Shown in pieces: positions 1 through 64,000 of a stretch of DNA of 64,000 nucleotides. The stretch's first letter is position 1; every line of letters starts with the position of its first letter. The notes under the pieces are model-generated. The model made no database searches and was not told the DNA's origin. It worked only from the letters and a program-made list of their open reading frames with translations. A program made the position numbers and the translations under genes. Origin of the DNA: Dictyobacter arantiisoli (GTDB lineage Bacteria > Chloroflexota > Ktedonobacteria > Ktedonobacterales > Ktedonobacteraceae); contig NZ_BIXY01000001.1 in NCBI RefSeq assembly GCF_008326305.1, positions 62,001 through 126,000 of the forward strand, given 5' to 3'.

Positions 1-1
1 C

Positions 2-2233
2 AATGAGCTCGAAATTATGGATTTTCAGATTGAGGAGAGCCGTACTTTTATCGAAAACTGGTTTCGAGCCTATCCAACCAACCAGAAAGAAGAGAAGATC
101 AAGGCCCTCACAGGCTATCTGGAACGCAACGTCCGTATCCAGACACTGGCGACAAATCCCCTCCTTCTCTCACTCATTGCCATTGTCTGTGAAAGGCAGC
201 GTCGCATGCCCACACACAAAGCTCAACTCTATAGAGCCTGTATTGACATCCTGCAAACAGGCTGGGATACCAGTCGGGATATCGCACGCAGCCAGACCTT
301 TACACAAATCGCGCTCTCTCGCCTCTATGAGGAGATCGCCTGGCACTTCCACAACCAGAAGAAACGCTACTTTCCTCTGGACGAACTCCTTGCCGTGCTG
401 CAAAACTACTCCCAGACCAGTCATATGCCACTTGAAAGCTGCCAGCAGTTCCTTAATCAGATCGCAATTGACAATGGTCTACTACGCGAACAGGCTCATG
501 GCTGGTATGGTTTTTCACATCTCACCTTCCAGGAGTACTTTGTCACCCAGTACATCATTCGCAATCAACAACAAAAGCTCCTGCGTCAACACTTTGTTGA
601 TCCCTGGTGGGAGGAAGTTATTCTCCTCTATGCCAGTAGCACGTCGGATGCCAGTCAACTCCTGAGCATTCTCCTGGGACAACATCGCCAGCTTTATAAC
701 ACAGATGATCTCTTTCATACCCATCTTCTCCTGGCTGGCCGTTGCCTGGGAGAGAATCCACGTGTGAAGCAGCAAAAATTACCCGAACAGATCATTGATC
801 AGTTGTTGCAAACCTTACAATCTACACCATACGCGCTGGATCGTGAACGCATTGCGTCTATACTCGCAGGAATGGACCATGCGCACGCCAATCATCACTT
901 GCTACAGATTCTGACTGCACCCGCCAGTACTCCTGACCATATCTATGAATGCGTAGTGCGAGCCATCGGATATGCTGGCAATCCATCCTTTGCGACAGAG
1001 CTGGTAGCGCTCCTGGGGCAGTCGCACATAGCTCGCTATAAACGTATCATGCTCGCGCGAGCATTAGGGATCTTACAAGAAACGCACACTGGCAAACAAC
1101 TCGTTAGGCTCCTCGTCAATCCAAAAGAAGATCCTTTTGTGCGCCAGGGCGTTGGGATGACAATTGGACAACTGGGTGAAAGTAGCGCGCTTTCAGCCTT
1201 AATTCACGTCAGCCAGCAGGCAGATGAGCATACGCTGGTACTCCAAAGCATTGCCTTTGCCCTTGAAAAACTGGGCGGCCCACAGGCGATACAAGCACTC
1301 ATCACAATGGTACAGAACAGACTGCTCGACTCGGCTGTGCGCGGCAGTAGTATCAGGATGCTGGGCAAGCTACACGCCAGGAGCAGCATTCCCCTCTTAG
1401 AGACGATTCTAAAGGATCGTGAAGAGAACATTTACGTTCGGCGTTGCGCGGCCCTGGCGCTGGGTGAGTTTAGCTATGCCGAAATCCCTGTACCAACCAT
1501 GCTGGCTCTTCTGCATAGCAAATATGTTGAAACTGGCGTACGTGTCAGTATTGCCAATAGCTTTGCGACTCTCGGAGATCCTCGCGTAGCCAGCGAGCTC
1601 ATCGAAGTGCTTCTCAATCAGGATTGCCATATCAAAGTTCGCATGAGTGTTGCGCTAACGCTCGGTTTTCTCAAGCAACGCGAACAGATACTTACGCTGA
1701 GGAGCATCGCGCAAGAACAGCAACACGGTGATGTAAATCTCTATACCTGCCTGATAGTCGCGCTCAGCATGCTGGGAGTGAGCACCGTGATCAATGATCT
1801 GGTTGATCTCCTGCTGCATCCAGACATCGCGCATGATACACTCCCACATATTGTCAACGCGCTACTGATACAAGCTGAACAACATACCATTGATACCCAC
1901 GCGATGGCCCGGAAGATGGTCGGTCACCTGCAAGTTGTTACGCTGGACCGCTATCGAGGACAGTGCATCCTCAAGGTGCTCTGCAAGTTACGCGTCACCG
2001 CTATCGTGCCAGAGCTCTGTCTTCTGCTCGCAGAGCCAGCCATCGACCGCACCCTCAGACGCGGTATCGCCGATAGCATCGCTCAACTGGCACAGGATGA
2101 CGAAACCGCCCAGAGCCTGGCTCAACTACTACCGGCTTCAGATATACCCGATGACATCTATCTTACCTGCTGGATTGTCAATCGGCGCGCACGTAAAAAT
2201 GCAAGCACCATCTCAGAAAAATCGCCGCCATAA
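2..2233 (+). CDS. NACHT-type STAND protein with C-terminal HEAT repeats (5' end outside window)
   Basis: The reading frame is already open at base 2 (NELEIMDFQIEE), so the ATG at 17 is internal and the gene begins upstream. The first ~190 residues carry features usual just after a NACHT ATPase core: LATNPLLLSLIA, then a LYRACIDIL helix, then FSHLTFQEYF. The rest, about 540 residues, is a run of alpha-helical HEAT-like repeats with recurrent A-x-x-L-G-x-L patterns. The Walker motifs would lie outside the window and cannot be checked. NACHT/HEAT proteins are signalling or defence STAND ATPases in bacteria (family knowledge); a defence role here is inference. The gene stops at 2233, with no clear partner downstream. 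Confidence 0.8.
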   Translation, partial: NELEIMDFQIEESRTFIENWFRAYPTNQKEEKIKALTGYLERNVRIQTLATNPLLLSLIAIVCERQRRMPTHKAQLYRACIDILQTGWDTSRDIARSQTFTQIALSRLYEEIAWHFHNQKKRYFPLDELLAVLQNYSQTSHMPLESCQQFLNQIAIDNGLLREQAHGWYGFSHLTFQEYFVTQYIIRNQQQKLLRQHFVDPWWEEVILLYASSTSDASQLLSILLGQHRQLYNTDDLFHTHLLLAGRCLGENPRVKQQKLPEQIIDQLLQTLQSTPYALDRERIASILAGMDHAHANHHLLQILTAPASTPDHIYECVVRAIGYAGNPSFATELVALLGQSHIARYKRIMLARALGILQETHTGKQLVRLLVNPKEDPFVRQGVGMTIGQLGESSALSALIHVSQQADEHTLVLQSIAFALEKLGGPQAIQALITMVQNRLLDSAVRGSSIRMLGKLHARSSIPLLETILKDREENIYVRRCAALALGEFSYAEIPVPTMLALLHSKYVETGVRVSIANSFATLGDPRVASELIEVLLNQDCHIKVRMSVALTLGFLKQREQILTLRSIAQEQQHGDVNLYTCLIVALSMLGVSTVINDLVDLLLHPDIAHDTLPHIVNALLIQAEQHTIDTHAMARKMVGHLQVVTLDRYRGQCILKVLCKLRVTAIVPELCLLLAEPAIDRTLRRGIADSIAQLAQDDETAQSLAQLLPASDIPDDIYLTCWIVNRRARKNASTISEKSPP

Positions 2234-2402
2234 AAATCATCCAGAAAGAGCTGGATAATTCCTATAGAATAGCTCAATTATGATAAAAAAAGCAGTTGGA
2301 CAATCCATTGCTTCAGCTTGATACTGTATACTAATGGAGCAGGGTTTCGTATTGTAATGTAGTATGTTCCCAACTTTTAAAAGTTGCAAGGAGGCATCGC
2401 CT

Positions 2403-3524
2403 ATGTCCCTGCAAGCACATCATTCGACGCTAGGTTTTACCATCGGTGTCGAAGAAGAGTATCAAATTATTGATCCTCATACACGTGCCTTAAGTCAGGC
2501 ATCCCATCTCGTTCTGCCTTTGGCGCAGAACAATCTGGGGGATGCTGTCCAATATGAGATGATCCTGTCTCAAATCGAGATCGCGACTCCTGTTTGTCAG
2601 TCGCTCAATGAGGTGCATAAAGAACTGGCACGCTTGCGTGGTGGTATTATTAACGCTGCCCATCAGGTAGGAATGCTTATCGCAGCAGGCGGAACCCATC
2701 CTTTCTCACCCTGGTATGAACAAGAGGTGACACCGAAAGAACGGTATACATCCCTGATCGATACCTATCAGCAACTGATCCGCGAACAGGTTATTTTTGG
2801 ATGTCATGTGCACATTGGCGTGCCTGATCCTGAAATAGCAGCCTTGATTTTAAGCCATGCACGAGTCTGGCTCTCTCCGCTGATTGCGCTTACAGCCAAT
2901 TCGCCCTACTGGTTGGGCGCGGATACTGGCTATCAAGATTATCGAACTGGACTCTGGTGGACTGTGCCTCTGGCCGGACCACCGCCCTCTTTTACCTCCT
3001 ACGATGACTATCGCAATGTCATTCAGGGACTGATTGAGACCTCCAGTATCGATGACGCAACCAAGATCTATTGGGATCTACGCCTCTCGGAGCGCTTTCC
3101 AACCATTGAGTTTCGTGTCATGGATGTTTGCATGACACTTGATGAAACGATTATGGTGACCGGCCTGATTCGCGCCCTGGTGCGCACATGCTATGAACAG
3201 GTCATGCGTAAGATACCATTTCCAGATGTGCCGGTTGATCAGTTGCGTGCGATGCACTGGCGCGCGGCACGTTATGGTCTGAATACACAGTTAATCGATG
3301 TGCCAACACGGCGTATTGTTTCTGCCCACCAGTGTATTGAACAGATGCTGACATTTGTGCGTCCGGCACTCGAGGCTGAGGGTGACTGGGAACGCGTTTC
3401 ACGAGCCGTCTATAAAGTATTACAAGAGGGCAACGGAGCCCGGCGGCAAGAACAGATCTATCAACGAACCAACGATTTTTCAGCGGTCGTTGATTATATG
3501 GTCAAGCAAACTTGTAGCTTTTAA
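2403..3524 (+). CDS. Carboxylate-amine ligase, glutamate-cysteine ligase type 2 (YbdK-like)
   Basis: The start is ATG 2403 (373 residues) because AAGGAGG at 2388-2394 lies 8 bases before it; an upstream ATG at 2364 lacks a ribosome site. The protein opens with GVEEEYQIID, the typical N-terminus of the GCS2 family, and has FGCHVHIGV in the middle plus a FRVMDVCMT segment, matching YbdK-like ATP-dependent carboxylate-amine ligases. The family joins glutamate to cysteine weakly or acts on other substrates, and the physiological substrate is often unknown. It sits alone between the NACHT gene and a convergent ABC operon, followed by a terminator-like hairpin. I infer only the enzyme class, not glutathione synthesis. 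Confidence 0.85.
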   Translation: MSLQAHHSTLGFTIGVEEEYQIIDPHTRALSQASHLVLPLAQNNLGDAVQYEMILSQIEIATPVCQSLNEVHKELARLRGGIINAAHQVGMLIAAGGTHPFSPWYEQEVTPKERYTSLIDTYQQLIREQVIFGCHVHIGVPDPEIAALILSHARVWLSPLIALTANSPYWLGADTGYQDYRTGLWWTVPLAGPPPSFTSYDDYRNVIQGLIETSSIDDATKIYWDLRLSERFPTIEFRVMDVCMTLDETIMVTGLIRALVRTCYEQVMRKIPFPDVPVDQLRAMHWRAARYGLNTQLIDVPTRRIVSAHQCIEQMLTFVRPALEAEGDWERVSRAVYKVLQEGNGARRQEQIYQRTNDFSAVVDYMVKQTCSF

Positions 3525-3572
3525 CACGCTACCAGCACCAACCTGAATACAGCATAGCATAACCCTGCATGC

Positions 3573-3643
3573 GAGGAGAATGCACAGTAGCGTGTGCATC
3601 TCCTCTCAATAGCTCCGCCCTCCCGTTGAGGACGGAGCTTTTT
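3573..3643 (+). terminator. Two consecutive hairpins after the carboxylate-amine ligase gene
   Basis: A first stem pairs GAGGAGAATGCAC at 3573 with GTGCATCTCCTC at 3594. A second pairs AGCTCCGCCCT at 3611 with AGGACGGAGCT and is followed by TTTTT. The second has the shape of a Rho-independent terminator on the plus strand. It lies between convergent genes and may also limit readthrough from the other side. Confidence 0.6.
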
Positions 3644-3684
3644 GCTCACGTGTAGACATATGCCGACGCATGTGCGACTTTTTA

Positions 3685-4773
3685 TTACGATTGCGCGGCG
3701 GGAGCCGTGGTCTGCTGCTGGATGGTTTGATCGGTATAGAGGAAACAATTGGTCCAATGTCCATTCCCTAACTCCGTACGAGCGGGAAAGTGTTGCTTAC
3801 AGACAGGCATGGCATGTGGACAGCGAGGATGAAAACGACATCCTTCAGGAGGATTGATCAGGCTGGGAATTTCACCACGCGCATGCACCTCTTCGGACAA
3901 TCCATGGCCCTGAGCCTTAATGCGATCAGGATCGGGCGCAGCCGCCAGTAAGAGTTGCGTATAGGGATGTTTCGGCGTTTGAATGACGGCCTCACTGGGA
4001 CCACCTTCAACCATCTGACCCGCATACATTACCAGCGTATTTTCCGCGAAATAACGCGCACTGGCAATATCGTGCGTAATAAATAACAGGGCCAGTTGCT
4101 CTTCTTTCTTTAAGCGCAGCAACAAGTTGAGGATGTCCAAACGGATGGATACGTCCAGCATTGAAACTGGCTCATCAGCCAGCAGAACTTCAGGATGTAC
4201 GGCGAGCGCGCGGGCAATTGCGATACGTTGCCGCTGTCCTCCACTTAATTGATGCGGAAATTTCTGGATAAATTGTTCCGCTGGACTCAAGCTGACACGC
4301 CGCAATAAGGCCAGTACCTGCTCCGTTACTTCATCTTCAGTATGGGCATGCCCGAATAGACGCAAAGGACGGCTCAGATGATAGCGTACATCGTGAATAG
4401 GATTGAGGGAGGCAAAAGGATCCTGAAAAATAAGTTGGACATGCCGACGATATTGGCGCAGGACCGCTGCCCGATGGCTCTGTAACTTGATTGGCTCACC
4501 CCGAAAACTGATTTCACCAGAGGTTGGATCATAGAGACGTGCCAGCATACGTGCAACCGTGGTTTTGCCGCTTCCACTCTCTCCGACCAGGGCCGTCGCC
4601 TGTCCTGGATAGAGCTCGAATGTGGCATCCTCAACGGCATGGACAACCTTGCGCGGTGCAAATAATTTGAAATCGTTAATCGGAAATTCTTTGCGCAGAT
4701 GATTAGCCACCAGCACAGGCTCTTCCATCCTGTTAGAACCTGTTGGGTCATATGCTTGATTTATGGTACTCAT
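3685..4773 (-). CDS. oppF: Oligopeptide/dipeptide-type ABC transporter ATPase (OppF/DppF-like)
   Basis: This 362-residue ATPase has Walker A GESGSGKTT, signature LSGGQRQRIAIARAL, Walker B VLLADEPVS and the switch histidine in LLFITHDI. The C-terminus has the cysteine-bearing oligopeptide/dipeptide tail (GCRFHPRCPHAMPVC). It is the last gene of a five-gene importer operon read leftward. Its ATG overlaps the stop of the preceding oppD by 4 bases (ATGA), implying translational coupling. It pairs with OppD to energise the OppBC channel. The substrate cannot be read from the ATPase. The neighbouring NagA, MurQ, NagK and NagZ suggest muropeptides or amino-sugar oligomers rather than nutrient peptides (inference). 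Confidence 0.93.
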   Translation of the reverse strand: MSTINQAYDPTGSNRMEEPVLVANHLRKEFPINDFKLFAPRKVVHAVEDATFELYPGQATALVGESGSGKTTVARMLARLYDPTSGEISFRGEPIKLQSHRAAVLRQYRRHVQLIFQDPFASLNPIHDVRYHLSRPLRLFGHAHTEDEVTEQVLALLRRVSLSPAEQFIQKFPHQLSGGQRQRIAIARALAVHPEVLLADEPVSMLDVSIRLDILNLLLRLKKEEQLALLFITHDIASARYFAENTLVMYAGQMVEGGPSEAVIQTPKHPYTQLLLAAAPDPDRIKAQGHGLSEEVHARGEIPSLINPPEGCRFHPRCPHAMPVCKQHFPARTELGNGHWTNCFLYTDQTIQQQTTAPAAQS

Positions 4774-5912
4774 TCGATACTTCCTCCAACGCTTCTCTGC
4801 GCTAAATTTTCATACCCAGAGGCCAGATCCTGCGTTGCGGGTGCTGGTGACGACAGAGCAGGATTATATAAATGGCAAGCCGCCAGTTGATCAGGCGTTG
4901 CTCGTACAGCAGGACTCAACGGCGGAGTGATGTGGTTACAGGACTCGAACGCGAAGGGACAACGATCCCGGAATGAACAGCCTTCGGCGAGCGTGCGCAA
5001 ATCGGGCGGTGAGCCAGGAATGCCTACCATGATACGCTGTGGTCCATGCAGAGTGGGAAAGGAATTCAAGAGGCCATAACTATAGGGATGGCGGGGATGC
5101 AGATAGATATCACTACTTTTGGCCTTCTCAACCATCTTGCCCGCATACATGATGGCGACATTATCCGCCAGTTCTATCAGCAATGACAGGTCATGCGTAA
5201 TAAAGATCAACGCCGTAGAGAGTTCTTTACAGAGGCTACTGATCAACTGCAAAATCTCGCGCTGCACCACCACGTCCAGAGCGGTTGTTGGCTCGTCCAT
5301 AATAATAAGTTCTGGTTGCAGGGCCAGTGCAATCGCAATTACGGCACGCTGACGCATCCCACCACTGAGTTCATGGGGATAACTCTTCAGGCGATCAGGA
5401 GCGATACCGACCATCTCAAAGAGTTCAGCGGCACGACGTTTGCGTGCATCGGCTTTCATATTACGACGATGAGTAGCCAGTACATCCATGATCTGATTAC
5501 CTACCGTCATAACAGGATTCAGTGCATTCATCGCGCTCTGAAAAACAATCGAGAGTTCATTCCAACGAAATTCACGCAGATCCCGTGGCGACAATTGCAG
5601 CACGTCAATCGCCCCGCGTGCATCAGTCGCGCGCACATGGCGAGGCAGACGCGTACTACCATCGGTGCGTGCGCCTGCGTAATAAAGAACTTCTCCTCCG
5701 GTAATGTATGCAGGTGGTCGCAATAAACGCGCCACTGCATAGGCTAACGTCGATTTACCACACCCACTTTCCCCGGCCAACCCCAGGATTTCTCCGCGTC
5801 CGAGACGAAAATTGACATTACGCACAGCGTGCACCGCGCCATTTGCCGCCAGATAATCAACACTCAGATCGTTCACTTCCAGGAGTGTTTTTGTGTCTGC
5901 CTGTGTCGCCAT
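4770..5912 (-). CDS. oppD: Oligopeptide/dipeptide-type ABC transporter ATPase (OppD/DppD-like)
   Basis: This 380-residue partner of OppF has Walker A GESGCGKST, LSGGMRQRAVIAIAL, Walker B LIIMDEPTTALD and ITHDLSLL. Its C-terminal segment GCSFRDRCPFAFESC is the oligopeptide/dipeptide transporter tail. An insertion after Walker A (around residues 70-110, including GGEVLYYAG) is common for OppD proteins. The ATG shares one base with the upstream oppC stop (TAATG), and its own end overlaps oppF. The protein would act on the inner face of the membrane, hydrolysing ATP to drive import. Confidence 0.93.
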   Translation of the reverse strand: MATQADTKTLLEVNDLSVDYLAANGAVHAVRNVNFRLGRGEILGLAGESGCGKSTLAYAVARLLRPPAYITGGEVLYYAGARTDGSTRLPRHVRATDARGAIDVLQLSPRDLREFRWNELSIVFQSAMNALNPVMTVGNQIMDVLATHRRNMKADARKRRAAELFEMVGIAPDRLKSYPHELSGGMRQRAVIAIALALQPELIIMDEPTTALDVVVQREILQLISSLCKELSTALIFITHDLSLLIELADNVAIMYAGKMVEKAKSSDIYLHPRHPYSYGLLNSFPTLHGPQRIMVGIPGSPPDLRTLAEGCSFRDRCPFAFESCNHITPPLSPAVRATPDQLAACHLYNPALSSPAPATQDLASGYENLAQRSVGGSIE

Positions 5913-6925
5913 TATGCTATCACCTTTTTCTCTCTCACCAACTTTGGTATCTTCTCTTGCCGCAAACGAGGATCGGCAATCTCATCGATACCAAAATTTA
6001 TCAGGGATAAACCCGCTCCCAGCACAGCGATACATATGCCCGGTGGCACGAACCACCACCATAAACCTGAAATCAGGGCATTATCTTTTTGCGCCCAATA
6101 GAACATTGCTCCCCAACTGATACCGTTTGGATCGCCTAAACCCAGAAATTCTAGAGAAGCAGATGCCAGTATAACATAAAGCGTGGTACTTACAAAATTA
6201 GCTGCGACAATCGAGATTTCATTCGGAAAGATCTCAAAGAATATAATGCGCCAGATCGTCTCTCCATTAGATTTGGCGGACGAAACAAACTCACGACTGC
6301 GCATTGAGAGCGTCTGAGCACGCAATACTCTGGCGCCCCAGGACCAACTGGTCACAATAATCACAGCCGCAACTGTCTGAGGTCCGCGTGGAAAGTAGGA
6401 GGCCAGCACAATTGCCAGTGGCAGGGCTGGCAAAACCAGAAATACATTCGTCAATAAGGAAAGAAATTCATCGACCGCACCCCCAAAGTAGCCACCGACT
6501 AATCCTACCAAAATAGAGATTATAGTGACAGCAATACCCGTCAAGAAGCCCCAGAAGATCGAGGAGCGGGTCCCTACGACCAGTTGCTTGAAGATATCCT
6601 GTCCCAATGCGGTGGTTCCCAATGGATGTGCCGCAGATGGCGCGGCCTGCGCATCCATCGATAGAAGATTAGGATCGGTATGCACAAAGAGGGGACCAAA
6701 TGCGGCAACCAGTATAAAAAACAGCACAATGATGAGGCCAATGGCGACTTTCTTGTTCTTGGTGCTTTCATGCCAGACCACTTGCGCACCCCGCCCGGCA
6801 CGCTCGTACCAGGGACGCCGTAAGGCACGCACCATCTCACGTTCGGGGGTGAGGGGATTATCCTGCTTGATCTGCTTTGCAGTTGAGTTAGAGCCCTGCG
6901 AAAACTGCGACGAGGATGTATTCAT
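5912..6925 (-). CDS. oppC: ABC transporter permease (OppC/DppC-like)
   Basis: This 337-residue permease has a charged cytoplasmic N-terminus (about 60 residues), a first membrane segment near KVAIGLIIVLFFILVAAFG, and about five more. The usual OppC DPN..HPLGTT-like periplasmic stretch appears as DPNLLSMDAQAAPSAAHPLGTT. An EAA-like loop falls near SREFVSSAKSNGETIWRIIFFEIFPN, which would contact the ATPases. A GGAAAGGAG element sits about 14 bases before the ATG, somewhat far. It lies 6 bases after oppB and overlaps oppD by one base. Confidence 0.92.
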   Translation of the reverse strand: MNTSSSQFSQGSNSTAKQIKQDNPLTPEREMVRALRRPWYERAGRGAQVVWHESTKNKKVAIGLIIVLFFILVAAFGPLFVHTDPNLLSMDAQAAPSAAHPLGTTALGQDIFKQLVVGTRSSIFWGFLTGIAVTIISILVGLVGGYFGGAVDEFLSLLTNVFLVLPALPLAIVLASYFPRGPQTVAAVIIVTSWSWGARVLRAQTLSMRSREFVSSAKSNGETIWRIIFFEIFPNEISIVAANFVSTTLYVILASASLEFLGLGDPNGISWGAMFYWAQKDNALISGLWWWFVPPGICIAVLGAGLSLINFGIDEIADPRLRQEKIPKLVREKKVIA

Positions 6926-6931
6926 GATAAG

Positions 6932-7927
6932 TTAAGCGCTCCTTTCCTGTCGCACCCGCGGATCAAGTGCTACAAATGCCAGATCAGCGAGAAAGTTGGC
7001 TCCCAGTACCGCCAGCGCAATAAACAAGAAGATGGCCTGTAACAATGGATAGTCCTGTCCTTGTACGGCCTGCAAGAGAGAAAAACCAATCCCTGGATAC
7101 GAAAAGACAATTTCAGTCAATAATTGACCACCCACGATGGTTCCCAGGGCCAGCGCAAAGCCAGTAATATTCGGTAAGATCGCATTACGCGCCGCATAGA
7201 AGAACATCACGCGTCCCTTCGTGAGACCCTTGGCATTCGCCATCAACACATAATCCTCTGAGAGCGTCGTGATCATCGTATTGCGCATCACCAACAACCA
7301 ACCCGCGATAGAGGAGAGCACAATCGTCAAAGCTGGCAAGATAGCATGATACACGGCGCTGAAGATAAAGGCCGAATTCCAGCCCACATCCAGGCTCGTA
7401 TCATAGCCATCGGAAAAGGGGAACCAGTTCAGGGTGAACCCAAATACATAGAGGATAATCAGGGCCAGCCAGAAATAGGGAATCGCTGACAGAAACGTCA
7501 TTGCGGGTGCCAGAAAGGTATCCACAAAAGATCCACGCTTCCAGGCCATGATGACGCCCAGTAAACAGCCCAGCGCAAAACTGATAATGACCGCAACCGC
7601 GCCAAGAATCAGCGTCCAGACAATGTTCTGACCAATAATGGTAATCACGGGAGTAGGATATTCGATGTAAGAGATACCAAAATTTCCATGCAGGAGATTA
7701 TTTAAATATTTGCCGTATTGTAACCAGAGAGAATCGGTGGTATTGACACCAAAGGCAGCTTCTAACGCCTTCTGGGTCGCGGGACTGATCGGGCCACGCC
7801 GCTCAAGCCGTGTAAGCATTGCCTCCGCTGGATTGCCGGGGGCCAGACGTGGAATAAAGAAATTGAGGGTAACCGATATCCAGATCGCTAGAATATAGAA
7901 TAAAATGCGACGAAACAAATGGCGCAT
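6932..7927 (-). CDS. oppB: ABC transporter permease (OppB/DppB-like)
   Basis: I chose the ATG at 7927 (331 residues, beginning MRHLFRRILFY) because AAGGAG lies 8 bases upstream; the longer frame to 7966 adds 13 unsupported residues. The N-terminus has one membrane helix followed by PRLAPGNPAEAML, the usual OppB 'PGDP'-type periplasmic start. An EAA-like loop is near DYVLMANAKGLTKGRVMFFYAARNA. About six membrane spans are visible. It follows the binding-protein gene after a 236-base gap containing a hairpin and precedes oppC by 6 bases. Confidence 0.92.
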   Translation of the reverse strand: MRHLFRRILFYILAIWISVTLNFFIPRLAPGNPAEAMLTRLERRGPISPATQKALEAAFGVNTTDSLWLQYGKYLNNLLHGNFGISYIEYPTPVITIIGQNIVWTLILGAVAVIISFALGCLLGVIMAWKRGSFVDTFLAPAMTFLSAIPYFWLALIILYVFGFTLNWFPFSDGYDTSLDVGWNSAFIFSAVYHAILPALTIVLSSIAGWLLVMRNTMITTLSEDYVLMANAKGLTKGRVMFFYAARNAILPNITGFALALGTIVGGQLLTEIVFSYPGIGFSLLQAVQGQDYPLLQAIFLFIALAVLGANFLADLAFVALDPRVRQERSA

Positions 7928-8081
7928 TCTGATACTCCTTCGACACATCATGAGCAAACTCAACAATGAGTACGTCTTCCTGTGTGTGACACTGTGGCAA
8001 GGAATAATGAAAGTATGTCAGACAGACATTGACGACGCCGACAGCACAGGTGACGTTGCTGTCCTCCCTTATTGCTGAGCA

Positions 8082-8106
8082 GGGGATGGTCATAAGAACC
8101 ATCCCC
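8082..8106 (-). promoter_or_regulatory. Stem-loop between binding-protein and permease genes
   Basis: GGGGATGGT at 8082-8090 pairs with ACCATCCCC at 8098-8106 in the gap between the binding-protein stop and oppB. The T-run lies on the plus-strand side, so in the direction of transcription it is not a classic terminator. Such intergenic stem-loops often stabilise the upstream binding-protein mRNA or damp permease expression; that role here is inference. Confidence 0.4.
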
Positions 8107-8163
8107 TTTTTATTGCTCGCTCCTCTCTCGCGCGGGCCAGAGAAGAAAACGCGCCTCTACAAC

Positions 8164-9849
8164 TTAATTGACGGGTGTCAAGTGACGAATGACGATCAAA
8201 TCATCAGGGACAGCGTAGGCGGCGCCTACAGCGTAAGGATTGCTTTTATCGGGCCAGCCGGTAAAGTTTTTGGTGCTATACTCATACCAGGAAGCCGCAT
8301 TCACCAGAGGAATATTTGGCAACTGGGTAGCATAGATTTTTTCTAACCCCTGGATAGCCAGCTTCTGCTTATCGGGATCAAGGGTCGAGGAGTACGCCTG
8401 CAGCAGTTTGTCGGTCTGGCTATCATTCCATTTTCCCCAGTTATAGCCCTTTGGTGACAGATTCACGCTGTTCAGATGGGTATCGTAGAGATAGAAGGGA
8501 GTAGGACCACCAAAGAGTCCACCGATCAGAGCATCAAAGTTGCCATTATTACGAGCATCAAAGTAGGCGGTATCTTGAATATCATCCACTGTGGCATTGA
8601 TACCGGCATTGTGCAGATTTTGTTTGATAACAGCAGCCATCGTCTCCCAGTCGGTCCAACCATTGACGACTTTGATACTGAAAGACAACTCCTTACCATT
8701 TTTGGCGAAGATGCCATCAGAACCTTTGCTATAGCCTGCACTCTGCAACAACTGGGCCGCTTTGGCTGCATCAGCCTTGGCCTGCACAGTCTGATAGGTC
8801 GGATCAAGATAGGAATTCCCATTCGGCAAGATCAAGCCTGTGGTGCTGGCTGGAGCAACATAGCCGCTTTCCGCCTGCTGTGACAGTTGTGAACGATCCA
8901 GTGCCGCACTAATTGCCTGACGCACCTCAACCTGATTAAAAGGAGCCTTGGTCAGATTGATATAGAGCGTAAACATATCTGTGGGAGACATCCAATAATG
9001 ATTGTGCGTGGGATCTTTTGCCACAAATGTCTGATCCAGGTTGGGCGCGAAAAACGAGCCCCAGTCAATTTGACCCTGCATCATCTTCAGTTGCAGTGTC
9101 GCATTGTCCTTCACGGCTGGATAGTCTAATTCATCTACCTTGATATCGTTCGCATCCCAGTAGCCAGGGTTTCTCTTGTATACGAGGACCTGGGGTGAGA
9201 ACTTATTGAAGGTAAAAGGACCGGTGCCAATAGGATTCTGATTTTGGGTTTTGGTGGGATCAACATTTTTGAAAATATGCTCAGGAACAATCCAGGTTTG
9301 ACCACCAATATACCAGAGCAATGGAGGATTGGGCTTCTGGAATGTAACGACGACAGTGTTGTCATCAGTTGCATTGACACTGCTCAAATAGGGCCAGATA
9401 CCTTTGCTATCAGCGGCGGGATATTGCTTAAGCATGTTAAAGGTAAAGGCTACATCATGCGCGGTAAAAGGCTGTCCATCAGACCATTTGACGCCCTGAC
9501 GTGTCGTGAAGGTTAATTGCTTCTCGTCAGAACTCCATTTGTAATCAGCCGCCAGTAAAGGAGTAATCTTACCATCATTGCGATTAAAGAAAAGAAGGGT
9601 CTCATAAACCATACCCTGAATACCTTCATTGACCTGGGTAGGATTATATGGACTTAATGCCGAGGTGAAATCGCCACCAACATGAGAACCGATATTCAGC
9701 ACATGTTTTTTATCTGTTTTTCCCTGTGATCCACTACCGCCATTGCCACACGCCGCTACTACAAAAGCCATAATAACCAGGAAAGAAACTAGAGAAATAC
9801 CTACTCGATATTTCTTCCCGCCGATCGATGAAAAGAGATTTGGAGCCAC
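8164..9849 (-). CDS. oppA: ABC transporter substrate-binding lipoprotein (family 5, OppA/DppA-like)
   Basis: This 561-residue protein has a signal peptide with hydrophobic VGISLVSFLVIMAFVVAAC. VAAC fits a lipobox, giving a lipid-anchored protein on the outer face of the membrane. The body matches bacterial family 5 extracellular solute-binding proteins: MVYETLLFFN near residue 80, KWSDGQPFTAHDVAFTF near 125, and PIGTGPFTF near 200. The start is GTG at 9849 because AGGAGG lies 6 bases upstream. It is the first gene of the importer operon and has two candidate operators about 180 and 455 bases upstream. Ligand unknown; the neighbourhood points to wall-derived sugars or muropeptides. Confidence 0.92.
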   Translation of the reverse strand: MAPNLFSSIGGKKYRVGISLVSFLVIMAFVVAACGNGGSGSQGKTDKKHVLNIGSHVGGDFTSALSPYNPTQVNEGIQGMVYETLLFFNRNDGKITPLLAADYKWSSDEKQLTFTTRQGVKWSDGQPFTAHDVAFTFNMLKQYPAADSKGIWPYLSSVNATDDNTVVVTFQKPNPPLLWYIGGQTWIVPEHIFKNVDPTKTQNQNPIGTGPFTFNKFSPQVLVYKRNPGYWDANDIKVDELDYPAVKDNATLQLKMMQGQIDWGSFFAPNLDQTFVAKDPTHNHYWMSPTDMFTLYINLTKAPFNQVEVRQAISAALDRSQLSQQAESGYVAPASTTGLILPNGNSYLDPTYQTVQAKADAAKAAQLLQSAGYSKGSDGIFAKNGKELSFSIKVVNGWTDWETMAAVIKQNLHNAGINATVDDIQDTAYFDARNNGNFDALIGGLFGGPTPFYLYDTHLNSVNLSPKGYNWGKWNDSQTDKLLQAYSSTLDPDKQKLAIQGLEKIYATQLPNIPLVNAASWYEYSTKNFTGWPDKSNPYAVGAAYAVPDDLIVIRHLTPVN

Positions 9850-10028
9850 GCTAACCTCCTAAACTCCTGCATACTTACGTTCAACTTTTTACAACTCTGG
9901 AAATTCTGAACAGACACCGTGTCAAAGATATTAAAGCTACCCATGCACCCAAATCAGCACAGGAACGCAAACCAACCTCCAGAACATTTCCTGATACCGA
10001 TCTAGCTTGCATCTGGTATTACCCCTGG

Positions 10029-10048
10029 TAGTCTAGACGACTAGACCA
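10029..10048. promoter_or_regulatory. Candidate operator, TCTAG class, copy 1
   Basis: A palindrome with arms GTCTAG and CTAGAC around ACGA sits at 10031-10046, about 180 bases upstream of the binding-protein start. It resembles the TCTAGA-centred sites of DasR/NagR-type GntR regulators (known for that family), though the arms are spaced apart here. A near copy lies 270 bases further upstream. The link to the GntR gene in this window is inference. Confidence 0.5.
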
Positions 10049-10298
10049 GAAAGAGTAAAAAACACTACTGCATTCATCGATAAATCATTCCTTCACGCCA
10101 GAGAATGCAGATAAACATATGCAATGCATTCGAGCGATCAACTTTCGTCATCCTCTATAGAATGATTTCGCTGTATCAATCTAACCCTGGCGAAACCTGA
10201 TAAAAGAACAAAAGTGTAGTAAGAAAAAGAGTTTTCCAAAGATTGCTATCAGCAGTGTTTATAAAGAAACTTTACACTTATTTACTGGTAATGTCAAG

Positions 10299-10318
10299 TC
10301 ATCTAGACCACTAGACAT
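10299..10318. promoter_or_regulatory. Candidate operator, TCTAG class, copy 2
   Basis: ATCTAG and CTAGAC flank ACCA at 10301-10316, differing from copy 1 at two of 16 positions. Two such sites 270 bases apart could allow looping or cooperative binding upstream of the importer operon; this is inference from the duplication alone. Confidence 0.5.
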
Positions 10319-10421
10319 TAAAAACAAAAATTATAGATAGTATGTCCAACAAATATCCTCAAGGCTGAGCAGAAAATCACGAATTTTCGCGCCGTTGGCT
10401 CTCAAAAAAGTTGTTTGGCGT

Positions 10422-10454
10422 TGTGACAAAATGTACCGAACACATTTTGTCACA
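10422..10454. terminator. Perfect 13-bp inverted repeat downstream of the glycosidase gene
   Basis: TGTGACAAAATGT at 10422 pairs exactly with ACATTTTGTCACA at 10442, with a 7-base loop. It lies 88 bases beyond the stop of the leftward glycosidase gene and could terminate it. No T-run follows, so it might instead be a protein-binding palindrome for the importer region. Confidence 0.4.
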
Positions 10455-10541
10455 GCATATAAGAAGAAGAGTGCTGTCACGTTAGTGTGCGTATGTATGA
10501 AGAGAACAAAAATAGGGAAATCAAGCGCTTTGTAACACTTT

Positions 10542-11771
10542 CTAAAAATAGTGAGCCAGTTGCTCTTTTAGTTCTGGAGCAAGGCGTAAAAGATTCTTTA
10601 ATCTGAAGAAGATGCTGCCCTGTATCTGGGGATAGCGCCGATTTAACGCTAACTGCTTTAGCAATTCCGCTGGCGGTGACGATGTAGGGGAGTTGCGACC
10701 AAATGTATAAGCAGCCTGCCCGATATAAAGTCGGACATGATAACCCGCCACCTCATGTGCCCACCAGGCCAACAAGGTTTGATAATCAGCAGGTGCGAAG
10801 CCGATATGCCAATAAAGTTGCGGCACGATATAATCAATCCAATGCCGCCGAATCCAGGTACGAGTATCCGCATAGAGGATATCGTAGTCAGTAACGCCAG
10901 CTCGTGTATGTGAACCAGTCGCATCTGTACTTTGATTGCGCCAGACCCCGAAAGGACTGATACCAAATTGTACTCCAGGTCGCACTTGCTTGATGCGCAG
11001 GAAAACCTCGTGTATTAACTGGTTGACATTGACGCGCCGCCAATCAGCCAGACTGGCAAAATGGCCCGCTCCATAACGTCGATAGGTTGCAGCATCAGGG
11101 AAAGCCAATCCTGCCACTGGATAAGGATAAAAGTAATCGTCGAACTGTACTGCATCAACGGCGTAATGCTGGACTACTTCCATGATGCTGTTGATAATCG
11201 CTGCTCGGACCTCCGGTATGCCTGGATTATAGTAGAGTGCCCCGCCATAGTGCACGATCCAATCAGGATGTAAACGGGCAGGATTATTAGCGGCCAGCGC
11301 CGCAATGTTACCATGCTGACTGACACGATAAGGATTAAACCAGGCATGGAAAGACAGGCCACGTTGATGCGCCTCGGTAATCATAAAGGCCAGGGGATCA
11401 TAGCCTGGAGACTGGCCCTGTTGTCCCATCAGATATTGTGACCATGGCATGTCATGAGAAGGATAAAAGGCATCCCCCATTGGACGCACCTGCACCACCA
11501 CTGTATTCAGATGCAGAATTTGTACCTGATTGAGCAAATCCCGAAACTCGCGCTGTTGAACCGCTACCGCCAGACCCGGACGCGAAGGCCAATCCAGATT
11601 AGAAACCGTCGCCAGCCAGACGCCGCGCATCTCAGGTGCCACCGGCCATTGCCTCCTGACAGCCTGAGTATGAGGAGATACGGTTGGCGACGAGACCTGC
11701 GTGCAGGAAATATTCGCTAATCCGCCTATAGCGACCAATAAACCCAACAGCACCCGAACAACAGCTTGCAT
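10542..11771 (-). CDS. Family 10-like glycoside hydrolase (DUF187/GHL10, YngK-like)
   Basis: This 409-residue protein starts with a hydrophobic export signal (VLLGLLVAIGGLANISC); the cysteine may be a weak lipoprotein site. Mature residues begin a TIM-barrel glycosidase: PEMRGVWLATVSNLDWPS near 50, LNTVVVQVRPMGDAFYPS near 95, AWFNPYRVS near 145, VDAVQFDDYFYPYP near 210 and VPQLYWHIGF near 310. This order matches the DUF187/GHL10 family of predicted extracellular polysaccharide hydrolases, including YngK. Located between the importer and nagA on the same strand, it may cut wall polysaccharide outside the cell before uptake (inference). GAGG about 11 bases before the ATG supports the start. Confidence 0.85.
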   Translation of the reverse strand: MQAVVRVLLGLLVAIGGLANISCTQVSSPTVSPHTQAVRRQWPVAPEMRGVWLATVSNLDWPSRPGLAVAVQQREFRDLLNQVQILHLNTVVVQVRPMGDAFYPSHDMPWSQYLMGQQGQSPGYDPLAFMITEAHQRGLSFHAWFNPYRVSQHGNIAALAANNPARLHPDWIVHYGGALYYNPGIPEVRAAIINSIMEVVQHYAVDAVQFDDYFYPYPVAGLAFPDAATYRRYGAGHFASLADWRRVNVNQLIHEVFLRIKQVRPGVQFGISPFGVWRNQSTDATGSHTRAGVTDYDILYADTRTWIRRHWIDYIVPQLYWHIGFAPADYQTLLAWWAHEVAGYHVRLYIGQAAYTFGRNSPTSSPPAELLKQLALNRRYPQIQGSIFFRLKNLLRLAPELKEQLAHYF

Positions 11772-11821
11772 GCTCTGAATACCTCACCGCTCAAATTAAT
11801 ACATCCTATCTAATCATAACT

Positions 11822-12143
11822 CACCCTTCCAGACAGGGTGGCTCCTACTGATCCTGGCGTGCTTGCATGCGTTCTTTTGCGTGCTCTACCATACCGCTTC
11901 ATGAAGAGGAATGAAGAGGAATGAAGGCGCGTGGAGCCATCCGTAGGAGCCACCCTTCACGGGTGGAGGGCCATGACCCTCTCGCACTGGCTCTCCTTCC
12001 CGCCTGCTCTGGGGCGGCTTTGGGGCGCAATGGCCATTCCCCTCCACCCGTGAAGGGTGGCTCCTACGGATGCATCGGCGTTCCCCATGCTCCCTCTTTC
12101 CATTCATTTGTTGGAGTAGGTGCAGCCGCGGTGCGCACCTACA
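11822..12143. repeat. Palindromic repeat cluster (GTAGGAGCCACCC family)
   Basis: A perfect 31-bp inverted repeat occupies 11939-11969 and 12041-12071, with 71 bases between; its arms contain GTAGGAGCCACCCTTCACGG. A related half copy (AGGGTGGCTCCTAC) lies at 11835. A separate hairpin with GTAGGTGC and GCACCTAC arms follows at 12116-12142. A 10-base direct repeat GAAGAGGAAT occurs twice just before the left arm. No gene is present. The element fills the gap between nagA and the glycosidase gene and could block or process a joint transcript. Confidence 0.8.
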
Positions 12144-12156
12144 GTATTCTTCGAGA

Positions 12157-13347
12157 TTAAAGATTAAGGCGTTGACGCCATTGATCCGTGACATAGCCGA
12201 CCTGGCCGCGACAGATGGTCGCCTGGAGTTCCAGGTCTTTATTATAAATAACTAGATCAGCATCATAGCCAACTTTGAGCAATCCCTTGCGATCCGCGAC
12301 ATGCGCTGAACGAGCAGGATTATAAGATAACATGCCGGAAACATCCGCTAAACTGACCTGTGTAAACTGTAACATGTTACGTAAGGCTTGATCCAGAGTT
12401 AGCACACTACCGGTGAGGGTGCCATCGTTAAGGCGTGCGGCACCACAAATAACATGGGCCTCTTGTCCAGCAAATTCAAAGGTGGCATCGGTCATGCCAG
12501 CCCCTGCCAGGGCGTCAGTTACCACGATGGTATGCTCAGGCCCGAGCAAGCGTACCAGCATATCGATCATAGCGGGATGGACATGGATACCATCTCCAAT
12601 AATTTCACCCAGTACCTGTTTGGATTGCACAATGGCCGCCAGCGGTCCAGGTTCACGATGCTTTAACTGGCGCATGGCATTAAAACAATGGGTGGCATGG
12701 GTAATACCAAGTTTGATAGACTCGCACGCCTGCTCATAATTAGCATCTGTATGACCAATACTGACGGTAACTCCTGCCTCGACCATCCTGCGGATCATCG
12801 CATAGGCACCAGGGAGTTCAGGGGCAACGGTAATTAATTGCAGATACCCTTTCGTCAGGGATAAAATATGCTCGGTCTCTTCCGGTTCTGGCTGCCGCAA
12901 CCAGTAGGGGGGATGCGCTCCACGCTTGTGCAGGCTGATATACGGACCCTCAAGATGAATACCGACCGGCTCTGCGCCGCTTTCGCGCCGTGGCTGTGTC
13001 TCCAGTTCAATCGCAGCGACCGCAGTACGCAATTGGGTCTCAGGCACTGCGTTTGGCGTGCCAACTACCGCGATCAGGAAGGAAGTCACGCCCGTAGTGG
13101 GAATCCAATGGCGATAGGCCCGGATCTCATCCACCTCCGTCGTATGCAGATTAAAGCCTCCGCCACCGTGAGTATGTACCTCGATAAAACCTGGCATGAT
13201 AATAGTATCAGATGCATCGATAATATACTCTGCTGAATTACTCGTTGGTTCGATAGCCTGGATGCGCTCATCTTCCACAAGGATCGTTCCTTGCTCTCTA
13301 TCCATTGTCGCGTCCACAAGGCGAGCACCGTGTAATGTATACCGCAT
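12157..13347 (-). CDS. nagA: N-acetylglucosamine-6-phosphate deacetylase
   Basis: NagA removes acetate from GlcNAc-6-phosphate, giving glucosamine-6-phosphate. I chose ATG 13347 (396 residues) with GAGAGAG upstream; a GTG at 13365 is possible. Visible motifs are FIEVHTHGGGGFN near 55-66, HLEGPYIS near 131, IGHTDANYEQ near 205, THCFNAM near 225, GDGIHVHP near 250 and VTDALAGAGM near 280, covering the metal site and catalytic aspartate of amidohydrolase-fold deacetylases. It is divergent from the gntR-murQ-nagK-nagZ block, with a candidate operator at 13409-13436. No glucosamine-6-phosphate deaminase (nagB) is in the window. Confidence 0.95.
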   Translation of the reverse strand: MRYTLHGARLVDATMDREQGTILVEDERIQAIEPTSNSAEYIIDASDTIIMPGFIEVHTHGGGGFNLHTTEVDEIRAYRHWIPTTGVTSFLIAVVGTPNAVPETQLRTAVAAIELETQPRRESGAEPVGIHLEGPYISLHKRGAHPPYWLRQPEPEETEHILSLTKGYLQLITVAPELPGAYAMIRRMVEAGVTVSIGHTDANYEQACESIKLGITHATHCFNAMRQLKHREPGPLAAIVQSKQVLGEIIGDGIHVHPAMIDMLVRLLGPEHTIVVTDALAGAGMTDATFEFAGQEAHVICGAARLNDGTLTGSVLTLDQALRNMLQFTQVSLADVSGMLSYNPARSAHVADRKGLLKVGYDADLVIYNKDLELQATICRGQVGYVTDQWRQRLNL

Positions 13348-13408
13348 TGAGTCTCTCTCTTTCACAGAATGTCTTTTCCAAGAACTTGACGATCATCGAG
13401 CACAATAG

Positions 13409-13436
13409 TGGTCTATACAATATGCCAATTATACCA
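13409..13436. promoter_or_regulatory. Candidate GntR-family operator upstream of nagA
   Basis: A 28-bp site starts TGGTCTA, continues with five bases and TATGCCA, and ends AATTATACCA. It matches the 13912 site at 24 of 28 positions. It lies 62 bases before the nagA start. The TGGT...ACCA half-sites fit the NagR/DasR subfamily of GntR regulators; the assignment to the adjacent regulator is inference. Confidence 0.65.
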
Positions 13437-13571
13437 CCATACCTATCATCTCTAAAGTAGGAAATTTCTCTATTATTCAAGCTTCTTGCTTATACATAAA
13501 CACAGTTCACAAGATATACCATATATCCGACAAAAATATAGAAGCTCTGCATATATATATATATCACTCTC

Positions 13572-13588
13572 TGGTAAGCGCTTTCCCA
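13572..13588. promoter_or_regulatory. LacI-type operator-like palindrome
   Basis: TGGTAAGCGCTTTCCCA resembles the AAGCGCTT-centred operators used by LacI-family repressors. It sits in the nagA/gntR divergent gap. No LacI gene is in the window, so it may be chance or serve a distant regulator. Confidence 0.25.
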
Positions 13589-13911
13589 TAACTAAAATGA
13601 AGGTAAGAAGCTATCAGAAGCATGCAGAGCATAGGAAAGAGCTAATAAGGCTACCAGCATAGCCAATAAGGAATATCAGGAGCGATGCTAAAGACATTCC
13701 GGTTAATGATGGATGTGAGTGACCATGAATAAGTACCAAATTATAGTATTTATTACTATACACTGCATACTCAAATCGCGTATACTATGCGTAAAGAGAG
13801 TAATGCATGCTACTATTTATCCATAAAAACAGAAAAAGTTTTATAAAGGATGAGAACAAGCAAAAACCTTGACGTTTCACAAAATATCTGTGATGATTAG
13901 AGAAAGGTATG

Positions 13912-13939
13912 TGGTATAGACGATATACCAATTATACCA
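13912..13939. promoter_or_regulatory. Candidate GntR-family operator upstream of the regulator gene
   Basis: TGGTATA, five bases (GACGA), TATACCA, then ATTATACCA form a near-palindromic site closely matching the one upstream of nagA. It lies about 147 bases before the chosen gntR start, consistent with autoregulation and control of both arms (inference). Confidence 0.65.
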
Positions 13940-14085
13940 GCCTGTTAAGAGGTGGGTATGAGATGGCTCTGTTATGATCGCCTATGCTACGTCATACCGT
14001 TTCCGTTAGAGGGGTGAGAACATCGGAGTGCATATCGACAGTTGTGATGGCACCACCGATCCTGCTTAGCCCGGAAAAAGATTGG

Positions 14086-14841
14086 ATGCACTATATGAGT
14101 ACTGTTTTTCGCAAAGGCCCACTGCCTCGCTACTACCAGCTCAAAGAGATTATGCGCGAGAAAATTCGACTCGGAGAATGGAAACCAGGTGATCTTATCC
14201 CATCCGAGCGCGAGCTTGGCGAACAATATGGCATTAGCCGTATGACCGCTCGTCAGGCCATCACTGAACTGGTGAATGAAGGACTCTTTTATCGTGAACA
14301 GGGTAAAGGAACCTTTGTGAGCCGCCATAAAATCACTCAACAACTCCTCCATTTAACGGGCTTTACCGAGGATATTCGTGCCCGTGGTCAACGTCCAGGA
14401 ACCAAAGTTCTGACGGCGAAGATGATGCCCGCCGATGAGACGACCGCCGAACGCTTACGCATTAAGCAAGGTCAGCCAATCTTCTTCCTGCAACGTCTGC
14501 GACTGGCGGATGGCGAACCACTGGCGGTTGAAACCTCTCAACTCTCCTTTATGGGTTGCGAAAAATTGATTGAAGAGGATCTGGAGCACAATTCACTCTA
14601 TCGCATACTGGAAACCAAATATGGCCTGCCCCTGGTTGAGGCTGAACAGGAGATTGAGGCAGGTCTGATCGATGAAGAAGCGGCCCAGGTACTCCAGATA
14701 TCCGTGAATAGCGCGGTCCTCTTTACACGCCGCATTACCTATACCGAGCGCGATCAACCTATTGAATACGCGAAAGCGATGTATTGCGGTAACAAGTACA
14801 CGTATTATACAAATCTGAAGCGCGAACAGTTGATGCCATAG
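14086..14841 (+). CDS. GntR-family regulator with UTRA domain (NagR/DasR-like)
   Basis: The N-terminal winged helix covers about residues 8-75: YYQLKEIMREKI, GDLIPSERELGEQYGISRMTARQAI, and GKGTFVS. The remaining part is a UTRA effector-binding domain (FTEDIRARGQRPGTKVL, RLADGEPLAVETS, EAEQEIEAG, RRITYTERDQPIEYAKAMY). ATG 14086 (251 residues) follows GGAAAAAG; ATG 14095 is equally possible, and the 34 extra residues of a longer frame from 13984 look non-protein-like. Members of this subfamily sense GlcN-6-P or GlcNAc-6-P and repress amino-sugar genes (family knowledge). Its place between nagA and murQ and the matched operators support that role here. Confidence 0.88.
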   Translation: MHYMSTVFRKGPLPRYYQLKEIMREKIRLGEWKPGDLIPSERELGEQYGISRMTARQAITELVNEGLFYREQGKGTFVSRHKITQQLLHLTGFTEDIRARGQRPGTKVLTAKMMPADETTAERLRIKQGQPIFFLQRLRLADGEPLAVETSQLSFMGCEKLIEEDLEHNSLYRILETKYGLPLVEAEQEIEAGLIDEEAAQVLQISVNSAVLFTRRITYTERDQPIEYAKAMYCGNKYTYYTNLKREQLMP

Positions 14842-14978
14842 ATGGATAGAAGATATCCATCTATAAATTTATGATCTGTACGAGATGCACTGAAATAAAG
14901 ATAAAACTCATTAGCGGTTACACCTACCCCTTCACTGTTACAGATACCACGATCTTTGCCTATGGAGGACGAATATTC

Positions 14979-15911
14979 ATGGCAGATTTACCTCATCAAA
15001 ACGAGACGCAGAACCTGGGAACACTTGCGACAGAATCCATTAATTCGGCATCAGCAGAAATTGATCGCATGAGCGCGCTGGAGATTGTGCGCGTGATGAA
15101 TGCAGAGGATGCAAAAGTAGCACTGGCCGTGGAACAAGAACTTCCACAGATAGCTCAGGCCATTGAAGAGATTGCAGCTCGTATGCGCGAGGGTGGGCGT
15201 TTGCTCTATATTGGAGCGGGCACATCCGGCCGTCTGGGCATCCTCGATGCCTCCGAGTGCCCTCCTACCTTTGGGACCACACCGGAGCAAATCGTGGGCC
15301 TGATCGCGGGTGGTCCTATTGCAACAGCCAACGCGGTTGAGGATGCCGAGGATAGTCCCGATGCCGGTCGCGCCGAGCTGGAACAACTACACATCCAGGC
15401 CAGAGATACCGTCGTGGGTATTGCCGCCAGTGGGCGTACTCCATACGTACTGGGTGCGCTAGCCTATGCTCGTACACAGGGTGCCCTGACAATTGGGATT
15501 GCCTGTAATCCTTACAGTCCACTCACACAGCATACCGATATCATGATCGAACCAGAAGTGGGACCAGAAATATTGACTGGCTCAACGCGTTTGAAATCCG
15601 GCACCGCCCAGAAAATGGTTCTCAACATGCTCAGTACCGGCGCCATGATCCTGCTGGGTAAGACGTTTGGCAATCTGATGGTCGATGTGATCGCCACCAA
15701 TCAAAAACTCGTCCAACGCGCCACAAAAATCGTCCAAACCGCTACCGGCCTGGATCGAGAACAGGCGGCTATCCTGTTACAGGAGGCCGACGGCGAGACG
15801 AAAACCGCAATTGTCATCGGATGTACCCATGTCTCTCCCACAATTGCCAGAGAACAACTGGCAGCGCATCAAAATAATTTGCGTTCAACGCTAGAAGCTC
15901 TAAAAAAATGA
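14979..15911 (+). CDS. murQ: N-acetylmuramic acid 6-phosphate etherase
   Basis: MurQ cleaves the lactyl ether of MurNAc-6-phosphate, yielding GlcNAc-6-phosphate and lactate. ATG 14979 (310 residues, [14 protein letters not shown]) has GGAGGA 9 bases upstream; the 36 earlier residues of the open frame lack support. Family features are [10 protein letters not shown] near 15, [22 protein letters not shown] near 75-95 within the SIS domain, and [20 protein letters not shown] near 205. It is translationally coupled to the kinase gene: their ATGA overlap is at 15908. It supplies the substrate for NagA, across the divergent region. Confidence 0.96.
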
Positions 15912-16876
15912 TAAGTGCACAACAACCTCTGATCGAGCATGATCCCCAGGCATCCTATTATCTGGGTGTGGATGGAGGTGGTAGTAAAACGCTAGCCATT
16001 GTTGTCAATGCACAGGGCGAAGAAATCGCACGTGGCGTCTCCGGCAGTTCAAATTATACTGGCGTTGGCTTAACCACAGCAGTGCAGAATATTTATGATG
16101 CTGTAGCACAGGCTCGCCGATCCCTGGGAGAACAGGTCATACTCCAGCAAGCCTGGCTGGGCCTCGCAGGAGTTGATCGTCTGGCGGATCAACAGATTAT
16201 CGAACCTCACCTGCGCGCCCTGGCCTCCACAGTCTATGTCACGAACGATGCCGAACTAGCATTGAGTTCTTTACCGGATGCGGTTGGCATCGTACTGATC
16301 GCCGGGACGGGTTCCATTTCATTGGGGCGCAACGCCCAGGGAATAACCACGCGCGCTGGCGGCTGGGGGCATATTCTAGGCGACGAGGGAAGTGGCTACG
16401 CACTGGGTCTTCAGGCTCTGCAAGCAGCGGTACGCGCAGCGGATGGACGTGGACCACAAACGCTCCTGTTAGAAATTATTCTGGCATACTGGCAATTACA
16501 GCAAGCAGATGACATCATCGGCGTCGTCTATGCCAATGAGGATAAAGCCCAAATTGCCGCGCTCTCCCGCTGCATATTCCAGGCAGAGCGTGCAGGCGAT
16601 GCTGTGGCGCATACGATAGTCGAGAACAATCTGACTGAACTGGTACAGGTCGTCAAGGCCGTCAGTACCAAACTTGGCTTCACATCTGAGCAAGCCATCT
16701 CACTGGCACTGGGGGGAGGACTCATTCTCAACGAAACGAGCTTTCAAGAGCGCTTCCTGACACAATTACAGCACACCCAGGCCATTCGTGAAATTATCGC
16801 GGTTGAACAGCCAGCCTTGAGTGCGGCACGGAGCGTGATCCATCTCACAGATTTTCAGGATTGGATACGCGTTTAA
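15908..16876 (+). CDS. N-acetylglucosamine/N-acetylmuramate kinase-like protein (BadF/BadG ATPase family)
   Basis: This 322-residue ASKHA-fold kinase has the phosphate-1 motif [15 protein letters not shown] near residue 19, VTNDAELAL near 110, a phosphate-2 motif [11 protein letters not shown] near 130 and [17 protein letters not shown] near 150. A GGGLILNE segment near 275 fits the adenosine site. The arrangement matches GlcNAc kinases of the BadF/BadG family, which phosphorylate GlcNAc or MurNAc at C6. Overlap with murQ and the downstream nagZ imply it phosphorylates sugars released in the cytoplasm, feeding MurQ and NagA. Whether it prefers MurNAc or GlcNAc is not readable. Confidence 0.85.
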
Positions 16877-16904
16877 CTATTATTTCAGCAAAGGGGATCT
16901 TACA

Positions 16905-18536
16905 ATGCCATCAACACCATCTCTGACAGAAGCTATGAGCCTGGAAGAATGTCTGGGCCAGGTATTTATGGTTGGCTTCCCTGGTACTACCGTGACCCCT
17001 GAAATTATCGATCTCATCAAAAATGAACATATCGGGGGCCTTGTACTCTTCAGCCGTAATCTGGAACATGCCAACCAGATCCAGACATTGACCACGCAAC
17101 TTCAGGCGATTGCCCGTGAGGCCGGTCATCGTTATCCTTTACTGATCAGTGTGGATCAAGAAAATGGGATGGTACGGCGTTTTGGGGAAAGTGCAACAGT
17201 CTTTCCAGGCAATATGACGCTGGGAGCGATAGGCTCTACAGAGATGACGCGTGAGGTGGCCCAGGCTACGGGACGGGAAATGGCCGCCCTGGGTATCAAT
17301 ATGAATCTGGCCCCCGTTGCCGACGTCAATAACAATCCAGCTAATCCAGTTATCGGCATTCGCTCGTTTGGGGAAGATGCGCAAGAGGTAGGACGCCACG
17401 TGGCGGCAATGGTTGCGGGCTATCGAGATGCGGGTATTATTACCTGCTTAAAACATTTTCCTGGTCATGGAGATACCGCCGTCGATTCGCATCTAGCCCT
17501 ACCCAGCGTCCCCTATACGCTCGAACGTCTGGAAAAACTGGAGCTTATTCCTTTCAAGCAAGGCATTGCGGCCGGAGCCGATAGTATTATGATCGCGCAT
17601 CTGGCCCTACCAGCTCTGATGTCCGCAGATGAACTATTCCCGGCAACCCTCTCACCTGTTGTCGTCCATGACCTCTTGCGCCAGAAAATGGGTTATCAGG
17701 GCGTCATCATTACCGATTGTCTGGAAATGAATGCTGTATCAGAAACGGTTGGTGTGCCAGATGGCGCTGTAATGGCGCTACAGGCCGGAAATGATCTGAT
17801 ACTGGTATCACACCAGTATCCACGCCAGAAGGGTAGTCTTGAGGCTGTCAGAAACGCGCTAAGGACAGGGAAACTGAGTGAGCAAACGATACGTTCAGCC
17901 AGTGAACGCATCCTGAATTTGAAGGCTCATACCCTCTCATGGGAGAAGTTACCTGATCAGGCGGATTTAGCACTGATTAGCAATTCCGCTCACCAGCAAT
18001 TGCGTGATAGGGCCTATGAACAATCCACAACGCTTGTACGAGATCAACAAAAATTGCTGCCACTTCATCTCACTGCTGAGCAACGGCTTCTGGTGCTTTT
18101 ACTTCAGCCAGATGCATATACCGTAGCAGCGGATAAATCCGCTGCTGGCAATATCTTCATTGAGCAGATACGGCAGCATCATGCGCAGGTAGAAAGTATC
18201 ACCGTTACCTCTCAAAATGCCGCGGAAATCCAACAAGGGATTGACCAAACGGTTAGTGGATTTGCTATGATTATAGTAGTGACAGTGAATGCAAACCTGG
18301 ATCAGTATCAAGGGGATTTTGTACGGCATGTGCTTCAGACAACCAAACCGACAATTGGATTGGCTGTTTACAATCCCTATGACCTGCTAGCATTTCCGCA
18401 GTTGGGAAGCTATCTCGTCACGTATGAGTACACCGCTCCGGCATTGGGAGCCGCGGTACGTGTACTCTTTGGTGAAGTTGCAGCACATGGAAAGCTCCCT
18501 GTTAGCCTGCCCGGCTTGTATCCATTGGCGCGGTAG
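16905..18536 (+). CDS. nagZ: Family 3 beta-N-acetylhexosaminidase
   Basis: NagZ removes terminal GlcNAc from muropeptides or chitooligomers. The 543-residue protein has a GH3 barrel with GQVFMVGFPG at the N-terminus, LISVDQENGMVRR near 85, and the NagZ signature KHFPGHGDTAVDSH near 183-196, whose histidine-aspartate pair is the general acid. VIITDCLEMNAV near 267 contains the likely catalytic aspartate. A C-terminal domain of about 180 residues, as in Gram-positive-type NagZ/YbbD proteins, follows from about 360. No signal peptide is seen, so it is probably cytoplasmic. It starts 29 bases after the kinase gene and ends the plus-strand salvage operon. Confidence 0.93.
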   Translation: MPSTPSLTEAMSLEECLGQVFMVGFPGTTVTPEIIDLIKNEHIGGLVLFSRNLEHANQIQTLTTQLQAIAREAGHRYPLLISVDQENGMVRRFGESATVFPGNMTLGAIGSTEMTREVAQATGREMAALGINMNLAPVADVNNNPANPVIGIRSFGEDAQEVGRHVAAMVAGYRDAGIITCLKHFPGHGDTAVDSHLALPSVPYTLERLEKLELIPFKQGIAAGADSIMIAHLALPALMSADELFPATLSPVVVHDLLRQKMGYQGVIITDCLEMNAVSETVGVPDGAVMALQAGNDLILVSHQYPRQKGSLEAVRNALRTGKLSEQTIRSASERILNLKAHTLSWEKLPDQADLALISNSAHQQLRDRAYEQSTTLVRDQQKLLPLHLTAEQRLLVLLLQPDAYTVAADKSAAGNIFIEQIRQHHAQVESITVTSQNAAEIQQGIDQTVSGFAMIIVVTVNANLDQYQGDFVRHVLQTTKPTIGLAVYNPYDLLAFPQLGSYLVTYEYTAPALGAAVRVLFGEVAAHGKLPVSLPGLYPLAR

Positions 18537-18574
18537 GACGCTGTATCATATCTAGCAAGATAAGGACAAGCAGA

Positions 18575-19528
18575 ATGCAAGTCACCACCGAAAATATTCA
18601 GCCTTATGACGTTAACCGCGATGCTGCGGATGTCTATACGCTCTGGCAAGCGGCTCTCGGCCAAACATGGCCCATCACTCAGGAGCGTCTGCACAAAGTT
18701 CTTAATGGCCCCGAACCCCATCATTTTGTCGCTCGTGTCAATGGAGAGATAGTCGGTTTTGCCGCCACCTTCAAAAGTATTCGAGATGGGGAAAGAATCG
18801 GGCAACTGGCCGCGCTCATCGTCCATCCAGACAAACAGCGAGGCGGCATTGGTACAGCATTGCACGATACAGCACTTGCCCATTTCCAGGACGTGGAAGT
18901 CCAGGACATCCAGTTGGGAAGCATCACACCTCGCTTCTGGCCGGGAGTGCCAACCAATTTACCAGTCGCGGTGGCCTTCTTCAACGCCAGAGGCTGGACA
19001 ACATCTGAGACCGTCTATGATCTCAGCCAGGATCTCAGCACGTATCGCACTCCAGATGCTATCGTAGAGCGTGTCAAAAAAGAAGGGATCACCATCACTG
19101 CGGCCACCAGCCAGAACGTAACGGATGCCCTGGCCTTTGAAGCCAAAGAATTTTCTGGTTGGCTTCCTCTCTACGAGCGCATCGCCGACCTGGGCGATTA
19201 TCGCGATATCCTGATCGCCCGTGATAGCGATGGCACCGTCCTGGGCACTCTGATCATGTATTCCGCCATCAACTCGCATCCCGAACGGATCGATCTCATC
19301 TGGCAAGGCATTCTTGGGGAAGACGCAGGCGCGCTGGGTGCCGTAGGGGTTGCGGAAAGTGCCCGCAACCGAGGTATCGGCATTGCCCTGGTAGCGGGAG
19401 CCTCCGAACTACTCAAAAGCAATAACGTCAAAAACAGCTTCATCGACTGGGTCACACTGACCGACTTCTACGCCAAAGTCGGCTACAACAAATGGCGCAA
19501 ATACAACTATAGCCGCCGCAATCTCTAA
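18575..19528 (+). CDS. GNAT-family N-acetyltransferase with two acetyltransferase modules
   Basis: The 317-residue protein has one GNAT module over about residues 1-150, with the acetyl-CoA-binding loop ALIVHPDKQRGGIGTALHD near 85. A second module covers 165-315, with VGVAESARNRGIGIALVAG near 250. Such tandem GNAT proteins acetylate small amines or sugars, but the substrate is unknown. It starts 38 bases after nagZ with AAGGA before the ATG, so it may be the last gene of the salvage operon; an amino-sugar substrate is conceivable but not shown. A 30-bp palindrome follows at 19550. Confidence 0.82.
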   Translation: MQVTTENIQPYDVNRDAADVYTLWQAALGQTWPITQERLHKVLNGPEPHHFVARVNGEIVGFAATFKSIRDGERIGQLAALIVHPDKQRGGIGTALHDTALAHFQDVEVQDIQLGSITPRFWPGVPTNLPVAVAFFNARGWTTSETVYDLSQDLSTYRTPDAIVERVKKEGITITAATSQNVTDALAFEAKEFSGWLPLYERIADLGDYRDILIARDSDGTVLGTLIMYSAINSHPERIDLIWQGILGEDAGALGAVGVAESARNRGIGIALVAGASELLKSNNVKNSFIDWVTLTDFYAKVGYNKWRKYNYSRRNL

Positions 19529-19549
19529 CCACCTCCCCAAAAAATCCAT

Positions 19550-19579
19550 GCCCATATGATTCAATTGAATCATATGGGC
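19550..19579. terminator. Perfect 30-bp palindrome after the GNAT gene
   Basis: GCCCATATGATTCAA at 19550-19564 is followed directly by its exact reverse complement, ending at 19579. It lies 21 bases beyond the GNAT stop. It could end the plus-strand operon, although no T-run follows. Confidence 0.5.
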
Positions 19580-19596
19580 GCCATCTCTATGTAATG

Positions 19597-19790
19597 TACA
19601 AAAACGTAGGTGCGGGCCGACGTCGCAACGCCCCTTGCTCATACAACTATCTCACTCCCAACGCTCTGTTACATACCCCGACACATTTCTTGAGGTATGA
19701 ATGGGCCTACCGGGCGAGATTATCATACGATTCACGGAGCACGGGCCTACGCTACGCTTCGTGCCACGCCCACGTTACCAATCATTACAG
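19597..19790. repeat. Dispersed repeat, AAAACGTAGGTGCGGGCC family, degenerate copy
   Basis: It begins AAAAACGTAGGTGCGGGCC followed by CGTCGCAACG, the same opening as at 35851. An internal inverted pair, ATACAACTATCTCACTC near 19641 and GGGCGAGATTATCATACGA near 19712, corresponds to the cleaner pair of the other copy. The rest of the gap to 20015 shows no gene. Confidence 0.65.
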
Positions 19791-20015
19791 TCAATACAGA
19801 TTATTGTATTTCTCCGAAAAAAGGCTGGAGGCACTATATAGTGCTTCCAGCTTTTAATGGATTGAATTGACCAGGTATATTCACGTCCCGTAATTAAGAC
19901 GAACATCATCAATAATCGTTATGAAATAGGCCAATTGAAGATAGAGAACTTCAAAATGGATAGCCAATTCAGACGTGCTATGCCTCTTATTATTTTTTCC
20001 TGCTATAGGATAATG

Positions 20016-21041
20016 CTATGGGGTGAGGCGTTCAGCCAGGTACTTGAGGCTGACTGGATAGCGATATTCAATGGACGAATGAGTGCCATCAAAGAGTTCA
20101 AAGAAGATGTCTTTGACACCGATGCGCTTGAGCTCATTGTAAAAAGCGGTTGCCCCCAGATCCAGGAAGTATTGATCCCGATTGCCCGCATCGATATAAA
20201 TGGCTTTCATGGTGCGTAAGGATGCGGCGTGCTTAGGGGCCATGCGTACAGGGTCCCAGGCCAGCCAGCGCTCCCAGATCTCGGGAATGAGTTCACCAGT
20301 ACTGGTATCATAGGGCAGATGGATGGTTCCATCAGGATCAGCAGAATAGCAAGCAGCCATACAGAGATCATTCATGGGGCCTTCGTCACCGCTCTGAGTG
20401 AAGGCCACACGGCTCTGGAAGCTTTGCCAGAACTTGTCGATTGATCCATCGTAACGTGAACGCAATGTGCGCACAGATTGACGGAAATCAGGAAGGTAGC
20501 AGGTCTCAAAGAGGGCATCACCCGCATGGGTCGCTAATCCACCCCAGAGATCGGGACGCAACATCGGCGTGATCATTGATCCATAGCCACCACTGGATTT
20601 GCCAGCGATACCGCGATGGTCACGCGCTGGCAACGTACGATAATGAGTATCCACCCAGGGTACAATCTCATCACACAGATAGGTATGATACTTTCCGGTC
20701 GCTGGCGAATCCACAAACTGACTGCCACCATACGAGGTCCAGCAATCCACCCAGACAATGATACAGGGGGGTGCCTCTTTGCGGGCAAACAACTCATCTG
20801 CTAATTCGGGAAAATTCTTGCGAAACGCCGAACGGTTGCGCCACATATCCAACTGTCCTGTCAGGCCCTGGATCATGTAGACCGATGGATAGCGTCGCTC
20901 AGGCTCATCGTCATAGCCAGGTGGTAGATAGATCCATAATGGACGCTCAAAGGGATCGTGCAGCGGATTATCTTTGAGCACCGTGCTTTCAAATACAACT
21001 TCATCGAAGCGCCCACTGAGCGGAGCAAACCATGGTAACAT
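20016..21041 (-). CDS. Alpha/beta-hydrolase esterase (enterochelin esterase/esterase D-like)
   Basis: The 341-residue protein matches putative esterases of the Fes/EstA type: LWIYLPPGYDDEPERRYPSVYMIQG near 35-60, the nucleophile elbow AGKSSGGYGSM near 148 (the second serine of GKSSGG lies in G-x-S-x-G) and DGTHSSIEYRYP near 323 supplying the histidine. No export signal is visible, so a cytoplasmic esterase is likely. GAGGAGG lies before the ATG on the minus strand. It is convergent with the GNAT gene across a repeat-filled gap. The substrate is not known. Confidence 0.85.
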   Translation of the reverse strand: MLPWFAPLSGRFDEVVFESTVLKDNPLHDPFERPLWIYLPPGYDDEPERRYPSVYMIQGLTGQLDMWRNRSAFRKNFPELADELFARKEAPPCIIVWVDCWTSYGGSQFVDSPATGKYHTYLCDEIVPWVDTHYRTLPARDHRGIAGKSSGGYGSMITPMLRPDLWGGLATHAGDALFETCYLPDFRQSVRTLRSRYDGSIDKFWQSFQSRVAFTQSGDEGPMNDLCMAACYSADPDGTIHLPYDTSTGELIPEIWERWLAWDPVRMAPKHAASLRTMKAIYIDAGNRDQYFLDLGATAFYNELKRIGVKDIFFELFDGTHSSIEYRYPVSLKYLAERLTP

Positions 21042-21278
21042 ACTACAACCTCCTCAAGAGCATATCCATCAGCATACTCTTTTCAGGAACGTCCTTCCCA
21101 TTGGCAAGGAAGAACCAGACAAACAGCCATATCTTTCAAGTGTAACATTTTTCTCAAACATTGACACAGATCTATTCTATCCGGTTGCGCTCAGGTGGAA
21201 TATTGATCGACTATCAATTGTGCATTATGCTGCGCTTGAATGGTCTGAATAGCGGCCAGACAGACCGGGAATAATCAG

Positions 21279-21308
21279 TGTACAGCCGGGCTTAGTGTGT
21301 GCTAGAAT
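21279..21308 (+). promoter_or_regulatory. Candidate promoter giving a leaderless HipA-like mRNA
   Basis: TGTACA at 21279 and TAGAAT at 21303 are separated by 18 bases. The ATG at 21316 follows the -10 box by only 7 bases and has no ribosome site, so transcription could begin at or next to the start codon. The -35 match is partial. Confidence 0.4.
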
Positions 21309-21315
21309 ATTATTT

Positions 21316-22098
21316 ATGCTGAGAACAATACACGCAACACGCTACGTGGTGCCCTTCCGCGAAGGTGGCTCGATGCCAGCCCTGGTCGAGGCCAATGATG
21401 ATGGACTCTATGTGCTCAAATTTCGCGGCGCGGGCCAGGGACCAAAGGCATTAATTGCCGAACTGGTCGCAGGAGAGATCGCCCGTGTCCTTGATCTGCC
21501 CATCCCGGAGATCGTCCTGATGGAACTCGATCCTTTGCTCGCGCGCTCCGAACCTGATTTTGAGATCCAGGAACTGGTAAAAGCGAGTGCGGGCCTCAAT
21601 CTGGCCCTCGACTTTCTGCCCGGTGCCCTGCCTTTTGATGCACTGGATACCCTTACCTTCGATCATGAGCTGGCCTCTGAAATTGTCTGGTTCGATGCCT
21701 TCGTCTCCAATGTTGATCGCACGCCACGCAACACTAACATGCTCTGGTGGCATCATCAGATCATGTTAATCGACCATGGGGCCTCCCTCTACTTTCATCA
21801 TATCGACACCAATTATCTAGAACGGAGCCGTAGCGCCTTTAGCACTATCAAAACCCACGTCTTATTACCGATTGCCAGTGCATTACCTGAAGCCGATCAA
21901 CGCCTGAAGACACGTTTAACGCCAGCCATCCTGGAAGACATCCTCAGCATGATCCCTGATAACTGGTTAGAGAACGAACCGCAATTTGCCACACCGGCAT
22001 TACATCGACAGGCATATCTGGACTATTTGCTGGATCGTCTGGCACATTCATCCAAATTTGTAGAGGAGGCTCTGCGTGCCCGCGACCAGCTCCTATGA
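21316..22098 (+). CDS. HipA-family kinase-like protein
   Basis: The 260-residue protein resembles the short HipA-family kinases usually found next to DUF3037 genes. The ATP-binding lysine may be in GLYVLKFRGAGQGPKALIAE near residue 33, NVDRTPRNTN near 133-142 fits the catalytic loop (Asp...Asn), and LIDHGASL near 150 fits the metal-binding DHG. All core kinase residues seem intact, so it is probably active. Unlike true HipA it lacks the N-terminal HipB-contact lobe, and no HipB gene is present, so a toxin role is unsupported. Its 3' end overlaps the DUF3037 gene by 23 bases. Confidence 0.78.
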   Translation: MLRTIHATRYVVPFREGGSMPALVEANDDGLYVLKFRGAGQGPKALIAELVAGEIARVLDLPIPEIVLMELDPLLARSEPDFEIQELVKASAGLNLALDFLPGALPFDALDTLTFDHELASEIVWFDAFVSNVDRTPRNTNMLWWHHQIMLIDHGASLYFHHIDTNYLERSRSAFSTIKTHVLLPIASALPEADQRLKTRLTPAILEDILSMIPDNWLENEPQFATPALHRQAYLDYLLDRLAHSSKFVEEALRARDQLL

Positions 22099-22459
22099 TT
22101 ACGCAATCATTCGCCTGGTACCCTGTGTAGACCGTGGCGAATGCATAAATATCGGCATCATCCTCTTTTGCCGCACCAAACGCTTTTTAGATACAATCAT
22201 CCATCTCGATGAAAAGCGTATCCAGGCTTTTGCGCCCCAGCTCGACCTTGAAGCGGTCCAAAGGCATCTCAACTATTTGCAGCTTGTCTGTGCGGGCAGC
22301 AAAGCAAGCGGACCAATCGGGCAATTCTCCCAATCTGAACGCTTCCACTGGCTCGTCTCGCCTCGTAGCACCATCATCCAGACATCCCCGGTCCACTCTG
22401 GCCTCTGCGAAGAACCCGCCCAGACAATACACAGCCTGCTTGAAAAGATGGTTCTCTAA
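22076..22459 (+). CDS. DUF3037 domain protein, partner of HipA-like kinase
   Basis: This 127-residue protein begins SYDYAIIRLVPCVDRGECINIGIILFC, the typical N-terminus of DUF3037, followed by a helical tail. The start is GTG 22076, with AGGAGG at 22063-22068, inside the kinase gene; overlap by 23 bases suggests tightly coupled synthesis. DUF3037 genes are usually found beside HipA-like kinases (family knowledge), but the molecular function is unknown. No membrane or export segment is seen. Confidence 0.8.
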   Translation: MPATSSYDYAIIRLVPCVDRGECINIGIILFCRTKRFLDTIIHLDEKRIQAFAPQLDLEAVQRHLNYLQLVCAGSKASGPIGQFSQSERFHWLVSPRSTIIQTSPVHSGLCEEPAQTIHSLLEKMVL

Positions 22460-22497
22460 ACACATACTGAATCACATATATCTCAAGCAGCTCCACA

Positions 22498-22650
22498 AAA
22501 AACACAAGCCCTTGCTTAAGCAGGTTTGCAAAGGGCTGCAAGCCCTTGCCGAGGTTTATGGGGTGTCCCCATAAACTTCATTTTTCTTTTACGCGCCACC
22601 GCAGGGGGTGCCAGACAAGAAAAATGAATGTTTGCAAACCCATGCGGTTA
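22498..22650. repeat. Dispersed repeat, GGGGTGTCCCCA family
   Basis: Nested small hairpins (AAGCCCTTGC and GCAAGGGCTT-like) precede TTTATGGGGTGTCCCCATAAA at 22556-22575, an almost perfect palindrome. It is followed by a pyrimidine-rich TTCATTTTTCTTTT, a GC-rich centre and AAGAAAAATGAA, which pairs back. GGTTTGCAAA near 22523 and TTTGCAAACC near 22629 may form its ends. The same layout is seen at 45.6-45.8 kb and 34.0 kb. Confidence 0.7.
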
Positions 22651-22715
22651 GCGGTACACTATTTTTATCCCCTTTGACAATAAAGAGGTTGTAGATAGAG
22701 AAAAGGACCATTCAT

Positions 22716-23705
22716 ATGCAGTATCGTAGCTTTGGACGTACCGGTTGGAACGCATCCGAGATTGGATTTGGAACATGGGGCATCGGAGGTGATGCCTGGG
22801 GAAATACAGATGATTCAGATGGCCTGAAAGCATTACATACCGCCATCGACGAAGGGGTCAATTTTATTGATACTGCCGATGTCTATGGTGATGGACATTC
22901 CGAGCAGTTGGTAGCGCAGGTACGTAAAGCACGCAGTGAACCACTCTTTATCGCCACCAAGGCTGGGCGCCGCCTGAATCCCCATACAGCAACAGGTTAT
23001 AACAATGTCCAGAATTTGACCGGCTTCGTGGAACGCAGTCTGCGCAATCTCGAAGTGGAAGCATTGGACCTGCTCCAGCTACATTGTCCGCCATCCGAGG
23101 TCTATGATATGCCAGAAGTCTTTGGCATCCTGGATGGGCTGGTTCAACAGGGAAAACTGCGCCATTATGGTGTCAGCGTTGAGCGCGTGGACGAAGCCAT
23201 GAAGGCGATCCAATATCCCAATGTAAAGAGCGTGCAGATTATCTTCAATATCTTCCGACTCAAGCCAGCCGAAGCTTTTTTCGCCGCCGCCAAACAACAG
23301 GATGTAGCGATCATCGTACGTGTTCCCCTGGCCAGCGGCCTGCTCACAGGCAAATTTACCATCGACTCAAAATTCGCAGCCAATGATCATCGCAACTATA
23401 ATCGTCACGGTGAATCCTTTGATCAAGGGGAAACCTTCTCCGGTGTCGATTACGAAACAGGACTACAGGCCGTCGAAGAACTGCGTACACTCGTACCCGA
23501 GGGCATGACGCTGGCCCAGTTTGCATTGCGCTGGATCTTAATGTTTCCAGAGGTTTCAACCATCATTCCAGGTGCCAAAAATCCTCAACAGGCCACCGAC
23601 AATGATGCCACCTCGAATCTACCGCCATTGAGCGAGGAAACGATGCGCCGCATTCAAACCTTATATGACACCCGCATTCGAGCACAAGTTCATCAGCGCT
23701 GGTAA
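22716..23705 (+). CDS. Aldo/keto reductase
   Basis: The 329-residue protein is a standard NADPH-dependent aldo/keto reductase barrel: GFGTWGIGGDAWGNTDD at 17-33, VNFIDTADVYGDGHSE near 48-65 with catalytic Asp and Tyr, FIATKAG near 84 with the lysine and DLLQLHCP near 122, where the final histidine fits the tetrad. IIPGAKNPQQ near 288 is the cofactor phosphate-binding region. AAAGGA lies upstream of the ATG. Substrate unknown; the gene stands alone between a repeat and a gene-free stretch. Confidence 0.92.
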   Translation: MQYRSFGRTGWNASEIGFGTWGIGGDAWGNTDDSDGLKALHTAIDEGVNFIDTADVYGDGHSEQLVAQVRKARSEPLFIATKAGRRLNPHTATGYNNVQNLTGFVERSLRNLEVEALDLLQLHCPPSEVYDMPEVFGILDGLVQQGKLRHYGVSVERVDEAMKAIQYPNVKSVQIIFNIFRLKPAEAFFAAAKQQDVAIIVRVPLASGLLTGKFTIDSKFAANDHRNYNRHGESFDQGETFSGVDYETGLQAVEELRTLVPEGMTLAQFALRWILMFPEVSTIIPGAKNPQQATDNDATSNLPPLSEETMRRIQTLYDTRIRAQVHQRW

Positions 23706-24209
23706 ATATACACATATATATCTTGCAGGCCGTTCTCTTGCCTTACCACTAGAGTGCAGCCTGCAATCCAATCATCAAGCGATAGCATACAATTATTCTA
23801 TATAAAAGGAATAACGCTTATTGCTTGACCTGGCGCATCGCAAGGGCGCAGCCTGCAATTTTTAATCCATCACATACAATTGTCCTATACAAAAGGGATA
23901 TAAATTTTACACTCAACCTCATCTGAGATATAGTAGGTGCATAAGGTACGATAAGTATCAAAGGGTACTTACACAAAGCGGTAGAAGTACATCCCTGGCG
24001 ATTTCGCGTAGAGTCTACCAGGGAAGGCAGTGACGCCCCAAATTGACGATGCATTCTCTATTTTTTCTGAATGCATGCAATCTTTTGGCGCATCCTCTTT
24101 GTACCAGGCCTCTCACAACCACAATTCATCCACAGTAAATACCCATAATCATCATATTGCCCATTAAACAGGGTGGGCATTTCATTTTTCTAGGTAGGAA
24201 GAAACTGTC
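23706..24209. repeat. Gene-free gap with an imperfect ~90-bp tandem duplication
   Basis: Two similar units occupy about 23736-23820 and 23821-23910. Each has GCAGCCTGCAAT (23756 and 23848) and a downstream CATACAATT..CTATA-AAAGG stretch (23786 and 23873). TTGCAGGC at 23723 can pair with the first GCCTGCAA to form a hairpin after the reductase gene. The AT-rich AAAGG boxes could be duplicated promoter elements. The remainder, to 24209, shows nothing clear apart from a purine-rich leader to the next gene. Confidence 0.5.
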
Positions 24210-26384
24210 ATGACAGCTCACAAAAAACATATTGCATTCCCCTCAACAATGGAAGAGACACTATCGGTAAAGCCGGCCCCGATAGCTCTCAGTGAGGAAA
24301 AAGAACAGGTTAATGCGACACCGATTACCCTGAAAAGTGGCGATAGCTTTCTGATCATGGATGTTTGTGGGGATCTTCTCTCGTCACGACAAGATATGGG
24401 CCTCTTCCGGCAGGGAACGCGGTTCTTGCGCACCAGTAATCTCTTTTTGGAAGGGAAAAAATGCGTTTCCCTTTCGCATCAAACGTCACATATGAGTAAT
24501 GCCAGCCATATTGATCTTACCAATGTCCCTTTACAGCTTGCGCCAGACACTGTCCTGGAACAGGGCGTGATCCATATCGACCGCTTTATAGAACTTACCC
24601 AGAATGCTCTGATCCATACCTGTACCATTACCAACTTTCATACGACAAATCTAGCGCTCACCTTGAGCCTGACGCTCGGTGCAGATTTCTGTGATCTCTT
24701 TGAGGTGCGCGGCTTCACCCGTCCTCAGCATGGACAGCAACAGACACCAGTTGTTACGCCAGATGGTGTACGGCTCAACTACCGTGGATTGGATACGGTC
24801 GAACGTACCACAACCATCCAGATCACTCCTACGACACCTTTTATCCAGGCTGATCAGATCGACTGGCAACTTGACTTACAGCGTGGTGAGCCTATCGAAC
24901 TGCGCATCGTCTTCCAGATGGGTGAGTCCAGCCAGAGTACCCTGGATACCGCTTCAGCGGCCACGCTCTGGGCTGAAGCCGCGCAACCCACGATCACCAG
25001 CAATGATCCATTTTTTAATCGCTTGCTGGATCGCAGTTCACAAGATCTAATGATGCTGAGCACCATGACCCCTTACGGCTATTATCCTTACGCAGGTATC
25101 CCCTGGTTCAACTGTCCTTTTGGTCGGGATGGACTGATTGCCGCTCTGGAATTCCTACCCCTGTATCCACAGGTTGCACGCGGCACCTTAGAATTTCTGG
25201 CCGCCTACCAGGGCACTAAAGTAGATACCTTCACGGATGAAGAGCCAGGTAAGATCCTGCATGAGTTCAGGACCGGTGAGATGGCAGCGATGCGTGAAGT
25301 CCCCTATATTCCCTACTATGGAACCGTGGACGCCACCCCACTTTTCTTGATCCTCTTTGAAGCCTATATGCACTGGACAGGTGATCAAGCTTTACTGGAT
25401 AGACTATGGCCGAATATTGAGGCCGCCGCCCGCTGGATGATTACCTATGGCGATCGGGATGGGGATAGCTTCCTTGAATATCATCGTGTCGCATCTAAAG
25501 GATTGGATAATCAGGGCTGGAAGGATTCCTGGGATAGCATTAATCATCGGGATGGACGGATTGCGCACTCACCCATTGCCCTCTGTGAAGTACAGGGCTA
25601 TGCCTATGCTGCCTATCGTGCCACCAGTTATCTGGCACGGAAAGTAGGACGACAGGATGAGGCTCCTTTCTGGGATACCAGGGCCGAAACATTACAGGAA
25701 AATTTTCTGCAACGCTTCTGGTGGGAAAATGAGCAAAGCATCTATCTGGCGCTGGCTGAGGATAAAGAACCCTGCGAGGTCGTCTCCTCGAACGCCGGAC
25801 AGTGCCTCTGGACGGGCATCTTACCTGATGACAAAGCCCGACAGGTTGTCGAGCGTATCATGCAACAGGATATGTCCAGTGGCTGGGGTATTCGCACCCT
25901 CTCAAGCACTGCCGTGCGTTATAATCCTCTCAGCTATCACAACGGCTCTGTCTGGCCGCACGATACCGCCCTGATCGGTAGTGGCTGCGCGCTCTATGGA
26001 GAAAAACAGGCCGCCAGTCAACTACTTAAGAGTTTATTTGATGCCAGTCAGCACTTCACCGACGCCCGCCTGCCTGAACTCTATTGTGGTTTTGAGCGAC
26101 GTGAGGGATACGGACCGACCCGTTATCCAGTTGCCTGTTCCCCACAGGCCTGGGCAGCCGGAGCCATCCATATCCTGCTCTTATCGCTGCTTGGACTACA
26201 TCCCAACGCAGACTCCGGTCATCTGACGCTCCACCAACCGATCCTACCAGATTGGCTAACAAGCCTGGAGATCAACGGCATGCATGTTGGCAATCAACGG
26301 GTCCACCTGAAGTTCACGCGCCAGGATGACCACACCACAGTCACGTTTGGACGCGATAACAAGGTAGACATCCGCATTCTCTAG
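24210..26384 (+). CDS. Amylo-alpha-1,6-glucosidase/glycogen debranching-type enzyme
   Basis: The 724-residue protein has an N-terminal beta-rich debranching-enzyme domain (SFLIMDVCGDLLSSRQDMGLFRQGTRFLRT near residues 45-75) and a C-terminal (alpha/alpha)6 barrel: PYAGIPWFNCPFGRDGLIAALE near 292, SWDSINHRDG near 442 and NPLSYHNGSVWPHDTALI near 570, with acidic residues suited to the active site. This two-domain order matches the bacterial amylo-1,6-glucosidase family, acting on branched alpha-glucans. No export signal is seen, so cytoplasmic. It precedes otsB by 248 bases. Glucose released might feed trehalose synthesis; this is inference. Confidence 0.88.
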   Translation: MTAHKKHIAFPSTMEETLSVKPAPIALSEEKEQVNATPITLKSGDSFLIMDVCGDLLSSRQDMGLFRQGTRFLRTSNLFLEGKKCVSLSHQTSHMSNASHIDLTNVPLQLAPDTVLEQGVIHIDRFIELTQNALIHTCTITNFHTTNLALTLSLTLGADFCDLFEVRGFTRPQHGQQQTPVVTPDGVRLNYRGLDTVERTTTIQITPTTPFIQADQIDWQLDLQRGEPIELRIVFQMGESSQSTLDTASAATLWAEAAQPTITSNDPFFNRLLDRSSQDLMMLSTMTPYGYYPYAGIPWFNCPFGRDGLIAALEFLPLYPQVARGTLEFLAAYQGTKVDTFTDEEPGKILHEFRTGEMAAMREVPYIPYYGTVDATPLFLILFEAYMHWTGDQALLDRLWPNIEAAARWMITYGDRDGDSFLEYHRVASKGLDNQGWKDSWDSINHRDGRIAHSPIALCEVQGYAYAAYRATSYLARKVGRQDEAPFWDTRAETLQENFLQRFWWENEQSIYLALAEDKEPCEVVSSNAGQCLWTGILPDDKARQVVERIMQQDMSSGWGIRTLSSTAVRYNPLSYHNGSVWPHDTALIGSGCALYGEKQAASQLLKSLFDASQHFTDARLPELYCGFERREGYGPTRYPVACSPQAWAAGAIHILLLSLLGLHPNADSGHLTLHQPILPDWLTSLEINGMHVGNQRVHLKFTRQDDHTTVTFGRDNKVDIRIL

Positions 26385-26632
26385 CTCCGTATACTCATAC
26401 CCTTTAACAGGGAGAACTCGAACGCATAGAACGAGCCCTCCCTGCCATTGAGCTCCATTGACAAACTCCAACACAATCAGACATAGTTTAAAGGCATGCT
26501 CACCCTGATAGTAAATGAGTTCAACGTTCCCATGAAGTGAGCCGTAGCTGCGCAGAAGGAGGGCGGCTACGTTGGTTTCTCGGCTTTTACTCAAATATGA
26601 GGATTACACGAGAGAATGGAGAAAATACACTG

Positions 26633-27448
26633 ATGTTATCAGCAGATATATTACACGTCCTGGGACAACATCCACTTGGGTTGGTCTTTGATATCGATGG
26701 AACATTAAGTCCCATTGCCCCCACACCCGATGAAGCGCGCCTGTATCCAGGGACAGAAAATTATTTACGACAGGCCAGCCAGTTCGCGCGGGTAGGAATT
26801 CTGACCGGGCGTGCCGTTGAGGATGGAGCACGTCTGGTAAACGTCGAAAACCTGACCTATATCGGCACTCATGGACTGGAATGGTGCGAGGGGCTCCCAG
26901 CCAGCCATCCTGTGAAGCTACTCCCAGAAGCTGAGCCATATATCAAACCAGGACAACAATTACTGGATCTGGCAGAGCAACAACTCGTCCCCGAGATCCC
27001 CAATCTCATCGTACAACGCAAAAGCATCGGGGGAACGCTTCACTATCGCCTCGTCCCTAATCCAGAACAGGCGCGCGAACTTATCTTATCTACCTTACGG
27101 GAACCCGCTCACAGGCTCAATATGCGTCTCGACGAAGGCAAACGCGCTGTGGAAATACTTGCACCGCTCACTATAAATAAAGGGATTGCGCTACGGAGCT
27201 TCGTCGAACGTTTCGGACTACGGGGTGTCATCTTCGCTGGTGACGACCGGACGGACCTGAACGGCATTTTAGAATTAGCGCACTTGCGTCAGGATGGCAT
27301 TGCAGCTCATGGGATCGTTGTCCAACACCCCGATACACCACCGGCATTGCTTGAACATGCCGACACAGTAGTCCAGGGGGTTGCTGCAATGGTCGAGTTG
27401 TTACAAGACATCACAACCAATCTGAGCAATGCAAAAAGCCTGAGCTAA
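26633..27448 (+). CDS. otsB: Trehalose-6-phosphate phosphatase
   Basis: OtsB dephosphorylates trehalose-6-phosphate. I chose ATG 26633 (271 residues, MLSADILHVLG) with GGAG 11 bases upstream; earlier starts at 26597 or 26537 are possible but add unrelated sequence. HAD-family motifs are GLVFDIDGTLSPIAP near 17 (nucleophile and acid Asp), ILTGRAVED near 58, and FAGDDRTDLNGIL near 200 with the metal Asp pair. A cap domain lies between. It is convergent with otsA, the reverse of the usual co-directional otsBA pair. Confidence 0.92.
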   Translation: MLSADILHVLGQHPLGLVFDIDGTLSPIAPTPDEARLYPGTENYLRQASQFARVGILTGRAVEDGARLVNVENLTYIGTHGLEWCEGLPASHPVKLLPEAEPYIKPGQQLLDLAEQQLVPEIPNLIVQRKSIGGTLHYRLVPNPEQARELILSTLREPAHRLNMRLDEGKRAVEILAPLTINKGIALRSFVERFGLRGVIFAGDDRTDLNGILELAHLRQDGIAAHGIVVQHPDTPPALLEHADTVVQGVAAMVELLQDITTNLSNAKSLS

Positions 27449-27465
27449 GTTCAATGGAAGCAAAG

Positions 27466-27532
27466 GTAGGGGTACCAGCTCCGGTACCTCTACAGTTGCA
27501 ATGCCATCCCATCCTATAGGATGAGCTTTTTT
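27466..27532. terminator. Hairpins between convergent otsB and otsA
   Basis: GTAGGGGTACC at 27466 pairs with GGTACCTCTAC at 27483; a second small palindrome CATCCTATAGGATG at 27510 is followed by GCTTTTTT. The latter is consistent with a plus-strand terminator after otsB, though its stem is short. Confidence 0.45.
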
Positions 27533-27590
27533 GCCACTACCAGCACCGCATCCTTGCTCTTCCGCCACATACACATAGCTTGCAATTCAG

Positions 27591-29189
27591 TTACGCCATA
27601 TTGGCAACAATCGGTGTGCCCGAATGAGGATCGATATCAGATGATACAGCATTCGTTGCTGTGGTATTGGCAAAGGTACGCTCAAGCAATTCATTAATAT
27701 CAGCAATTTGACGAGCCATCCATACGTTTAAGTCACTACGCTCAACCGCCTGGCGCGCTAACGTTGCCTTCATGCGCCGTTCCTCTGGCGACAATGTCAA
27801 AGCTTTATATAGTGCCTGTGAGGTCTCTACAACGTCAGTGGGAGAAGTGGGAATGGAGCCTTTTGCAAGTTGCTGAAAGGCACCGGCTGTTCGTGATAAC
27901 ACGAGTACCCCATCAGTCTGGTTCACGGCAGGGCCTTCTTTAGCCACCAGATTCATGCCATCAATGATGGGATTTACAAGCAACACATCATAATATTGCA
28001 TCGCAGCCAATGCACGCGCACGATCATTGCCAAAGAACGCCTGAATGGGCGTCCAGTCATCTGTCCCGTATTTGTTATTGATCTCTTCAATTAATGCACG
28101 CACATCACCGTCGAAACGGCGATATGTGGGCAAGGTTTGACGCGAGGGGACAAGAAACGCGAGAAAGGTGACTTTATTATGAAGTTCTGGATGCTGCTCA
28201 AGCACGTCGGCGTACGCTTGAAAACCGCGAATGATATTCTTGGTTGGCTCTACACGATCCACCCGCATAATGGTGTTTTCGCATAACAACTTTTTCATGT
28301 CTTCCGCAGCACGTCGTCCTGCCGCACTATTGACCACACGCCGCTCTTCAGTCACCGAAATGGAGATAGGATAGGAACGTGTCTGAGTCCGGTGACCCTG
28401 CCACCAGATTGCCCCTTCCTCAAAGTCTACGACCGCACCATCTAATAAGGTACGAACGCCTTCTAAGAAGTTGCGCGCATCACGTTCGGTCTGAAAGCCA
28501 ATAATGTCATTCCCGACCAGACCACTATAAATGGCCTGTGCGATATTGCTGGGAAGAAAATGCCAGCAGCGGATATCAGGCCAGGGAATATGGATAAACT
28601 GCTGCATCAGGATGGTCGGATGGCGTTGACGTATCATCAAAGGTGCCAGGTACAGGTGATAATCTTGCAACATCACCACCGGCACGCTATCTTCACGCTC
28701 GATCTCAGCGCAAATAGCATCAGCTATCGCCTGATTTGCGACCGTATAACCATTCGTCCAGGCATCTTGCAGTTGCGCATTCGATGCAGATTCCTGGGTA
28801 GGATCATACATATAATGCTGCAAGAACCAGAGTAACTCGTTACTGATTTTTTCGTAGTGTTTGCGATATGCATCCTTCGTTATAGACACATAGCGCAGTT
28901 GCATTTTTTGACCAGGGATAGGCGACTGAAGTAGACCGCCGTTCTCTTCCTCTGCTCTTTTTACAGCCAGACGGTCCCCATCAGTCATGGTCATTGCAAC
29001 CCACGAGACCTCCATACGGTTTCCAGCATCAATTAATGCTGTCACCATACCGCCAGCGCCACGCCGCGCTTTCAACGTCTTATCCTGCTTCAACTGGAAC
29101 TCTACTGGACCTCGATTTGAAGCAATGATTAAACGCTGCGCATGCGATAGCTGCGGAGGAGGGACCTTTGTCGTCTTCCGCGTGGGCAT
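27591..29189 (-). CDS. otsA: Trehalose-6-phosphate synthase (GT20)
   Basis: This enzyme joins glucose from a nucleotide sugar to glucose-6-phosphate. The 532-residue protein has RLIIASNRGPVEF near residue 19, RRGAGGMVTAL near 42, VMLQDYHLYLAPLMIRQRHP near 172, HIPWPDIRCWHFLP near 197, MRVDRVEPTKNI near 307, and PIIDGMNLVAKEGPAVN near 411, the order usual for GT20. It lacks a fused phosphatase domain, consistent with a separate OtsB. A low-complexity N-terminal tail (about 16 residues) and a C-terminal extension of about 40 residues are visible. AAAGGAT precedes the ATG. The otsB partner is convergent. Related GT20 substrates cannot be excluded. Confidence 0.9.
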   Translation of the reverse strand: MPTRKTTKVPPPQLSHAQRLIIASNRGPVEFQLKQDKTLKARRGAGGMVTALIDAGNRMEVSWVAMTMTDGDRLAVKRAEEENGGLLQSPIPGQKMQLRYVSITKDAYRKHYEKISNELLWFLQHYMYDPTQESASNAQLQDAWTNGYTVANQAIADAICAEIEREDSVPVVMLQDYHLYLAPLMIRQRHPTILMQQFIHIPWPDIRCWHFLPSNIAQAIYSGLVGNDIIGFQTERDARNFLEGVRTLLDGAVVDFEEGAIWWQGHRTQTRSYPISISVTEERRVVNSAAGRRAAEDMKKLLCENTIMRVDRVEPTKNIIRGFQAYADVLEQHPELHNKVTFLAFLVPSRQTLPTYRRFDGDVRALIEEINNKYGTDDWTPIQAFFGNDRARALAAMQYYDVLLVNPIIDGMNLVAKEGPAVNQTDGVLVLSRTAGAFQQLAKGSIPTSPTDVVETSQALYKALTLSPEERRMKATLARQAVERSDLNVWMARQIADINELLERTFANTTATNAVSSDIDPHSGTPIVANMA

Positions 29190-30020
29190 GGATGTATCCT
29201 TTCTAACAGGTGTTTACTGTTCTTGTCTTCGGTCATATGAACATCTCGCGGTACACAGGCAGTGTTCATTGTCTTATTTACCATTACTTGCCTGTATGCA
29301 TCTGATACGCTTTGACCTACTAACAAACCTAATCATGCATGACGGAGCTATGCAAGTCCCCACGAGTAATGTTACCATACAACGAAGCAGAATGCCTAGA
29401 GTCTGCCTGTGGTGACACCCTACCAGACAAGTAGAAAGCGCACCAGAAACCCTATTCACTATAGCTGTGCGCCAAAAGTGCATTCGAGCCACCTCCTGGC
29501 AAGGAAATAGAGGTGCTTTCCTGCTATTGACACGTACGATCAATAATACAGACTCAATACAGTACGCTTGTCACAGAGAATGACCTTGCTTTCTCCTCGC
29601 AGGTATTCAGGTATTATAGAACGAGCAGGAGATATCGAACATGGTTCATTCTCTCTCTTAAGAAGACGAACGTGACGTCAAAAAAATTATTCTGCACGAC
29701 CAGTAAGCATGAGACAAGGTGAGACAATAGTCCCACCTGAAACAAAGCGTGTGCATGTACGCGTTTTGGTTAGTGGGGGTAATTTTGAGGCTATTTGAGC
29801 GCCATCTTGACACTCCAGGTATGCATTTATCGCTATTCATATCATGTATACTCAATTACTGGTATCTTTTCTTGAGATACTCTATAAATATCACCCATAA
29901 CTACTATCCGTTCAGGAAAACTTTGCGGCTACATAGGGCATCATGCTAGAATTGCCCTGCAAGAAGCAGAGAGTGATATGTATTTACTCTATCCTGCGGA
30001 ACTATTGAGAGGAGCGCAAA
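29190..30020. other. Gene-free region upstream of otsA and the TTG-start membrane protein
   Basis: This 830-base divergent gap contains only short, unconvincing reading frames. It must hold both the leftward otsA promoter and the rightward promoter of the next operon. I could not select either with confidence: TTGACA at about 29808 is followed only after 21 bases by TATTCA. No repeat or structured RNA was recognised. Confidence 0.5.
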
Positions 30021-31178
30021 TTGGAACAGACGACCGGCAGGAAATGGTATTGGCGTATTCTGGATTTTATCAATCCGCTGCGCGACCCTAGCCTCACCGT
30101 CGCAGCCGTATTAACATTTATTGAAGAGGCAAACCAGCCTACCCAATGGTATATCATTGTTGTTGTTGCGCTCGTCAACTGGTTAGCGGTGCGTGGTATT
30201 GTCTGGTTAGTAGTCAATTTTACGTTTGCAGCTGTGTTTCTTGGGCGCCGCCTCTGGTGGTCCATCAAACATCCGCATCTGGCATGGCGCATCCTGGATG
30301 CCGTCGGGCATGAAGAAATTGTCATTGGAGGCAATTCAGGCTTCAGCGATAGCATTATGCTCCAGGATGGCACAACAATTATGAGCCCGATGCTAGGTGC
30401 CAATGGCATCCACGTGATCGGCGAGCTGCCCGCTGGCACTGAACTTCCCATGCTCGGAATGCCCGGGGGCCAGATGCCTGGCGATGGAATGCAACCCTTT
30501 GGGAATAACGGAGGCTTCTTCCCCGGTGCCAACGATTTCGCTCCCAATGGTTTTCCTGGTCAGCCTGCCCTCAATTATCAGCCTGCGGGAAACAACACCT
30601 TTAACAATGAGTTTGTGAGTACACAGAGTACCGATGGATTGCCGCAAAACTTTCCAAAACGGCCCTCTGATGAAGAAGAGCAGTTACGCCAGCAGGTGGC
30701 TGCCTTCAATCGGTTGCTTGAAGATTGGATCCAATTCACAGAAGAAAAATGGCGTACAATCAGCGATAGCCAGCTTGGCTGGAAACCTCTGCGTGGACGC
30801 TGGGGCGACTGGGATGATATTTTTCAGGATGCCTATGCCGCGAAAACTTCAGATCCAATGGCTGAAGCAGCTCAACTCGCTGGTGAGGCAACCGCCCGCC
30901 GCTATGAAACATCAAAAGAAAGAGGTTCGGCGGCTTCCGCTGTCGCTTGCTTTATGCGCGATATGATGACGCTGCGCCGTGGTCTCGATATGATTCAACA
31001 AACAACGGGGGCCCTACCCGAAACACCGAAGGGGCAGCCGAACGTTCAGTCACAATCTCGCAAGTTTGGACAAAATAGCGGCTCACTCTTCAATGGACAA
31101 TCTGGAGCTACTTCTCCACGGAGCACACTGATTCGTCGACCAACACAAATTTTTGTGGATGCCGACTCTAAAAAATAG
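30021..31178 (+). CDS. Membrane-anchored protein of unknown function with Gly/Asn/Pro-rich linker
   Basis: The likely start is TTG 30021 with GAGAGGA at 30007-30013, giving 385 residues. Two hydrophobic segments lie near residues 40-65 (WYIIVVVALVNWLAVRGIVWLVV) and just after (FTFAAVFL). Next comes a soluble stretch with regular glycine turns (IGGNSGFSDSIMLQDGTTIMSPMLGANG), a low-complexity Met/Gly/Pro/Asn linker at about 140-205, then a helical charged region (EEEQLRQQVAAFNRLLEDWIQFTEEKWRTISDSQLGW) and a disordered tail. I recognise no domain. It is 8 bases ahead of hisC, so is probably cotranscribed, without an obvious functional link. Confidence 0.7.
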   Translation: MEQTTGRKWYWRILDFINPLRDPSLTVAAVLTFIEEANQPTQWYIIVVVALVNWLAVRGIVWLVVNFTFAAVFLGRRLWWSIKHPHLAWRILDAVGHEEIVIGGNSGFSDSIMLQDGTTIMSPMLGANGIHVIGELPAGTELPMLGMPGGQMPGDGMQPFGNNGGFFPGANDFAPNGFPGQPALNYQPAGNNTFNNEFVSTQSTDGLPQNFPKRPSDEEEQLRQQVAAFNRLLEDWIQFTEEKWRTISDSQLGWKPLRGRWGDWDDIFQDAYAAKTSDPMAEAAQLAGEATARRYETSKERGSAASAVACFMRDMMTLRRGLDMIQQTTGALPETPKGQPNVQSQSRKFGQNSGSLFNGQSGATSPRSTLIRRPTQIFVDADSKK

Positions 31179-31186
31179 GACAAACC

Positions 31187-33851
<2,665 letters not shown>

Positions 33852-33884
33852 ATATACAGAGCAGCGTAGACGATAGAGGGAAAT

Positions 33885-34107
33885 GGCAATTCCCCGGCCA
33901 GGGTTTGGGACCACCCTCTTCTCTCACCGCCGCCGAGGCGCAGGGGACAGGGACGGCAGTTCCCCGGCCAGGGTTTGGGACCACCCTCATTCTCTCACCG
34001 CCGCCGAGACACAGGGGGGCAGGGGGACGGCAGTTCCCCGGCCGGGGTTTGGGGTGTCCCCAATCCTTCCCTCATTCTCTCACCGCCGCCGAGACGGCAA
34101 AAGGAAA
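33885..34107. repeat. Three imperfect tandem repeats of 70-75 bp
   Basis: Units begin with GGCARTTCCCCGGCC at 33885, 33955 and 34029. Each continues with a GGGTTTGGG stretch, a pyrimidine-rich TTCTCTCA tract and ACCGCCGCCGAG. The third contains GGGGTGTCCCCA at 34051-34062, linking it to the repeat at 22.5 and 45.7 kb. Short open frames inside are by-products of the GC-rich repeats. Confidence 0.85.
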
Positions 34108-34273
34108 CTCTGTACGCTACGCTTCAGATGCGCTATTATTAAGAATGAACGTGCGGGCAATCATAGGTGGACGAGGGTATGTTCATACAGCAAGAAGCCA
34201 GAGCGCTTCTGTATCCTCGCCCGCCTTTGATCGTCCGCGCTCATGATGATGATCGCAACTAAAGAGAGGGTTT

Positions 34274-35152
34274 ATGGCAAGCAAAACATCTGACGTTCAG
34301 GGTACAAGAGAAAGACGTACCGGACGTTCTGTTCACTACGATATTAGCTATCTGGTACAAGGCGCAGAGTACGGCACCGATGGTGCAATTGTCCTGCTAC
34401 ATGACATTCCTGCCGGAGCATTTGCCTGGGAAAAAATCATGGGACAATTGACGGGATTGAAGCGCGCCGTTTACGCTTTCGATCTGCTGGGCTTCGGTCA
34501 GTCGGAGCGCCCCTGGCCCGCCGATACCTCTATCTGGGGACAAGCAGACGTCCTGACATATCTGATCCAGGATCTTCATCTTACGAATATTGTCCTGGTC
34601 GGCCACGGCCTGGGCGGGGGTATCGCACAGGTTCTGGCAACACGCCTGCTCCGTCAGCAAACAGGTGCCCTGGTGCTGGTTGACTCAATTGCCTACCTGC
34701 ACACATTCGCTGAAAACTGGCCGCTAACAGAGATGGAGAAGCGCCGCGACTTCGACGCTCCTCAGAATACTTCCCTGGAAGATCTGATCACCGATCTGCG
34801 CAATACTTTGCCACAGGCAACCACCAATCCGAAAGGCTTCGCCGATGTCATTCAAGACTACGTTGAGCCCTGGAACAATGAGCATGGCAAAGAATTGTTG
34901 TTCCAGCAGGTTCGCAACCTGGTTCCCTACTATTTGAATGCAGTAGCCAGTGATTTGCACGGAATTGGTAAACCAATCCTGCTCATCTGGGGTGACAAAG
35001 ACGAGCAGACCCCATTAAAGGATGGAGAACGCCTGCATCGCGAAATTCCTAATTCGCAACTGGTCGTGGTTCCCAATGCCGGTCACCTCTCTCTGTTTGA
35101 CGCACCTGACGCAGTCGCCAAAGCATTGGTCGATTTCGTCTCACACATCTAA
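34274..35152 (+). CDS. Alpha/beta-hydrolase fold protein lacking the nucleophile serine
   Basis: This 292-residue protein has the hydrolase order IVLLHDIPAGAFAWEKIM near 40, AFDLLGFGQSERP near 73, the nucleophile elbow IVLVGHGLGGGIAQ near 106-119, PILLIWGDKDEQTPL near 236 and VVPNAGHLSLFDAPD near 265. The elbow reads G-H-G-L-G, so residue 112, normally Ser, is Gly (codon GGC at 34607). The acid (near DKDE) and histidine (NAGH) remain. A classic serine hydrolase mechanism is therefore not possible unless another residue serves. It may be a non-catalytic or binding member. It lies alone, with GAGAGGG before the ATG. Confidence 0.85.
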   Translation: MASKTSDVQGTRERRTGRSVHYDISYLVQGAEYGTDGAIVLLHDIPAGAFAWEKIMGQLTGLKRAVYAFDLLGFGQSERPWPADTSIWGQADVLTYLIQDLHLTNIVLVGHGLGGGIAQVLATRLLRQQTGALVLVDSIAYLHTFAENWPLTEMEKRRDFDAPQNTSLEDLITDLRNTLPQATTNPKGFADVIQDYVEPWNNEHGKELLFQQVRNLVPYYLNAVASDLHGIGKPILLIWGDKDEQTPLKDGERLHREIPNSQLVVVPNAGHLSLFDAPDAVAKALVDFVSHI

Positions 35153-35347
35153 TACACTCGATCAAGCCATTGAGGCGCTCACATCTCCTCCGCAGAGATT
35201 GCTTAGAGCGCCTTTTTTAGAACCAAAATATGACTAAACTCTCATTATAACGTATTTCTGCATCATTATTCTTGCATCATTCATTGCTGATCGGTATAAT
35301 AAAAGACGAACCAGAAGTTGTTGAGGAAATGTAGAGGGGGGATATGT

Positions 35348-35842
35348 ATGCATCCAAAAACTGTACACACAGATGAACTTTTCCAATCACCAATCTCGAC
35401 AGAACATAATCTCACAAGTATCCGCTGCGATAAAACGCCAGATCCAGCATTAGCGCAGGCCGAACTTGTAGTAGAGCCGTTGCCTATTCGTCCATCTTTA
35501 CTGCGTCTCATCTTGATTGTCAAACACGTATTATTGGCACTCGATACAGTTGTTCTGAGTGTACTCTGTTATCGCCTGCTCGAACAACATCCAGTCTATT
35601 GTGCACTCGCCTGGCTGGTGCTGCTACTGCTATGGGCGTATCTGGCCTGGACACCATTGCGCCAGCGCATACGCCAGATGCGCCTCAAGTGCCTCTGGAT
35701 TCTCGGCATCTCGCCAACCCCAGACGGCATGCCACACCCCACGGTGAATACCTACCGCGATGCCCATTTACGCGAATTGCAGGATGATACCACAGCTTAC
35801 ATGCAAGCTCTGCGCCAGATGCACGCAAAAACCAAACGCTAA
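35348..35842 (+). CDS. Small membrane protein of unknown function
   Basis: ATG 35348 (164 residues) follows GAGGGGGG; an upstream start at 35318 is less supported. After a polar 60-residue N-terminus there are two hydrophobic segments, LLRLILIVKHVLLALDTVVLSVL near 63 and YCALAWLVLLLLWAYLAW near 95, then a basic stretch and an alpha-helical tail. The arrangement resembles small YggT-like or two-helix inner-membrane proteins, but I recognise no family. The gene is followed directly by a dispersed repeat. Confidence 0.65.
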   Translation: MHPKTVHTDELFQSPISTEHNLTSIRCDKTPDPALAQAELVVEPLPIRPSLLRLILIVKHVLLALDTVVLSVLCYRLLEQHPVYCALAWLVLLLLWAYLAWTPLRQRIRQMRLKCLWILGISPTPDGMPHPTVNTYRDAHLRELQDDTTAYMQALRQMHAKTKR

Positions 35843-35849
35843 AAAATGC

Positions 35850-36043
35850 TCAAAAACGTAGGTGCGGGCCGCCGTCGCAACGGAGGTCCGCTTTCCCGTG
35901 ACTCGTACAACCATCTCGCCCGTAGCTCTCCCCCGTTCCCAAACAAGAATGCAAGGGATCTGAGCGAGCGTTGGGGCGAGATGGTCGTACGAGCAAGGGA
36001 GCGTCAACACACGCTGCGTTTCGTACGATGCCTACGTTTTCGA
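35850..36043. repeat. Dispersed palindromic element, AAAACGTAGGTGCGGGCC family
   Basis: Ends are an imperfect inverted repeat: TCAAAAACGTAGGTGC at 35850 and GATGCCTACGTTTTCGA at 36027. An inner 20-bp inverted repeat (35902-35921 and 35974-35993, built on ACCATCTCGCCC) has one mismatch. Total size about 194 bp, without a gene. The layout suggests a MITE-like or structured intergenic element; a second, degenerate copy is at 19597. Confidence 0.75.
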
Positions 36044-36186
36044 TCATTTGTGTTGGAGTGTGTAGAGAGATAAATATGGTTATTTTATATTATAGTGGTA
36101 TCATGGCATGGTACCAGGCTGCCGTGCAAGCACTGGATAAAAAAGCAGTTACTGGGCCTGTTGGCCTGAGTTAGAGAGATATTGTT

Positions 36187-37179
36187 ATGGGAAATGACTC
36201 GATGCTGCCTTTGTTCGCACGCGTACAATCTGCCGCGACACAAATTCGCAGCAATGTTGCACGCATTATTATTGGTAAACTTGATGTTATCGATCTACTA
36301 CTGGTGGCTCTGTTAAGCGATGGACATGTATTGCTGGAAGATGTACCAGGCATGGGAAAGACGGTGCTCGCGAAAGCGCTTGCGCGTTCTCTGGGTGCGA
36401 CCTTTCAACGCGTTCAGGGCACGCCCGATCTTCTCCCCACTGATATTATCGGCGTGAGCTATTTTGATCAGAAACAAAATGAATTTATCTTTCGCGACGG
36501 CCCTATCTTTGCCCAGATCCTGCTGGTCGATGAAATCAATCGCACCACTCCGCGTACACAATCGGCCCTGCTCGAAGCAATGGCTGAACGCCAGGTGACG
36601 GTAGAACGCGCAAGCAAACAGCTACCAAAGCCATTTCTGGTCCTGGCTACTCAGAATCCAGTCGAGCTTGAAGGCACCTTCTCGCTACCCGAGGCACAGT
36701 TGGATCGCTTCTTGTTACGCGTAAAATTGGGCTATCCAGATGTAGAGGAAGAACAGGCAATCTTACACCGCTTTAAACAGGCCGAGCCTCTGGAGAGTTT
36801 GCAGCCGGTGGTCGATGCTCAGGAATTTAGCAGCTTACAAGAGGCTATTCGTCAGGTACAATGGCAGGATGAGGTTGAACGCTATCTACTGGCTATCGTG
36901 CGGGCAACACGCCATCATGACGCCATCCAATTGGGCGTTAGTCCGCGTGGAACCCTGGCACTCTATCGCGCCTGTGCAGCCTATGCTGCAATCCAGGGAC
37001 GGGATTTCGTGCAGCCAGATGATGTGAAATATCTGGCTCCCTTCGTACTGGGACATCGTATTCTGACCACGAATCGCAATCGGATGCGCGGTAAGCGAAC
37101 CGACGATGTGCTCACCGAAATACTTCAAGCTACGCCGGTGCCGGTAGAGACTATTGCGACGCCATCTATAACAAGGTAA
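36187..37179 (+). CDS. MoxR-family AAA+ ATPase
   Basis: This 330-residue ATPase has Walker A EDVPGMGKT near residue 56, Walker B ILLVDEINRTTPRTQSALLEAM near 115, sensor region LVLATQNPVE near 157 and LPEAQLDRFLLR near 170. The C-terminal lid has SPRGTLALYRA near 255 and HRILTTNR near 295. MoxR ATPases act as chaperones that mature or regulate partner complexes. The partner DUF58 gene starts 3 bases after the stop, the standard MoxR/DUF58 pairing. Confidence 0.93.
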   Translation: MGNDSMLPLFARVQSAATQIRSNVARIIIGKLDVIDLLLVALLSDGHVLLEDVPGMGKTVLAKALARSLGATFQRVQGTPDLLPTDIIGVSYFDQKQNEFIFRDGPIFAQILLVDEINRTTPRTQSALLEAMAERQVTVERASKQLPKPFLVLATQNPVELEGTFSLPEAQLDRFLLRVKLGYPDVEEEQAILHRFKQAEPLESLQPVVDAQEFSSLQEAIRQVQWQDEVERYLLAIVRATRHHDAIQLGVSPRGTLALYRACAAYAAIQGRDFVQPDDVKYLAPFVLGHRILTTNRNRMRGKRTDDVLTEILQATPVPVETIATPSITR

Positions 37180-37181
37180 GT

Positions 37182-38600
37182 ATGATGAACCTTGAACAGA
37201 AACCGCTAACCTTACTAGAGGAACATCGCCAGGTCCTCAAAAGACGTCGTCCCTGGTATTATCTGGCATTGGTATTGCTGCTACTCAGCGCACTGACCCG
37301 TGTGCCCTTTTTAATCCTGGCTGCGGCCTTTACGCTTCTGATTGGGATTGTGCCGGAACTCTGGTATCGCGCTGCCCAGCGGCATCTCCTGATACGCCAG
37401 CAGGTAGAGCAGCATCATCTCTTTTTTGGGGAACAGATGCGGCTCACGCTGACGATAGAGAATCGCAAATTGTTACCACTCCCCTGGCTCCAGATTGATG
37501 ATATAATCTCGCCGCCTCTCACCGTCACTGACAGGCGTGAGAAACGGCTCAGTACAATACGCCGTGATACTCTCACCAGTACCTGGCTCCTGTGGTCCTA
37601 TCAACGTGTCACACGCCGTTATCGGATGCTCTGTCATGCACGTGGCTTTCATCTCCTTGGTCCCATTCAGTTGCACAGTAGTGATCCCCTGGGCTGGTTA
37701 CAGCGTGAACTGATCGTGCCCGCGCACGAAACCTTGCTGGTCTATCCCTTGATTACGCGGCTTGAAAATCTCGGCCTCCCTTCGATATTTCCGATGGGTG
37801 ACCGGGTCGGGCGGCGCCAGCTCTTAGAAGATCCACTCTGGTTTGCGGGCAATCGTGAGTATCAACTCGGGGATGATCCTCGGCGCATCGATTGGAAGGC
37901 GACGGCTCGCGTGGGCAGCATGCGCAGCAAAATATATGAATCCACAACTGAGCGGCGCTTGCTGATCTTGCTGGATACCTGGACCTATAGCAAGGAATTA
38001 CAGAGCATGGATCTGGATCTGCAAGAGTTCGCGATCTCGGTCGCGGCCTCGCTGGCAACCTGGGGCCTGGACGAGGGCTATATGGTAGGATTGCTCACGA
38101 ACTGTGCAATGGTCACGACAGGCCATAGCTTCAGCAGTGAGATCAATACAGACCAGATTCTTACGACAACGGGGGGACAGAGCGCCAGTAGCCTGACCTT
38201 CTCACCACCTGGCGTCTCGCTCCCCTTTGCCAGCGATGATGCACACTACGAACAGATCCTCACTACCCTGGCTCGACTGCTCCCCACGGCGAATACGCCC
38301 ATCGAGCGCGTGCTTGAACTGGAAGATAATCTGTTCCCGGCAGGCACGACTGTGATGCTTATCAGCTCTATCAATACGCTCAACGAGACTGTGCTGGAGG
38401 ATTTGCGGATACGAGCAAAATCCGGCAATGCGATCAATCTCATGCTGATTGGCGATCTAGAGGCTGATAAGGAACTACTGGATACCGAGAATTTCCCAAC
38501 CTATACCTTGGGAGGAATGGAGAAATGGCATGCGCTTATTCAAGCCAGCGTTAACGGACAGGACGACGTTGCCAGCCCACATAGCCTCCAGATGGATTGA
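37182..38600 (+). CDS. DUF58 protein, MoxR partner
   Basis: The 472-residue protein has two N-terminal membrane helices near residues 28-65 (YYLALVLLLLSALTRVPFLILAAAFTLLIG). Later it has the DUF58 core GDDPRRIDWKATARVGSMRSKIYE near 228, followed by a von Willebrand A-like segment RRLLILLDTW near 258. The DxSxS-like metal site is only weakly visible. DUF58/MoxR pairs act at the membrane (family knowledge), but the specific process is unknown. It starts 3 bases after moxR; the downstream frame begins 70 bases before its stop. Confidence 0.9.
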   Translation: MMNLEQKPLTLLEEHRQVLKRRRPWYYLALVLLLLSALTRVPFLILAAAFTLLIGIVPELWYRAAQRHLLIRQQVEQHHLFFGEQMRLTLTIENRKLLPLPWLQIDDIISPPLTVTDRREKRLSTIRRDTLTSTWLLWSYQRVTRRYRMLCHARGFHLLGPIQLHSSDPLGWLQRELIVPAHETLLVYPLITRLENLGLPSIFPMGDRVGRRQLLEDPLWFAGNREYQLGDDPRRIDWKATARVGSMRSKIYESTTERRLLILLDTWTYSKELQSMDLDLQEFAISVAASLATWGLDEGYMVGLLTNCAMVTTGHSFSSEINTDQILTTTGGQSASSLTFSPPGVSLPFASDDAHYEQILTTLARLLPTANTPIERVLELEDNLFPAGTTVMLISSINTLNETVLEDLRIRAKSGNAINLMLIGDLEADKELLDTENFPTYTLGGMEKWHALIQASVNGQDDVASPHSLQMD

Positions 38601-40089
38601 GATCCTGGCGATCCCGCTCACTTCCGCTCTGATGGAGACGCAGGCGCTGTTCCTGCTGATCAGCCTGTTTACGACCCAGATAATGGGAACGGTCGATGCT
38701 ATCGGCACGAACAGTATTCTCTGCATCCTGCTCTTCTTTCACTGGTGGGCGATGTGGAGAGAGGCACGCAATCAACGCCGTGGTATCCAGATCGATCCGA
38801 CCAGGCGCTTTCCCTTTACGTCTGTTGATGTCGTAGCAATCGTGCTGGCGCTGGCAGTATTTGGGGTGACGCACATCTCTGATGAGGGCTATCTGGTAAC
38901 GGTTCTGGTCGGGATTGTGCTGATTGGCTGGGCCTGGAAACGCGGCATTGATCGCACGCGTGCAGGCTATGATGAAGACCACATTATCCTCTGGTTTAAG
39001 ATCGGCTTTGGGATACTGCTCTTCATTATGTTCTTCTCCCTGCTCGGGAAGGCAGATCATACCGATAATGCCTTTGATGCCAGCGATCAATTGCTGCGCA
39101 ACCTGCCGATCTTTTTCCTCTCAGGCTTTATCGCGCTCTCCTACACGCGCATAGCTGCGATCCGTCAGGAGCGTGAGCGTCAACAGCTTCCACTTAAAAT
39201 GGCGGGCACCAATCGCTGGCTCACCACCCTGACTATCACCTGGATACTCTTGATCCTCGCCAGCATTGGCACCGAATTTTTACCAGCAGCATTACTCATC
39301 ACGCTTCTCACACCTCTCTGGCTGGTATCAGGTTTTCTCATCCAGATTCTATTCACGGTCCTGGGATGGCTCACCTACCTCATTGCGCTGGGCCTCGCCC
39401 TGCTGATCGCCCTGCTCGCACGTCTCTTTCCCGGAGGAAGTATCTCGCAAGGTCCAGCCAAACTCTCGCGTCCGCCCGCTTCCACACCGCCCCCGGTAGA
39501 CAACTTATCGGTCCTGATATTCCATATCTTGCTGGTGATTGCAGCGATTGCTTTGCTGATTGGTCTGGCAATGTATGTGCAAAAGCATCGCAGACGGTCG
39601 AAAGGTGATATGCAAGAGGAGGAGGAGATACGAGAGGGACTAAACGCCGCTCAGATCCGCAAAGAGCGTCGTCAGCAACGCCAACAATCCCAACCGACAA
39701 CCGGAGCATTGATCGAAGCAGATCCTGATTCTGCCCGCGCCCGCTATCGTGCCTTTCTACGTACGATGGCAGAGAAAGATGAGCATCTGGCCCGCCAGCC
39801 AGACGAGACGCCCGCTGAATATCAACAGCGTTTCCTGATCGAGACAGGCTATAAACTCCCTGCGGCAACAGAAGAGGATGTACCAACGGATGCGACAATT
39901 CTGACCAGCCTGACACAGGCCTATACCCGGGAACGCTACGGTGGAAGGCAAACGCAGCCAGAGCAGCGGCAGTATCTGCATCAATGGGTTCCCCATCTCT
40001 TGCAGCGCCTGAGCGCCTATCTGGCAGTCACACCCAAAACCATTACTCATCGTCCCTATCAAGCCTCACGTTGGGGCGAAGATGAATAA
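38530..40089 (+). CDS. Multi-pass membrane protein with C-terminal DUF4129 domain
   Basis: This 519-residue protein overlaps the DUF58 gene by 71 bases; GGAG at 38519-38522 lies 7 bases before the chosen ATG. About eight hydrophobic segments fill residues 25-375, interrupted by a short proline-rich loop (SRPPASTPPPVDN) near 318. The final 140 residues are basic and acidic, with RARYRAFLRTMAEKDEHLARQPDETPAEYQQRF near 400, the DUF4129 pattern usual at the C-terminus of transglutaminase-like proteins in MoxR operons. No transglutaminase core is visible here. It probably works with the two upstream genes at the membrane. Confidence 0.8.
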   Translation: MRLFKPALTDRTTLPAHIASRWIEILAIPLTSALMETQALFLLISLFTTQIMGTVDAIGTNSILCILLFFHWWAMWREARNQRRGIQIDPTRRFPFTSVDVVAIVLALAVFGVTHISDEGYLVTVLVGIVLIGWAWKRGIDRTRAGYDEDHIILWFKIGFGILLFIMFFSLLGKADHTDNAFDASDQLLRNLPIFFLSGFIALSYTRIAAIRQERERQQLPLKMAGTNRWLTTLTITWILLILASIGTEFLPAALLITLLTPLWLVSGFLIQILFTVLGWLTYLIALGLALLIALLARLFPGGSISQGPAKLSRPPASTPPPVDNLSVLIFHILLVIAAIALLIGLAMYVQKHRRRSKGDMQEEEEIREGLNAAQIRKERRQQRQQSQPTTGALIEADPDSARARYRAFLRTMAEKDEHLARQPDETPAEYQQRFLIETGYKLPAATEEDVPTDATILTSLTQAYTRERYGGRQTQPEQRQYLHQWVPHLLQRLSAYLAVTPKTITHRPYQASRWGEDE

Positions 40090-40100
40090 TCGCAGCAAAA

Positions 40101-40148
40101 TGGCCTCAGAGGCTGAATGGGAGGTATACCATTCAGCCTCTGAGGCCA
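40101..40148. terminator. Perfect 20-bp hairpin between convergent operons
   Basis: TGGCCTCAGAGGCTGAATGG at 40101 pairs exactly with 40129-40148, with an 8-base loop. It lies just after the DUF4129 stop and before the leftward small gene and may end transcription from both sides. There is no T-run. Confidence 0.55.
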
Positions 40149-40192
40149 CAACTGCCTATCGGTCAGGATGCTTTACGCTTGCGTGCCGCTTT

Positions 40193-40387
40193 CTAGGAGG
40201 GCTTCATCTGTGCTTCATCTGCCGGACTGGATGCAGTGGCGCGATTATAATCCTCAACCGAGCTTATATATAATCCGTACAGACACTCAAGTTCCTGGAC
40301 TGAAACCGCACGCTGCCCGGCCTGAATAAACTCATACCATGTATCTTGCATCGCTTGATAAGCATTATCTAGCTCAGCCTGAGTCAT
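40193..40387 (-). CDS. Small hypothetical protein downstream of the Rad52-like gene
   Basis: The 64-residue, mostly helical and acidic protein begins MTQAELDNAYQAMQDTWYEF and ends with a polar tail. It starts 11 bases after the Rad52-like stop on the same strand, with GAGGAAG upstream of its ATG, so it is probably translated from the same mRNA. No domain recognised. A role with the annealing protein is only suggested by position. Confidence 0.6.
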   Translation of the reverse strand: MTQAELDNAYQAMQDTWYEFIQAGQRAVSVQELECLYGLYISSVEDYNRATASSPADEAQMKPS

Positions 40388-40398
40388 AATAATCTTCC

Positions 40399-43300
40399 TC
40401 AGGAAGCCTTGGGATGTTGTTTGGACTCCCTGTACTCTGCGGTCAACTGTTGAATCATCTTTCTGGCTCCCTGAAAGCTCAAGGTATCCAGATCTTCAGG
40501 TGCGGGCTTATTCAGATGCTCGGATAACTTACGAATACTCGCCACCTGCTGCTCGGTCGCATTGGTGGGCACATCGGCATCCCCTGCACGATTAGTATTG
40601 CCATTGTTACCGACATGGTTATGACTATTGCTATTGGTAGCCGCCGTCATAGCAGATCGCACCGCAACAAAGGTTGAACCATTACTGGTATTCGTGCTGC
40701 TGCTAGTGCCTGGATTGGTAACTGGTTGGCGCTCGACCGGGCTATCGACAATGCGATGTGCCTCTTCCCATTCATCGCCCGTAAACTGCGTGCCATATCC
40801 CAGTGCAGCCAATGCACGGCCAATCGCGCCTGTTTCAGCCTTCTCAATAAAATCTGGAAAGCTCGCCGCCGACTCAGATTTGGTTCCGGTCGCCATACCG
40901 CCCACCCCATCTCTGACGGTCGCACGAAATACACAAAAGCCTTTGGCCTGCTTCATAATTTTCTCGCTTCGTCGACGCTCTGCATTCCACACAAACGCCT
41001 CTTCCTGTGTATCGCGGTCCAGGTCAAGATGCAGCATCTCTGTCTCGATCATGCCTTGCGGGAAAACAGAGCGAAACCATACTAAACGCCACTGGACTGG
41101 CAGATAGTCCTTAGAAGTTTGACCACTACGAATGTAGGGTAGATAGCCGACGAGTTGTCAATTGACACTTTTCCGACTACCCCCCCCCGAACCGTGCTTG
41201 CGACTTTCATCGCACACAGCTCTCCAGTATCGCTATTTCATGTGTTTGATAGTTTATCGTGTCATTGGTCGTCCTGCATGAACGTCTTCGTGACACGTTC
41301 GACAAAGAATGAGGGTTTTCCGCTGTCGGGTCGCCATTTTTTGCACCCATAATGGTTTTTCGCGTCCCGTGTATTCGTTGAGGTCTTTCAGTGCTCTGAT
41401 ATGGTGGACCTGGATGTTTTCCTTGTTTCCGCATAATTCACAAGTATCCATCAATAGTCTCTGTATCAATTCTGATGTTCCCCACCAATTACTGCGGTCT
41501 TTATCCTCTAAGATTGCCTTTGGATTCCGTATTAATGGAATCCCACCCCATTTTGCTACAATTGGCTCTTTTCCCTCTCTTGGTGTGATTACGATTAGCC
41601 CTTTATAGGCTTTTCCTTCCACATCATGAGTTGTCCCATATTTTCTGTACACTTTGTTTACAGACATCCTGTGTTTGTGTGCCAGCGTTTTGGTTAGGGA
41701 TATTTCCATGGTCCATTTTAGTTTACTTAATGCACCAATGTTCTGCGCCATTTGATAGTAATTGACGATACCTCGATATTCAAGCTGATAGGTTGACACG
41801 ATTGTATGATCAGTGTCGTTTGTCAGTTCTTTTCGGTGTATTGCCTTTCCATCCTTTTTGTAGCGATTACACTTTTCTTCTATGATGTCTCTTGGTACGA
41901 TGAGAGCAATTCCTCCGTTAATACCTCGTCGTGTGATCTTTCCTCGATTGGTTTGGTATGTCACACGCTTACTATCTTCTTGGAGCGTCTTGATCTCATA
42001 TCCTAAGAACCTTGCAGCTTCGCTTCTCGCATTTGTGATAAGCGTTTTGGATTTTGATAACTCCAGCTTGAGTTCATCACGTAAGTACTTCTCTAGCTGT
42101 TGTTTGATATCCTCTGCCTCTTCCTTTGATCCGACGAATCCTAGAAGGAAATCATCGGCATATCGTACATATTTGAGACGTCGATAGTTTGGATCTTTGG
42201 GATCAATGGAGGGCATGTTGTGAAGTTGTTGCTTCACTTCTTGCGCTTCTTTGATTTTCCCTTTTTTCAGAAGCCTGCGGTAATGTCCCTTTACTCTTTC
42301 GTAATCAGGACTCATCCTCTTTTTGGCTCCTTTTGTGTAATTTGGGATGAGAACCGTTTCCACAAATTGATCTAATTTGTCCAAGTAGATATTGGATAGT
42401 AGAGGACTGAGTATTCCACCTTGTGGGGTTCCACTTAGTGTTTTGTTGAATTTCCAATCTTCAAGATATCCTGCTTCTAGCAGTCCACTGACGAGCTTGA
42501 TGAATCTTCCATCATCAATTTTCTCTTTCAGTATTGATAGCAATAGATTGTGATCTAATGCATCAAAACACTGAGAGATATCTCCCTCGATGAACCATGT
42601 TGTACCTAACCATGTGTAATGTATGTCTTGTAATGCCGTATGACATCCTCTTTCAGGTCGAAACCCATGAGAATTATTGCTAAATTGTGGTTCATAATAT
42701 GCCTCTAGTATGAGTCGTATTACTTCCTGTATTAGCTTGTCTGACCATGTTGGCATTCCGAGTGGCCTTACTTTTCCGGTTTTCTTCGGTATATAAGTCC
42801 TTCGTGCTGGATTCCATCGATACTTTTCATTTCGAATTGCCTCTATGATGGTATCTATTTTATCCAGTGACATCCCATCGGGCGTTTCCTTAGTAACTCC
42901 AGGTGTCATTGCACCTTTGTTCCGATAGATTTTTCCGTAGGCGGTTAAGTACAATTCTTGGTTGAATAGTAATTTGTAGACACGTTCTAGTGGCAAACCT
43001 TTTTTGCCTCGCTCATGAATGAGCCCTTGAATAGTTTCGGCATTACGCATCTCACGTACCTTTCTATTTGTGACTCAGCGATACCTGCCCTGCTTGCCTT
43101 TATCAAGGGCAAGCTCTGGCCCTCCTTCGAGGGCTGCCCCTTCGCCATGTGAACAGCTTTCCCGTTCTCGGACTACTATGGGGGCTCCGTCACCATAGGA
43201 CTCGCGTCCCTTAGGCGATCCCACCTTTACACTCACTGAACGTTTAAGTACGTTTAGGTGCCCATTCCGTTCCCTTACCCCATGTCACTCATGGGTACTC

Positions 43301-43682
43301 ATTACAGAGAGCATTCCGTATCCATACAAATCTGATACGTTTTGCAATGTCATCGTCTCAGGTATGCTACGATGGGTGCACCTTTTCACCGTTGGGAACT
43401 TGGGTTTAACCAATTCGGGTTTCACCATGCGTACAGGACTTGCGAAGCGTGGATCGTACATACCTTCTATTCACCTTCGCTTTAATGACAGGCTGTTGTC
43501 CTCTTTGAGTTTCCTCTCTAAGTAAGCCATCGTCCTAGAGGTTATTGCTCTCAACCTCTCCATCTTTTGATGGTATTCTAGTGAGTGCCGAAGTGGCGCG
43601 CTTGTATCAGATGTTCATTGGGATGAAACACACGGGTTGGTGCTTGCTCTTCCTGAACTTGCCCTGTGGTTTGATCGTTCAT
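40399..43682 (-). CDS. Rad52/Sak-like annealing protein gene split by a group II intron (exons 43602-43682 and 40399-41133)
   Basis: Exon 1 runs leftward from ATG 43682 (AAGGAG 6 bases upstream) and encodes 27 residues ending PNEHLIQ. Exon 2 from 41133 continues IRSGQTSKDYLPVQWRLVWF, keeping the frame, giving a 271-residue protein. The core has TVRDGVGGMATGTKSESAAS and EKAETGAIGRALAALGYGTQF, features of Rad52/Sak-like single-strand annealing proteins (moderate certainty). A Thr/Asn/Ser-rich linker follows, then a C-terminal helical region (ATEQQVASIRKLSEHLNK). Without splicing, exon 1 runs into intron stop codons, while an internal ATG at 41052 could give a truncated protein of 217 residues. 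The intron insertion is exactly between codons 27 and 28. Confidence 0.75.
41189..41222 (-). ncRNA. Group II intron domain V
   Basis: The 34-nt minus-strand sequence starts GAGC, includes the AGC triad and the GAAA tetraloop in GAUGAAAGUC, and ends CACGGUUC. This length and layout is typical of the catalytic hairpin. It lies 31 bases beyond the reverse transcriptase stop and 55 bases before the intron end. Confidence 0.93.
41254..43050 (-). CDS. ltrA: Group II intron reverse transcriptase/maturase with HNH endonuclease
   Basis: This 598-residue protein has all parts of a mobile intron protein. RT blocks include RRTYIPKKTGKVRPLGMPTWSDK near 83, FRPERGCHTAL near 130, WFIEGDISQCFDALDH near 150, SGTPQGGILSPLLSNIYLD near 205 and catalytic YADDFLLGF near 295. 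A maturase X domain with TYQLEYRGIVNYYQMA near 430 comes next. The C-terminal HNH nuclease has CELCGNKENIQVHHI near 535 and CRTCHEDVHAG near 580 with two CxxC pairs. Nothing is missing, so the intron looks mobile and splicing-competent. The protein assists splicing and target-primed insertion (family knowledge). Confidence 0.96.
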   Translation of the reverse strand: MRNAETIQGLIHERGKKGLPLERVYKLLFNQELYLTAYGKIYRNKGAMTPGVTKETPDGMSLDKIDTIIEAIRNEKYRWNPARRTYIPKKTGKVRPLGMPTWSDKLIQEVIRLILEAYYEPQFSNNSHGFRPERGCHTALQDIHYTWLGTTWFIEGDISQCFDALDHNLLLSILKEKIDDGRFIKLVSGLLEAGYLEDWKFNKTLSGTPQGGILSPLLSNIYLDKLDQFVETVLIPNYTKGAKKRMSPDYERVKGHYRRLLKKGKIKEAQEVKQQLHNMPSIDPKDPNYRRLKYVRYADDFLLGFVGSKEEAEDIKQQLEKYLRDELKLELSKSKTLITNARSEAARFLGYEIKTLQEDSKRVTYQTNRGKITRRGINGGIALIVPRDIIEEKCNRYKKDGKAIHRKELTNDTDHTIVSTYQLEYRGIVNYYQMAQNIGALSKLKWTMEISLTKTLAHKHRMSVNKVYRKYGTTHDVEGKAYKGLIVITPREGKEPIVAKWGGIPLIRNPKAILEDKDRSNWWGTSELIQRLLMDTCELCGNKENIQVHHIRALKDLNEYTGREKPLWVQKMATRQRKTLILCRTCHEDVHAGRPMTR

Positions 43683-44189
43683 GCTCTGCTCCTTTTCGAA
43701 AATTTGTTCTATTGATTTTAGAACACTGGATCTAACTTGTCAAGTTTCAGCCTATATCATTTTGTATCAGACAATAAAACTATTCTTTTCCAGGTACAAA
43801 AAAGTGGTAGTAAACAAGGGAGCATTATTACTAGCAAATCTACGTATCACCTCACTAAAAAACCTGGCGAGGGACAAAAAAAGAGACTTTTTTGTCCCTA
43901 CTCTATACTGTCAATGAAGCACAAACTTTATAGTCTCACAGTTATATCTGGAGTAGAGAGAAGGCATATTTTCGTCAACAGCTATCCCTGGAGTCTGGGA
44001 GTTTGCGCGTAGTAAAAGGACTGCAATCCGTCAACCTGTACACGGAAGGGTGCTCAAAAACCCATCATATCCTTATGTTTACAGGTCCAGACAAGCGTAC
44101 TGGCATACAACAGACGGTCATAGTTAACACAGTGATACTTTGTGGATGCTTAGCAAGAAGACGTTGCGAAATAAAAGGAGATGTTCTCA
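43683..44189. promoter_or_regulatory. Divergent region between the Rad52-like and metalloprotease genes
   Basis: No gene is convincing in this 500-base gap. It holds a hairpin pairing AGGGACAAAAAA at 43870 with TTTTTTGTCCCT at 43888; its symmetrical A and T runs could work in either direction. Promoters for both flanking genes must be here but were not assignable. Confidence 0.45.
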
Positions 44190-45275
44190 ATGAAACTGAC
44201 AACCGTTCAGCGTTATATCCTCCCCCCACACATGTTGACCGCCCTGGCTCAACATGGTAGTCCCGAACAGCGCGCCATCGCGTTACATATGCTGGGACAT
44301 GATCATTCCATTCGGACGGTGCGGATGGTGCAGGGCTTACAGGTCAACCATCATCATCTGAGTGTCCAGGCGTCCATCAACGCTGAGGGTGCCCTGCATC
44401 GGGTTATCTACGATGATCATGGAACCATGGATCTTCCTGGTGAGTGCGTGCGTGTAGAGGGCCAGCATGCCATTGGGGATGTTGCCGCCAATGAAGCCTA
44501 TGACGCCCTGGGCTGGACCCATGCCCTCTATCTCCAGGTCTACGGCCGCAACTCAATCAATGATGCCGGACAACCCCTCGATGCCTCCGTACATTATGGT
44601 ACCCAGTATAATAATGCCTTCTGGGATGGTGAACGCATGATCTTTGGCGATGGTGATAATCAGCTCTTCAATCGCTTCACCTGCGCCATCGACGTTATCG
44701 GCCACGAACTGACTCACGGTGTGACAGAAGATGAGTCGCATCTCGCCTATGTCGGTCAATCGGGATCGCTGAACGAATCCATTTCCGACGTCTTTGGTTC
44801 ACTGGTCAAACAATACTCACACCAGCAGACAGCCGAGCAAGCTGACTGGTTGATTGGGCACGGTCTCTTCACGGATAAGATTCAAGGTGAGGCGCTACGC
44901 TCCCTCAAAGCCCCCGGCACGGCCTATGATGATCCCTTGCTGGGTCGTGATCCACAACCAGCACATATGGACCACTATATGCATACGGTCGAAGATAATG
45001 GCGGTGTCCATATCAACTCGGGCATTCCGAATCATGTTTTCTATCTTGTAGCGACCAGAATTGGTGGCTTCGCCTGGGAGAAAGCTGGACGCATCTGGTA
45101 TGAAACCCTGCGCGATCCAGGCCTGCGCCCAACCGCCAACTTCCGCATGTTCGCACGATTAACGATGGCTAACGCTGAGCGCATGTTTGGCTCCAATAGC
45201 CGCGAATTAGCAGCCGTTCACGAGGCATGGACACAGGTTGGCGTCCAGATCCCCGCCTTTGCGAAGGAATACTAA
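44190..45275 (+). CDS. M4-family (thermolysin-like) metalloprotease, protealysin type
   Basis: ATG 44190 (361 residues) has AAAGGAG at 44174-44180; an ATG at 44181 abuts that site. HELTH at residues 172-176 and NESISDVFG near 196 provide the zinc ligands and catalytic glutamate of M4 peptidases. An N-terminal segment of about 50 residues (YILPPHMLTALAQHGSPEQRAIALHML) resembles the short protealysin-type propeptide (PPxML motif). HVDGGVHINSGIPNHVF-like near 275 and a C-terminal helical domain are present. No signal peptide is visible, as in protealysin-type proteins that may act or mature unusually. The next gene, 2 bases away, matches the emfourin inhibitor family. Confidence 0.94.
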   Translation: MKLTTVQRYILPPHMLTALAQHGSPEQRAIALHMLGHDHSIRTVRMVQGLQVNHHHLSVQASINAEGALHRVIYDDHGTMDLPGECVRVEGQHAIGDVAANEAYDALGWTHALYLQVYGRNSINDAGQPLDASVHYGTQYNNAFWDGERMIFGDGDNQLFNRFTCAIDVIGHELTHGVTEDESHLAYVGQSGSLNESISDVFGSLVKQYSHQQTAEQADWLIGHGLFTDKIQGEALRSLKAPGTAYDDPLLGRDPQPAHMDHYMHTVEDNGGVHINSGIPNHVFYLVATRIGGFAWEKAGRIWYETLRDPGLRPTANFRMFARLTMANAERMFGSNSRELAAVHEAWTQVGVQIPAFAKEY

Positions 45276-45277
45276 GC

Positions 45278-45583
45278 ATGCGTATTCAGATGCGTACCGA
45301 GGGTGGCTTCGCATATATCCCAGGTTTGTCCAGACCAACCATCCTGGATAGTGCCACGCTTTCTCCTCAAGAGTCTGATGAAATACAGCATCTGGTGAGC
45401 GCGGTCCACTTTTTCGACCTGCCCACGCTCCAAGAGCAAACAGTGCATGGGGGAGATCAGCGCACCTATAAAATCACCATTGAAGACGGCGTAAGAAGCC
45501 ATTCAATCCAGGTCACTGATCCTGTGAAAGATCCACAACTCCAGGCGCTGCTCACCTTCGTCCAACAACACGCATCTATGTAG
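45278..45583 (+). CDS. Emfourin-like inhibitor of M4 proteases
   Basis: The 101-residue protein starts at ATG 45278, 2 bases after the protease stop. It begins MRIQMRTEGGFAYIPGLSRP and has FFDLPTLQ near 49 and YKITIEDGVRSHSIQV near 70, as in emfourin proteins, the protealysin inhibitors encoded next to M4 peptidases. No export signal is seen. The operon likely co-produces protease and inhibitor, which would guard against cytoplasmic activity. The inhibitory role is family knowledge; the pairing in this genome is seen in sequence. Confidence 0.8.
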   Translation: MRIQMRTEGGFAYIPGLSRPTILDSATLSPQESDEIQHLVSAVHFFDLPTLQEQTVHGGDQRTYKITIEDGVRSHSIQVTDPVKDPQLQALLTFVQQHASM

Positions 45584-45590
45584 CCGGGCA

Positions 45591-45856
45591 GACATGAGTC
45601 ACCCCGAACTTTTGTTTCAAAAGTTCGCTACAAGGAGTGCAGAGGGCAAAGCCTTCTGCCGGGGTGTGGGGTGTCCCCACCTACTTCTTTTCCCTTTTTT
45701 GCACGCCGCCTGCGGCGGCGCGAGGGAAAAGAAAAAAGGACAGGGGACACCCCTGTCACCCCGGCAAGGGGCTCGCCGCCCCTTGCAACCCCGCTTGTGG
45801 CGCGGATTAAAGCAGATCGAACTTCTGTTCAAAAAAAATTCGGGATGACTCATGTC
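45591..45856. repeat. MITE-like element with ~37-bp terminal inverted repeats
   Basis: The left end is GACATGAGTCACCCCGAACT... and the right end is its imperfect reverse complement, ...GATGACTCATGTC at 45844-45856, with about 37 matched bases allowing mismatches. Inside are GGGGTGTCCCCA at 45668-45679, a GC-rich GCCGCC hairpin flanked by TTTTCCC and GGGAAAAG arms, and CAGGGGACACCCCTG at 45741. No transposase. The 84-codon frame over it reads through repeats and is unlikely to be a gene. Confidence 0.75.
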
Positions 45857-46012
45857 CCTTTTATACAAGCTCGCCCCAACGACGCACCTGTACACAGGTG
45901 GCTGCTACGGTGGTTCGGTGGCGTCCCGGCAATTCAGAAATAAGGTATAATACATTATATATACATACTACTCGATCAGTGAGCATCCACCGACAGACAA
46001 AAAGGACGATAT

Positions 46013-46909
46013 ATGAGTACAATAACTATTTATAGTGAAATCCAATCTGCCTTGAGTCGTGGAGAGAAAGTTGTCGTTGCAACCGTCACGAAAACGATGG
46101 GGGCCGCCCCCTGTCCTATCGGAAGCAAAGCATTGATCTATCCTGATGGGAAGTTGAGTGGCGGTTTCGCTGGCCCATATACTGATGAAAAAGTAGTTCA
46201 GGCAGCCTTAAAAATACTCCAGACTGGACACGCCGCGACAGCGCATATTCATCTAGACCCCGATCAGGGTGAAGCGGTTGGCAGTTGTGGCGCGACCCTG
46301 GAAATCTTTTATGAGATCTTACGCCCCGAGCCACGTCTGATTATCATTGGGGCTGGTTATGTCGCTCAGGCGCTCACGCGTATCATGACCCACCTCGACT
46401 TCCGTATGATTGTGGTCGATGACCGCCGCGACCTGGCGAATCCCCAATCCTTCGACTCGCAGGTACAAATCACTTTTGGCGACATCCCCCAGACCATCCA
46501 TGAACTGGCCCCTGATGAGGTCTCATGGATCATTATCGCCACCCGTGGGCATAATCTAGATAAAGAAGCGCTCCGCGCTACCCTGGATACCAGCGCGACG
46601 TATATTGGTATGATTGGCAGTCCCGGCAAAGTTAAACGTATTTTCCAGGAACTCCATGCTGAAGGCATTCCACACGAACGACTCGCACAGATCCATGCGC
46701 CCATCGGACTTGATCTAGGAGCTGAGACACCCGACGCGATTGCGCTCAGCATCGCCGCTGAAGTTGTGATGCTACGTAACAACGCCAGCGGCATATCTTT
46801 AAAAAACAAACACCATATCCTGGAATCCGACCAGAACAAGACGATGGCCCCAACCGAAAAGGTAGGATCTCTTCCAGAAACGGCTGATGTACCTCAAGCG
46901 AGATCATGA
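46013..46909 (+). CDS. XdhC/CoxI family protein
   Basis: The 298-residue protein has an N-terminal XdhC_CoxI part (VVVATVTKTMGAAPCPIGSKALIYPDGKLSGGFAG near residues 20-55) and GEAVGSCGATLEIFYE near 87, whose cysteine is conserved in the family. A C-terminal Rossmann part has RLIIIGAGYVAQAL near 105 and WIIIATRGHNLD near 170. XdhC proteins help insert sulfurated molybdenum cofactor into xanthine or carbon-monoxide dehydrogenases (family knowledge). No molybdenum hydroxylase is adjacent. AAAGGACG precedes the ATG. An ABC ATPase with a molybdate-type domain lies 17 kb away, too far to link. Confidence 0.88.
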   Translation: MSTITIYSEIQSALSRGEKVVVATVTKTMGAAPCPIGSKALIYPDGKLSGGFAGPYTDEKVVQAALKILQTGHAATAHIHLDPDQGEAVGSCGATLEIFYEILRPEPRLIIIGAGYVAQALTRIMTHLDFRMIVVDDRRDLANPQSFDSQVQITFGDIPQTIHELAPDEVSWIIIATRGHNLDKEALRATLDTSATYIGMIGSPGKVKRIFQELHAEGIPHERLAQIHAPIGLDLGAETPDAIALSIAAEVVMLRNNASGISLKNKHHILESDQNKTMAPTEKVGSLPETADVPQARS

Positions 46910-46954
46910 TACACAAACAAGGGCTCCCTCTGCCTGACAGAATTTGTCAGAACA

Positions 46955-48481
46955 TCAACGCCTGACGCTGCGTATGTAGCGTACGGTGACAGTGCCAAGG
47001 ACACAGTAGATGATCGCCATGATAAAAAGAATCTGATATCCACGGACGGTCTGACCGCTGCGCGCGAATGTATCCAGGAGGGGTCCACCCAGAACGGGGG
47101 CGACGATCTGGGGGATGGATAATGAAATGTTCCAGACACCCATGTCGCGGGCATAATGCTCATGGGATGGTAAGACGTCGGCAACCAGTGCCCAGTCGAC
47201 ACTTTGGTAGGCTCCATAGCCCAATCCAAATACCGCGCCAGCGATCAGGACAATGGTCAGCGAGTGGAAGAGAACAAAAGTCAGTCCTACGACAGCCATA
47301 AAGCTGCCGGAGAGATAGACCATACGCTTGCGTCCAAAATGATCGGAGAGCCAGCCCACGGCGATAGCACTGACCAGACTGGTGAGCGCGACAACGATGG
47401 TAAAGTTACTTGTTTGCTCTTCTGGATGCGCCACACGCACGACATCGCGCATATAATACTGGAGAAACGTCTGGATGGTATAGATGCCCATCATCATGAA
47501 AAGACGCGTGAACAGGACCCAGGCGAAATCGGGATTGCGCCGGGGATGAAAATCGAACAGGCGCAGGATGCCAACTGCGACAATCAGTTCTAAAATCATC
47601 TGTGTCACATCAGTACTCAGTTGAATACCACCAGGTTTGAGCGCGTTCCAGCCTGTGATCAAGCCCCAGATAATCAGCATTGCCAGTACGGTCCCACCGA
47701 CGGTGAGGAGCAGAGAACGGCTTAGCCAGGATGGATAACGTCTACTTACCGCTGCCTCAACCGTTGTCCCACTATCCTGGCTGTCAGCATGCGGAGGGCG
47801 TTCATGCACCGTGAGAATGGTAATCAGCATGCAGATAAGCAAGACCCCGATAATAATGGCGTAGATCAGCCAGAGGTTGCGCTGATATTCACTCATCGGA
47901 TTCGAGGCATCGACAAACAGGCTGGCCGTGAGGACACCGCCAATGCTCCCTGCAATGGATAAGAAGCCCATAATGCCTGATGTCAGACCGCGTTGCTCAA
48001 CCGGGACGATATCAGGTAAGAGTGCGTGGAAAGGAGCCTGAGCCATATTGCTGGAAAGCTGCACCAGCACATAAGCGCACAGCAACGAAAAGATATCCGG
48101 CGCCACCGCCATCCAGATCAGGGCGAGCATGTTGAGGCTTGTACCGAGAAGGATATACGGGCGGCGGCGTCCCCAGCGCGCCCAGCGACCACGCGTGCGA
48201 TCACTGATCATGCCCCAGAGAGGATTGGTAGCCAGGGCCACGAAGGCTCCAGGCACCAGGATAAAAGCCAGAGTCTCACCCTGATGGAGTTGTCCCACTA
48301 GCTTAAATATCTGACTGGGAAGAATAATCGTGCCAATCGCCGTCCAGTGAAAGTTCAGCGCAAACCAAAAGATACTGATAGCGACAATTTGACCCCAATG
48401 CAATTTAGTCAGTCGCGGTTGTGGTACAGTATGTGTGGACGAAGTATCAGTAGTATCATCCCCATGATCGAGCGTGGTCAT
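46955..48481 (-). CDS. Major facilitator transporter (GPH/SLC45-like)
   Basis: The likely start is ATG 48481 (508 residues), with AGAGAGG 11 bases upstream; the frame up to 48511 lacks a ribosome site. About twelve hydrophobic helices appear, with the A-motif-like loop GMISDRTRGRWARWGRRRPYILLGTS near residue 85 and a second in the C-terminal half (GWLSDHFGRKRMVYLSG). This double 'D-R-T-R-G-R-W-G-R-R-R-P' pattern is typical of SLC45/GPH-type sugar:cation symporters. Substrate probably a glycoside, not readable. It is convergent with xdhC. Confidence 0.85.
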   Translation of the reverse strand: MTTLDHGDDTTDTSSTHTVPQPRLTKLHWGQIVAISIFWFALNFHWTAIGTIILPSQIFKLVGQLHQGETLAFILVPGAFVALATNPLWGMISDRTRGRWARWGRRRPYILLGTSLNMLALIWMAVAPDIFSLLCAYVLVQLSSNMAQAPFHALLPDIVPVEQRGLTSGIMGFLSIAGSIGGVLTASLFVDASNPMSEYQRNLWLIYAIIIGVLLICMLITILTVHERPPHADSQDSGTTVEAAVSRRYPSWLSRSLLLTVGGTVLAMLIIWGLITGWNALKPGGIQLSTDVTQMILELIVAVGILRLFDFHPRRNPDFAWVLFTRLFMMMGIYTIQTFLQYYMRDVVRVAHPEEQTSNFTIVVALTSLVSAIAVGWLSDHFGRKRMVYLSGSFMAVVGLTFVLFHSLTIVLIAGAVFGLGYGAYQSVDWALVADVLPSHEHYARDMGVWNISLSIPQIVAPVLGGPLLDTFARSGQTVRGYQILFIMAIIYCVLGTVTVRYIRSVRR

Positions 48482-48925
48482 TGGCTGGTGGCCTCTCTTC
48501 TCAATACACATTTATCCATAGCACTTATAAGAACGCCCAAAACACTGTTTTCAGCCTATCAAGTACTCCATATACAATCCACTAACAAACCTTATCTTAT
48601 ACACGAGCATACCAGCATCTACTCGTACAAAGAACATCGGTGGTAACCTTTTGTACGCTATATGGGTCTTCTTTATGAGAGCAAGAAAATAGTACAGATA
48701 AAGGTTGCAGGATGCCATGGATGCATTATCACAACAGATTGTCGCCGCTCAGGCAGGAGATTTAACTGCCCGATGACCCTTGCAAGGAGAACCTGAAAGC
48801 CAGAAACGAAGACGAGGTTTCGCGTCTCGGATGAGCTATGGGCAGTGCTGAAGCCGCTGGATTATTCGGATAGGCACTTAACTACTTGCATGTATGGGTA
48901 ATGCATACTATCATACAGGCTAAGC
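48482..48925. other. Gene-free gap with traces of two decayed genes
   Basis: A 19-codon frame at 48719 (MDALSQQIVAAQAGDLTAR) resembles the start of an ECF sigma factor and stops at once. Further on, 48806-48868 encodes FRVSDELWAVLKPL, similar to the N-terminus of IS5-family transposases. Neither continues. No regulatory structure was recognised beyond these. Confidence 0.35.
48806..48868 (+). pseudogene. Remnant of an IS5-like transposase N-terminus
   Basis: The frame translates to TKTRFRVSDELWAVLKPLDY. SDELWAxLxPL is common at the start of IS5-family transposases. A stop lies 12 bases upstream in frame and the similarity ends within about 20 codons, so only a fragment remains. The call is based on a short motif. 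Confidence 0.3.
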
Positions 48926-49954
48926 GTGAAAGAAGTGTTTTTAAACTGGAGTTACAAATTGAATACTCTCCCACTTGCCAATTTGTTGAGCGGTGGCTGG
49001 CTACACATCGGCCCGCCCTATATTTACATTAATATCGATCCGGTCCTGCTCCATCTCGGGCCACTGGCGGTACGCTGGTATGGCTTGATGTATGTCGTTG
49101 CCATCGTCGTAGGATTATGGATCATCAAAGGATACACCGAGCGCAAAGGTATCGATCAGGATATGGTGTATCGAATCGTCTGGTGGTGTATTGCCGCCGG
49201 GTTGATCGGTGGACGCCTTTATTTTGTCCTGCAACAACCTAATCTGGTGGATGGCTATCTCTTACAACCGCAACATATCCTGGCGACCTGGGAAGGAGGC
49301 ATGGCCTTCTATGGTGCGATCTTTCTGGTCATTCCCACACTGGTCTGGCGTGCCAGAGTCGAGCGGATTAATCCTCTTGTGCTGATCGATGCGGGAGTGC
49401 TCTTTGCCGCCGCAGGACAGATCTTTGGACGTATTGGCAATCTGATCAATGGCGACATCATCGGCTATCCCAGCACCCTGCCCTGGTCAACCGTCTATGT
49501 TCATCCCGATAGCTGGGCCTGTCTCAATCCCGCCACCTGTGGTGTGCCCGTCCAGCCTGCCGCTGGCTATGAACTATTGATAAATCTAGTTGTCCTCGGC
49601 ATCATGCTCTATTTAGCGCGTCGTGTCAGACGACCCGGCATTCTCATGCTCGTCTACCTGTTCAGCTATACCATTTCACAATTCCTGATCTTCTTTACGC
49701 GTGCCAACGATGTCGTCAGCTTCTTTGGACTAAACCTTGGCCTCAAGCAGGCACAATATACATCCCTGGTTGTCTTTATCCTGCTGCTCCCACTAACCTA
49801 CTGGGTCATCCGTCGTTCACGTCCCATACCTGTTGGAGAAGTCGCAGCCACCTACGGCATCCCCCAAAAGACGCAACCCATAGTCGCCACTGAGCCTGCG
49901 GAAAATGAAATACCAACACCCACAGAAGATACCCCCAACCAACAAGAAGCTTAA
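48926..49954 (+). CDS. lgt: Prolipoprotein diacylglyceryl transferase
   Basis: Lgt attaches diacylglycerol to lipobox cysteines. The 342-residue protein starts at GTG 48926, has seven membrane helices and family motifs: LAVRWYGLMYVVAIVVGLW near 47, GLIGGRLYFVL near 92, WEGGMAFYGAIFLV near 122 and the Lgt signature GRIGNLINGDIIGYP near 169-183. In the signature the usual glutamate is aspartate (NGD), a mild variation. The C-terminus has an extra 50-residue polar tail. It would process lipoproteins such as the binding protein of the importer. A large stem-loop terminator follows. Confidence 0.94.
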   Translation: MKEVFLNWSYKLNTLPLANLLSGGWLHIGPPYIYINIDPVLLHLGPLAVRWYGLMYVVAIVVGLWIIKGYTERKGIDQDMVYRIVWWCIAAGLIGGRLYFVLQQPNLVDGYLLQPQHILATWEGGMAFYGAIFLVIPTLVWRARVERINPLVLIDAGVLFAAAGQIFGRIGNLINGDIIGYPSTLPWSTVYVHPDSWACLNPATCGVPVQPAAGYELLINLVVLGIMLYLARRVRRPGILMLVYLFSYTISQFLIFFTRANDVVSFFGLNLGLKQAQYTSLVVFILLLPLTYWVIRRSRPIPVGEVAATYGIPQKTQPIVATEPAENEIPTPTEDTPNQQEA

Positions 49955-49963
49955 GCAGGTCTC

Positions 49964-50021
49964 GATCAATTTTGAGGATGGGCGAAGCGCCGTGGCGCTT
50001 CGCCCATCCTCAAAATTGATC
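49964..50021 (+). terminator. Long hairpin terminator after lgt
   Basis: A 28-bp stem beginning GATCAATTTTGAGGATGG at 49964, with a 2-base loop, is followed by ACTTTTCCCTCTT. It lies between the lgt stop and the tRNA promoter. Confidence 0.7.
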
Positions 50022-50032
50022 ACTTTTCCCTC

Positions 50033-50061
50033 TTGACGGGAACGGGACAGTATGCTATTAT
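50033..50061 (+). promoter_or_regulatory. Promoter of tRNA-Lys
   Basis: TTGACG at 50033-50038 and TATTAT at 50056-50061 with a 17-base spacer lie 23 bases upstream of the mature tRNA. This is an almost consensus housekeeping promoter. Confidence 0.75.
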
Positions 50062-50083
50062 CATTTTGCCGAACGAAAGGCGC

Positions 50084-50155
50084 GGGTGACTAGCTCAATG
50101 GTAGAGCAAGCGACTCTTAATCGCTAGGTTCAGGGTTCGAGTCCCTGGTCACCCA
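50084..50155 (+). tRNA. tRNA-Lys (anticodon CTT)
   Basis: The acceptor arm pairs GGGTGAC (50084-50090) with GTCACCC (50148-50154). The D arm has AGCTCAATGGTAGAGC, the anticodon loop CTCTTAA gives anticodon CTT (codon AAG) and the T arm is CAGGGTTCGAGTCCCTG. Discriminator A; CCA is not encoded. A promoter precedes it and a terminator follows, so it is its own unit. Confidence 0.97.
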
Positions 50156-50162
50156 TTCTCTA

Positions 50163-50196
50163 AAGTCCACTTCTGATTGTGAAGTGGACTTTTTTT
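50163..50196 (+). terminator. Rho-independent terminator after tRNA-Lys
   Basis: AAGTCCACTTC at 50163 pairs with GAAGTGGACTT at 50181, loop 7 bases, followed by T7. It starts 8 bases past the mature tRNA end. Confidence 0.92.
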
Positions 50197-50304
50197 GTAT
50201 GCCCCTCCCTTCTTTCTCATTACCTTGACTTCTATGGTCATAAACCATAATATATAAATATAGTTTTATGTATTGTTCGTAGCTATCCAGAAATAAGGAT
50301 ATTC

Positions 50305-50649
50305 ATGGAAGACTGGCGCGACCTTAAACGAATGATGAAAGCGTTATCCGGAATCGCTCGCTTAACCATCATCTATCATCTGGCACGTAACCACGAAGTT
50401 ACGGTGATGGATATTACTACGCTATTGAATATCAGTCAGCCCCTCGTCTCATGGCATTTGCGCAAATTGCGACGAGCGGGATTGATACAAACACGACGAG
50501 CCGGTCGGCAGGTCTATTGTTCCCTCAATCAGCAGCGTTTCCGACTCTGTATCCAGCGTCTCGAAAGTCTGATCGATCCCAGCTTCCTGGCAGAACCGCT
50601 CCTGACGGGCCCGGCTCTCATTGAGGCTGATATGGGATCGGAAGACTGA
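50305..50649 (+). CDS. ArsR-type winged-helix regulator
   Basis: The 114-residue protein consists mainly of a winged helix: KALSGIARLTIIYHLARN near 12, VMDITTLLNISQPLVSWHLRKLRRAGLIQTRRAGRQVYCSL near 35-75, with the recognition helix in SQPLVSWHLRKL. No CxC or CxxC metal-binding cysteine pattern typical of ArsR/SmtB metal sensors is visible, so the signal is unknown. The target may be in the following gap or the PHP gene. Confidence 0.85.
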   Translation: MEDWRDLKRMMKALSGIARLTIIYHLARNHEVTVMDITTLLNISQPLVSWHLRKLRRAGLIQTRRAGRQVYCSLNQQRFRLCIQRLESLIDPSFLAEPLLTGPALIEADMGSED

Positions 50650-51050
50650 ACCTGACACGTACCAGCCATCATGGATACAGCTCGTAGTGGCAAAGCTTTT
50701 TTCCCTCGCCCGTATGCAATCAAAGCAGTGGAGCACGACCGGTAACTCACTAACAGCCATCCTCGGGGACAGGCAGTAAGCGTGAGTGAGAGGGTTAGTG
50801 GGCAGGCGTCGAGAGTAAATAAAAGCTTAACACAATTAGTAAAAAATATTACAAATCTTTAATTCAAACGCTTAATGTACCTGTGGTAGTGTATAGATGA
50901 AACCAGATTTCTGGGGGCTGGATAGCTAATGACTCCGGAATGGATGTCAAGGGAAGCGGTTGTGTAGACGAGTGGAGCTTGCCAGAACAGGAAAGCAGCA
51001 AGCGTATGTCTATGTACTCAGCCATATACAGGCAGCAGCAAAGGAATAAA

Positions 51051-51875
51051 ATGATCACAAGCACACCCAAGCCAGGACAAACAGATCTTGAGAAAGTAAT
51101 TTCTGGAACCGAGAGATTGGGAAAATGGAGCCGTATGACGATTGAAGAGGCACAGAACGCTGGCAAATATGGCAAGGCCGACTTGCATATGCACAGTACC
51201 TATAGCGATGGCTGTGCCACCATTGAAGAAATTCTCTCCCATGTACAGAATAATACTGACTTGAATGTTATTGCGCTCACTGACCATGATGTTATCGAAG
51301 GATCGCTGCGTGCCCGTGATCTCTGGTCCAAAGGCTCTTATCGCTTTGATTTCGTCGTTGGAGAAGAGATAACCACCACTGAAGGCCATCTGCTTGGCTT
51401 GTTTATCGAAAAACAGATTCCTCGTGGTTTAAGCATGGAGCGGAGCATTGACTTAATCCATGAACAAGGAGGGTTAGCAGTCGTGGCACATCCCTTACAT
51501 CGCTTCTTCCGCCATAGCTGTCAGCGCGCCGTCATGGATCGCATCCACGCCTCCTCTGATGTCTGGTTGGATGGTATCGAGACCTGGAACGCCAGCTTCT
51601 GTGGTATCTACGCCAATTATATCGCAATGGGCACCAATCGAGACATCTACCATCTCCCAGAACTGGGAAATAGCGATGCCCACATGCTGAGTGCCATTGG
51701 CAGTGGCAGAACCTGGTTTGAGGGTCAAACCGCCCAGGATATTCGCACCACCATCGAAAAGGGAACCAGCGCTCCCGGTGGCAAAATGTGGAACATGCAA
51801 TCCTACTATCACTGGGCTCGCTATTTACTGAATAAAGAACAGCGTGCCGCACGCCAACCAGCTGCCATTGCCTGA
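51051..51875 (+). CDS. PHP-domain metal-dependent phosphoesterase
   Basis: ATG 51051 (274 residues) has AAGGA 5 bases before it; the earlier in-frame ATGs at 50940 and 51006 lack support. PHP motifs are KADLHMHSTYSDGCATIEEIL near 43, IALTDHDVIEG near 75, VVGEEITTTEGHLLGLF near 103, GGLAVVAHPLHRFF near 143 and GNSDAHMLSAIG near 206, together supplying the histidine and aspartate metal ligands. Such stand-alone PHP proteins hydrolyse phosphoesters, e.g. nucleotide 3'-phosphates or histidinol phosphate in relatives. Histidinol phosphatase is possible but no his operon is nearby. Confidence 0.88.
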   Translation: MITSTPKPGQTDLEKVISGTERLGKWSRMTIEEAQNAGKYGKADLHMHSTYSDGCATIEEILSHVQNNTDLNVIALTDHDVIEGSLRARDLWSKGSYRFDFVVGEEITTTEGHLLGLFIEKQIPRGLSMERSIDLIHEQGGLAVVAHPLHRFFRHSCQRAVMDRIHASSDVWLDGIETWNASFCGIYANYIAMGTNRDIYHLPELGNSDAHMLSAIGSGRTWFEGQTAQDIRTTIEKGTSAPGGKMWNMQSYYHWARYLLNKEQRAARQPAAIA

Positions 51876-53321
51876 CATCGACATCACAATCTCGACACAG
51901 CGAGAATATACGCGGCGGGATAATAGCACGATCATCAACCTTAAGCAGGGTTGTTCAGAGCAGCAATCCTGCTTAAAAATCCTCAAATAGGCATTTCGCC
52001 TATCAAATATTCTGGATGGCACGAGCGAAAAGTAAATGTCCATTATGAAGGGCTTGAATGGCTCGAGAGCGGCACTGAATGGCCTTGAAAATCGGGCACA
52101 TCTCCTCCAGAATACATAATTATTGCTGAGCATGGCAAATCTATAGCGACAAACTACTAGTCCCATCGAGCCTTAGTGTGGTACAATAGGAGTAGTTTAG
52201 CAAACCGATAGAGCAATGAACCTGGCGATCTATCAAATAGTTGATCTCGCAATGGACAACTACATACAAATGGATCGGGGTTACGCCGCGATGGGTCATC
52301 CTGACCAGCATAGATCAGGGCAACAGATTCATCTGGATATCACTCCTGGCATATTCATAGGTATCAGGTTCTCGTCCGGACTGATGTTTTTCTGTTCTGG
52401 CCGACAACATGAAGAGACTTATGCCTGGGAGGACTGTTTGTATGGTTTGTGAGCGTTTTTGACACGTTTGAAGGAGCGATGGCCTGCGTCCCTGATGCCG
52501 CCACAATCTCTGGCCGCATTTCCCAACTCGACGCTTGATCGTTACTCAAAGAGCAGTATCCGTCTGGTTTGTGTTTTTATACGTTGCAGCATCCAGGCCT
52601 TTAAAGATTCACTTTGGCCTGCTCCGTATAAACAAACTGGGGTAATGGTATCCATCTACTTAGCAGTATTGGCTCACTCACTTGAGGTCAGCTATGCCGT
52701 AGCTCGCACTGAACAATCAGGTAGTGAGTGCGGGGCTAAAAATGGGATTGCCGGCTCGCCCGAAACGTGCCTACTTACTGGCTATGAGACTCTTATCCCG
52801 TCCCAGGTGTCTGGACATTCGCCATGCCAACGGCCAATTCACACTTTGAATGCCGTGGACGCATGATTGTTCTGTGGTGTCATAATTGTCAGCCGCAAGA
52901 ACGAAGAACCAGAGAGTGTGTCAACAACAGAATACCAGGATGAATAACCGCCATATGCCAGCAGTGTTTACGTCGCTTGAAGCAATTGCTTCCGACGTTC
53001 ATTTTGTGACCACTGGCCTTCTGCCATTCACTGGTGGTGTACAACAAGATTCAGACAGCAATGGCATTGACAAAGGCAAGCCCAGACCGGGATTGTGTAG
53101 CTGAGCGCAGAGTGAAAAGACAGCCGAAGATAATGATGGGGCGGAATTGTGACAATTCGCCAGAACAAGATCTCTTGTAAAACCCGCCCATGAGAAATGT
53201 GCATCGGCAGTAAGTTGGTTAAGGTTTGAAAACACATATTCGCCCAACTGTCTTCAGTCAATTGAATTCGATCAGAGTGACCTGCGCCCCCGGTTTGTAG
53301 CGACTGAGACTGGAGATCTTA
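51876..53321. other. 1.4-kb stretch without a convincing gene
   Basis: Only short frames exist on both strands, many interrupted, which suggests decay of older genes. A frame at 52216-52452 and others between 52459 and 53104 do not resemble families I know and have no good ribosome sites. No long inverted repeats, tRNAs or CRISPR-type repeats were seen. The last ~20 bases provide the GGAG site of the next gene. Confidence 0.5.
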
Positions 53322-56243
53322 GTGACAACGCAACATTCACATGATGAGCATAACGACGTTGATGCATCCGTCGTAGAAATTACATCTGCTCCCGAAAATG
53401 AAACGACGACTACCTCCGCTGCATCTGAAACCGATTCATCCGTAAAGGATGCTGTCGAAGCGGGTGCCTCTTCTTCTGAGGATCAGACTCCTCCTGTTAA
53501 ACAACAGGAGGCCACCACTTCAGAATCCCCTGCTGACGCTGATGCGACACCAGAACAAGAAGAAACAGCGGAAGAAACGACACGTTCTGAGGTTTCAACT
53601 TCAGATACAGAGTCAAACATAACCGATGTCCATGCAGAAAACGCACAAGAGCCGGATCATTCCTCCGCGTCTCTTTTCCATACAGAAAACGATGCCATTC
53701 CCTCCTCTTCTGAGGCAGAGCAATCCGCTTCAGCCCACAGTGACAGCGAGTCTGAGCCTACGGCAAATTCTGAGGAGCCCGCGCACGCTGAGGAGACGAT
53801 ACACACCCATAGTGAGCCTGAGACAAGTACCGAAGAGGTATCCACGCATGCCGAGCAAGAGACTGAACAATCCTCTGTAACACCTGAAGAGGTTCCTGAT
53901 ACACAGGAGCCTGTCCAAGCGTCTGTAGAAGAGGAAGCAACCACTGTTTCTTTCGCTCATGTTGAGGAAGCCAGTTCCGTGGATACAGATACATCGGCAT
54001 CTGTCGAGGCCACATCTGAGGAAGCAGAACCTTCCACGACACAGACCAACGAGGCACCTGTAGCCGAAAATGCTACCATCCCTGCCGATCAAACAGAGGA
54101 TCAGGATATTCAGGGCGCGCAGAATGCGCGGCCAGTACAGGCAGAATTGCCTGAGGTATCACCCGCTGCGGAAAATCCAACTGCGCAGGAAAGCTTACAA
54201 GAACCTGAACAGAATTCCATTCCTGCAACAACCTTCCCATATGTAGAAGAAGCGGCCCTTATCGATACAAAAGCAGAAGAAGTGCGGCCATTTACAGATT
54301 TCATCGCCGAGTTTCGTCAGGCTGAAGCCGCCTTACATGCAACATTACGAGATACACAGGCCGAGGCATTCTCACTTCTGTCATCGGTAGCCGCTAACCT
54401 TGCTAGTTCAGAAAACCAGGAGAAACCTGAGTTGATTGAGTCTACCGAAACATCCGCCACAGAAAAGAATCCTGGCACAAATGAGCCACAGAAACATCAA
54501 ACACGCTTCGGTCATGCCCGACGCGAAGCTGAACAGAAAGAAGTGCAGCATGAGGCCGAGTCGCAAGAGGCTAAACCTGCCGTGCGACCAGTTTCACCAC
54601 TCTTACGACCCGCCTCCCGCTTACGTTTACCCCGCCATGGAATTGGCAGACATGTACGTGAAGATCTGATTCAGGCGGCAACTGAAGAAGCAACAGCTCC
54701 AGAGACAAACGCTGAACCCGTGATTGAGCCTACTGCTGAGCCAACACCACGTCCCGCTCGTCGCTATCGTTTTGATCGCCCTGCGACTGCAGCGACATCT
54801 GATGTCAATGGTTCTAGCAGCCCGACCCATCACACGCCAACGGTCATCCGCGCGGCGCAAACACAGACACCCAGTCCAACGCAAAAACTTGAAGAGAAAC
54901 GCCTTGCAGCTTCAGTAAACAACCGTGTTGAGGAAGCGAAACAGACACCTGAGTCATCCTCAAATGGTACCGCCAATGCGATCAATCAGCCGGTTGAGGT
55001 ACAGAGCAACAAAAAGCAGCAGAATGCTCCGCAGGAACCCGAGGCCACGCCTGTCGCAACACCAGTAGAACATGGGCGTCGTCGTCATAACCAGAAGGAG
55101 CAGCAGAATGCAGCTCCAACTCAAGAGACAGAGGCATCTGCACCGGTAGTAGAATCGGTGGCTGCTACCACGAAAAAGGATGTTCCCCCTGAAGAATTGC
55201 CACCATTGGAATATTCCGAATTGCAAAAAGCGAGCTCTCGCCGTCGCCGTCGCCATCGCTCTGGCACAAACAGCACGGTTGCTCATTCAGTACCTGCGAC
55301 AAACAGTGTCAATGAGTCACCAGTTGTACCACCGACACCGACGCCGACGCCGACACCTGCGCCCGTGCCAATGGCCGTACAGCATCCGCGTACCCCGGTG
55401 ACGGCACAGGATAATGACAATCAAATGTATAACATTGTTTCTGGCTACACTGTCAGCCAGATGAATCAAGGAAATGATGTGACTGGACCATTTATGGGGC
55501 CGGAGCCCTCTCCTGCTCGCGGTAGCGTTGTGATGCGCGATGGCCGTAATACACGAGCCGAAGCACGTACAACGCCAACCCCCGCGCTTTATTCAGCATC
55601 GCGTCCTGCCGAGAGTGGTTTCTCGACAGCCGCGATCAATCAATTTGCGAACGTTGTCGCACAGGCATTACAGACACAGACAGATCGCATGGTGGCTGAA
55701 TTCCGCCGTGCCAATCAGGCACCAACTAATGTCTCGGTGACCTTGCCGCCCTTCCCTTCTACGGAACGTGTTGGCGTTTTCGTCGACGTTGCTAACCTGC
55801 TCTACTCGGCGCGCACACTGCGCATGGGTGTAGACTTTGGCAAACTGCTGGACTTCCTGCGCGGCAATCGCCGCCTGGTTCGTGCTCATGCATATTGTCC
55901 AACCAGCCCACAGGTCAGCGATGAGCAGATGTTCTTACAGGCGGTGAAAGGCCTGGGCTATCGTATCACCACCAAAAACTATAAAACATTCTCCAGTGGT
56001 GCCAAGAAAGCCGACCTGGACCTGGACCTCTGTATGGATGTGGTACGTCTGGTTGACGGTGGGGCCGTTGATTGCGTCGTACTGGTCAGTGGCGATAGTG
56101 ATTTCATGCCCATGCTGGATTACTGTTCTGACCATGGCGTTCGCGTTGAGGTTGCGGCCTTTGACGAAGCCATGTCCGCCACTCTCCGCCAGAGTTGCGA
56201 TCTGTTCATCAACCTGTCCATGCTCGAAGAAATTCGCGCATAA
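53322..56243 (+). CDS. NYN-domain (LabA/DUF88-like) nuclease-family protein with long acidic disordered N-terminus
   Basis: The 973-residue protein starts at GTG 53322 with GGAG 6 bases upstream. Residues 1 to about 330 are very rich in Glu, Ser, Thr, Ala and nearly lack hydrophobics. Residues 330-815 are polar, with Arg-rich patches (RPASRLRLPRHGIGR, SSRRRRRHRSG) and a PTPTPTPTPAP run near 680. Only 815-973 form a domain: ERVGVFVDVANLLYSARTL, FGKLLDFLRGN, KKADLDLDLCMDVVRL and VLVSGDSDFMPML. These contain the aspartates of the NYN/PIN-like nuclease fold (LabA). The catalytic part may act on RNA; the tail may be a scaffold or RNA-contacting region (inference). Confidence 0.88.
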   Translation: MTTQHSHDEHNDVDASVVEITSAPENETTTTSAASETDSSVKDAVEAGASSSEDQTPPVKQQEATTSESPADADATPEQEETAEETTRSEVSTSDTESNITDVHAENAQEPDHSSASLFHTENDAIPSSSEAEQSASAHSDSESEPTANSEEPAHAEETIHTHSEPETSTEEVSTHAEQETEQSSVTPEEVPDTQEPVQASVEEEATTVSFAHVEEASSVDTDTSASVEATSEEAEPSTTQTNEAPVAENATIPADQTEDQDIQGAQNARPVQAELPEVSPAAENPTAQESLQEPEQNSIPATTFPYVEEAALIDTKAEEVRPFTDFIAEFRQAEAALHATLRDTQAEAFSLLSSVAANLASSENQEKPELIESTETSATEKNPGTNEPQKHQTRFGHARREAEQKEVQHEAESQEAKPAVRPVSPLLRPASRLRLPRHGIGRHVREDLIQAATEEATAPETNAEPVIEPTAEPTPRPARRYRFDRPATAATSDVNGSSSPTHHTPTVIRAAQTQTPSPTQKLEEKRLAASVNNRVEEAKQTPESSSNGTANAINQPVEVQSNKKQQNAPQEPEATPVATPVEHGRRRHNQKEQQNAAPTQETEASAPVVESVAATTKKDVPPEELPPLEYSELQKASSRRRRRHRSGTNSTVAHSVPATNSVNESPVVPPTPTPTPTPAPVPMAVQHPRTPVTAQDNDNQMYNIVSGYTVSQMNQGNDVTGPFMGPEPSPARGSVVMRDGRNTRAEARTTPTPALYSASRPAESGFSTAAINQFANVVAQALQTQTDRMVAEFRRANQAPTNVSVTLPPFPSTERVGVFVDVANLLYSARTLRMGVDFGKLLDFLRGNRRLVRAHAYCPTSPQVSDEQMFLQAVKGLGYRITTKNYKTFSSGAKKADLDLDLCMDVVRLVDGGAVDCVVLVSGDSDFMPMLDYCSDHGVRVEVAAFDEAMSATLRQSCDLFINLSMLEEIRA

Positions 56244-56270
56244 TTGCTGAACAGTTTGTGAAGACAAACG

Positions 56271-56332
56271 TAGCGACAAAGAGAAAGCGGGCTTCGCACC
56301 TGGGTGCGGAGCCCGCTTTCTCTTTGTCGCTA
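56271..56332. terminator. 62-base hairpin between convergent NYN and M20 genes
   Basis: A 30-bp stem (56271-56300 with 56303-56332), one mismatch, encloses a 2-base loop. It begins 28 bases past the NYN stop and precedes the M20 stop on the other strand, so it can block both transcripts. The long perfect arms resemble a folded transcript barrier rather than a simple terminator. Confidence 0.7.
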
Positions 56333-56382
56333 TGAGCCCTCATTCCTGTTATTTTAGCGGTATTGCATGTTACAGCACGTCG

Positions 56383-57591
56383 CTAGCACATGTTTGCCCC
56401 AATCGCCGCGATCAAACCTGCCAGCAGGGCGGTACGAGGAGCGATGCTATCTTTTTCCATGTATTCATTGGGACTATGATCCAGGCCTCCTACCGGTCCC
56501 AGGCCGTCAAGGGCGGGATAGCCAAAGCCAGAGGCATAGTTGGCATCAGAGATGCCACCAGTGGGCGCATGATTGACGGCAAAGCCCAGTTGATTGGCAA
56601 TTTCCTGCGCCCATTGGGCCATATGGAGATTTTCTGGCGTGCAGAGCATAGGATCGCGATCATCGGGATCGGTCTCCAACGTTAATTCAACCCCTGGAAT
56701 ACATTTATCTTGTAACAACTCATACCAGCGGTGTTCGAGATCAGCACGATCCTGATTGCTGGCGAAGCGCACATCAATAAAGGCTTCCGCATAGTCAGGT
56801 ACTACATTGGTTGCAGTACCACCATTGATACGTCCGGTATTAATAGTCAGACCTGAACGCCAGCCATTGAAGTCCTGCAATTGTAAGATCTGATGGGCAA
56901 GTTCAACGATTGCATTTGAGCCTTTTTCTGGCTCGACGCCCGCATGCGCTGAATGACCATAAGCACTCAATTTATACCAGGCTCCGCCTTTGCGCGCGCT
57001 CACCATATCCCCATTTTCACGCGCCGCCTCTAACACAAGCGCAGCATGACATCCCTTACAGACCGTTTCAATGAGATTTGTACTATGGCGATCACTTATT
57101 TCTTCATCAGAGACACATAGAAAACGAATTTCAGCAAAGTCCTGATAGTGAATAAATTGTAACGCTTCCAGAGCATAAATGGCCGCGAGGATGCAGCCTT
57201 TCATATCAATCACGCCAGGTCCATAAATTCTATTCCCATCAATACGCACAGGGCGCGCTGCAGCTATGCCCACCGGATAGACAGTGTCCATATGACCAAG
57301 CAACACGATAATCCCTTTACCTGTGCCCCGTAGCACGCCATAGATATCATTGCCCCAGGTTTCATTTTCGACGATTGTCACATCCATACCCAGACCACGC
57401 ATGCGTCCCGCAAAATAGCACGCGACTTCATCTATACCCGCTTTGTAATAGGTGCCGGAGTCGATGGCACAAACATCACTTAGCTCATGGAGATAACGCT
57501 CTAAATGTTGCTGCACATAGACCTCCGCCTGTTGGGCGGGCGTGCGTTCCGCGAGCGAGGTTTGTTGCGATACTGGAGACTGTGTACTCAT
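56383..57591 (-). CDS. M20-family metallopeptidase (carboxypeptidase G2/ArgE-type)
   Basis: This 402-residue protein has the dizinc motif series of M20: GHMDTVYPVG near 97 (His and Asp), GPGVIDMKGCILAA near 124, SDEEISDRHS near 163 (catalytic Glu), and HSAHAGVEPEKGSNAI near 210 at the dimerisation domain. The C-terminal HAPTGGISDANYASG near 340 and GLDHSPNEYMEKDS near 370 supply remaining ligands. This order fits glutamate carboxypeptidases and related deacylases. Substrate unknown. The start is assigned at ATG 57591; the upstream region shows no strong ribosome site, so a nearby alternative is possible. Confidence 0.88.
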   Translation of the reverse strand: MSTQSPVSQQTSLAERTPAQQAEVYVQQHLERYLHELSDVCAIDSGTYYKAGIDEVACYFAGRMRGLGMDVTIVENETWGNDIYGVLRGTGKGIIVLLGHMDTVYPVGIAAARPVRIDGNRIYGPGVIDMKGCILAAIYALEALQFIHYQDFAEIRFLCVSDEEISDRHSTNLIETVCKGCHAALVLEAARENGDMVSARKGGAWYKLSAYGHSAHAGVEPEKGSNAIVELAHQILQLQDFNGWRSGLTINTGRINGGTATNVVPDYAEAFIDVRFASNQDRADLEHRWYELLQDKCIPGVELTLETDPDDRDPMLCTPENLHMAQWAQEIANQLGFAVNHAPTGGISDANYASGFGYPALDGLGPVGGLDHSPNEYMEKDSIAPRTALLAGLIAAIGANMC

Positions 57592-58554
57592 AATAACTAC
57601 TCCTACTCAACATCAAAACTACAGTCAACTTTCCTTCAAAAGAAAGTTCCGAGTTCATTGGTGGTATGTGTGATCCCAGTCAGATCTACTGGCGACAGCA
57701 GAAAATGCCACTTGATTCTGACACTCAACCATATCCCATCTCTACATTGCCCACTGGTCTGGCCTGATTTTATGGTCCACTTCGGTGGTTAGCGATAAGC
57801 CAGCCACCGAAGATCACAGTGGATCACCATCGATACCACATGAGAGGAGCGCTACCCCGATTGACACGAGAATGCAGATCAAAAGTTGAGAAAAGATGGT
57901 ATATAATTCCATAGATCAGGTTTGTTTCTTCTGCATGTGAGGACCGTATTGTTCGTTCCACACTTCACTGTCTCTCTGTATACGCTCTTAGCAAGAGAAC
58001 AAACAGATGTTGTTCCTATGGGCTACATCGCCTGAGAAGAAGATATTTCTCCACACTCACAGATAAAGCTATCGTAGCTGCTTCTGCCGATAAAGTCAGG
58101 GCCATTATAATAAAAAAAAGAAGCGGAACGCTGTATACGTTCCGCTTCTGGTAATCATCTATTACACAGCGAAACGTGCTCTGTCTAAAAAAAGATTAAG
58201 CAGCTCCAACCAGAAATGGAGCTGAATAAACATTATAATGTTGCGAGCACGCCTCAGATTCATTTTATATCCCTATTATGTTTTTTGTATAACTTAAGTC
58301 TACTTACGTTATACTTTTATCATACATATGCTGTCAAGGAATTTGAACGGTCCTATGACCTTCTTACCACCGAGGCACCGGGCACGACCAGCCCAGTCTA
58401 CAAAGTGATACAAACCAGGTTATGAATCCCAGCGGACTTTTTCTACTATGGATCGACCCTGCATGGATAAAAATTCAGATCGCCTGAAACAACAAAGCTA
58501 TTAACAAATCGTGAAAGAGAGTAACAACTATACTTACAGATATTGACCGGCTAT
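57592..58554. other. 960-base region without a convincing gene
   Basis: The gap lies upstream of the M20 gene and downstream of the FtsB-like gene, both leftward. It contains the terminator at 58111-58149, a small hairpin at 58201-58224 (CAGCTCCA with TGGAGCTG) and AT-rich promoter-like DNA. A 69-codon plus-strand frame at 58216 has no ribosome site and was rejected. The 400 bases between the FtsB-like stop and the terminator could carry a leftward small RNA, but none is recognised. Confidence 0.45.
58111..58149 (-). terminator. Rho-independent terminator on the minus strand
   Basis: AGAAGCGGAACG at 58119 pairs with CGTTCCGCTTCT at 58138, loop 7 bases. Read leftward, the stem is followed by eight Ts. 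It ends transcription coming from the FtsB-like gene about 400 bases upstream, or a short RNA between them. Confidence 0.85.
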
Positions 58555-59040
58555 TCAATTGGATATGCCAAAGAATAGACGCCACCAATCGTTCCAGTAG
58601 CCCGCATGCGAGGATGCAGGGGTCGAGGACGATGCTCGTGCTGGCTGTGGCTGATCGCCATTCATGATCACGACAGGTTGTTCACCGGGACGTATATAGC
58701 CAAGTTCTTCTCGTGCTTCACTTTCAACCACGGCTGGATCTTGATAATGTTGGGCCGCATGCTGAAGTTGCGTGTGCTTTGCCTGTACCTGTTCCAGATT
58801 TTGCTGTTCCTTGTGAACCTGGGCAATAAAATGATCATTTGACCACGCCTGCGCGAAGGTGGCGAGTAGAAAGGCAATGCAGACCAATCCAGTGATCCAT
58901 AGCAAGGTCCGCGTAAAGAGTGATGTGCGTCGTGCGCGTGAACGACCAAATGTCTCTTCCATCCCAATGGCTGAAGTCACATGGGCGGAACTTGCCTCTG
59001 GTCGCGCCGCAAATTGTGGTCTTCTTGGGCGACTTTGCAC
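58555..59040 (-). CDS. Septum formation initiator family protein (FtsB/DivIC-like)
   Basis: I chose GTG 59040 (161 residues), 4 bases after AAAGGAGG; the frame could be extended to a TTG at 59055, but that codon lies in the ribosome site itself. After a basic N-terminus there is one membrane segment (TLLWITGLVCIAFLLATFAQAW near 49-70), then a coiled-coil region (FIAQVHKEQQNLEQVQAKHTQLQHAAQ near 75-100) and REELGYIRPGEQPVV near 118, the usual end of FtsB/DivIC. Such bitopic proteins help assemble the division septum. The Ser/Pro-rich tail and terminal WNDWWRLFFG are extras. No division partner is adjacent; enolase, often its neighbour, is 26 kb away. Confidence 0.85.
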   Translation of the reverse strand: MQSRPRRPQFAARPEASSAHVTSAIGMEETFGRSRARRTSLFTRTLLWITGLVCIAFLLATFAQAWSNDHFIAQVHKEQQNLEQVQAKHTQLQHAAQHYQDPAVVESEAREELGYIRPGEQPVVIMNGDQPQPARASSSTPASSHAGYWNDWWRLFFGISN

Positions 59041-59484
59041 ATTCCCTCCTTTCAAGTAATATACGAATTACACACCTTATAAGTATCATGATCCCCATTT
59101 TATCACGCATTCAAGCCCTATTTAGATGCTACACGCAACGTGTAGGAGAATCTGACACATTCTCCTAGAGAGTGTCAGCCTCCCGTGGTCTCCACAGTCT
59201 CTGTACATGAGTTTTTGCACCTGCGGTGCTCAAACATCTTTTTAGTGTGTAGCAAGATCCCGATGGTACTGGGAGTCTGACACATTCACAGCTTGAGTTT
59301 GTACAATTTTGAAAACATGAGCTCGAAAATGCGTCGCACTGGCCCTTTTTCGCAGGCTCAAAAACCTAAAAATGTACAAAGCCGAGCACAGACGCTGGGA
59401 AGAGGAATTTGCTAGAGAGAGAGGGATGAGATGGGGAAGTAAGAGGAGCCGTCTCAGAAATAATAACAGTCTTTTACGGCCCTC
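59041..59484. repeat. Gap with an 83-bp inverted-repeat element
   Basis: TTTGTACAATTTT at 59298 and AAAAATGTACAAA at 59368-59380 form imperfect ends of a small palindromic element with inner GAGC/GCTC pairs. Upstream, TCTGACACATTC occurs twice (59150 and 59276) around an AGAGTGTCAG hairpin. No gene is seen. Confidence 0.5.
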
Positions 59485-59901
59485 TTAGCGCATATGTAAA
59501 ACCAATAAACCCATGATATCGAAGCCAATCAGCACAAACATTAAGGCCAGACCAAAGAAGATAATCCATTGTTGCCAGCGCTGACGCGGAGATGAATTCT
59601 CAAATAAATAGGACAATGGCTCCGTCTGTGGACCGGTCTGTGCCTGGATCAATGGTTCCGTCTTGTACAGCGGCCGGGACTGTACTGTACGCAGCGTGAG
59701 ATCACTTAGATGACTATGCTCTGCCATAATGCGCTCGCTCAGTGCCTCATCAAAGGAGGCATGTAAAGCCTCCTCATTGATAGGTAGTGGTTTGGGGAGC
59801 ACAATACCCATTGGTTGCGTCGCATAGCGGTCATCTGTTGCCGTGACTGGTGGACATATATCCAGGGCTGTATCAGTGTTGATACACAATGTCGCATTCA
59901 T
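59485..59901 (-). CDS. Small protein with C-terminal membrane anchor, unknown function
   Basis: The 138-residue protein has a polar N-terminal region (about 110 residues) with two cysteines (LCIN, DICPP), a Leu/Glu-rich helix (EALHASFDEALSERIMAEHSHLSDL) and a single hydrophobic segment IIFFGLALMFVLIGFDIMGLLVL near the end. It is probably tail-anchored to the membrane. AAGGAGG lies 11 bases before the ATG, and a nearer AGAGG also precedes it. No family recognised. Confidence 0.6.
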   Translation of the reverse strand: MNATLCINTDTALDICPPVTATDDRYATQPMGIVLPKPLPINEEALHASFDEALSERIMAEHSHLSDLTLRTVQSRPLYKTEPLIQAQTGPQTEPLSYLFENSSPRQRWQQWIIFFGLALMFVLIGFDIMGLLVLHMR

Positions 59902-60308
59902 GCCTCTACCTACCTCCTTAGTAATCTATTCTCTACACGATGAATAATAGCGGAAGTAAGACAAAAATACATGGGTCAGATGACCTGTTTTGAGCTCGCA
60001 TAGCAGCGATTAAGGAAAATCTAATCCTATTGCCAGCAGGAATTAATGCTTGAGCACCTGACGCGGGTAAGGTCTACTCTTTATCATCGGTCCAGGCACG
60101 GCAAACGAGAGATCTTCAGGCTGCAGGCAGTGCTGCCGATAACAGCAAAGAGTGAAAAATGGGGATGTACAGAACATTCCAGAGCCGCTGGTATACTGAA
60201 TTCGCGAGTCAAAAATTGTAGCTATGCCAACAACTACAAGCCGTATTCGCATGCTCAATGGTAAGAGTAGAGCGCTATTTTTTTCTATTTTTTATAAGGA
60301 GTCCCCAC
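59902..60308. other. Gene-free divergent region
   Basis: About 400 bases between the leftward tail-anchored protein gene and the rightward HExxH gene. No reading frame, repeat or clear promoter was recognised, except an A/T-rich stretch shortly before 60296 where AAGGAG of the next gene starts. Confidence 0.4.
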
Positions 60309-60815
60309 ATGCTACCCTCTGTACTCATGCATGAGTCTGTCTTGCATGGACGACCTACTGATAGATACAACCTGACAGGATATTTGCAGTGGATCTGGCA
60401 AGTGTATTTTACCGATAGCTTTTTCGTCAATGAAGTCACCATTGATTATTGCTATCCCTGGAAAGCACGCCTGGGATTGATCCGCCTCTCTGTGGATAAT
60501 ACGGAGACATTCATTGGGATCAATACGCTTCTACAATCGTTCCAGGTGCCTGAGTATGTCATCATCACGACTATCGCACATGAATTGGTGCATTATATTC
60601 ATGGCTTTGGCTCACCGCTCCCGCGTCTCTACCAACATCCACACGCCAACCGCGTCGTCGATCGTGAATTAGAGAAGCGCGAATTGGGCGAATACCTGCG
60701 CTGTTGCAACGAATGGATTGACAAGTACTGGTATTCATTCTATGATATGCAACGGGCGGCTGGTTGGGCGGGGATTCGGGATATCAATCGCTCCCCACAC
60801 CGAAAAAGCAAGTAG
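60309..60815 (+). CDS. HExxH metalloprotein (SprT-like), unknown function
   Basis: ATG 60309 follows AAGGAG, giving 168 residues. HELVH at 91-95 lies in TIAHELVHYIHGFG, the zinc-binding helix of many metallopeptidases. RVVDRELEKRELGEYLRCCNEW follows about 30 residues later, offering possible third ligands. The N-terminal half (DSFFVNEVTIDYCYPWKARLGLIRLSV) resembles SprT-like proteins in its placing before HExxH, but similarity is only local. Function not known; rho follows 333 bases later and has its own promoter. Confidence 0.65.
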   Translation: MLPSVLMHESVLHGRPTDRYNLTGYLQWIWQVYFTDSFFVNEVTIDYCYPWKARLGLIRLSVDNTETFIGINTLLQSFQVPEYVIITTIAHELVHYIHGFGSPLPRLYQHPHANRVVDRELEKRELGEYLRCCNEWIDKYWYSFYDMQRAAGWAGIRDINRSPHRKSK

Positions 60816-60882
60816 AATGCATTCCAAAAAAACAGGCATTTTCGTTGCTTTGTAGAAACAGAAGAAGATGCAGGTGCCACAC

Positions 60883-60911
60883 TTGACATCCCTTAGTGCC
60901 TGTGGTATATT
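60883..60911 (+). promoter_or_regulatory. Consensus-like promoter of rho
   Basis: TTGACA at 60883-60888 and TATATT at 60906-60911 with a 17-base spacer form a near-consensus housekeeping promoter. It lies about 240 bases before the rho start codon, implying a long leader. Confidence 0.75.
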
Positions 60912-61148
60912 CTAGCTAACTCTAGGGATACGTACTACGCTAAGCAGATAACTCACAGGTTCCCACCTGAGGTATGCGTGTTGTACAGCATCTCTGGCAT
61001 ACGGCTGGCACCTCTTTAATAACCATCAAGCCACCTATGACCAAGTCTTTCAAGCAGGGTAATATTTTCAACATGACCCGAAATATGAAATTCCCACCAT
61101 TAACCATCCTGGTTCAACCGCAGAAAGGAGAAAGGGCGTTTTCCTCAA

Positions 61149-62444
61149 GTGTCTGCTGCGCCCTTACACAACGTGAACATAGCTGAGTTAGAAACGAAAA
61201 CCATCACAGAGTTACGCGATATCGCTCGCGACCTCGAACTCTCTGGTTATAGCATCCTCAAGAAACAGGACCTCGTTTTCAGACTTCTACAAGCCAATAC
61301 CGAGCAACAAGGTAACATTTTTAGCGCGGGAGTATTGGAAATCGTAGAGGATGGATTCGGCTTCCTACGCCAGGAACGCTTCCTACCAGGCAACATGGAT
61401 GTCTATGTTTCGCAATCCCAAATTCGCCGATTTGGCTTGCGCACAGGTGACATGGTCTTTGGTCAGGTGCGCCCGCCCAAAGATAACGAGAAATATTACG
61501 GACTCCTGCGCGTTGAGGCCATCAATGGGGTAGACCCGGAGATCGCTAAACGGCGCCCTCATTTCGATAACCTGACGCCGATTTTCCCGCGTGAGATGTT
61601 TAATCTGGAAACAGGTTCTTCCAATATCTCGGGACGACTGGTCAATCTGGTAGCCCCCATTGGACGCGGACAACGTGGTTTGATTGTTTCTCCCCCCAAA
61701 GCCGGTAAAACCCTCCTCCTGAAGTCTATCGCCAATTCCATTACCGAAAATTATAGTGACACCCATTTGATGATTGCATTGATCGGTGAGCGTCCTGAAG
61801 AAGTGACAGACATGAAGCGCTCGGTGAGAGCTGAAGTGATCAGCTCAACCTTTGATGAGCCAACTGAGGCGCATACACGGGTGGCAGAGATGGTGCTTGA
61901 ACGCGCGAAACGTCTGGTTGAAGGTGGCCGCGATGTCGTGATCCTGCTGGATAGTATTACCCGTTTGAGCCGTGCCTATAACCTGGCAGTTCAGCCCAGC
62001 GGTCGTACCCTCTCCGGCGGTCTTGATCCCAGCGCCCTCATTCCACCCAAGCGTTTCTTCGGTGCCGCTCGTAAGATCGAAGAAGGTGGTAGCTTAACTA
62101 TCATCGCGACAGCCCTGGTAGACACTGGTAGCCGCATGGATGACGTGATCTATGAAGAGTTTAAAGGTACCGGCAATATGGAACTGTTGCTGGATCGCAA
62201 GTTGGCTGAACGCCGCGTCTTCCCAGCCATCGATATTGCTCGCTCCAGTACACGCCGCGAAGAACTACTCCTCGATGATAAAACTCTGCGTTCGATTGTG
62301 GTTATGCGTCGTATGTTCTCCACCCTGGCAGATCAGCAGAGTGGCAAGAGCAGCTTAGAGGCAACGGAAGCATTGCTTCAACATATGACCAAGACCAGCA
62401 ATAACACAGAGTTTTTAGCCACGCTCACCAAGAGCATTTTCTAA
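61149..62444 (+). CDS. rho: Transcription termination factor Rho
   Basis: The 431-residue hexameric RNA translocase has an N-terminal Rho_N helical unit ([36 protein letters not shown]), an RNA-binding cold-shock domain ([16 protein letters not shown] near 59, [20 protein letters not shown] near 85) and the ATPase core with [14 protein letters not shown] near 182, [12 protein letters not shown] near 209, [15 protein letters not shown] near 261 and the Q/R-loops. Start is GTG 61149; AAAGGAG is 18 bases upstream, unusually far, so translation may be weak or use another element. Rho is often autoregulated through its leader, which fits the long 5' region here (inference). Confidence 0.96.
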
Positions 62445-62500
62445 CAGCACACATCCCAGCACTCTGAAATGACCGTGTAACTTTACCACCATATTAATTA

Positions 62501-62541
62501 CCAACATCGGTGCGTTCCGTATTGGACAGTACCGATGTTGG
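62501..62541 (+). terminator. Hairpin downstream of rho
   Basis: CCAACATCGGT at 62501 pairs with ACCGATGTTGG at 62531, loop 19 bases. It lies 57 bases after the rho stop; no T-run follows, so a Rho-independent call is weak. Confidence 0.4.
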
Positions 62542-62698
62542 CATCCTCCTCTTGTTTGCCTCCTGCGACGGCGACAAAAGCCAACGTAGCCGCCACCGTT
62601 CTACAGTAGAGTCGCACGCAAACTTCACCCCGAAGACGCGCCAATGGCCGTTGGAGGTATGGCTTTCCGCGCTCTTCCGCATACGTTGGACCTGACGT

Positions 62699-62718
62699 CC
62701 TGCCCTGCCCTGCCCTGC
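62699..62718. repeat. CCTGC pentamer repeat, four units
   Basis: Four tandem CCTGC units lie about 110 bases upstream of the following small membrane-protein gene. Short repeats of this kind can vary in number by slippage. Confidence 0.7.
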
Positions 62719-62825
62719 GCATGAACATTGGAACACCCTGATGCATATGATTGATACATTGCACGATTCGTCTGCCATTGCTACAATACACAATAGGAAT
62801 TGGTAAGATTTTTGGAGAGCTTTAC

Positions 62826-63338
62826 ATGGCATCATCTTCAGTCGCGCAAGAACAGGTCTTTATTGGGCCAGGATTAAGTCTATTTAAACGTGTTGTGACT
62901 ATTATCGGACTCATTGCTATCGTTGCACTGATCTTATGGATCGCAGTCTACCAGCATGCGAACCGCAACGATGCTTCAGTCATCGGTAGTACAATCGCGG
63001 CTATCCTGTTTGTGGCTGGCTTCGCGTATTATCTCCGTCTGGTGGCTCCTGTTTCTTTTACGATTACGCTCACTCCGACTTCTCTGGTGCGCACGACCGG
63101 TCGAGGCGAGACAATTGATTTGAAGTGGGAGGATATTCCACGCATTAAAGAGGAATTTTTCCCCAATGGCAAACGTATCAGCATCAATGTCTATCGCAAA
63201 GTGACTGAACCAGGTCAGAAGGCAAAAGCCTGGGCCGTCTATCGCGATGATATCAAGAATTTAGATACGCTGGCCGAGTCCCTGCAACAGATTATCCCAC
63301 CGACCTGCCAGTGGGAACGCGAAACAGTACACGATTAG
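62826..63338 (+). CDS. Small membrane protein of unknown function
   Basis: ATG 62826 (170 residues) has GGAG at 62814-62817; an upstream frame to 62751 has no ribosome site. Two membrane helices appear near residues 22-42 (VVTIIGLIAIVALILWIAV) and 55-75 (STIAAILFVAGFAYYLRL). The C-terminal 90 residues look like a small beta-rich domain (TITLTPTSLVRTTGRGETIDLKWEDIPRIKEEFFPNG, then DIKNLDTLAESLQQIIP), the pattern of PH-like or YcxB-like membrane-associated domains. Function not known. Confidence 0.7.
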   Translation: MASSSVAQEQVFIGPGLSLFKRVVTIIGLIAIVALILWIAVYQHANRNDASVIGSTIAAILFVAGFAYYLRLVAPVSFTITLTPTSLVRTTGRGETIDLKWEDIPRIKEEFFPNGKRISINVYRKVTEPGQKAKAWAVYRDDIKNLDTLAESLQQIIPPTCQWERETVHD

Positions 63339-63370
63339 AGCGCCAGGCAGATGCTGACGCGCCTGCGACA

Positions 63371-63424
63371 TTATTCCGTGTTACACAAAAAAGTTTTTCG
63401 GACTTTTTGTGCAACACGGAATAA
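63371..63424. terminator. Hairpin between convergent genes
   Basis: TTATTCCGTGTTACACAAAA at 63371 pairs, with one mismatch and one bulge, with 63402-63424. It lies between the small membrane-protein gene and the leftward ABC ATPase gene. A- and T-rich flanks allow terminator activity in both directions. Confidence 0.55.
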
Positions 63425-63506
63425 CTGTTTTTGGGCACCTCAAATGTGAAAATACATGCGTGAAAGTCATGGAAACGATGGGAGTCGGGGGCATACTTCC
63501 TAAAAT

Positions 63507-64000
63507 TTAGAGATATGCATTGGCTTCTGAGGCTTTGAAGGTCGCGTAGATTGTTTGTTGTTCGCTCAGTCCCATACGTAGCGCGGACGCCTCAGTAATC
63601 TCAGCGGTCAGAGGAGCATCACTTTGCTGAAGTTGGATACTGACCCGCACAATCCCTTCGTGGCTGCCATTGCTGGTTCCTACCTGGAGAATATGTATGA
63701 TGCTTCCCTGAAAAATATTGCGGGCTGATCCTTCGGGTGGCGTCTGATGCAAGGTGATACTGCGTGGATCAATGACCACAAATACTTCTTGTTCGCGTTC
63801 AGGCAATGCTGTTCCCATCTCGGCACGATCCTTCAGGGTAGCTACCACGGTTGTCGATGCGCCTCCTGTAGCGCCATGTGGCAATTGAATGATGCAGGTT
63901 GTGGGATTTTCATAGTGTATAATACGGCCCCGCAAGAAATTGACACCTACTAATTCAGCGATATAGGTGGAACGTGGATATTCACGTAACTCGCGCTGCG
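63507..64000 (-). CDS. ABC transporter ATP-binding protein, C-terminal part with TOBE domain (5' end outside window)
   Basis: The frame is open to the window edge. The first visible residues are RELREYPRSTYIAELVGVNFLRG, the linker after the ATPase domain in CysA/ModC/PotA-type proteins. The TOBE-like region follows, with RNIFQGSIIHILQVG near the middle and a NGSHEGIVRVSIQLQ strand pattern typical of ModC-type molybdate/tungstate ATPases. Walker and signature motifs lie outside the window. Which oxyanion or other solute is transported cannot be settled. The TTG at 63935 is an internal codon, not the start. Confidence 0.8.
   Translation of the reverse strand, partial: QRELREYPRSTYIAELVGVNFLRGRIIHYENPTTCIIQLPHGATGGASTTVVATLKDRAEMGTALPEREQEVFVVIDPRSITLHQTPPEGSARNIFQGSIIHILQVGTSNGSHEGIVRVSIQLQQSDAPLTAEITEASALRMGLSEQQTIYATFKASEANAYL

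What the first reader, a model, noticed from the sequence alone, without database searches (positions are those of the whole stretch)
40399..43682. Group II intron inserted exactly between codons of a Rad52-like annealing-protein gene
The intron (41134-43601, minus strand) separates exon 1 (27 codons, 43602-43682) from exon 2 (40399-41133). Joining them restores one frame: ...PNEHLIQ/IRSGQTSKDYLP..., a continuous protein. Domain V, a full RT-maturase-HNH protein and an EBS1/IBS1 match (TTGTAT with ATACAA) are all present. Bacterial group II introns usually avoid conserved host genes, so a splicing-dependent recombination protein is unusual. If the intron is mobile, DNA repair and retrohoming might influence one another (inference).
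Basis: partly seen in the sequence, partly recalled or inferred. Interest (0 to 1): 0.75.

Follow-up and report, generated by a model that had tools for sequence, protein, structure and literature searches.

The report
Self-splicing intron inside DNA-annealing gene
A mobile self-splicing RNA element (a group II intron) sits inside the only copy of a conserved bacterial gene for a Rad52-like DNA-annealing protein, so the cell should have to cut the element out of the RNA to make the protein, and a sister species carries a related element at a different place in the same gene.

Summary
A complete 2468-nt group II intron (41134-43601, minus strand; IIA type, LtrA-like RT-maturase-HNH protein) splits a 271-codon gene after codon 27. 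Orthologues in the same genus (Dictyobacter vulcani, D. aurantiacus) run unbroken through the junction at the same syntenic locus. The predicted fold best matches RAD52, Mgm101 and phage Sak, so "Rad52-like annealing protein" holds by structure, although no Pfam family matches. EBS1-IBS1 (6/6), EBS2-IBS2 and delta-delta' all pair; a scan across 18 related introns supports EBS2.

New here: D. kobayashii carries a related intron (66% identical) in the same gene, 34 codons downstream, with its own matching EBS1, which indicates recurrent invasion of one chromosomal gene. The intron's nearest relatives otherwise sit mostly in transposase and TnpB genes. This genome, two congeners and one other genus also have a distinct group II intron inside the Walker A codons of chromosomal parA.

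Splicing is inferred, not shown; the window intron starts GCGCG where all 23 other intron ends compared start GTGCG. Bacterial housekeeping-gene introns of this lineage are known (e.g. Geobacillus recA), so this is a new member of a known kind. The suggested repair-retrohoming feedback is untested.

The parts
43602..43682 (-). Exon 1 of the host gene (ATG plus 26 codons)
   Evidence: orthologues about 73% identical over the whole protein continue across the junction
40399..41133 (-). Exon 2 of the host gene (Rad52-like core from codon 28, disordered linker, C-terminal helical domain, stop)
41134..43601 (-). Group II intron, 2468 nt, 5' GCGCG ... 3' CTAC
41254..43050 (-). Intron-encoded protein: RT (YADD), maturase, HNH endonuclease; 598 aa, intact
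41189..41222 (-). Domain V; catalytic AGC triad at 41219-41221
41136..41188 (-). Domain VI; predicted branch-point A at 41140, 7 nt from the 3' end
   Evidence: Rfam structure line; fold z = -6.0 for DV+DVI
43324..43329 (-). EBS1 (TTGTAT); delta nucleotide T at 43330
43602..43607 (-). IBS1 (ATACAA); delta' is A at 41133
43379..43383 (-). EBS2 (AGGTG)
   Evidence: covariation scan over 18 introns, mean 4.25 of 5 pairs against a shuffled maximum of 2.61
43609..43613 (-). IBS2 (CATCT)
43715..43743 (-). Sigma-70-like promoter TTGACA-17 nt-TAAAAT, also present in D. kobayashii (TTGACA-17-TAGAAT)
   Evidence: read directly from the sequences

Best explanation
A full-length, mobile-type group IIA (mitochondrial-like lineage, LtrA-like) intron has retrohomed in sense orientation into the only copy of a chromosomal gene for a Rad52-superfamily single-strand annealing protein in a Dictyobacter species. 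To make the protein, the transcript must fold, the intron (helped by its own maturase) must pair EBS1, EBS2 and delta with the exons, and it must splice out as a lariat through the bulged A of domain VI, joining codon 27 to codon 28. D. kobayashii acquired a related intron in the same gene, between codons 61 and 62, most likely by an independent event with a differently programmed EBS1. Shown by sequence: anatomy, pairing, uninterrupted orthologues, synteny, purifying selection on both exons, second insertion site. Inferred: that splicing occurs, how efficient it is, and that the element is still mobile.
For: Joined frame. DV/DVI Rfam hit and fold. Intact IEP; closest solved structure LtrA 5g2x, E = 1e-121 over residues 22-590. 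EBS1/IBS1 6/6 with delta-delta' in both the window and D. kobayashii introns. EBS2 by covariation. No sign of interruption in 26 of the 27 other family genomes that have the gene (one of the 26, G007, is only a partial match with stops) and same neighbours (M4 peptidase, XdhC, MoxR, DUF58, DUF4129) in three congeners. Only one locus in the own genome. Low pN against near-saturated pS for exon 1 and for the core. Second intron in D. kobayashii. IEP and ribozyme trees do not join the two introns as sisters. Fold search: the top 18 PDB matches are RAD52, Mgm101 or Sak.
Against: No RNA data. The 5' end is GCGCG, not the GTGCG of all 23 other intron 5' ends compared. Synonymous sites are saturated, so a very recent loss of function would not be seen. 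Monophyly of the two introns is not firmly rejected (AU p 0.118 for IEP, 0.046 for ribozyme DNA, 0.183 for full DNA). Foldseek E-values of the best PDB matches are only 0.002-0.1.
Confidence: 0.87

Rival explanations
1. The insertion is recent and splicing-defective, so the host gene is effectively knocked out and will decay; the U2C change at the 5' splice site (GCGCG) is the lesion or an early decay mark.
For: The GCGCG start is the only departure among the 24 intron 5' ends compared. Group II introns in bacteria are often inactivated (PMC4424553) and reduce host expression (PMC6003770).
Against: Ribozyme core, EBS pairs, DVI and IEP are all intact. The exons show no stop, frameshift or clear relaxation of selection. 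U2 lies outside the G3-C4 epsilon pairing (general knowledge).
Confidence: 0.09
2. The two introns in this gene descend from one ancestral insertion that later moved within the gene (local retrotransposition plus precise loss), so this is one invasion rather than two.
For: They are each other's highest nucleotide match in the 12-intron set (66% full, 71% ribozyme) and belong to one 11-row subclade (96/95). AU tests do not clearly reject sisterhood.
Against: Neither tree joins them: in the IEP tree D. kobayashii groups with introns from other genera (96/82), in the ribozyme tree the window groups with a D. vulcani intron (83/84). EBS1 sequences are unrelated (TTGTAT and GAGCAT). Two congeners have neither insertion.
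Confidence: 0.15
3. A shorter protein starting at the internal ATG (ORF 40399-41052, 217 aa) is the functional product, so splicing is unnecessary.
For: There is an in-frame ATG 27 codons after the junction.
Against: It would drop the N-terminal helix and strands of the conserved Rad52-like core (residues 22-54, mostly predicted with high confidence). Only a weak AAGG precedes that ATG. Exon 1 is itself conserved.
Confidence: 0.04

Closest known systems
Geobacillus kaustophilus recA interrupted by a group II intron (Chee and Takami 2005, cited as ref. 139 in PMC4424553)
   Same: Group II intron in a bacterial recombination/repair gene.
   Different: Different host gene (RecA ATPase, not a Rad52-like annealer) and unrelated bacterium; that paper was not read, so intron class was not compared here.
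Ll.LtrB / LtrA of Lactococcus lactis (group IIA, ML lineage)
   Same: IEP homologous end to end (E = 1e-121), delta-delta' type exon recognition, HNH endonuclease present.
   Different: Ll.LtrB sits in a conjugative relaxase gene on a mobile element; this one is in a chromosomal gene.
Housekeeping-gene introns of CL and ML lineages, particularly in cyanobacteria (PMC4424553)
   Same: Bacterial introns resident in conserved genes that must splice.
   Different: Phylum (Ktedonobacteria), host gene, and two different sites in one gene within one genus.
Group II introns of Ktedonobacter racemifer (34 RT-maturase-HNH genes, PMC3236041)
   Same: Same family of bacteria and same IEP domain order.
   Different: The passages read from that paper do not describe host genes; our relatives from Ktedonobacter lie mostly in transposase/TnpB genes.

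Membership tests
Group II intron | Domain V with AGC triad and two-nucleotide bulge, followed by domain VI with bulged A | tested here: met
   RF00029 64.7 bits; aligned structure shows AGC and bulged A 7 nt from the 3' end
Group II intron | 5' end GUGYG and 3' end AY | tested here: inconclusive
   3' AC met; 5' is GCGCG, one base off the consensus
Group II intron | EBS1-IBS1 and EBS2-IBS2 pairing | tested here: met
   EBS1 6/6; EBS2 5/5 with one G-U, position found by covariation
Group II intron | Excision by splicing and ligation of exons | not testable with these tools
   needs RNA
Group IIA / ML (LtrA-like) lineage | delta-delta' pairing of exon 2 first base with the base before EBS1 | tested here: met
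   A-T here, C-G in D. kobayashii, and paired in every other cleanly bounded relative whose EBS1 was found
Group IIA / ML (LtrA-like) lineage | IEP nearest to LtrA | tested here: met
   LtrA far ahead of class C and other RTs among solved structures; placement on a reference tree of all lineages was not done
Rad52 superfamily annealing protein | Rad52-like fold | tested here: met
   AlphaFold core pLDDT above 90; 18 best PDB matches are RAD52, Mgm101 or 80alpha Sak, E 0.002-0.1
Rad52 superfamily annealing protein | Sequence match to a curated Rad52/Sak/ERF family | tested here: not met
   no Pfam match in the window protein or the first orthologue and only weak unrelated ones in others; PHROG 27776/11717 of unknown function
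Rad52 superfamily annealing protein | ssDNA binding and annealing in a ring | not testable with these tools
   needs biochemistry
Intron in a conserved housekeeping gene | Host is conserved, chromosomal, single copy, syntenic | tested here: met
   27 of 28 other same-family genomes have the gene (G018 does not); one locus in own genome; neighbours kept in three congeners
Intron in a conserved housekeeping gene | Host gene essential | not testable with these tools
   no knock-out data

The most novel reading that the evidence does not exclude
The annealing-protein gene is a preferred refuge for these introns because intron and host protein interact: the Rad52-like protein helps complete or limit retrohoming (annealing of cDNA or gap repair) and the intron in turn throttles its expression through splicing, giving a feedback loop. 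Two separate insertions in one gene within one genus would be its footprint.
Probability: 0.05. Interest if true: 0.85.

Novelty: new member of a known kind. Interest (0 to 1): 0.5.

Why it matters
Bacterial group II introns are thought to stay out of conserved genes because they depress host expression (PMC6003770). Here one genus carries them in an annealing-protein gene at two different sites and, in three of its five held genomes, inside the P-loop codons of the single chromosomal parA ortholog. Dictyobacter would be a natural place to test how a bacterium lives with introns in genes it needs, a step in the usual account of how spliceosomal introns arose. The intron-bearing and intron-free sister species give ready-made controls.

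Tried and rejected
Sequence-only searches did not name the host protein: Pfam, NCBIfam, PDB phmmer and profile search gave no Rad52 match; only fold comparison did. First attempt to find EBS2 by eye failed; an unbiased covariation scan found it about 50 nt upstream of EBS1. Considered insertion between codons as a special property: rejected, relatives also occur in phase 1. Considered two domain V hits 200 nt apart in own contig C134 as alternative splicing: rejected, the 3' flank of the first reads as the C-terminal HNH part of another IEP, so it is more simply a twintron. Partial matches of the host protein's residues 12-67 at many places in G006 were not followed. No paper in the library mentions group II introns together with Dictyobacter.

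Full report
Observation. Exons 43602-43682 and 40399-41133 (minus strand) join into one 271-aa frame; unspliced, the frame hits a stop 7 codons into the intron. The intron is 41134-43601, 2468 nt. Rfam finds domain V/VI at 41134-41224 with 64.7 bits; the alignment shows the AGC triad and the bulged A seven bases from the 3' end, and DV+DVI folds with z = -6. The 598-aa intron protein has RT, maturase and HNH domains, and its nearest solved relative is LtrA (E = 1e-121).

Target recognition. EBS1 (TTGTAT, 43324-43329) pairs 6/6 with IBS1 (ATACAA) and the preceding T pairs with the first base of exon 2, the delta-delta' contact of group IIA. In 18 related introns an unbiased column scan found EBS2 (mean 4.25 of 5 pairs; 40 shuffles of the exon assignments never exceeded 2.61): here AGGTG at 43379-43383 with IBS2 CATCT at 43609-43613. 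One oddity: this intron begins GCGCG, whereas all 23 other intron 5' ends in that comparison (some near-duplicates) begin GTGCG. It might lower splicing, or be tolerated, or be a sequencing error in this draft genome.

Host gene. Among 28 same-family genomes other than the window's own, 27 carry the gene; 26 of those show no intron (one, G007, is only a partial match with stops) and D. kobayashii is the exception. The window genome has a single locus. D. vulcani and D. aurantiacus orthologues run ungapped through the junction, and the same neighbours (M4 peptidase, XdhC, MoxR, DUF58, DUF4129) surround the gene in three Dictyobacter species, so this is a chromosomal gene and not a phage gene. 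Sequence libraries do not name it. A model built from 28 homologues (core pLDDT above 90) matches human RAD52, yeast Mgm101 and phage 80alpha Sak as the top 18 PDB hits, and Rad52/ERF/Sak3-annotated phage proteins are among the matches in the viral library. 'Rad52-like annealing protein' is thus supported by fold; activity is untested. Replacement changes are few against near-saturated silent changes in both exon 1 and the core (pN 0.06-0.14, pS 0.38-0.79 between the window and congeners), so both exons have been under selection over the genus, although saturation hides very recent events.

Second invasion. D. kobayashii has a 2499-nt intron in the same gene after codon 61 (...GAGATGCTC | GTGCG ... 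CTCTAC | CACCTGGAT), with domain V at 69.9 bits, EBS1 GAGCAT pairing 6/6 with its own IBS1 ATGCTC and a matching delta pair. Its IEP appears frameshifted near codon 92, or the assembly has an error there. D. aurantiacus carries the same bases around that site with no intron. The two introns are 66% identical, lie in one IEP subclade, but are not sisters in the trees; sisterhood is weakly disfavoured and not excluded (AU p 0.118, 0.046, 0.183). I read this as two insertions. A rough chance estimate (mine, post hoc): if a handful (2-10) of surviving core-gene insertions fell at random on 2000-3000 shared genes, two in the same gene would happen with probability about 0.0003-0.02.

Base rate. Junction-crossing frames of the closest relatives with clean ends are mostly transposon genes: TnpB/Cas12f-like, IS21-type rve, ISL3, DDE_3. 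So the usual habitat of this intron family is the mobile one, and the annealer gene is an exception met twice.

Other conserved host in the same genus. A different group II intron lineage lies between the G and K codons of the Walker A motif (KGGVG/KTT) of the single chromosomal parA ortholog, next to a parB-like gene, in this genome, D. vulcani, one unnamed congener and one genome of another genus; 26 other genomes are uninterrupted. Dictyobacter therefore bears introns in at least two conserved genes.

Mechanism. Most likely: transcription from the shared sigma-70-like promoter (43715-43743, read by eye), folding, maturase-assisted splicing through exon pairing, and translation of the joined mRNA. 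All steps after the sequence anatomy are inference from the known family.

Novelty. Precedents exist: recA of Geobacillus, and CL/ML introns in housekeeping genes (PMC4424553); rarity is acknowledged in PMC6003770. Hence a new member of a known kind, of above-average interest because of recurrence in one gene and the parA case.

Noticed in passing
G000 contig C70:20511-25480 (L002, L069, L147); L148 (G001), L149 (G002), L157 (G008): The single chromosomal parA (soj) ortholog is split by a group II intron inside the Walker A codons KGGVG/KTT, with a parB-like gene downstream; 4 of 30 genomes have it, 26 do not. A second, plasmid-type ParA in D. aurantiacus (L150) has one at the same motif.
   Followed up: partly
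G000 contig C134:6948-9132 (L003, L004, L070): Two domain V hits 200 nt apart; the 3' flank of the inner one reads as the HNH end of another IEP, so probably a twintron.
   Followed up: partly
L018:4418-4685 (-) and L025:7072-7339 (+): HEARO RNA (RF02033) close to the annealer gene in two Ktedonobacter genomes.
   Followed up: no
L108, L109 (G023): Twintrons: an inner intron inserted at the YADD codons of another intron's RT gene.
   Followed up: no
G006, about a dozen contigs: Many weak matches (27-37%) to residues 12-67 of the annealer, suggesting a repeated family of genes sharing its N-terminal part.
   Followed up: no
L064 (G007 C51): Annealer orthologue matching only residues 14-163 with stops inside; degraded gene or assembly fault.
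   Followed up: no
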